This document shows, piece by piece, positions 1-24,593 of a stretch of DNA of 24,593 bases; position 1 is the first letter of the stretch; each line of letters starts with the position of its first letter. Origin of the DNA: a virus; IMG/VR virus record IMGVR_UViG_3300030099_001986, positions 1-24,593 of that record, one strand, 5' to 3'. The notes under the pieces were generated by a model. The model worked only from the letters and a program-made list of their open reading frames with translations. It was not told the DNA's origin and made no database searches. Position numbers and translations under genes: made by a program.

Positions 1-2
1 CG

Positions 3-1247
3 GCTAGATATTTGCGTGACGCAGCTGGGCTACCGCGCATCCCACCACCAGCAGAAAAAGCTGTGTCCGGCAAGCATCTGACAAAATCTACATTTGACGA
101 CCCGCAAATCGGTGCAGAATTTGGGTTCGGACAAGAGGTGTTTTCTGAAGCAGCCGCTGAGCTAAATGCAAGTGGTATTATAAAAGAGGTTAACCCTGAG
201 CTAGGCGATATTGGCCCTGATGATCTGCAAGCTGTTGTGTGGTTCTTGGAAAAAGAAAAGTGGACAAAGAATGGCTGGACAACAAAAGCCGGCGAGGGCG
301 GGTCATTAGACTATGAATCAGTATATGGTGGCTCAGCTGATAGAGGCCGAGTTGCACAACTTAGGTCTATCATTAACAAAAAAGACAGTACCCCACAGCA
401 AATAGCAGATGCCGAGGCAGAGCTGGCTACCTTAGAAGGTGCGCCGCAACGCTTTACTGCCGGTGTTTCAAGACAGCGCCCCGATATGGTGCCAACAAAT
501 ATTGAGCAAAATGAGCTGGCGCAAGAGGTTTTAGCGCCAGTGCTAAAAGACGATAAAATGATTGGCGCCCAAGCAAACAACACTTACGGCGAGTTTATGG
601 GTGATCTTGAAAGGTCTTTAAATTTTGAGGTTGTTACCCAAGTTGATTTTGATCCGACAGAAATGACAAGGTCATTGATTGAAGCCGGCAAGAAATACGA
701 TCAAGACGCTGTCTTTATCTCTAAGGTTGTTGCCCCCGGCACAGCAAATGCACGGCCAGGTGGTGAAGTTTATTTTAGAGATAGGCAAGGTGTGGATTTT
801 GCTCAACAGGTAACACAAATACTTAAAAAATATAAGATAGGTGATGAAAACATTGATGGGTTTACCTATATAACAGATGCAAGACAGGCTGATCGGGTTG
901 ATGTTCAAGCTGCCGGCACAGACGAAACAGCTGGGTTAGTAGGGGTTAGATTTCAATATATACCAGAATTTGCTGGCACGGCTGGCGACCCAAATTTATC
1001 CGGCATAATGTCAGACGCACAGCAAGTCTACGCTGACGCCATGGAAGAGATTTTGAGTTTAGACGGTGTTACTTATGCAGATGTTGTGTTTTACGACACT
1101 AAAGTATATGCTAACCCAGACGTTGATTACGTTGTAGGAGCAACAAGTTATGAAGACTTTGGAACAGTTGCGGGACGAAATGGAAGCCAAGCACGGCAAG
1201 GACAGCCGGATGGTGGCACAGTTGAACCGGCAGATAGCGGCGGCTAA
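3..1247 (+). CDS. Large virion-associated (polyvalent-type) protein, C-terminal part; 5' end outside window
   Basis: The frame is open to the left edge of the window (codons from base 3), so the true start is upstream and the TTG at base 12 is probably not a start. About 414 residues are visible. They are soluble, mixed alpha/beta in appearance and have no membrane segment. The stretch around residues 70-100 (LQAVVWFLEKEKW) resembles the region found in large phage polyvalent or internal virion proteins, but I cannot name a domain firmly. The next large gene and the tail-fibre genes follow on the same strand, which fits a role as a virion or DNA-ejection protein. The C-terminal tail (residues GTVAGRNGSQARQGQPDGG and on) is low-complexity and shares its DNA with the next small gene. 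Function is inferred from context; that it is a real coding region is nearly certain. Confidence 0.8.
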   Translation, partial: ARYLRDAAGLPRIPPPAEKAVSGKHLTKSTFDDPQIGAEFGFGQEVFSEAAAELNASGIIKEVNPELGDIGPDDLQAVVWFLEKEKWTKNGWTTKAGEGGSLDYESVYGGSADRGRVAQLRSIINKKDSTPQQIADAEAELATLEGAPQRFTAGVSRQRPDMVPTNIEQNELAQEVLAPVLKDDKMIGAQANNTYGEFMGDLERSLNFEVVTQVDFDPTEMTRSLIEAGKKYDQDAVFISKVVAPGTANARPGGEVYFRDRQGVDFAQQVTQILKKYKIGDENIDGFTYITDARQADRVDVQAAGTDETAGLVGVRFQYIPEFAGTAGDPNLSGIMSDAQQVYADAMEEILSLDGVTYADVVFYDTKVYANPDVDYVVGATSYEDFGTVAGRNGSQARQGQPDGGTVEPADSGG

Positions 1248-1314
1248 ATCTGGGCAAACTAGCCAGGATCTTTATGTGACCGGCAGTTATAAACGACCTA
1301 CACAAACCGTGTAG
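1150..1314 (+). CDS. 54-aa overlapping small protein, probable coiled coil
   Basis: An ATG at 1150 opens a 54-residue frame, MKTLEQLRDEMEAKHGKDS..., ending at 1314. It overlaps the last 98 nt of the upstream gene in another frame. A TAGGAG Shine-Dalgarno-like sequence at 1135-1140 sits 9 nt before the ATG. Residues 1-32 form an amphipathic, charged helix with Leu and Met at regular spacing; the end is YVTGSYKRPTQTV. The product looks protein-like, whereas the tail of the overlapping frame becomes Gly/Gln-rich, which favours this frame being the constrained one. No known domain is recognised. It is followed by a terminator, so it would be the last gene of its transcript. Function unknown. Confidence 0.55.
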   Translation: MKTLEQLRDEMEAKHGKDSRMVAQLNRQIAAAKSGQTSQDLYVTGSYKRPTQTV

Positions 1315-1350
1315 CCAACGCATCTAAATTATAGTAGAAATATATAAGAT

Positions 1351-1378
1351 GGGCGTCCTTTTGGGGCGCCTTTTTCTT
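1351..1378 (+). terminator. Rho-independent terminator
   Basis: GGCGTCC pairs with GGGCGCC (one G-U) around a short T-rich loop and is followed directly by TTTTTCTTT. It lies between the 54-aa gene and the 1118-aa virion gene on the + strand. The next gene starts 11 nt after the T-run, so it must be reached by read-through, or the site attenuates rather than blocks transcription. Confidence 0.8.
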
Positions 1379-1388
1379 TGGAGTTTTC

Positions 1389-4300
1389 ATGGCAACACCA
1401 GGACAACAGGCAGCCCGTGCGCTACGCACTGGTGGCGTGACGCAATTAGCTGATACCAGACCGCAAGTAGACGAAGGCATTATGCTTGCCGGCGGGTTAA
1501 GTAAACTTTTGCAACAAGCCGCAAAAGCTGCACCCGGCAAAGCAAAAGAAGCGCTGAAAGCAGATGAAGCGGCAAAGCAAGCTGAAGCTTTAGCAAAACA
1601 AAAACAAGAGCAAGCTCGCGTTAAAGCAGAAGGTGGCGATCCAACAACTGTTCCGGCTCCTGATCCGATTGCAGCTGGCCGCGTTGCTGAGCCTATTACT
1701 GAGGGCATTGCGCCAGAAGGCACAACAAGGCAAGCAACACAAGAGGCGCTGGCAAAAGATGCGCTATCACCAGAAGGTCAACAACGCTTAGCGGCAAGTG
1801 GCGGTGATGCTAGAGTTGCTATTGCACAGCCAACACAGCGTGAGCTTGCAGAACAGCCGGATTTGTTTGGGCCAGCTGATCCAGAGCCCCTTAGCAATGA
1901 ACAGGTCACCAGAAAAGCACAGTTGGCACAAAGCCCACTTGATACTGTGGCAAGAAGCGAAACGGCTATAGCTGACGCTGGTGATGCTGATGATTTAATC
2001 CGTATTGCTACTGAGCCCGGTCTTGTTGATGAAACCGGTATTGATTTTAATTTTGAAAATTTTGAAGGTGGCGAGGACATCAATCGTGTTGTCAACGCAA
2101 TGTCTGAAATTATTGCCAATCCCATAGAAGCAGAAAAGCGGGGCATCCGTACAAACCCAGAAACGCTGGCAAGCGCTGGCGAGCTGCTTGCTGATGAAGT
2201 TGGATTCACTAGAAGCATTTTACGCAAACAGTCAGGCAAAACTTTAAATGCTGAAGAGATGACGGCGCTTAGAATTTTGTTACAGCGATCTGCTGCTAAA
2301 TTAGAAAATATGGCAATACAAATACAAAGCGGTCTGGCCAGCCCCAAAGCTATGATTGATTTTAGACGGCAGATGTCAATCCATGCCGGAATACAAATGA
2401 AGGCTAAGGGCGCGCAGACAGAGATTGCCAGAGCTATGCAAGCATTTAAAATACCCGTCGGCACTCAGGTGCCAGCTGATGTGATGGATGCCATACTGGC
2501 TGACTCCGGCGGTGATAAACTTGTTAAAAAAATGGCCCAAGGATATCTGGACGCTTTAAAAGAAGGCGGTCAGACAAATGCAAACAAATATGTGTCCGGT
2601 GCTTGGAGTCAAAAACTAGAGGGCGTGTGGATGGAAGTCTACATGAATGGCTTGCTATCTAACACCACAACACAAATTAAAAACGCGTTTGGTACACCAT
2701 TATTTATGACCTACAACGTGTTGACCGACCTTATGTCTGCGAGTGTAGGCACAGTTTTTCGTACTGGCGCCAGATTAATTGGACGTGATCCCGATCCAGA
2801 CGGTGTGCATTTTGAGGATGTGTTTGCGCGCGTGTATGGTTTTGGTCAGTCTTTCGGCGATGCTTGGACTGTCGCCGCCAAAGGGTTTGCTGACGAATCA
2901 GCAGCTGATCCATTGCAAAAGGTTGAGGGTGCATCCTTCAGAGCAATAGACAGAGAAAACCTTAATATTGACAATAATGCCGTAGGCAATGCTGTTGATT
3001 TTATGGGGCGTGTAATTAGGTTGCCCGGTCGCGGTCTTATGTTTGCCGATGACTTTTTCAAAACAATTGCATCAAGAGGCGCGCTGTATGAAGAATCAGT
3101 GCGCGCATATCGCAGATCAAAGTCTATGGGCCGGGATGACACTGAGGCGATGGATGACGCCATGATGGTCATTCTCGATCCTAAGTATGCCAGCGATGAA
3201 ATGGACGCAGCTGGTCGATACGCAACCATGACCACCGATCTTGGCGATGGCGTTATTGGTAAATTTACTAATGCGTTTCGCGGAAATGTGTTTGGCAAGT
3301 TGACTATGCCGTTTGCTAAAGCGCCAACAAATACAATTAAGATTAATGCAGAAGGTCACCCGTTAATCCAAGCTGTATTATTTATGAGCCCCGGCTCCAG
3401 CAAAACCAGAGATAATATTTTAGGATTTAATGGGCCGCGAGCTAGAGATCGCGCTCATGGCAGACTAGCTATGGGAACCATGACCATGTACGGTTTCCAT
3501 CAAATGGCCTTAAATGGCCGTGTGACAGGATCTTACCCAGCAGATAGACAGCTGCAAAAAATGCTGCCGCCTGGGTGGCAGCCATATAGCTTTGTGTTTC
3601 GCAGTGATAACTTTCCAACGGACGCTGATGGCGATCCGTTGCCGCTTTATAACAAAGAAACAGGCTTGCCAAACGGGCCGCTCACATACATTAGTTATCA
3701 AGGTCTAGAGCCCGTTAGCGCCTTTATTGGCATAGCTGCTAGCACAGCCCGGCATCAGACAATGTTTGTTGACCCAGAAGACCGGCTAAACTTGTTAAGC
3801 GCGGCGACGATGGCGACGATGGAGTATTTCCGTGATTTGCCAATGCTGCAAGGTATAGGCACGATATACAAAGCATTTCAATATGAAGATCCTAGCATGA
3901 TAACTGATGGTTTCATGGGCGGTACAGTCGCTATATTCCCTGTGCCATTTTCTTCTGTTGTGAGAAACGTAGAAAAACTGACCGGCGACAATGTTAGCAA
4001 AAAAGTTGACCAGCCTTATCAATACTACAGTGTTGAAGATGTACAACGACTTTATAAGGAAAGTCAAAACACGGACAACCCATATTCAAAAGTTCCATAT
4101 AGCCTGGTTGGCACTGTAAAAAACTGGCAAGACGCCAGCTGGTCAAAAATGTTCTATGAGCAAGTGGCATGGGGCTGGGAACAGCAAGTAATGAATATTC
4201 CCTATGTAAAGAAGATAGAAGAAAATTACGCGTTTCAATACGATATGCTAGGCAATCCAAAACCAAAAGGTCTTAGATTTGATATTAACCCAGTAGAGTC

Positions 4301-4745
4301 TGTTTTCAACGCAACGACACCATTTAAAATAGCTTATGGCAAAGACATCGAACCGTACCACCGTGAGCTGATTAGACTAGGCGCGCCACTGACAGAGAGC
4401 CGTGACAAAAAGAAAATCATGGGCGTGTCGCTTAGTGAGCGCAATCGTGGCGAGTTGACTAGGATTGCCAAAAACGATGTGGCTTTGCCGCTAACTATGG
4501 TTACAGCCAGAGGTGAAAGGCAGCAAGGCCCGGCGGTATACACGTTCAGAGATTATCTAAAGGTATTGATGGCGCACCCCCTTTACGCGGCTGCCGACGA
4601 TGATCGGCGTAAAAGCATAATTAAAAACGCTGAAGCAAGATTTTATCGGGCGGCATTGCCGGTGTTGTTATCTCAGCCAGGCAATCAGGATTTAAAACTC
4701 AGATTGAGTGAGCGTGATGCGCTGAAAAAAGCAGGAGTTCAATAA
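1389..4745 (+). CDS. Very large internal virion / DNA-ejection-type protein (1118 aa)
   Basis: The ATG at 1389 has TTGGAG 5 nt upstream. Residues 1-110 are low-complexity, rich in Ala, Lys and Gln (AAKAAPGKAKEALKADEAAK). The middle, from about residue 410, has the pattern GVWMEVYMNGLLSNTTTQIKN, then a hydrophobic stretch (LFMTYNVLTDLMSA). About 130 residues later comes RGLMFADDFFKTIASRGALYEESVRA. The combination LLSN-T-T-x-IKN plus RGLMFADDFFK is one I associate with large phage polyvalent or internal core proteins carried in the virion. Size and position just before the tail fibre match internal virion proteins of podoviruses. No transglycosylase or protease motif was recognised. The stop TAA shares one base with the ATG of the next gene (TAATG), so translation is probably coupled. 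Product class is fairly secure; the biochemical role is inferred. Confidence 0.75.
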   Translation: MATPGQQAARALRTGGVTQLADTRPQVDEGIMLAGGLSKLLQQAAKAAPGKAKEALKADEAAKQAEALAKQKQEQARVKAEGGDPTTVPAPDPIAAGRVAEPITEGIAPEGTTRQATQEALAKDALSPEGQQRLAASGGDARVAIAQPTQRELAEQPDLFGPADPEPLSNEQVTRKAQLAQSPLDTVARSETAIADAGDADDLIRIATEPGLVDETGIDFNFENFEGGEDINRVVNAMSEIIANPIEAEKRGIRTNPETLASAGELLADEVGFTRSILRKQSGKTLNAEEMTALRILLQRSAAKLENMAIQIQSGLASPKAMIDFRRQMSIHAGIQMKAKGAQTEIARAMQAFKIPVGTQVPADVMDAILADSGGDKLVKKMAQGYLDALKEGGQTNANKYVSGAWSQKLEGVWMEVYMNGLLSNTTTQIKNAFGTPLFMTYNVLTDLMSASVGTVFRTGARLIGRDPDPDGVHFEDVFARVYGFGQSFGDAWTVAAKGFADESAADPLQKVEGASFRAIDRENLNIDNNAVGNAVDFMGRVIRLPGRGLMFADDFFKTIASRGALYEESVRAYRRSKSMGRDDTEAMDDAMMVILDPKYASDEMDAAGRYATMTTDLGDGVIGKFTNAFRGNVFGKLTMPFAKAPTNTIKINAEGHPLIQAVLFMSPGSSKTRDNILGFNGPRARDRAHGRLAMGTMTMYGFHQMALNGRVTGSYPADRQLQKMLPPGWQPYSFVFRSDNFPTDADGDPLPLYNKETGLPNGPLTYISYQGLEPVSAFIGIAASTARHQTMFVDPEDRLNLLSAATMATMEYFRDLPMLQGIGTIYKAFQYEDPSMITDGFMGGTVAIFPVPFSSVVRNVEKLTGDNVSKKVDQPYQYYSVEDVQRLYKESQNTDNPYSKVPYSLVGTVKNWQDASWSKMFYEQVAWGWEQQVMNIPYVKKIEENYAFQYDMLGNPKPKGLRFDINPVESVFNATTPFKIAYGKDIEPYHRELIRLGAPLTESRDKKKIMGVSLSERNRGELTRIAKNDVALPLTMVTARGERQQGPAVYTFRDYLKVLMAHPLYAAADDDRRKSIIKNAEARFYRAALPVLLSQPGNQDLKLRLSERDALKKAGVQ

Positions 4746-6112
4746 TGACAGTATCAACCACAACAAACCGCGCTAGCTTTTCTGGCAACGGCAGCACAGC
4801 CGCGTTTGCCTACGGCTTCAAGATATTCGCAGATGCGGATCTAACCGTAATCATCCGATCATCAGCTGGCGTTGAAACAACCAAGACGCTGACCACACAT
4901 TACACGGTAAGCGGGGCCGGCACGGACAGTGGCGGCAACGTGACGTTTACTACCGGCAACATTCCGGCATCTGGCGAAACTGTCGTGATCTTACGCAAGC
5001 TTACATTGACCCAAGGCACCGACTACGTTGCCAACGATCCGTTCCCAGCTGAGAGCCATGAGGATGCGCTTGACCGGCTGACAATGATTTCACAGCAACA
5101 TGATGAAGCTATAGGCCGGGCGTTGAAAGTCTCGCAGACCAACGTGATTGCAACGTCTGAATTTACAACGTCGGCTACTGATCGAGCTAACAAGCTACTA
5201 AGTTTTGACGGCAGCGGCGATTTGACGGTCACTGAGGGCAAGATCGACACTGTAACGATATCCGCATCCGGCTTATCAACTGGCGCAACACCTACAGCGA
5301 CAGCTACATATACAGCTGCCAGCGGTGCATTAGCTTTAGCATTGGGTATACCTGCTGGCGCAACAGGAGCAACTGGCCCTGCTGGTGGTGGGGTAGCTGA
5401 TATAGTTGATGATACCACACCGCAACTTGGCGGTGATTTAGATATGAATGGCAAAGATATTGTCACCACATCTAATGCTGATATTGAGTTAAATCCAGAC
5501 GGTACTGGTAAAACGGTTCTTAAAGGTAATACAAATCCCGGCACTATGGTGTTTAATTGCGAGAGCAACAGTCATGGTCAAACTGTTAAGGCACAACCGC
5601 ACTCTGCCAGTGTGACGAATACGCTGACACTGCCGCCGGGCGGCGATGGTGAACTGGTTAGCACTGTGGCAACCCAGACACTGACAAATAAAAGCATAGC
5701 AGCGTCACAGCTTACTGGTTTAGCTTCCGCAAATATTGTAGCAACAAATGCACAAAGCACTTTTACAAAAGCGCAAGTGCCAAGCACCTATACAGCGGCA
5801 CTATCAGCAACTAGCGGTGTGCTTGACTTTGATACATACCAAAACTTTATAATTACATTGGCATCCGGTTCTAACACTCTTGATGCGCCAACTACCGAGG
5901 GCAGCCAGATTGGACAGACAGGTGTTATAATACTTATCCAGCCGTCAAGTGGTTCTGCTGCAACGCTGTCGTTGCATGGTGATTACGAAAAGCCGGGTGG
6001 CGGCGGTAGTATAGACTTATCATCTGCCAACAATGCCTATGATGTTTTACCTTACATTGTCAAAGCAGATAATAGCATTTTACTTGGCGCACCACAGTTG
6101 GCTTTTGCATAA
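4745..6112 (+). CDS. Tail fibre protein with T7 gp17-like N-terminal anchor domain
   Basis: A 455-residue protein. Residues 1-135 match the pattern of the phage T7 tail-fibre N-terminal domain: FSGNGSTAAFAYGFKIFADADLTV, then DYVANDPFPAESHEDALDRLTMISQQ and DEAIGRALKV. This domain attaches the fibre to the tail. After a Thr/Ser/Ala-rich stalk there is a very short collagen-like run, GATGATGPAG (about residue 207), followed by DDTTPQLGGDLDMNGKDI, a motif common in phage fibres. The C-terminal third is a beta-rich head without a recognised fold, ending in a segment (SGVLDFDTYQNFIITLASG...) typical of fibre tip domains. It starts by a 1-nt overlap with the upstream stop and ends by a 1-nt overlap with the next adhesin gene, so the two probably form one receptor-binding unit. 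Confidence 0.88.
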   Translation: MTVSTTTNRASFSGNGSTAAFAYGFKIFADADLTVIIRSSAGVETTKTLTTHYTVSGAGTDSGGNVTFTTGNIPASGETVVILRKLTLTQGTDYVANDPFPAESHEDALDRLTMISQQHDEAIGRALKVSQTNVIATSEFTTSATDRANKLLSFDGSGDLTVTEGKIDTVTISASGLSTGATPTATATYTAASGALALALGIPAGATGATGPAGGGVADIVDDTTPQLGGDLDMNGKDIVTTSNADIELNPDGTGKTVLKGNTNPGTMVFNCESNSHGQTVKAQPHSASVTNTLTLPPGGDGELVSTVATQTLTNKSIAASQLTGLASANIVATNAQSTFTKAQVPSTYTAALSATSGVLDFDTYQNFIITLASGSNTLDAPTTEGSQIGQTGVIILIQPSSGSAATLSLHGDYEKPGGGGSIDLSSANNAYDVLPYIVKADNSILLGAPQLAFA

Positions 6113-8580
6113 TGTTTAGTCCAGATAAATGGTTCACAAACCCTAGCACTGGGTTTTACCCACACACGATTGACCAGTCTTTACGATTTAATGATGTGAC
6201 AAATCATTATCTTTATCACGATATTAGTGCTGGTGATAGACAAAAATGGACTTGGAGTGGGTGGGTCAAAAGAGGCAATTTAGGTACATTGCAAGCTATT
6301 TTTTCTGAAGGAACTTCAGGAAGTTCTTTTGCTCTTTATTTTACTGCTGATGATGTGCTTTTTGCACAAGAAAGAAACAGTAGTTCAAATAGGTTTGTTC
6401 ATAAAACAGAAGCGGTTTTTCGTGATGTATCAGCATGGTATCATATTTTGTATGCTTTTGATTCAACACAATCTACAGAGGCGGATAGAGTAAATCTTTA
6501 TGTAAATGGCGTTGAGCAAACACTTGTTCAAGTAAGTTCAAATAGCATTTATCCAAATTTAAATTTATCTAGTAATATGAATTTTGGTGCTGCGCATCAC
6601 ATTGGTTATGCCGCAACAAATGCTTTTAGCTGTTTTGATGGACTATTAGCAGAAGTACACTTAATTGATGGACAACAATTAACTCCAAGTAGTTTTGCCG
6701 AAACGAAAGACGGAATTTATGTAGCAATAGATGCTTCTGGTTTATCGCATGGAACTGCTGGATATCATTTAACATTTTCATCTTCTAGTTTTACAGACAA
6801 TGGTTCTGATCCTGACGCATTTGCAGACCAAGCTGGGAGTAATAATTTTGAGGCTTATAACATACAAGCATCAGATATCTTGCCAGACAGCCCGACTAAT
6901 AATTTTGCTACATTGAATCCATTAGCGTATGGCACTCTTGGTACACTTTCAGAAGGTAATCTTACGATAGCAACCTCTACAAACAATACGGGTATTCACG
7001 GCACAATCTCAATACCATCAAGTGGTAAATGGTATTGGGAACTTCACGTTGATTCTTATGCTAGTGATGGTGGTGCTTATGTTGGTTTTGGGTCGAACGC
7101 TAGTTTAGGGTTTGATGAGGTCGCCCAATCAAAAGGTATTTTTATGAGTACCTACAATCAAGCTGTTGATGTTGATGGTTCAACTCAATCTAGTCCTTAT
7201 AACTCGCAAGGCAACAATTCAACAAGCAACGGAGATATTTATTCATTTGCTTTAGATGTTGATAATCAAAAATTCTATGTTGCAAAAAATGGCACATATC
7301 GTGGTAGCAGTGACCCTTCTGCTGGGTCAGGTGGTTTGGACGTAAGCACAGTTTTTACAAATGCTGTCACGGAACTCACTGTATGTTTAACTAGAGGCGG
7401 TTCCTATAATGAAACCTACTCAGTAAATTTTGGTCAGGATAGTAAAGATGTAGCGTCAGCAAATGCAGATCAAAATGGTATTGGTACGTTTGAGTACGCA
7501 GTCCCAACTGGCTTTTTAGCTCTTTGCACATCCAACCTCCCAGATATAACAATCGGCCCAGGACAAGACGAACAGGCTGATGATAATTTCAACACGGTGC
7601 TGTACACTGGCAATGCAACAGCACGTTCTATCACCGGAGTTGGGTTTCAAGCCGACTGGCTGTGGTTTAAGAATCGTAATGCCACACAACATCATAATCT
7701 ATTCGATAGTGTGCGTGGCAATGACAAATTACTTTACTCAACTCTAACAAATCCTGAAGCCACAACAACACATCTTACCTCATTTGATAGTGATGGTTTT
7801 ACTATAGGCACTAATACATCTGTGAATGGTAATACTCACGGAATTGTTACTTGGTGTTGGAAGGCTGGAGGTAGCGCATCAAGTAATTCTGATGGAAGCA
7901 TAACGTCAAGCGTATCGGCTAATACTGCCGCTGGATTTAGCATAGTTGCTTATACAGGGACAGGTTCTAATGCAACCGTAGGTCACGGCCTGTCTAGTGC
8001 TGCGCCTGAAATGATTATTACTAAAGGTCGCAGCACATCAGGTAGAAGCTGGGCGATTTATCATTCGGGGATAGCTAGTGATGCAGAAACAGATTATATT
8101 TTCTTAAACAAAACAGATGACGCAGTTGATAGCAATATATATTGGAACGATACTGCACCTACATCCAGTGTATTTTCTGTTGGAACCGCTGATAATGTTA
8201 ATAAATCCGCTACTACTTTTATAGCGTATTGTTTTCACAGTGTTGCCGGCTACTCAGCCGTTGGCAGCTATGTTGGAAACGGTAGCTCAGATGGTACTTT
8301 TGTTTTCACAGGATTTAGGCCAGCTTGGATTATGCAAAAGAAAAGTTCAAGCTCAGGCAATGATTGGACGATTTATGACACAACAAGAGACACATTTAAT
8401 GTTGCTGAAGACCTTCTCAGGCCGAATTTGAGTAATAGTGAAACAAATACGGAGTCTTTTGATATTTTAAGTAACGGATTCAAAATAAGGTCTACGCAAG
8501 GAACTTTAAATGCAAATGGGGCTACATTTATATACCTCGCCTTTGCCGAAGCCCCCTTCAAATTTGCTAATGCACGATAG
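6112..8580 (+). CDS. Tail adhesin with LamG-like, SPRY-like and three repeat domains (822 aa)
   Basis: Residues about 45-205 look like a concanavalin/LamG jelly roll (WTWSGWVKRG, WYHILYAFDSTQ, VNLYVNGVEQ, GLLAEVHLIDGQQL). Residues about 295-446 look like a SPRY-type sandwich (GKWYWELHVDS, GAYVGFGS, FALDVDNQKFYVAKNG). From about residue 490 three related units begin with Y-T/V-G-N/T-G and a W/M-x-x-x-K pattern (near residues 495, 609 and 718); I think these belong to a family seen in marine phage tail proteins but cannot verify its name. All these folds bind carbohydrate or protein ligands, so a host-surface adhesin or fibre tip is inferred. The first about 1.4 kb is visibly more AT-rich than the flanks. 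The ATG overlaps the preceding TAA by one base and no clear Shine-Dalgarno is seen, which suggests coupling. Confidence 0.8.
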   Translation: MFSPDKWFTNPSTGFYPHTIDQSLRFNDVTNHYLYHDISAGDRQKWTWSGWVKRGNLGTLQAIFSEGTSGSSFALYFTADDVLFAQERNSSSNRFVHKTEAVFRDVSAWYHILYAFDSTQSTEADRVNLYVNGVEQTLVQVSSNSIYPNLNLSSNMNFGAAHHIGYAATNAFSCFDGLLAEVHLIDGQQLTPSSFAETKDGIYVAIDASGLSHGTAGYHLTFSSSSFTDNGSDPDAFADQAGSNNFEAYNIQASDILPDSPTNNFATLNPLAYGTLGTLSEGNLTIATSTNNTGIHGTISIPSSGKWYWELHVDSYASDGGAYVGFGSNASLGFDEVAQSKGIFMSTYNQAVDVDGSTQSSPYNSQGNNSTSNGDIYSFALDVDNQKFYVAKNGTYRGSSDPSAGSGGLDVSTVFTNAVTELTVCLTRGGSYNETYSVNFGQDSKDVASANADQNGIGTFEYAVPTGFLALCTSNLPDITIGPGQDEQADDNFNTVLYTGNATARSITGVGFQADWLWFKNRNATQHHNLFDSVRGNDKLLYSTLTNPEATTTHLTSFDSDGFTIGTNTSVNGNTHGIVTWCWKAGGSASSNSDGSITSSVSANTAAGFSIVAYTGTGSNATVGHGLSSAAPEMIITKGRSTSGRSWAIYHSGIASDAETDYIFLNKTDDAVDSNIYWNDTAPTSSVFSVGTADNVNKSATTFIAYCFHSVAGYSAVGSYVGNGSSDGTFVFTGFRPAWIMQKKSSSSGNDWTIYDTTRDTFNVAEDLLRPNLSNSETNTESFDILSNGFKIRSTQGTLNANGATFIYLAFAEAPFKFANAR

Positions 8581-8589
8581 GAGATAATT

Positions 8590-9162
8590 ATGCCGTGGAA
8601 GTATAAAAGCAAAACTTTGAGAGAAGGCAGGGGCTGGGTTGATGACAATGGCTTCAAGCATCCATACAACTGGGCATCTGCTTGGTCTGACACTGATAAA
8701 AAGAACTGGGGTGTTACTTGGGAAAATCCACCAGCATCAGAGGCTGCGTTTGATAATAGGTTTTATCATGGCAGAAAAACTGATGGCACATTGATTCCAA
8801 AAAGCCTGACAGATGTAAATGAGGTTGATGAAGACGGTAAGGCGTTATTAAATGCAGATGGTAAACAGATCGTCACGCTGGGCCTCAAGTCTGTGGCTAT
8901 AGCGCAAGCCAAAGCAGAGGCGGCTGGGTTGCTTGCGCCGTATGACTGGTATGTGACACGCAAAGCAGAGACTGACAAAGCTATACCGTCTGACGTAAGT
9001 ACCTACCGAGCAGCAGTCCGAACATCATGTGCAAAAATTGAAACAGCAATCAATGCTGTAAAAACTCATGCAAAATTCATGGCCTTGTACGATACCCCGG
9101 TTGATAGTGACGGAAATCCAACAGGCAATGCACCAATCAGTGATTGGCCTGATGCTATCTGA
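8590..9162 (+). CDS. Tail-fibre-associated / assembly-type protein
   Basis: A 190-residue soluble protein. The ATG has TAGGAG 5 nt upstream; this Shine-Dalgarno overlaps the stop of the adhesin gene. Residues 1-45 are Trp-rich (MPWKYKSKTLREGRGWVDDNG, WASAWSDTDKKNWGVTWE). Residues 105-160 carry LAPYDWYVTRKAETDKAIPSDVSTYRAAVRTS, a pattern seen in small phage tail proteins that follow fibre genes (DUF4376 or XkdW/tail-fibre-assembly type). By position it would be a chaperone for fibre folding or a minor tail component. The family link is from memory; the coding call is secure. Confidence 0.72.
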   Translation: MPWKYKSKTLREGRGWVDDNGFKHPYNWASAWSDTDKKNWGVTWENPPASEAAFDNRFYHGRKTDGTLIPKSLTDVNEVDEDGKALLNADGKQIVTLGLKSVAIAQAKAEAAGLLAPYDWYVTRKAETDKAIPSDVSTYRAAVRTSCAKIETAINAVKTHAKFMALYDTPVDSDGNPTGNAPISDWPDAI

Positions 9163-9662
9163 TGGAGCCAGTAACGACAGCAATAGCTGCTGTTACCGCA
9201 GCGTCCAATGCGATTGCTTTCATCAAGGCCCGTATAAACGATGTTCAATCTGTTGCTGATATTTCACAACAAATCGGCACACTGTTTGACTGTCAAAAGA
9301 AACTTAATGAGGAGCGTAATAAGCAAGCTGGTGTTGGTGACATCAAGTTCCAAAGCAGCATTGATGCAGTTCTTGAGGCTAAAAAATTACAGGAGCAAAT
9401 GCAAGAAATCAAAACTATGATTAACTTGCGCTTTGGGCCAGACACATGGAATGAGATTGTCACTCATCATAATCAGAAACTTAGGGAGCAAAAAGAAGCG
9501 CAGAAGGCGGCGCGTCGAGAGGCTGCACGAAGGGCCAAGGAAATTGAAGAAACGATTAAAGCAACGCTACTTGTCACCGCTATTATCGCAGTCACAATAG
9601 CATTGTTTGTGTTTTTGTTTGTAACAGTGTCACAGAGTAGTGCAGAAGATATTGTGTTATGA
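9162..9662 (+). CDS. Membrane-anchored coiled-coil protein, unknown function
   Basis: A 166-residue protein whose ATG overlaps the previous TGA (TGATGG). The N-terminus (residues 1-25, TTAIAAVTAASNAIAFIKA) is a weakly hydrophobic helix. Residues 45-130 are long charged helices (KLQEQMQEIKTMINLRFG; KLREQKEAQKAARREAARRAKEIEETIK) likely to form a coiled coil. Residues about 135-156 (LLVTAIIAVTIALFVFLFV) are one clear transmembrane helix followed by a short tail. The gene sits between tail and lysis genes, so it could be a lysis accessory protein, a spanin-like protein or a virion protein. Nothing in the sequence decides between these. Confidence 0.65.
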   Translation: MEPVTTAIAAVTAASNAIAFIKARINDVQSVADISQQIGTLFDCQKKLNEERNKQAGVGDIKFQSSIDAVLEAKKLQEQMQEIKTMINLRFGPDTWNEIVTHHNQKLREQKEAQKAARREAARRAKEIEETIKATLLVTAIIAVTIALFVFLFVTVSQSSAEDIVL

Positions 9663-9874
9663 CTGACTGGTGGAAACGATACATACAGTTTAATCTTACA
9701 GCCAAGCTTACAATGCTTGCATCTGTTGCTATGTCATGGCGTTGTGCAGAATGGTTTATGAATCTTGAAAATCCAACAACGCAACAGTCTGCATTTGTAT
9801 CTGTTATCATGGGCGTGATGACAGGCGTGTATGGTATCTATCTTGGCAAAGAAGCAAGGACGCCAAAAGAATGA
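9659..9874 (+). CDS. Small two-helix membrane protein, candidate holin
   Basis: 71 residues, MTDWWKRYIQFNLTAKLTML..., starting in an ATGA overlap with the preceding gene. Two hydrophobic segments are visible, at about residues 14-32 (AKLTMLASVAMSWRCAEWF, weak) and 45-62 (FVSVIMGVMTGVYGIYLG, clear). A charged C-terminus, GKEARTPKE, follows. Size, two-helix layout and position upstream of the endolysin fit a holin. A second holin-like gene lies at 10089, so which one makes the lethal hole cannot be told from sequence. Confidence 0.6.
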   Translation: MTDWWKRYIQFNLTAKLTMLASVAMSWRCAEWFMNLENPTTQQSAFVSVIMGVMTGVYGIYLGKEARTPKE

Positions 9875-10092
9875 AAGAAACATTATATATCTTAGTTATT
9901 AGCATGTGGGGCAGCGATGGTGTTACAAATCATCCGATAGGTCAAATGGCACTTCAGCAGCCGATGACCATTGAGCAATGTAATTGGCTTCGATCTGATG
10001 GTATGTGGCATAAGTCCACAAACAATGATTTTTATTTTATGATACCGCAGTGTTTCCCAGAGGATTGCGCTGGTAAGGAGAGGTGTGAATGA
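9871..10092 (+). CDS. Small Cys-containing protein, possibly exported, in lysis region
   Basis: 73 residues starting in an ATGA overlap with the preceding gene. The first 12 residues (MKETLYILVISM) are hydrophobic after one Lys and could act as a short export signal, but there is no clear cleavage site. Four Cys residues occur in the remainder, three of them near the end (QCFPEDCAGKERCE), which would suit disulfides outside the cytoplasm. Family not recognised. It sits between two candidate holins, so a lysis or envelope role is only a contextual guess. Confidence 0.6.
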   Translation: MKETLYILVISMWGSDGVTNHPIGQMALQQPMTIEQCNWLRSDGMWHKSTNNDFYFMIPQCFPEDCAGKERCE

Positions 10093-10466
10093 TACAGGCT
10101 TTAATCGGCCCTATAGCCTCGCTGGCTGGGTCTTGGATGGAGAGCAAGGTAGAGGCAACCAAGGCCAAGGGAAGGGTAGCCCAGGCAAAAGCTGAGGCCG
10201 AAGCCGAAGTGATGAAGGTAGCCGCTACCCATGAAGCTGGCTGGGAAAAGATCATGGCTCAAGCTAGTGACAATAGCTGGAAGGATGAAGCTTGGACTAT
10301 CCTGTTCATTGTCATTATTGCCATGTGCTTTATCCCGTTTACTCAACCGTATGTTGAGGAAGGGTTTGCGGCTCTTTCTCGTACACCAGAGTGGTTTCAG
10401 TGGGCGATGTACGCCAGCATAGGCGCAAGCTTCGGTTTACGCGGCATAAAAGGATTTCGTAAATGA
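10089..10466 (+). CDS. Holin-like membrane protein
   Basis: 125 residues, ATGA overlap with the preceding gene. An N-terminal hydrophobic stretch (ALIGPIASLAGSWM) is followed by an Ala/Lys/Glu-rich helix (residues 20-48, KAKGRVAQAKAEAEAEVMKVA). Then comes the signature region SDNSWKDEAWTILFIVIIAMCFIPF with a strong transmembrane helix, and finally a weaker one near AMYASIGASFGLRGIKGF. Proteins of this layout (SWKDEW-x-x-LF...) occur next to endolysins in many marine phages and are usually called holins. Two genes downstream is an M15 peptidase, which supports a lysis role. Topology and function are inferred. Confidence 0.68.
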   Translation: MIQALIGPIASLAGSWMESKVEATKAKGRVAQAKAEAEAEVMKVAATHEAGWEKIMAQASDNSWKDEAWTILFIVIIAMCFIPFTQPYVEEGFAALSRTPEWFQWAMYASIGASFGLRGIKGFRK

Positions 10467-10597
10467 GTTTGTACAGAAACATTCACGCCAAGCGAAAAAG
10501 AATCCAAGCTGGCAGCGGCGAAAAAATGCGTAAACCTGGGCAGAAGGGCGCGCCAACAAAAAAGAATTTTAAACAAGCGAAAAGAAAAAAACGATGA
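10463..10597 (+). CDS. 44-aa basic protein (YRNIHAKRKRI type)
   Basis: The ATG at 10463 overlaps the upstream TGA by the usual ATGA, and the stop TGA at 10595-10597 overlaps the endolysin ATG in the same way. The protein begins MSLYRNIHAKRKRIQAGSGE and continues KMRKPGQKGAPTKKNF; 17 of its 44 residues are Lys or Arg. I recognise this sequence pattern from many marine phages, where it has no known function. It is too short for most gene callers but its coupling on both sides and recognisable sequence make it very likely real. It could bind nucleic acid, but nothing here proves that. Confidence 0.8.
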   Translation: MSLYRNIHAKRKRIQAGSGEKMRKPGQKGAPTKKNFKQAKRKKR

Positions 10598-11046
10598 AGC
10601 TATCCAAAAACTTTAGCTTGGCTGAGATGGTAAAGAGCCAAACAGCGCTCAGGAAGGGCATTGACAACACGCCTGATAGTTCTGCCATCGAGAACATGGA
10701 GAAGCTGTGTGCGGAGATCCTACAGCCTATACGGGATGCATATAATATACCTTTTACAGTTAGCTCTGGGTATCGATGCCCGGAGCTGTGCATAGCGGTT
10801 GGCAGCAACATTCACAGTCAACACGCCAAAGGCCAGGCGGCAGATTTTGAGATACCGGGCATTAGCAATATGCAGCTGGCTGAATGGATTCGCGATCACT
10901 TGCCATTCGATCAGTTGATATTAGAGTGTTACACGGGCGGCAACACCGGTTGGATTCATTGCAGTTATGTGCATGAGCCCAGAAAAGAGGTGCTGACCTA
11001 TGATCGGGCAAACGGATACCGGCACGGATTGATTGATGGTAGCTAA
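10594..11046 (+). CDS. Endolysin: M15-family zinc D-Ala-D-Ala carboxypeptidase-like
   Basis: 150 residues. Residues 1-20 (KLSKNFSLAEMVKSQTALRK) and 45-62 (PIRDAYNIPFTVSSGYRCPE) are the standard start of the Peptidase_M15_3 type. The zinc site is visible as H77 and D84 in SQHAKGQAADFE and H122 in GWIHCSY, with E111 (LILE) as a likely catalytic or supporting residue. The enzyme cleaves peptidoglycan stem peptides, so it is the likely lysis enzyme; no signal peptide is present, so export would need a holin. The family's usual length is matched. It starts in an ATGA overlap with the 44-aa gene and is followed by more tiny basic genes. Confidence 0.92.
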   Translation: MKLSKNFSLAEMVKSQTALRKGIDNTPDSSAIENMEKLCAEILQPIRDAYNIPFTVSSGYRCPELCIAVGSNIHSQHAKGQAADFEIPGISNMQLAEWIRDHLPFDQLILECYTGGNTGWIHCSYVHEPRKEVLTYDRANGYRHGLIDGS

Positions 11047-11335
11047 GCGATTTCAAAATCCAAGCGGTGGACTGAACGCTGCCGGCAGAGCGCATTTCAA
11101 ACGCACTACCGGAGCCAAACTCAAGCCACCCGTCAAACGCGGAGACAGCCCACGCCGCGCCTCTTTTTTGGCCAGGATGGGCAATAATAAGGGGCCGGAA
11201 CGAGATGCGAAGGGCAAGCCAACACGGTTGCTTCTTAGCCTACGGGCTTGGGGTGCAAGTAGTAAATCAGATGCAAAGAAGAAAGCAGCAGCAATATCCA
11301 AGCGCAACAAGTCAAAGAAAAGGAGCAAAGCCTAA
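11036..11335 (+). CDS. 99-aa basic conserved phage protein
   Basis: The start at ATG 11036 is preferred over the in-frame TTG 11033; it overlaps the end of the endolysin by 11 nt. The protein has the pattern SGGLNAAGRAHFKRTTGAKLKPPV, then RRASFLARMGNNKGPERDAKGKPTRLLLSLRAW, then a Lys-rich tail. I know this pattern (GLNxxGRxxFKRxTGxxLKPPV ... RKSFCxRMxGMxGP) as a widespread phage family of unknown function, possibly DUF6321; the label is from memory. It belongs to the run of small basic genes that continues to 12140. Confidence 0.8.
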   Translation: MVAKRFQNPSGGLNAAGRAHFKRTTGAKLKPPVKRGDSPRRASFLARMGNNKGPERDAKGKPTRLLLSLRAWGASSKSDAKKKAAAISKRNKSKKRSKA

Positions 11336-11460
11336 TGCCTGGAATGATGAAAAAGAAAATGAAAAAAAATGGGAACGGGATGCTGACGGCCAAGCAAAAG
11401 ACATTGCCGACAGCTCTTAAAAAGAAAATCATAGCATCCAAAAAGAAGAGGAAAGCATAA
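11335..11460 (+). CDS. 41-aa Lys-rich protein
   Basis: The ATG at 11335 shares its first base with the TAA of the upstream gene (TAATG), and its own TAA at 11458-11460 gives the next gene's start in the same way. The 41 residues (MPGMMKKKMKKNGNGMLTAK and on) include 15 Lys/Arg. No domain is recognised. Coding is supported by the unbroken chain of 1-nt overlaps rather than by family resemblance. A role in nucleic-acid or envelope binding would be a guess. Confidence 0.62.
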   Translation: MPGMMKKKMKKNGNGMLTAKQKTLPTALKKKIIASKKKRKA

Positions 11461-11573
11461 TGGCTTATGGCTACGGTAAAAAATCTGGTGGCATGAAAAC
11501 CAAAAAGATGAAGAAGCAAGCCGCCACTGCAATCTCTATGAAAAAAGCTGGCAAGAAGCCAAAGAAAAAGTAA
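11460..11573 (+). CDS. 37-aa Lys-rich protein (MAYGYGKK type)
   Basis: The start overlaps the upstream TAA (TAATG) and the stop overlaps the next ATG in the same way. The protein starts MAYGYGKKSGGMKTKKMKK and ends in KKPKKK; 14 of 37 residues are Lys. Similar tiny Gly/Tyr/Lys proteins are known from marine phages without function. No homology statement beyond this can be made. Confidence 0.62.
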   Translation: MAYGYGKKSGGMKTKKMKKQAATAISMKKAGKKPKKK

Positions 11574-11758
11574 TGGCCAAGAAAAAAAGCACGGTCAATA
11601 AAGCCGGCAACTATACTAAGCCAGGGATGCGTAAGCGGATGTTTAAATCTATTTTGGCAAGCGCATCCTACGGCACCGCCGCTGGTAAATGGTCAGCCAG
11701 AAAAGCACAAGCCTTGGCCAAGCGTTACAAAAAAGCCGGAGGGGGTTACACATCATGA
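11573..11758 (+). CDS. 61-aa basic conserved protein (GKWSARKAQALA type)
   Basis: The ATG overlaps the upstream TAA by one base. Residues 12-30 read GNYTKPGMRKRMFKSILAS, and residues 35-58 contain GTAAGKWSARKAQALAKRYKKAGGG. The core WSARKAQ-L-A-x-x-Y-K-K-A-G-G-G is a pattern I recognise in small phage, algal-virus and bacterial proteins of unknown function (a DUF family, number not certain). It ends in an ATGA overlap with the next gene. The strong pattern makes this one of the more secure calls in the small-gene run. Confidence 0.8.
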   Translation: MAKKKSTVNKAGNYTKPGMRKRMFKSILASASYGTAAGKWSARKAQALAKRYKKAGGGYTS

Positions 11759-11910
11759 GCCTGACAAAGAGACAAAAGACAACTCTGAAAAAACATTCAA
11801 AGCACCACACGTCGAAGCATATGTCTTTGATGCGGCGGTTGATGAGCGGCAAGCAAAATAAATCTTTTACTGAAGCTCACAAAATTGCGATGAAGGATGT
11901 GGGCAAGTGA
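11755..11910 (+). CDS. 51-aa basic His-rich conserved protein
   Basis: 51 residues, MSLTKRQKTTLKKHSKHHTS then KHMSLMRRLMSGK and FTEAHKIAMKDVGK. The pattern KKHSxHHTxKHM...M...GKxFTEAHKxAMKxVG is one I know from small proteins of aquatic phages and large DNA viruses; function unknown. The His-rich head could bind metal, but this is inference. The gene is coupled by ATGA overlaps on both sides. Confidence 0.78.
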   Translation: MSLTKRQKTTLKKHSKHHTSKHMSLMRRLMSGKQNKSFTEAHKIAMKDVGK

Positions 11911-12140
11911 GAAAATCGCAACGCTCATTAAAAGATTGGAGCAAGCAAGATTGGCGCACCAAGTCGGGCAAAAAATCTTCTGAGACTGGCGAGCGTTATC
12001 TGCCAGCTGCCGCAATCAAAGCCCTGTCGCCGGCAGAGTACGCCGCCACAACCAGGGCAAAGCGCAAAGCCAAACGGGCTGGCAAGCAATTCAGCAAGCA
12101 ACCTAAAAGCATTATGGCTAAAACACGGCGATTTAGATAA
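11907..12140 (+). CDS. 77-aa basic conserved protein (SLKDWSKQDWRTKSGK type)
   Basis: 77 residues, starting in an ATGA overlap. Residues 6-45 show the conserved pattern SLKDWSKQDWRTKSGKKSSE, then TGERYLPAAAIKALSPAEYAATTRAKRK, and the end is FSKQPKSIMAKTRRFR. The pattern (W-x-KQ-W-x-TKSGK...GERYLP...SPxEYAATTRAKR) is recognisable from phages and large aquatic viruses as a family of unknown function. It is the last of the coupled basic genes; an intergenic region with a candidate promoter follows. Confidence 0.8.
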   Translation: MRKSQRSLKDWSKQDWRTKSGKKSSETGERYLPAAAIKALSPAEYAATTRAKRKAKRAGKQFSKQPKSIMAKTRRFR

Positions 12141-12159
12141 ATATTTTTTTGTATTGAAC

Positions 12160-12184
12160 TTGACGGAAAACGTCACTATATAAT
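12160..12184 (+). promoter_or_regulatory. Candidate promoter/operator with palindrome
   Basis: The only non-coding stretch in this part (12141-12214) holds TGACGGAAAACGTCA (12161-12175), a perfect 5-bp inverted repeat around GAAAA, and TATAAT at 12179-12184. TTGACG to TATAAT is only 13 bp, too short for a classical sigma-70 promoter; TTGAAC at 12154 would give 19 bp. It may therefore be a -10-dominated or phage-specific promoter, or an operator over one. TTGACGGAAA recurs, on the other strand, at 15025-15034. Confidence 0.45.
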
Positions 12185-12214
12185 TATGGTAAGGTTTGAA
12201 AAGGAGATAGACCA

Positions 12215-12430
12215 ATGAATAAAATAGACAAAATTATCAAACAGGCAGAAGGCGAATGTAAGTGCATTTGGTTAAGCGCTGAAAGAATAGACAGTCAGCT
12301 TTCAGACATACGCCATGCATTAGCAAATTTGAAGGGTCATTTGGCCAGTCGCCCAGATCGCTTCGCCCGTATCGTTAAGCTCAAGGCTTTAGAAAACACT
12401 CTCATTAACAAAACACCAGGTTGGCAGTGA
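12215..12430 (+). CDS. 71-aa helical hypothetical protein
   Basis: The start ATG 12215 has a strong AAAAGGAG 9 nt upstream and its own candidate promoter, unlike its coupled neighbours. The product (MNKIDKIIKQAEGECKCIWL...) is mostly helical and charged with a Cys-x-Cys near residue 15; it has no membrane segment. Family not recognised. A perfect terminator begins 18 nt after the stop, so the gene looks like a self-contained unit, perhaps expressed at a different time from the late genes before it. Confidence 0.68.
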   Translation: MNKIDKIIKQAEGECKCIWLSAERIDSQLSDIRHALANLKGHLASRPDRFARIVKLKALENTLINKTPGWQ

Positions 12431-12448
12431 CATCTCAAACACAAAAAA

Positions 12449-12474
12449 GACCCGCGCTAGCGGGTCTTTTTTTT
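12449..12474. terminator. Bidirectional rho-independent terminator
   Basis: GACCCGC (12449-12455) and GCGGGTC (12460-12466) form a perfect 7-bp stem around GCTA, with eight T after it on the + strand and six A before it (T on the - strand). It lies between converging gene blocks and would stop both. The TAG stop of the leftward gene at 12457 falls inside the hairpin. Confidence 0.92.
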
Positions 12475-12639
12475 ATGTCTGTAATGGAACGGCTCTGTCT
12501 TTTCGCAATGATCGTAACTCTTCCATCTCATAAATATGTATGTTTCAGGACGATCCACCGTGCCGTATTGATCAGGGTCGGCATGGGCTCGCGGATCATC
12601 CACAAACCCATGTTCCTGTAACTCACCAGCCATCGTCAT
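12457..12639 (-). CDS. Small hypothetical protein at the end of the leftward operon
   Basis: The frame open on the - strand down to 12457 encodes ...GELQEHGFVDDPRAHADPDQ... and ends YRHKKKTR. The start is uncertain: ATG 12639 (60 aa) or 12633 would overlap the end of the 119-aa gene by a few codons, and ATG 12684 would give 75 aa; no good Shine-Dalgarno marks any of them. The stop codon lies within the terminator hairpin, so the last codons are formed from the terminator's own A-run, a compact arrangement. No family is recognised. Confidence 0.45.
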   Translation of the reverse strand: MTMAGELQEHGFVDDPRAHADPDQYGTVDRPETYIFMRWKSYDHCEKTEPFHYRHKKKTR

Positions 12640-12982
12640 CGACTTGTGGCTCTGGTTGTGGTTTTGGTTTTTGCTTTGGCTCATTACATAAAAGACTAAA
12701 GGTTGCAATCTTTGGCATCAACTTTAAATCGTCACCAGCCATTGGATCGCGGTACTGTATACTGATTCCAAACTCAACGCCGGCTTGATACAGCTGTTGA
12801 TGCAATTCTTCACAAATCTGTTTTTGGTTGTCTGTCATCTCTTTGTAACGCCGGTTGTTGTCATCCCACTCAGTGCGGAACTGTAGAAAAGCTGATGCCC
12901 GGTACTCATTAGCATTGCCGGCATCATCGACTGCAATCACGTCCTGTTTCAGTTTAAATTTTGTACGACTAAATTGTGCCAT
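12623..12982 (-). CDS. Hypothetical protein with acidic Pro-rich tail, recombination operon
   Basis: 119 residues, starting one base into the TAA of the upstream annealing-protein gene (TAATG). Residues 1-95 form a small mixed domain (MAQFSRTKFKLKQDVIAVDD, ..., YQAGVEFGISIQYRDPMAGDD). Residues 97-119 are an unstructured tail, PKQKPKPQPEPQVDDDGW. A flexible tail with an acidic, aromatic tip resembles the protein-binding tail of single-strand DNA-binding proteins, and the operon encodes recombination-type proteins, so an SSB-like or partner role is possible. That is inference only; no OB-fold motif was recognised. Confidence 0.65.
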   Translation of the reverse strand: MAQFSRTKFKLKQDVIAVDDAGNANEYRASAFLQFRTEWDDNNRRYKEMTDNQKQICEELHQQLYQAGVEFGISIQYRDPMAGDDLKLMPKIATFSLLCNEPKQKPKPQPEPQVDDDGW

Positions 12983-13623
12983 TATCTTTCCCCTGTATTA
13001 AGTTGATTGTGTTTTTCCTGATATGCGTCTTTAAGATCCGCGATCATTTCACGGTTATACTCTGTCAGCTGATCGCGCTTTGCCTTGGTCGCTTTGCCCC
13101 ACCCCATAAGTTGATATAGCTCATTGAAGCCCTCGATTTTTTGCTTCTCAGCATCGACCCATTGCTGCCACATATCATCCTCATCAAGCGGTATGTCGTC
13201 GCTTGGCGGCGGGGTGGACTCTTCAGCTGTGCGCTCATCGATAATCTTTTCATTGCGTTTCGCCTTGTCGATTTCATTATCAGACGCAAACTCGCCGCCA
13301 TGTATGCCGAGATTTGCTAGAGCGCGCCCGTATGCGCTTGTCTCAGTGTTCTCAATGCAAGCCATTTTGTTGACGCCTTGGCCGCGCAACTCTTCTGCCC
13401 AGCCCGTGGCAACGACAAAACCATCTCTTGATTTTATGATCGCTTTCATAACGACACGCTTGCCATCATCAACGATCAGTTCAGATTCCATGCCAAGCTC
13501 ATCACCGATGTTGACCCGGAACGCTTCAACACGCTGTGCAACTTGAGTGTATTGCTTGCCACCTTTTACCGTGACTTGATCCATTGCACCCACGGCGGCT
13601 TGTATTTTTTTTATGTCAATCAT
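12982..13623 (-). CDS. Putative single-strand annealing (ERF/Rad52/Sak-like) protein
   Basis: ATG 13623 is chosen over GTG 13629 because GAGAGG lies 5 nt upstream of it. Of 213 residues, the first 120 carry the pattern KQYTQVAQRVEAFRV, VVMKAIIKSRDGFVVATGWAEE and IENTETSAYGRALANLGIHGG (residues 90-110). I know this pattern from phage proteins of the ERF/Sak annealing type, which pair complementary single strands. The rest is acidic and low-complexity (STPPPSDDIPLDEDD) followed by a helical end. The exonuclease three genes upstream in the same operon supports a two-part Red-like recombination system. Family assignment is from pattern memory. Confidence 0.68.
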   Translation of the reverse strand: MIDIKKIQAAVGAMDQVTVKGGKQYTQVAQRVEAFRVNIGDELGMESELIVDDGKRVVMKAIIKSRDGFVVATGWAEELRGQGVNKMACIENTETSAYGRALANLGIHGGEFASDNEIDKAKRNEKIIDERTAEESTPPPSDDIPLDEDDMWQQWVDAEKQKIEGFNELYQLMGWGKATKAKRDQLTEYNREMIADLKDAYQEKHNQLNTGER

Positions 13624-13954
13624 ATTCACCTCTCAAAAATTTAGAACCTCTGTTTGTGATACGCCACACGACCTCTTGATTGCCGCGTGGGTTTTTCTGG
13701 CGTTGGCCACTATCCTCTACCAGGCCCATGCCTTGCAATTCAGTGAGCCGGGGCTTGACGCTGTTGATCCAGGCATCCAAGTGATCAGTCAGCTGGCTAC
13801 CTGTCATGCCGTCCACAACGTCCAAAGCCTGTAACACTCTCAGCCTCATACCGGTCACCTTGGGGGCAACCACGTCAGCGGCTTTGATCTCTGTGTCTTT
13901 GGCGTTTTTGTGAACAAGTGGTGGTTTGCTGAAATCAAACTCTGACTGACCCAT
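13616..13954 (-). CDS. Winged-helix DNA-binding protein
   Basis: The ATG at 13954 (MGQSEFDF) is preferred over GTG 13969 because GGAG lies 9 nt upstream. Of 112 residues, 35-105 form a winged helix: RLRVLQALDVVDGMTGSQLT, then WINSVKPRLTELQGMGLVED (recognition helix) and EVVWRITNRGSKFL (wing). MarR-like folds of this type regulate transcription. Being inside the recombination operon, it may regulate that operon or the divergent one at 15053. The ATG shares a base with the TAA of the membrane microprotein gene, and the stop overlaps the annealing-protein gene by 8 nt. Confidence 0.75.
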   Translation of the reverse strand: MGQSEFDFSKPPLVHKNAKDTEIKAADVVAPKVTGMRLRVLQALDVVDGMTGSQLTDHLDAWINSVKPRLTELQGMGLVEDSGQRQKNPRGNQEVVWRITNRGSKFLRGEYD

Positions 13955-14070
13955 TATGACGGACTCCACCAGGTTTGATCAACAAACAACATTGTCAAAA
14001 TAAAATAAATGATGGCCATCAATATGACCCAAATCAGGGTGTTGAACCCTTCACGGATAAACATTTTCAT
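13954..14070 (-). CDS. 38-aa single-pass membrane microprotein
   Basis: The gap between the exonuclease and winged-helix genes is filled by a 38-residue frame, MKMFIREGFNTLIWVILMAI continuing IYFILTMLFVDQTWWSPS. GGGGAT lies 3 nt before the ATG. Residues 11-30 are one strong transmembrane helix with a basic N-terminal flank, predicting the N-terminus inside. It starts in an ATGA overlap with the exonuclease stop and ends in a TAATG overlap with the next gene, so it is coupled on both sides. Function unknown; a membrane peptide in a recombination operon is unexpected. Confidence 0.72.
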   Translation of the reverse strand: MKMFIREGFNTLIWVILMAIIYFILTMLFVDQTWWSPS

Positions 14071-15005
14071 ATCATCCCCCATAGTTTTCTAGCTTCATCA
14101 AGATATGTTTCAGTCTCTTGCCAGTATATCGCAGACCAATCTGGTGACACCAAGCTGAACAAGTCTTCCTTGGTCGCCGATGCTTTTAACAGGTTTTCTG
14201 TAGTGCGATGATACAACGTCGCCTCATTGATAACATCTTGCAAGAAATCATTCCGCAACTCAGGCGCGTTTTCTGGCGTGAACACACGATAGTCTGTCGC
14301 GTTGGCATACACGATGAAAGGCGGTAGGTTGCCATTGAGCGCCCAGAACCCAGCCGCTTGGAACACGTTGTTCATATCAAACATACCGGTAAGCGAACTG
14401 GGCAGACTACCGGCTTGCCACCCAGATTTAGACCGGCTACTTGGCCGTGACCATTTTGTCTTGAGATCACCGCGCCGGTTGTAGTCCGGTTTGGTATGGT
14501 ATGGCACTTGTAAGCCCGGCAGGGGCTTCAGCAGCTCGATCTCACCCAAGATGCGGTTGTCACTAGCCATAGCCTCTTGTAAGCCCTTCACGGCGTGTTC
14601 TACGACGATTGGCAACTCTTCTAAATATTTTTCTTTGCGAGCCTCATCTGCGTCGTCGTTTGGCTGATATGCTTGCAGATGTTCGACGCCGGCATGGATT
14701 GCCTCAGCCAGTGGAACGGTTTTGCCTTGTTTGTCCATGACCAGGTTGAGGTCTGTCGCCACCTGTGTCGCTGTACCGCCGGCCATGTTGGCGCTGCCAC
14801 GGCCATCACGCAATCTATAAAGAACATCCTTGGCCTCAAGGATCTCTTTGCTTGTGGATTGTTTGTTACGCAAGACCTTTTTGGCTTTTTCAATCTGTGG
14901 TCTAACGTGTATCTTTTCAAAAAAGTCTTTTGCTCGATCTTTTGAGCGCTGGTTGGACACTGTCCAGATACCCAGCTTGGTTGCAAAGTCAGGTGTGTCT
15001 ATCAT
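14067..15005 (-). CDS. PD-(D/E)XK exonuclease, RecB/Cas4-like
   Basis: 312 residues. The nuclease core is visible as GEIEL (residues 154-158), KPDYNRRGDLKTKW (172-185) with D180-x-K182 as the D/E-x-K pair, and FQAAGFWAL (215-223) as the RecB-type Q-x-x-x-Y/W motif. The N-terminal 140 residues are helical (QIEKAKKVLRNKQS, GGTATQVATDLNLVMD). Such enzymes resect DNA ends and in phages pair with an annealing protein, which lies downstream in this operon. ATG 15005 begins the leftward transcript, 47 bp from the divergent HTH gene, so both are probably controlled from that short region. A weak purine run precedes the start. Confidence 0.8.
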   Translation of the reverse strand: MIDTPDFATKLGIWTVSNQRSKDRAKDFFEKIHVRPQIEKAKKVLRNKQSTSKEILEAKDVLYRLRDGRGSANMAGGTATQVATDLNLVMDKQGKTVPLAEAIHAGVEHLQAYQPNDDADEARKEKYLEELPIVVEHAVKGLQEAMASDNRILGEIELLKPLPGLQVPYHTKPDYNRRGDLKTKWSRPSSRSKSGWQAGSLPSSLTGMFDMNNVFQAAGFWALNGNLPPFIVYANATDYRVFTPENAPELRNDFLQDVINEATLYHRTTENLLKASATKEDLFSLVSPDWSAIYWQETETYLDEARKLWGMI

Positions 15006-15024
15006 TTACATTCTCTTTTGTCTG

Positions 15025-15040
15025 TTTCCGTCAATATAAT
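15025..15040. promoter_or_regulatory. Divergent control region between recombination and early operons
   Basis: The 47-bp gap 15006-15052 separates genes read in opposite directions. On the - strand TTGACGGAAA (15034-15025) is a good -35 candidate for the exonuclease operon, but no clear -10 follows. On the + strand TATAAT at 15035-15040 is a clear -10 for the HTH gene, placing transcription start near 15047, only a few bases before ATG 15053. The same TTGACGGAAA sequence occurs at 12160-12169, there on the + strand and inside a palindrome. Confidence 0.45.
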
Positions 15041-15052
15041 ATAAGAGACATA

Positions 15053-15307
15053 ATGGACTGGACGGCATACGTCAAGGCGTGTTATCAACCAACTATGAAA
15101 CTCAATGAATACAGAGGTCGGCAGGGCTGGTCATACTCAGAACTGGCACGTCAAGTCGGTGCGCCCCATGCTACAGTGGCACGCCGCTGGTGCTTGCCTC
15201 GCGGCCATAAAGACCGGCTGATTCCTAATGAGAATTACATGGACAAGATCATTCTTTTGACCAATGGTGAGGTCATGCCGAATGATTTCTATATACGCCA
15301 TGACTGA
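15053..15307 (+). CDS. Small helix-turn-helix regulator (Cro/CI-like)
   Basis: From ATG 15053 the protein has 84 residues; from ATG 15095 it has 70. The core MKLNEYRGRQGWSYSELARQ then VGAPHATVARRW is a helix-turn-helix (turn at about G37-A38), and the end GEVMPNDFY matches small phage XRE/Cro-type proteins. These bind operators and would control early expression; position beside the divergent promoter fits that. The start is uncertain: 15053 has a weak AAGAG, and if the TATAAT at 15035 is used the leader would be nearly absent. The stop overlaps the next gene's start by 8 nt. Confidence 0.72.
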   Translation: MDWTAYVKACYQPTMKLNEYRGRQGWSYSELARQVGAPHATVARRWCLPRGHKDRLIPNENYMDKIILLTNGEVMPNDFYIRHD

Positions 15308-15671
15308 AGATGAGTTACAAAAACAGGTAGCTGAGTGGCTGCATTATGCTTTGCCGCCAGGTTGTGTATTTCATCACAGCCCGAATGAGGGTACACGCCA
15401 TGTGGCTTTCAAACACAAGCTCAAGTTGATGGGAACTCAGTTTGGTTGGCCTGATCTAGAAATCTTTGTGCCGGGGGATGAAAGCAAGATTGGCTGTAGC
15501 ACGTCGGTCTTTATAGAGCTGAAGCGCTTTAAAGGCGGTAAGCTCACACCAAACCAGGAAGAGATGCGAAACCGGCTATTGCTGGCTGGGTGCCATTGGG
15601 GCTTGGCCAGGTCGGTCGAACAGGTACGCGATATTTTAGAGCCCATTGTAAAGCTGAGGGCAGGGATTTGA
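15300..15671 (+). CDS. VRR-NUC domain nuclease
   Basis: 123 residues from ATG 15300 (MTEDELQKQVAEWLHYAL). The VRR-NUC core is clear: FHHSPNEGTRH (24-34), GWPDLEIF (49-56) with the PD pair at 51-52, and VFIELKRFKGGKLTPNQ (70-86) with E73-x-K75. These residues form the PD-(D/E)XK metal site of small stand-alone nucleases common in phages, which act on branched or structured DNA. Length is typical for a single-domain member. The next gene starts in a TGATG overlap. It may resolve replication or packaging intermediates; that role is inferred. Confidence 0.88.
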   Translation: MTEDELQKQVAEWLHYALPPGCVFHHSPNEGTRHVAFKHKLKLMGTQFGWPDLEIFVPGDESKIGCSTSVFIELKRFKGGKLTPNQEEMRNRLLLAGCHWGLARSVEQVRDILEPIVKLRAGI

Positions 15672-15904
15672 TGCTTGAAGGCGATGGCACATGGCATAAC
15701 AGGTTGCGATGGGGTATGTGTCCCAAATGCGAGACAATCTTGCCGAGACGCAAAGGTGGCCTTGTTGTTTGTAATGTTTGTGGGCTTGGCATAGCTGTTA
15801 CGCCATGCGATCAGTGCGATGATGGCATGGTGCGCGAACCTGACGGCTATGGCTGTGTTCAGTGGACTAGCTGTTACAGCTGCGATGGCAGGGGCTGGAC
15901 ATGA
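15671..15904 (+). CDS. Zinc-finger protein with four CxxC motifs
   Basis: 77 residues from ATG 15671, which overlaps the upstream TGA by one base. CPKC (17-20) and CNVC (34-37) form a zinc ribbon. CDQC (46-49) and CYSC (68-71), in the setting CDQCDDGM...CYSCDGRGW, look like a DnaJ-type or second zinc finger. Two zinc ions are therefore predicted. Small proteins of this type lie next to phage nucleases and methyltransferases and may bind DNA or partner proteins. No catalytic residues are seen. The end overlaps the methyltransferase start by 4 nt. Confidence 0.75.
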   Translation: MLEGDGTWHNRLRWGMCPKCETILPRRKGGLVVCNVCGLGIAVTPCDQCDDGMVREPDGYGCVQWTSCYSCDGRGWT

Positions 15905-17010
15905 TGGCTCACGTTGATTTATGCAGTGGCATTGGCGGCTTTGCTTTGGGCTTTGAGTGGGCTGGCTTATCCAAACCTGTCATGTTTTGTGACATAGAGC
16001 CGTGGAGCCGCAAGGTATTAGCAAAGCATTGGCCAGACGTGCCGATTGCCCATGACGTAAAGGAGTTAGCTAGTGACCCAACAAGACTTGTTCCAAACTG
16101 CGATATCCTCACAGCCGGATATCCCTGCCAGCCATTCTCCGTTGCCGGGAAGCAAAGAGGCGAGGAAGATGACCGCCACATCTGGCCGGAAATATTTGCC
16201 ATTGTGCAAGCAAAACGGCCCTCTTGGTGCGTTTTCGAGAATGTTTCTGGACACATCAGTTTGGGGCTCGACCAAGTGCTATCTGACCTGGAAGATAAGG
16301 CCGGTTACGCAGTCCAAACATTTTGTATTGGAGCTGTGTCCGTCAATGCTCCGCACCGCCGACAGCGAATCTGGATTATTGCACACATCAACAGCCAAGG
16401 CGAACCAGATGGCACCATCAATGAACAGCGGATGGTGGGCAACACCTCGAACGACGGATGGCACAGGGGGGCCACGCAAGCTGGACGAGAAGGGCAGACG
16501 CATCAGTCAGACCAACCCGAACTTGGTATTCGGGGCGAATTTAGCAGACCAAGTGAAGATGTGGCCGACACCGACAGCAAGCCAAGCAAGGTCAGAGGGC
16601 AGCATCAAACAGATGCGACAGAAAGTCTACGCAGGGGAAGTGACGCGAGAGGAAGCCGAGGCAATGATAGGTGGGAGTTTGGAGCCAGCCCGAATGACGA
16701 AGATGTGGCCGACCCCAACCGCGAAAGATTACAAGGACAATGGCCACAGTCCAGCGGAGTTGGCGCGGAACAGCGTGACCCTTGCGACCCACGCAGGTGG
16801 AACACTGAATCCAGAATTTGTGACTTGGCTGATGGGCTACCCAAGGGGCTGGACAGATTTGACGGATGGGAGCGAGAGCCAGAAGACATCCCAAGAGTAG
16901 CAACAGGGGTCAAAGACCGCGTTAGCCGCTTGAGGGGGCTTGGGAACGCGATAGTGCCGCAAATAGCCATGCAGATCGGGCTGACCATCAAGGCGGTGCG
17001 TGATGAGTAG
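15901..17010 (+). CDS. DNA (cytosine-5) methyltransferase
   Basis: 369 residues with the C5-MTase motifs in order: I, DLCSGIGGFALGFEWAG (6-22); IV, GYPCQPFSVAG with catalytic C76; VI, ENVSG (113-117); VIII, HRRQRIW (152-158); X, LRGLGNAIVPQI (344-355). The segment between VIII and X (about 160-335), the target-recognition region, is hydrophilic and includes DVADTDSK and DVADPNRE, phrases typical of phage C5-MTases. It methylates cytosines in phage DNA, probably protecting it from host restriction. The start is ATG 15901 or 15904, in an overlap with the zinc-finger gene. Remarkably, 16073-16900 is also open in the +1 frame and encodes a second family-like protein. No restriction endonuclease is seen beside it. 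Confidence 0.93.
   Translation: MMAHVDLCSGIGGFALGFEWAGLSKPVMFCDIEPWSRKVLAKHWPDVPIAHDVKELASDPTRLVPNCDILTAGYPCQPFSVAGKQRGEEDDRHIWPEIFAIVQAKRPSWCVFENVSGHISLGLDQVLSDLEDKAGYAVQTFCIGAVSVNAPHRRQRIWIIAHINSQGEPDGTINEQRMVGNTSNDGWHRGATQAGREGQTHQSDQPELGIRGEFSRPSEDVADTDSKPSKVRGQHQTDATESLRRGSDARGSRGNDRWEFGASPNDEDVADPNRERLQGQWPQSSGVGAEQRDPCDPRRWNTESRICDLADGLPKGLDRFDGWEREPEDIPRVATGVKDRVSRLRGLGNAIVPQIAMQIGLTIKAVRDE
16059..16075 (+). promoter_or_regulatory. Internal ribosome binding site and GTG start for the nested gene
   Basis: AAAGGAG at 16059-16065, then 7 nt, then GTG at 16073. It lies inside the methyltransferase coding sequence and immediately precedes the long alternative frame; an in-frame TAG at 16067-16069 leaves this GTG as the first possible start. 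A near-consensus site exactly placed before a 275-codon frame is unlikely by chance. Confidence 0.7.
16073..16900 (+). CDS. Nested protein encoded in the +1 frame of the methyltransferase gene
   Basis: 275 residues from GTG 16073 to TAG 16900, wholly inside the C5-MTase gene. It contains FSRMFLDTSVWGSTKCYLTWK (about 54-74), MWPTPTAS (163-170), MWPTPTAKDY (211-220) and GGTLNPEFVTWLMGYPRGWT (242-261). I know this set (S/TxxW-STxCxLTWK, MWPTPTAxD, GGxLNPxWVEWLMGxPxGWT) from phage proteins often found with, or annotated as, DNA methyltransferases. Here the MWPTPTA motifs arise from the same bases as DVADTD and DVADPN of the other frame. A strong Shine-Dalgarno precedes the GTG. No catalytic motif of its own is visible, so a function such as specificity or partner subunit is only a guess. 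The alternative, a chance open frame, does not explain the family-like motifs. Confidence 0.72.
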   Translation: MTQQDLFQTAISSQPDIPASHSPLPGSKEARKMTATSGRKYLPLCKQNGPLGAFSRMFLDTSVWGSTKCYLTWKIRPVTQSKHFVLELCPSMLRTADSESGLLHTSTAKANQMAPSMNSGWWATPRTTDGTGGPRKLDEKGRRISQTNPNLVFGANLADQVKMWPTPTASQARSEGSIKQMRQKVYAGEVTREEAEAMIGGSLEPARMTKMWPTPTAKDYKDNGHSPAELARNSVTLATHAGGTLNPEFVTWLMGYPRGWTDLTDGSESQKTSQE

Positions 17011-17149
17011 CATGAGCAACCCCTATCAACTGCCAGGCGGTAACATTCAGATCAGTTTTTCTGGCGGCAGAACATCAGCTTATATGCTACATCAGATACT
17101 GCAAGCCAATGGCGATTGTCAGGCAGACGGCGGGGATTGTACGGGATGA
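17003..17149 (+). pseudogene. Truncated PAPS-reductase-like (PP-loop) gene
   Basis: ATG 17003, overlapping the methyltransferase end, opens a 48-residue frame. Residues 13-34 (GNIQISFSGGRTSAYMLHQI) are the beginning of phage PAPS-reductase/PP-loop proteins, with the nucleotide-binding SGGRTSA loop at 20-26. After ANG (37-39) the homology ends and the frame stops at TGA 17149. Full proteins of this type are typically over 200 residues, and the rest of the fold (the reductase core) is not found downstream in any frame. It looks like a 3'-deleted remnant. It is still coupled by ATGA to the next gene, so translation through it may be kept for that reason. Confidence 0.7.
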
Positions 17150-17448
17150 CACACAATGAAGCAATGCAACTGGCACGGGCTGATTACCGGCGCTCGGTGC
17201 TGGATGGTATGGGTTTGTTTATGATTGCTGAAGCCTGGGGTATCGAGCCTTGGGCGAAAACGCAGTATGGCGGTCACGGGGTGCTTACAGAAGGTTATGT
17301 GCTAGATCAAATGGCACGTCAGATTATGGAGATGGACATTGGATCAGACACATTGGCCGCAGAGGTGCTGTATCTGCCGGGCGTATCACGAGCAAATGAT
17401 GGGAACTTGGGTGATATTGGGAAGCGGCAAGCTGGTATGCGCCAATGA
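17146..17448 (+). CDS. 100-aa hypothetical protein
   Basis: ATG 17146 lies in the ATGA at the end of the PAPS-like remnant and is preferred to the upstream in-frame TTG at 17116. The protein, MTHNEAMQLARADYRRSVLD and on, is helical, soluble and mildly acidic, with EAWGIEPWAKTQYGGHGVLTE in the middle and no Cys or membrane segment. Family not recognised. The last about 15 residues (NDGNLGDIGKRQAGMRQ) overlap another frame at 17399 and look less ordered. Confidence 0.62.
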   Translation: MTHNEAMQLARADYRRSVLDGMGLFMIAEAWGIEPWAKTQYGGHGVLTEGYVLDQMARQIMEMDIGSDTLAAEVLYLPGVSRANDGNLGDIGKRQAGMRQ

Positions 17449-17515
17449 TAAATGTTGGCGTGAAGCTGTGAAACAGGCAGAAAGGGGCTTGACAGGATAT
17501 GAAAAAGGAAAATAA
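17399..17515 (+). CDS. 38-aa small protein (TGYEKGK end)
   Basis: A 38-residue frame, MGTWVILGSGKLVCANDKCW then REAVKQAERGLTGYEKGK, overlaps the preceding gene by 50 nt and the next by 17 nt. It fills most of the apparent gap 17449-17498. The sequence looks like a small beta plus helix domain, with a Cys pair at 14 and 19 (C-ANDK-C). There is no good Shine-Dalgarno, and an in-frame ATG 17396 is an alternative start. Family not recognised; evidence is moderate. Confidence 0.4.
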   Translation: MGTWVILGSGKLVCANDKCWREAVKQAERGLTGYEKGK

Positions 17516-17819
17516 AATCGGCGCAGCCGGCGTATCTAAGACTAATCTAAGACAGTCTAAGAATATCTCAGAAAATCCAACCATAAATAAACTTATTAAT
17601 AACATAACTAAGCATAGCAATGCTCAGTATGTCTCAGCTATAGCTAGATCTAAGATAGCGCCGCTCGATGAATTACAGCGCCGGGTGTTCAAGCGATTGC
17701 GTCCTATGCTTGGCGTGGATCGTTACAGAGAATTGCAGAACGCTGTGAGTGCCATGAATCCACTGGATCGGCAGGATTGGCTCAACGCAAAGCTGGACGA
17801 ACTCAATGAACGTCGTTGA
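17499..17819 (+). CDS. 106-aa hypothetical protein
   Basis: ATG 17499 follows AGGAT very closely. Residues 1-45 are Lys/Asn/Ser-rich and probably disordered (MKKENKIGAAGVSKTNLRQS). Residues 50-106 form a helical domain (PLDELQRRVFKRLRPMLGVD, ..., LDRQDWLNAKLDELNERR). No known family is recognised. The 5' part is AT-rich relative to its flanks. It overlaps the next gene by 14 nt. Confidence 0.62.
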   Translation: MKKENKIGAAGVSKTNLRQSKNISENPTINKLINNITKHSNAQYVSAIARSKIAPLDELQRRVFKRLRPMLGVDRYRELQNAVSAMNPLDRQDWLNAKLDELNERR

Positions 17820-18192
17820 GATCAATGATCTGTTTATGGAAGCAGCTGAGACAGAACGAAAGCTGCCACCGGCCCTACGCAGGCAAAAGATGTGTGCTTG
17901 GCCTGATTATGTCACAGATTGGCAAGCCTATGGCTACAATGCTTTTGAAGCGCCCAAGCTAAAAGCTACGCCTGATCAAATCACAAGATATGACAAGGCG
18001 CTGCAGATTGCTGTTACCAAGCTCAATGACGATGATCGTAGATTGGTCTGGGCTGTGGCTCACAGCGCTGCTTTTCGTGATCGTGGCCCGGCCTGGACGA
18101 AGCTAGCCAGGATATTGCAGCTCAACGATCCAAGGATAGTAAAACGCAGATATAAAGATATTTTGGTAAATTTATATTATCGCTTGACCTAA
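17806..18192 (+). CDS. DUF6362-like helix-turn-helix protein
   Basis: 128 residues. Residues 20-45 (LPPALRRQKMCAWPDYVTDW) and 53-75 (LKATPDQITRYDKALQIAVT) are followed by DDDRRLVWAVAHSAAFRDRGPAWTKLARILQLNDPRIVKRRYKDIL (76-121). The layout, a WP-D motif, a helix, DRRLVW and then a helix-turn-helix ending in R-R-Y/W, matches what I know of DUF6362, a sigma-region-4-like DNA-binding family in alphaproteobacteria and their phages. It lies just before the terminase genes and may control late expression; that role is inferred. Confidence 0.65.
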   Translation: MNVVEINDLFMEAAETERKLPPALRRQKMCAWPDYVTDWQAYGYNAFEAPKLKATPDQITRYDKALQIAVTKLNDDDRRLVWAVAHSAAFRDRGPAWTKLARILQLNDPRIVKRRYKDILVNLYYRLT

Positions 18193-18276
18193 ATGCACTA
18201 AAATTGGTACAGATTCAATTATGATGCACAAGATATTGCGTCATTCCTCCCACAATAGAGAACCTTACAAAGCTGG

Positions 18277-18316
18277 CCTGGCTACATCATGCCGTAGCCG
18301 GGTCAGTTTCTTTGGA
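18277..18316 (+). terminator. Hairpin before terminase genes, possible weak terminator
   Basis: CCTGGCTAC (18277-18285) pairs with GTAGCCGGG (18294-18302) in a 9-bp stem (one G-U) around ATCATGCC. It is followed by TCAGTTTCTTT, an imperfect T-run. It lies in the 130-bp gap between the early block and the terminase small-subunit gene, so it may end or attenuate early transcription. Nothing else is seen in this gap. Confidence 0.5.
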
Positions 18317-18322
18317 TGATTG

Positions 18323-18736
18323 ATGGCAAAACGCAGAATTACAAAAGCCCAGATGACAACGATCTGTGAGCGCATAGCTGACGGGGTTAGCCTTACACGC
18401 ATCTGTAATGACGATGACAGCTTGCCCAGCTGGCGTACGGTGCTTCGCCATGTACAAGAGGACGAGGACGCCTACACGGCTTACAGGACGGCCAGAGCGC
18501 TACAGTGTGAGGTAATGCGTGACCAGATCATTGACTTGGTCGAAGCACCATTGCCGGACGATCCCAAGCTGGCTATGGCTGAGGTACAACGCCGTAGGTT
18601 AGAGGCTGACCACAAGGACAAACACATCAGGCAGATGCAACCACTGGGCATCAGAGACAAAGCGGATGACAAGCAACAGCAAAGCGGGACTGTGACTTTG
18701 ACGTGGGGCAATGCTGAAGTTGTGGCTGTGAATTGA
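18323..18736 (+). CDS. terS: Terminase small subunit
   Basis: 137 residues from ATG 18323 (TTG 18320 is an alternative). Residues 5-45 are a helix-turn-helix (ITKAQMTTICERIADGVSLT, RICNDDDSLPSWRTVLRHV), then DEDAYTAYRTARALQCEVMRDQIIDLVEAP and a charged helical region. This is the usual layout of phage small terminases, which recognise the packaging site and recruit the large subunit. The large subunit follows 273 bp downstream on the same strand. The end (GTVTLTWGNAEVVAVN) is beta-like. GGA 6 nt before the ATG is a weak ribosome site. Confidence 0.85.
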   Translation: MAKRRITKAQMTTICERIADGVSLTRICNDDDSLPSWRTVLRHVQEDEDAYTAYRTARALQCEVMRDQIIDLVEAPLPDDPKLAMAEVQRRRLEADHKDKHIRQMQPLGIRDKADDKQQQSGTVTLTWGNAEVVAVN

Positions 18737-18898
18737 TATATACAAAAGGCTGGGCGTGTCAGTGTTCGCGCGCACGAGGCTGGCAGACATCGACCCCCAA
18801 GCTTTAATTTTTCCATAATAGATGTTATGCGACATTGTGTATTCAACGAAAACAAGGGCTTAGTCTTTCTGGGCAGATTATTGGTAGTCAAATGTCGT

Positions 18899-18919
18899 GT
18901 ACAGGACAGGATTCTGTAC
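18899..18919. repeat. Inverted repeat GTACAG-N9-CTGTAC
   Basis: GTACAG (18899-18904) and CTGTAC (18914-18919) are perfect inverted copies with a 9-nt spacer, inside the terminase intergenic gap. The size suits a dimeric DNA-binding protein site; it could also be part of a packaging signal. No T-run follows, so it is not a terminator. Confidence 0.5.
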
Positions 18920-18978
18920 CAGGATTTGCAAAACGGCACCCCCTACCACCCCGCGACTAACCCGCCGACTCTATAGCG

Positions 18979-18984
18979 TATAAT
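18979..18984 (+). promoter_or_regulatory. Candidate -10 element before the large terminase gene
   Basis: TATAAT at 18979-18984 is a perfect -10. No good -35 is present about 17 bp upstream (ACTAAC). A start near 18991 would place transcription 2-3 nt before ATG 18993, which opens the six-codon frame MSLSLT whose TGA overlaps the terminase ATG. Tentative. Confidence 0.4.
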
Positions 18985-19009
18985 ATCCTGACATGAGCCT
19001 GTCTCTGAC

Positions 19010-20290
19010 ATGAACATCGAAATTCCATATACACCACGACCGCTGCAAGCTCAGCTCCATGACGAGCTTAGCCAGAAGCGATGGGGCGTTGTCGTACTGC
19101 ATCGACGTGCTGGCAAGACTGTCATGGCCATAAATCACCTGCTAAGAGAGGCGGTGCTTAATCCGAATACCAACCCGCGCTGTGCATACATAGCGCCCAC
19201 CTACCGGCAAGCTAAGGCGGTGGCCTGGGATTATCTAAAACAGTTCGCCGGCAAGATACCTATGGTTAGGTTTCACGAGACTGAGCTACGGTGTGATTTG
19301 CCGAACGGTGCCAGGATACAGCTGCTGGGGGCTGAGAACCCGGATAGCTTACGCGGTATCTATTTGGACATGGCTTGCCTAGATGAAATGGCAGATATGC
19401 CGGAAAGTTTGTTTCCAGAGGTCATTAGACCGGCGCTGAGCGACCGTAAGGGCAAGGCTCTGTTCATTGGTACACCGAGGGGCCACAACGCCTTCTATGA
19501 GCTTTATACGGCGGCTGAGGGGCAGGACGATTGGTACACGGCGATCCATAAGGCTAGTGAGACTGGCATATTGGATGATGAGGAGCTGGACGCTGCCCGG
19601 TCGATGATGTCTGAGGATCAGTTCCAGCAGGAGTTTGAGTGCAGCTGGGTGGCCAATGTGCCGGGGGCTGTTTTTGGAAAAGAGTTGCAAGCGGCTCAGG
19701 AAACAGGCCGCATATCGTCAGTTCCCTATGATCCAACCTGTAAGGTGGATACTTGGTGGGATCTGGGTGTTGGCGATAGCACTTGTGTTTGGTTTACGCA
19801 GAATGTTGGACGGGCTGTTCACGTTATAGATTTTTATGAGAACCGGGGCGAGGGCTTACCGCACTATGCCCGGATGCTACAAGAAAAAGACTACCTTTAC
19901 GGCACACACAATGCGCCGCACGACATTGAGGTAAGAGAGCTGGGCTCCGGTAAAAGCCGGCGAGAGGTCGCCTGGGATCTAGGTATTAACTTTCGGGTCG
20001 TGCCAAAACTACCACTAGAGGACGGTATCCATGCTGCACAAATGCTTATCCCCCGTTGCTGGTTTGATAAAACAAACTGCGGCCCAGGTCTGGAAGCTCT
20101 TAGACACTATCACCGGGCTTATAATGAGCGCCTTAGAAGTTTTAGATCCACGCCCGTCCACGACTGGTCAAGCCACGCGGCAGACGCCTTCCGTTACCTC
20201 GCCGTCGGTATCAAAGAAACCCAAACGTGGCAGAGGGCGCCCCAAAAAATCGCAGACAACGCGTACAACCCGCTAGGAGTGGTCGCATGA
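19010..20290 (+). CDS. terL: Terminase large subunit (packaging ATPase and nuclease)
   Basis: 426 residues. Walker A is HRRAGKT (31-37), Walker B LDMACLDE (119-126) with catalytic E126, and the coupling motif is GTPRG (154-158). The nuclease half shows WWDLGVGDST (249-258, D251) and HDWSSHAADAFRYL (384-397, D392), candidate metal ligands of the RNase-H-like fold. It packages DNA into the procapsid at the portal. ATG 19010 is the only start in frame because TGA lies at 18989-18991; no Shine-Dalgarno is seen, but a six-codon frame from 18993 ends in ATGA on it. The gene ends in an ATGA overlap with the Pro-rich gene. Confidence 0.95.
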   Translation: MNIEIPYTPRPLQAQLHDELSQKRWGVVVLHRRAGKTVMAINHLLREAVLNPNTNPRCAYIAPTYRQAKAVAWDYLKQFAGKIPMVRFHETELRCDLPNGARIQLLGAENPDSLRGIYLDMACLDEMADMPESLFPEVIRPALSDRKGKALFIGTPRGHNAFYELYTAAEGQDDWYTAIHKASETGILDDEELDAARSMMSEDQFQQEFECSWVANVPGAVFGKELQAAQETGRISSVPYDPTCKVDTWWDLGVGDSTCVWFTQNVGRAVHVIDFYENRGEGLPHYARMLQEKDYLYGTHNAPHDIEVRELGSGKSRREVAWDLGINFRVVPKLPLEDGIHAAQMLIPRCWFDKTNCGPGLEALRHYHRAYNERLRSFRSTPVHDWSSHAADAFRYLAVGIKETQTWQRAPQKIADNAYNPLGVVA

Positions 20291-20511
20291 GTTTTTTACA
20301 GCCAAAAGTAAATATACCGCCGCCACCACCCCCACCACCGCCACCGCCGCCCACACCTGATCCGGTGGTCAAGGCGCCTAGCGGCGAAACTGAAAAGACC
20401 AAGAAAAAGCAAAAAGGCAAGGCGACAATGAAGACTAGCCAGAAGACAGGGCCGCAAGGTGTAACCACTGAGGCGCCAGTCGAATATAAATCACTGCTTG
20501 GAGGCAAATGA
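20287..20511 (+). CDS. 74-aa polyproline protein with LLGG tail
   Basis: ATG 20287 overlaps the terminase stop (ATGA). Residues 11-22 are twelve consecutive Pro, followed by TPDP, a Lys-rich middle (EKTKKKQKGKATMKT) and the end VEYKSLLGGK. It is probably largely disordered. Small proteins with a Pro run next to terminase or portal genes are common in podovirus-like genomes and unassigned. Its LLGG end is shared with the next gene. The Pro run would stall ribosomes without EF-P, which may tune output. Confidence 0.72.
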   Translation: MSFLQPKVNIPPPPPPPPPPPPTPDPVVKAPSGETEKTKKKQKGKATMKTSQKTGPQGVTTEAPVEYKSLLGGK

Positions 20512-20804
20512 TGGGCGGTACATTTAAGAAAATTGTAAAAAAAGTGGTCGGTGAGCCGCTCAAAGCTCTGGGCGTGACACCATCAAAAAAAGAACAAGAA
20601 GCCATGATGCGTGGCCAACAGCCGGTAAATGAGCCGGTAGATGCAGCAGAGCCTGATAACCCGGATGAGGTCATCTATGCCGGCGAACAGGGTGAGGGTG
20701 CGCCAAAGAAAAAGAAAAAGAAGAAATCAGGCACCATTATGACCAGCACGACTGGTGTGATGGGCGATGCCCCCACTCAGCAAAAAACTTTACTAGGTGG
20801 CTAA
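20511..20804 (+). CDS. 97-aa basic/acidic small protein with LLGG tail
   Basis: GGAGG at 20500-20504 is 6 nt before ATG 20511, a better fit than ATG 20508. Residues 1-22 are amphipathic and basic (MGGTFKKIVKKVVGEPLKAL), the middle is acidic (DAAEPDNPDEVIYAGEQGE), and then come a Lys run (PKKKKKKKSG) and the end TQQKTLLGG. It is not recognised as a family, but the terminus resembles that of the upstream protein (KSLLGGK), so both may dock to the same partner such as portal or terminase. It ends immediately before the portal gene. Confidence 0.7.
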   Translation: MGGTFKKIVKKVVGEPLKALGVTPSKKEQEAMMRGQQPVNEPVDAAEPDNPDEVIYAGEQGEGAPKKKKKKKSGTIMTSTTGVMGDAPTQQKTLLGG

Positions 20805-22430
20805 ATGGCTGATGAAATCGCACAAATCCTGATGAAGCGCTTCCACAGCCTGGAAACACAACGCCAGACGTGGGAAAGCCACTGGCAGGAAATCGCTGAC
20901 TTTGTAGTGCCTCGCAAGGCAGATGTCACAAAAAACCGCTCACCCGGCGATAAACGCTCAGAGCTGGTGTTTGATGGCACCGCGATACTTGCAGCCGAGC
21001 TGTTAGCGGCTTCTTTGCACGGTATGCTGACTAATGGCAGCACCAGCTGGTTCGGGCTCAGATACAATGATGATGATCTAAACGGCGACGATGAAGCCAA
21101 AGAATGGTTGCAAGGCGTTGAGGACGTTATGTACCAGGCGTTCAATCGCTCTAACTTTCAAGAACAAATCGCCGAGCTATATCTTGATCTGGTGACATTT
21201 GGCACTGCTGTGATGTTTGTCGATAAAGACGATGAGCAACAGATCAGATTCAGCACCCGGCATATCAAAGAATGTTTTCTGTCCGAGGATGATAAGGGCC
21301 GGGTCGATACAGTCTATCGTAAATTTAAAATGCCGGCCAGAGCCGCCATGAACCGATTCGGTGAAGAAAAATTCAATAGTAAAATACTGCAACGCGCGCA
21401 GAATAATCCATATGATGAAATCACATTGCTTCACGCGGTCTATAGCCGTGATGAGCGTGATGTCACCAAGGTCACAGCTGAGAACAAGCCGTTTGCGTCA
21501 ATCTATATTGAGCCCGATCAAAAGATAGTATTATCCGAATCAGGCTTTGATGAGTTTCCATACATGGCGCCGCGTTTTAGCAAAAGCTCGTTCGAGCTTG
21601 GCTATGGCCGGTCGCCATCAATGACGGCACTGGCAGATATCAAAATGCTGAACCGAATGTCCGAAGTGACAATTAGGGCAGCACAAAAACAGGTTGACCC
21701 GCCGCTATTGGTGCCAGATGACGGCTTCATGCTGCCGGTCAGAACAGTGCCGGGCGGTCTAAACTTTTATAGATCTGGTACACGCGACCGGATCGAACCA
21801 CTAAATATAGGGGCAAACAACCCGCTAGGGCTCAACATGGAAGAGCAACGCCGAGGCGCAATCCGTGCAGCTTTCTATGTAGATCAGTTGATCTTGGGCC
21901 AAGGGCCGCAAATGACGGCAACCGAAGTCATACAACGCACCGAAGAAAAAATGAGACTGCTAGGGCCGCTTACCGGCAGATTGAGTCAGGAGCTATTGCA
22001 ACCACTAATCACCAGAGTGTATAGCATCCTGTCACGGCAAAAGGCATTTGCCCCGGCACCGGAGTTTATGAGCGGGTCAAACATAGAAATCATTTATGTA
22101 AGCCCATTGGCCAAGGCGCAGCGTCAGGGCGATATACAGTCCATGACCAGATTGCTAGAGCTAATGACGCCGCTATCGCAGCTTGATCCGTCAATCATGG
22201 ATTATGTGGATTCAGACGGCATATCACGCCACCTGATCAAAATCCTGTCAGTGCCGGCTACGGCAGTAAGAGGCGATCAAGAGGTTGCGGTGTTACGCGC
22301 GCAACGCGCCCAGCAACAGGCCGCTATGGCAGAACAGCAACAGTTGATGCAAACCGCTGAGGCTGCTGGCAACGCCGCACCTATGGTCAGAGCCATTGAT
22401 GCGGGTGAGGCGTCCGAGGCAGCTGAATGA
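20805..22430 (+). CDS. Head-tail connector / portal protein (T7 gp8-like)
   Basis: 541 residues. The opening RFHSLETQRQTWESHWQEIADFVVPRKADV (12-41), then ELVFDGTAILAAELLAASLHGMLTNGSTSWFGLRY, is the signature of T7-type connectors (Head-tail_con). GYGRSPSMTALADIKMLNRMS (about 266-286) and LGQGPQMTATEVIQRTEEKM (about 363-382) are the typical later motifs. The end is Gln/Ala-rich and disordered. Twelve copies form the ring through which DNA is packaged. ATG follows the upstream TAA directly, and the stop lies in ATGA with the Bbp19-like gene. Length agrees with the family. Confidence 0.94.
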   Translation: MADEIAQILMKRFHSLETQRQTWESHWQEIADFVVPRKADVTKNRSPGDKRSELVFDGTAILAAELLAASLHGMLTNGSTSWFGLRYNDDDLNGDDEAKEWLQGVEDVMYQAFNRSNFQEQIAELYLDLVTFGTAVMFVDKDDEQQIRFSTRHIKECFLSEDDKGRVDTVYRKFKMPARAAMNRFGEEKFNSKILQRAQNNPYDEITLLHAVYSRDERDVTKVTAENKPFASIYIEPDQKIVLSESGFDEFPYMAPRFSKSSFELGYGRSPSMTALADIKMLNRMSEVTIRAAQKQVDPPLLVPDDGFMLPVRTVPGGLNFYRSGTRDRIEPLNIGANNPLGLNMEEQRRGAIRAAFYVDQLILGQGPQMTATEVIQRTEEKMRLLGPLTGRLSQELLQPLITRVYSILSRQKAFAPAPEFMSGSNIEIIYVSPLAKAQRQGDIQSMTRLLELMTPLSQLDPSIMDYVDSDGISRHLIKILSVPATAVRGDQEVAVLRAQRAQQQAAMAEQQQLMQTAEAAGNAAPMVRAIDAGEASEAAE

Positions 22431-22651
22431 CGCCGGAAGATACGATACAGCTTTATAAGACTGTGTTCACAAGTGAGGACGGGCAACGCATCCTGGACGA
22501 TCTGGGTGTGAGATTTTGTGAACATTCGACAACATTTTCGGCTGATCCTTGTGAAACAGCCTACCGTGAGGGGCAGCGCACGGTTTTGCTTTTTATCAGG
22601 TCAATGCTGCGTGACCGCAAACAATTAGAGGATATGATATCAAATGAGTGA
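22427..22651 (+). CDS. Bbp19-like small protein
   Basis: 74 residues, MTPEDTIQLYKTVFTSEDGQ then RILDDLGVRFCEHSTTF, DPCETAYREGQRTVLLFIRSML. The pattern Y-x-x-V-F-x-x-x-DG-x-x-ILxDL...F...DP-x-x-x-A-x-x-EGQR-x-x-x-x-I-x-x-M matches small proteins like Bordetella phage Bbp19, found between portal and scaffold or capsid genes. Function unknown; by position a head-assembly component. Coupled by ATGA to the portal and overlapping the scaffold gene by 8 nt. Confidence 0.78.
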   Translation: MTPEDTIQLYKTVFTSEDGQRILDDLGVRFCEHSTTFSADPCETAYREGQRTVLLFIRSMLRDRKQLEDMISNE

Positions 22652-23483
22652 AGAACAGCAGGTAGCTGAGGTCGTTGCCGATGCAACGGTAGCCCAGTCT
22701 GGTGGCGAGGTCGAATTTGACTGGCGCTCTCAAATTCCCGAAGAAATCCGGGATCATAAATCATTAGCACATTTTACAGACGTTGGCGCGATGGCGAAAA
22801 GCCTGGTCAATGCACAATCGATGATTGGTGCTGACAAGGTAGCCATACCCGGCAAACACGCCACTGACGAAGACTGGAGCGAGGTCTGGCGTAAACTAGG
22901 CCGACCAGATACGCCGGACGGCTATGAGCTGGTTAATGAGATGCCAGAAGGCATTGAACAAAATGACGATATGCTCAACTGGTTCCGCAACACTGTGCAT
23001 GAAATAGGATTGACCCCAACACAAGCACAAAAGCTACTGGGTGGGTACAATGAGTTTCTAGGCACACAGATCGGGGCTGATGAGGGACAGATCGAGCAAT
23101 TGCGCGAAACAACAGAGATTGAACTGAAAAAAGAATATGGCGCTGCCTTTGCAGATCGTGTCAGCAACGGCAACGCGGTCATGCAAGAGTTTGGCGCAGA
23201 AGGTCTTACAGAGCTTCAAATGGCTGATGGACGGCTACTCGGCGATCATCCAGAAATAATAAAGATGATGGTCAACGTCGGTGAGTTTATAAACAGCAAG
23301 ATTGGTGAAGATGTGCTGGCCGGCACCAAGTCATCCGGCGGTCTGACGCCTGATGATGCCAGAGCCAAGCTCGCTGAGATCCGGGCGCCAGGCACACCAT
23401 ATTGGGATTCAATGCACCCTGAGCATGGTTTTTATGTGCAAGAGGGGTTGAAATATCAGGAGATGCTCAATGTCGGAAGCTGA
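22644..23483 (+). CDS. Putative scaffolding (capsid assembly) protein
   Basis: 279 residues, acidic, with no Cys. It begins with a disordered acidic stretch, then FDWRSQIPEEIRDHKSLAHF (25-44) and SLVNAQSMIGADKVAIPGKHATDEDW (about 52-78). The rest is mainly helical: IGLTPTQAQKLLGGYNEFLG, TEIELKKEYGAAFADRVSNG, then DARAKLAEIRAPGTPYWDSM. This composition and order, between portal and major capsid, is that of phage scaffolds in the T7/P22-like arrangement. It would template procapsid assembly. Start ATG 22644 overlaps the previous gene by 8 nt. Confidence 0.8.
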   Translation: MSEEQQVAEVVADATVAQSGGEVEFDWRSQIPEEIRDHKSLAHFTDVGAMAKSLVNAQSMIGADKVAIPGKHATDEDWSEVWRKLGRPDTPDGYELVNEMPEGIEQNDDMLNWFRNTVHEIGLTPTQAQKLLGGYNEFLGTQIGADEGQIEQLRETTEIELKKEYGAAFADRVSNGNAVMQEFGAEGLTELQMADGRLLGDHPEIIKMMVNVGEFINSKIGEDVLAGTKSSGGLTPDDARAKLAEIRAPGTPYWDSMHPEHGFYVQEGLKYQEMLNVGS

Positions 23484-23658
23484 TAGAGATTTCAAGCTAG
23501 AGGTCTTGCGTCTGACGTTAGAGACAGGCTCAGCGGTTATGATCAATAATCCGCTAGAACACGCCGAAAGAAATTTGCAATGGTGCCTAGCGCCGATTGA
23601 CAAGCCTAGCGCCCAGCTGGCCAAGTCACCAAAGCAAAAACCCGGACAAGCTGCATAG
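23470..23658 (+). CDS. 62-aa protein between scaffold and capsid genes
   Basis: ATG 23470 overlaps the scaffold end by 14 nt. The product, MSEADRDFKLEVLRLTLETG and on to NPLEHAERNLQWCLAP, is a helical domain with a basic disordered end (SPKQKPGQAA). AGGAG at 23459-23463 lies 6 nt before the ATG. Proteins of similar size are common at this location in podovirus-like genomes; function not known. Coding likelihood is good because of the ribosome site and position. Confidence 0.7.
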   Translation: MSEADRDFKLEVLRLTLETGSAVMINNPLEHAERNLQWCLAPIDKPSAQLAKSPKQKPGQAA

Positions 23659-23697
23659 CCCCGGTCGGTCGCAACCGTAAAATGCAAAAACCTTTGT

Positions 23698-23712
23698 CCG
23701 GCATAGTGCCGG
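23698..23712 (+). other. Small hairpin upstream of the capsid gene
   Basis: CCGGCA-TAG-TGCCGG, a perfect 6-bp stem with a 3-nt loop, lies in the 94-bp leader of the capsid gene. No T-run follows, so it is not a terminator. It could be an RNA processing or stabilising element that raises capsid mRNA yield; the role is inferred. Confidence 0.45.
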
Positions 23713-23752
23713 GTAGCAAGCCATTTAACTGCAAACAAAGGGAGACATGGAT

Positions 23753-24348
23753 ATGTCTACGCAAATCACTACCGCGTTTTCCCAGCAGTTTAGTGCCAAC
23801 GTAACACTGCTTTCTCAGCAGATGGGGTCGATCCTACGGGGCGGCGTTGAAGAGGAATCAGTAGTCGGAGAAAAGGCTTTCTTCGATCAAGTTGGTGCAG
23901 CGGCTGCGGTAAAACGTACATCACGCCATCAGGATACCCCGATGGTTGATACACCACACTCACGGCGCATGGTGACTATGGATGCGTATGAGTGGGCCGA
24001 CCTTATCGATGATGCAGATAAAGTCCAAATGCTTATTGACCCAACAAGCACCTATGCCCGTGCGGCAGCGGCGGCTATGGGCCGGGCAATGGACGATGCC
24101 ATCATTGCGGCAGCAACAGGCACATCACTGACTGGCAAGGCTGGTGGCACAAGCACAACGATGCTTGCGGCCAATCAGATTGCTAATGGCAGTGCTGACC
24201 TAACACTGGCGAAGCTGATCGAGGCCAAGAAAATTCTTGACCTGGGCTCAGTTGACCCATCAATTCCACGGCATATCGCTGTGGGGCCAGACCAGATTGA
24301 GGCGCTGTTGAACAGCACCACAGTCACATCCAGCGATTTTAACACGGT
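23753..24348 (+). CDS. Major capsid protein, exon 1
   Basis: AAAGGGAG (23737-23744) is 8 nt before ATG 23753, so this start is preferred over ATG 23747. Residues 1-198 read MSTQITTAFSQQFSANVTLL..., VKRTSRHQDTPMVDTPHSRR, WADLIDDADKVQMLIDPTS, RAMDDAIIAAATGTSLTGK, then LAKLIEAKKILDLGSVDPSI and DQIEALLNSTTVTSSDFNTV. This is the pattern of the Phage_capsid_2-type major capsid found in marine podoviruses. The uninterrupted frame runs on to TGA 24365-24367, adding NTLPI, but that belongs to the intron. The exon ends after base 2 of the Val codon (GT|A). The capsid would need splicing to be complete. Confidence 0.9.
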
Positions 24349-24550
24349 AAACACTTTGCCTATCTGATCGGAAACGGTCAGACGAAAACTGCTCAAATTC
24401 GGTGAAGGCTGTAAAATGCTAATACCGAGCCAAGCCCAGAGATGGGAAGGTGTAGAGACTAGACGGGCAGGGCCGTAACGCCAAGGGCGACGGTCAAGGT
24501 ATAGTCCAGACCACAAACGCAATAGCGGCAGTGAAAACTGTAGTGGTACG
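24349..24550 (+). ncRNA. Group I self-splicing intron, ORF-less, in the major capsid gene
   Basis: 202 nt that fold by hand into a group I ribozyme. P1: exon GGT (24346-24348) with GCC (24358-24360), with U-G at the splice site. P10: CTTT (24354-24357) with exon AAAG (24551-24554). P2: CTGATCG/CGGTCAG closed by GAAA (24364-24381). P3: CTGCTC (24389) with GGGCAG (24465). P4: TCGGT (24399) with ACCGA (24424). P7: GACTA (24457) with TAGTC (24502). P8: GGCCGT (24471) with ACGGTC (24490), containing a CGCC/GGCG stem. P9: ACCAC (24510) with GTGGT (24543). The last intron base is G (24550). Splicing joins GT to A, giving ACG GTA AAG GCG. No homing endonuclease fits in this length. Confidence 0.92.
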
Positions 24551-24593
24551 AAAGGCGCTGGTACAAGGTGAGATCAATACGTTCATGGGCTTT
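24551..24593 (+). CDS. Major capsid protein, exon 2 (partial, runs off window)
   Basis: Joined in phase to exon 1, the 43 visible bases encode (V)KALVQGEINTFMGF. The pattern DFNTV-KALVQGEINTFMGF is the continuous sequence expected at this position of Phage_capsid_2-type capsids, so the join is supported by protein pattern as well as RNA structure. The rest of the capsid lies outside the window. Confidence 0.88.

Follow-up and report, generated by a model that had tools for sequence, protein, structure and literature searches.

The window examined here is a 24.6-kb virus record (24,593 nucleotides in full) with a podovirus-like gene set, in which genes for the terminase large subunit, head-tail adaptor, major head protein, internal virion protein and tail proteins are present. 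As seen in Table 1, one cytosine-5 DNA methyltransferase (C5-MTase) gene of this window, alpha, encloses a second gene, beta, in another frame of the same strand. A preliminary description had reported an 828-nt +1 frame wholly inside the methyltransferase gene, preceded at 7 nt from its GTG by AAAGGAG, and this proved correct in position. The family phrases that it had paired across the two frames were likewise borne out by coordinates: DVADTDSK (16558-16581) and MWPTPTAS (16559-16582) are written with the same bases in frames one apart, as are DVADPNRE (16702-16725) and MWPTPTAKD (16703-16729).

Table 1. Positions of the two overlapping genes and of their features in the window
Feature	Position	Strand	Remarks
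alpha, cytosine-5 DNA methyltransferase, predicted large polypeptide	15901..17010	+	ATG start, 369 aa
alpha motif I, VDLCSGIGG	from 15913	+	outer frame
alpha motif IV, PCQ	within 16111-16161	+	outer frame
alpha motif VI, ENV	within 16216-16251	+	outer frame
alpha motif VIII, RRQR	within 16345-16386	+	outer frame
alpha motif X, RLRGLGNAIVPQIA	16918..16989	+	outer frame, past the end of beta
beta, nested gene wholly inside alpha	16073..16900	+	GTG start, 275 aa, offset +1
Shine-Dalgarno sequence of beta, AAAGGAG	16059..16065	+	written in alpha codons V-K-E; 7 nt to GTG
Overlap segment 1: alpha motifs IV-VIII over the beta N-terminal part (KMTATSGRK, STKCYLTWK)	16073..16386	+
Overlap segment 2: probable target-recognition region in beta (WATPRTTD, two MWPTPTA units) over the alpha linker (DVADTDSK, DVADPNRE)	16387..16795	+
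Motif IX, GGTLNPEFVTWLMGYPRGWTDL	16796..16861	+	beta frame; hhalign and codon-position divergence

The outer protein matches C5-MTase models well, although not over its whole length. Its match to PF00145 (E=2.5e-36) covers residues 3-177 only, residues 4-164 correspond to M.HhaI 14-173, and it scores 106.9 bits against TIGR00675, over the cut-off of 100.65, and E=4e-68 against PHROG 363. The SAM-binding and catalytic motifs I, IV, VI and VIII are all present. Motif IX is absent from the alpha frame, leaving alpha with motifs I-VIII and X; instead of IX being followed by X in one chain, IX lies in the nested frame and X in the outer one.

For beta, the GTG is the first possible start, because a nested-frame stop (TAG, 16067-16069) precedes it. 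The protein matches PHROG 1008 (E=1e-28), a group of phage MTase proteins, and relatives were found in 68 phage records by tblastn, in 143 IMG/VR stretches and in 252 stretches of bacterial genomes, with 6 records from a plasmid search. No match in the PDB was obtained by sequence or by profile. AlphaFold2 (AF2) of beta alone gave a poor model (mean pLDDT 56), and the Foldseek matches of this model were discarded as meaningless.

No cognate nuclease was recognised near the methyltransferase gene. Directly downstream, a 45-codon ORF at 17012-17149 (MSNPYQLPGGNIQISFSGGRTSAYMLHQILQANGDCQADGGDCTG) resembles the truncated start of a PAPS-reductase-like gene, whose relatives beside the same methyltransferase run for about 259 residues from the motif onward (loci L007, L017, L020 and L173). 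An annotated PAPS reductase also lies close to the methyltransferase in phages C72C1 and ShiLan. Upstream of the methyltransferase region, a 312-aa ORF on the minus strand (14067-15005) has no Pfam or PHROG match.

Persistence of the nested frame among relatives

A null model was built by shuffling the synonymous codons of alpha 20,000 times, which leaves its protein sequence and codon usage intact. One of these shuffles opened the +1 frame for 275 codons or more, the mean longest run being 105 codons, and the earlier judgement that a chance origin is unlikely is thus upheld. The third frame of the overlap is closed, with 15 stops in the window; among the 80 closest IMG/VR loci, the longest stretch of this frame without a stop spans 10-35%.

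The preliminary description had proposed testing whether the same loci encode both frames and whether stops are avoided in the second one. Both frames were indeed open in relatives collected independently with each protein. Among the most similar loci, sampled at 80 per search rather than over the whole MTase family, and related to each other so that the counts are therefore not independent, both frames are open over the whole match in 80 of 80 IMG/VR loci found with beta (36-100% identity), the nested frame is present in all 74 complete loci found with alpha (in a further 5, the contig ends within the locus), and 72 of 80 bacterial loci have the canonical nested layout, the remainder being mostly contig ends or rearranged versions. 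The bacterial hosts of this layout belong to many phyla, from Clostridia to Alphaproteobacteria, Bacteroidetes and others. The stop count of 0 against 875 is partly circular, because the 141 genes concerned were picked as nested; the argument from openness rests on the sets unselected for nesting and on codon-position divergence.

The start of beta also leaves its mark on alpha. Across 177 loci, its Shine-Dalgarno sequence was found in 135, compared with 66 expected from alpha-synonymous codons. At this site, GAG stands at 80% versus 33% elsewhere, and AAG at 86% versus 42% elsewhere. The nested Shine-Dalgarno sequence constrains the choice of alpha codons.

Selection along the two frames

Divergence was taken from a frame-agnostic nucleotide alignment (242 pairs, 136 loci) and is given for alpha codon positions 1/2/3. 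Before the overlap, it is 0.132/0.070/0.402. Over motifs IV-VIII it becomes 0.140/0.077/0.214, and the wobble divergence of alpha is halved compared to that outside the overlap; constraint on the synonymous sites of the outer frame, which had been put forward earlier as a check, is thereby seen. Between motifs VIII and IX the values are 0.304/0.160/0.144, indicating that the periodicity flips to the beta frame, and over motif IX they are 0.240/0.081/0.070. After the end of beta, at motif X, the outer-frame wobble returns (0.134/0.105/0.401). As alpha position 1 is the wobble position of beta, past motif VIII the gene evolves in the beta frame, reverting to the alpha frame at motif X. The alpha linker in overlap segment 2 is weakly constrained. 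Consequently, of the idea that the two proteins are co-constrained, the constraint in the overlap stands but its evenness does not: the beta frame dominates from motif VIII to IX, and the alpha frame before and after. A shuffle-based test of beta identity gave 0.742 versus 0.373 in the overlap and a smaller excess, 0.563 versus 0.364, in the alpha-only region, although this test overstates the effect because shared ancestry is erased.

Division of the methyltransferase motifs between two polypeptides

The C-terminus of beta (LNPEFVTWLMGYPRGW) is C5-MTase motif IX, as judged by sequence comparison. Alignment of beta with single-chain actinophage relatives by hhalign gave a probability of 96% and E=2.2e-9 over 24 columns, which comprise motif IX alone. 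In loci L152 and L250, motif IX lies in the alpha frame just before X while PTPTA repeats remain in the +1 ORF, and PF00145 spans the alpha protein from end to end. The L250 stretch is collinear with M.HhaI 270-314 (KLHPRECARVMGYPDSY...GNSVV, motif IX and X), the second domain being weak on its own (4.8 bits). The WPTP segment of beta is most likely the DNA target-recognition segment; this reading draws on its location, after VIII and before IX, and on the beta-frame selection there. An AF2 model of a single-chain relative (pLDDT 66) was rejected as proof of a target-recognition domain (TRD) fold, since its LPTP segment falls below 50 and its overall match to M.HhaI has a large rmsd.

The layouts of relatives vary. 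ShiLan gp70 and about ten actinophage loci have the single-chain form, in which one frame holds the LPTP units and both motifs IX and X, and more distant outer-frame phage relatives can be ordinary single-chain MTases (L249). In split pairs (L246, L253; Gordonia phage Camerico, Mycobacterium phage Relief), the second protein carries IX and X along with a TRD-like segment, and motif X is shifted to beta in L098. Stand-alone homologues of the nested protein, whose absence the preliminary description would have counted against its reading, did not emerge: every complete beta homologue found lies within an MTase gene. The C-terminal module of beta does have relatives elsewhere, both as an in-frame part of single-chain MTases and in split pairs that mostly do not overlap.

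Several loci show further peculiarities. AG dinucleotide tracts of 7-11 units lie inside the dual-coded region of three loci from gut Oscillospiraceae/Ruminococcaceae (L153:3561-3582, L161:3503-3517 and L117:3573-3588). Beyond the tract, L153 and L161 have motif IX in the third frame and X in the beta frame, while L117 is canonical; repeat slippage at such tracts could make the dual-frame enzyme phase-variable. In L251 (Paenibacillus polymyxa plasmid pAP1), the motif IX segment occurs twice (LNPTWVECLMGFP and LNPAWVECLMGFP), in separate alternative-frame ORFs inside a 511-aa alpha, which suggests a duplicated TRD-IX module. A short +1 ORF over motifs IV-VIII of the actinophage single-chain MTases L254, L257 and L267 has a weak match (10-17 bits) to the profile of the beta N-terminus; it may be what is left of beta, or a forerunner of it.

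With motifs I-VIII and X on the outer protein and IX on the nested one, the two frames very probably specify the two subunits, alpha and beta, of a single heteromeric cytosine-5 DNA methyltransferase. The catalytic core, which also binds SAM (I-VIII), would come from alpha, as would motif X. Beta would be translated from its own Shine-Dalgarno sequence and GTG on the same message, and would supply motif IX and, most likely, the segment recognising the DNA target. The two would then assemble into the equivalent of a single chain (I-VIII, TRD, IX, X), and methylation should require both. Such a gene may have originated from a single-chain gene whose TRD-IX stretch was put in the +1 frame by two compensating frame changes, alpha being left to read through that stretch as a linker. 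The enzyme, as an orphan MTase, probably modifies the DNA of the phage itself and so protects it from restriction by the host. The earlier suggestion that the shared message yields a partner or specificity subunit gains support from the in silico tests of shared loci, stop avoidance and outer synonymous constraint.

Other explanations fare less well. Beta might be a real, selected gene for an independent protein, such as a regulator or anti-restriction factor, rather than an MTase subunit; its N-terminal part (KMTATSGRK...STKCYLTWK) has no recognised counterpart among the single-chain C5-MTases checked, and its fold was not recognised by PDB searches or AF2. This is nevertheless improbable, as the C-terminus of beta is the very motif IX missing from alpha, and the shifting of IX and X between frames in relatives would make little sense if the two polypeptides did not belong to one enzyme. 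Marginally less probable still is a single alpha-beta polypeptide, produced by ribosomal frameshifting into +1 after motif VIII with no separate initiation. The order of I-VIII in alpha and TRD-IX in the +1 frame fits such a product, but it would lose motif X, the start codon of beta is conserved with a Shine-Dalgarno sequence that constrains alpha codon choice, and selection in the beta frame is already evident upstream of motif VIII, where alpha wobble is halved. Decay of a single-chain gene by a frameshift of its TRD-IX region, which would make the pair a pseudogene here, is very improbable: the adjoining PAPS-reductase-like gene (17012-17149) is truncated compared with its relatives, but the same split and both open frames persist in phages and many bacterial phyla under purifying selection in both frames. 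Finally, although composition can yield long overlapping ORFs, an open +1 frame as a mere by-product of MTase codon bias is rejected in silico and has almost no probability left, given its length in the shuffles, its retention by all complete relatives, the halved or flipped wobble divergence and the Shine-Dalgarno constraint; the dual-frame coding is not chance.

Extending the two-subunit reading, dual-frame C5-MTases may form a widespread overprinted class, in which the catalytic gene of each enzyme also encodes, in a second frame, its recognition segment, and in which mutations tie the catalytic and the recognition subunit to each other. TRD, IX and X would repeatedly migrate between frames in this class, giving nested, split, single-chain and possibly, at AG tracts, phase-variable forms. 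This generalisation is proposed tentatively, as a serious possibility that falls a little short of being the expected one.

Relation to known methyltransferases and significance

The small polypeptide of M.EcoHK31I is read in an alternative frame within the gene of the large one, and the same placement is found in the window and its relatives. As described in PMC3404938, the large polypeptide of this enzyme (specificity YGGCCR; Lee, Kam and Shaw 1995) has motifs I-VIII and X and its small one motif IX, which is the division found in alpha and beta; the two systems are likened here by this division of motifs. M.EcoHK31I has also been used as a 'naturally split methyltransferase' (PMC3439449). 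Unlike M.EcoHK31I, which belongs to a restriction-modification system, the gene in the window is a phage gene accompanied by no recognised nuclease. Moreover, PMC3404938 has the TRD of M.EcoHK31I predicted in the large subunit, whereas selection here points to the small one as its carrier. M.AquI is a two-polypeptide C5-MTase as well, with the distal variable region, IX and X on its small subunit (PMC3404938). It is, however, split in order, while in the window X is on alpha and the genes are nested.

Closer to the window are the Paenibacillus larvae phages Tadhana (gp54/gp55, NC_048691) and Lily (gp62/gp63, KP296792), which have the same nested +1 layout and a homologous beta (34.6% identity over 95% of the query in Tadhana), but with longer or shorter TRD segments. 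Records of these phages annotate both genes, as two DNA-cytosine methyltransferases, as a hypothetical protein, or as 'g62 internal gene' (Lily), and a listing in PMC6070908 places two DNA-cytosine methyltransferases side by side. Single-chain C5-MTases of the mycobacteriophage ShiLan gp70 type share the catalytic core, LPTP units, IX and X, and a short +1 ORF overlaps them too; unlike the gene in the window, whose probable TRD, IX and X are spread over two frames, they hold all three in the outer frame of one polypeptide.

The preliminary description had left open whether this dual coding was already described. The kind is already known, from two-polypeptide C5-MTases such as M.EcoHK31I (the class dating from the 1990s), and from the annotated overlapping pairs in Paenibacillus larvae phages. 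No description of nested phage MTases was found in the literature searched, and as far as that literature shows, the breadth of the layout, the frame switch in selection, the Shine-Dalgarno constraint and the mosaic of layouts are new.

In phage C72C1 (L242), a clear nested beta gene at 1670-2245 is unannotated and alpha alone is listed. Annotation can thus record one frame only; the enzyme is then incompletely described, and specificity may be assigned to the wrong polypeptide. In silico, the locus is a well-supported example, shared by phages and bacteria, of long dual coding on one strand, and selection in it switches frame at a protein-domain boundary. Additionally, natural split methyltransferases of this kind are a resource for split-enzyme engineering of targeted methylation.
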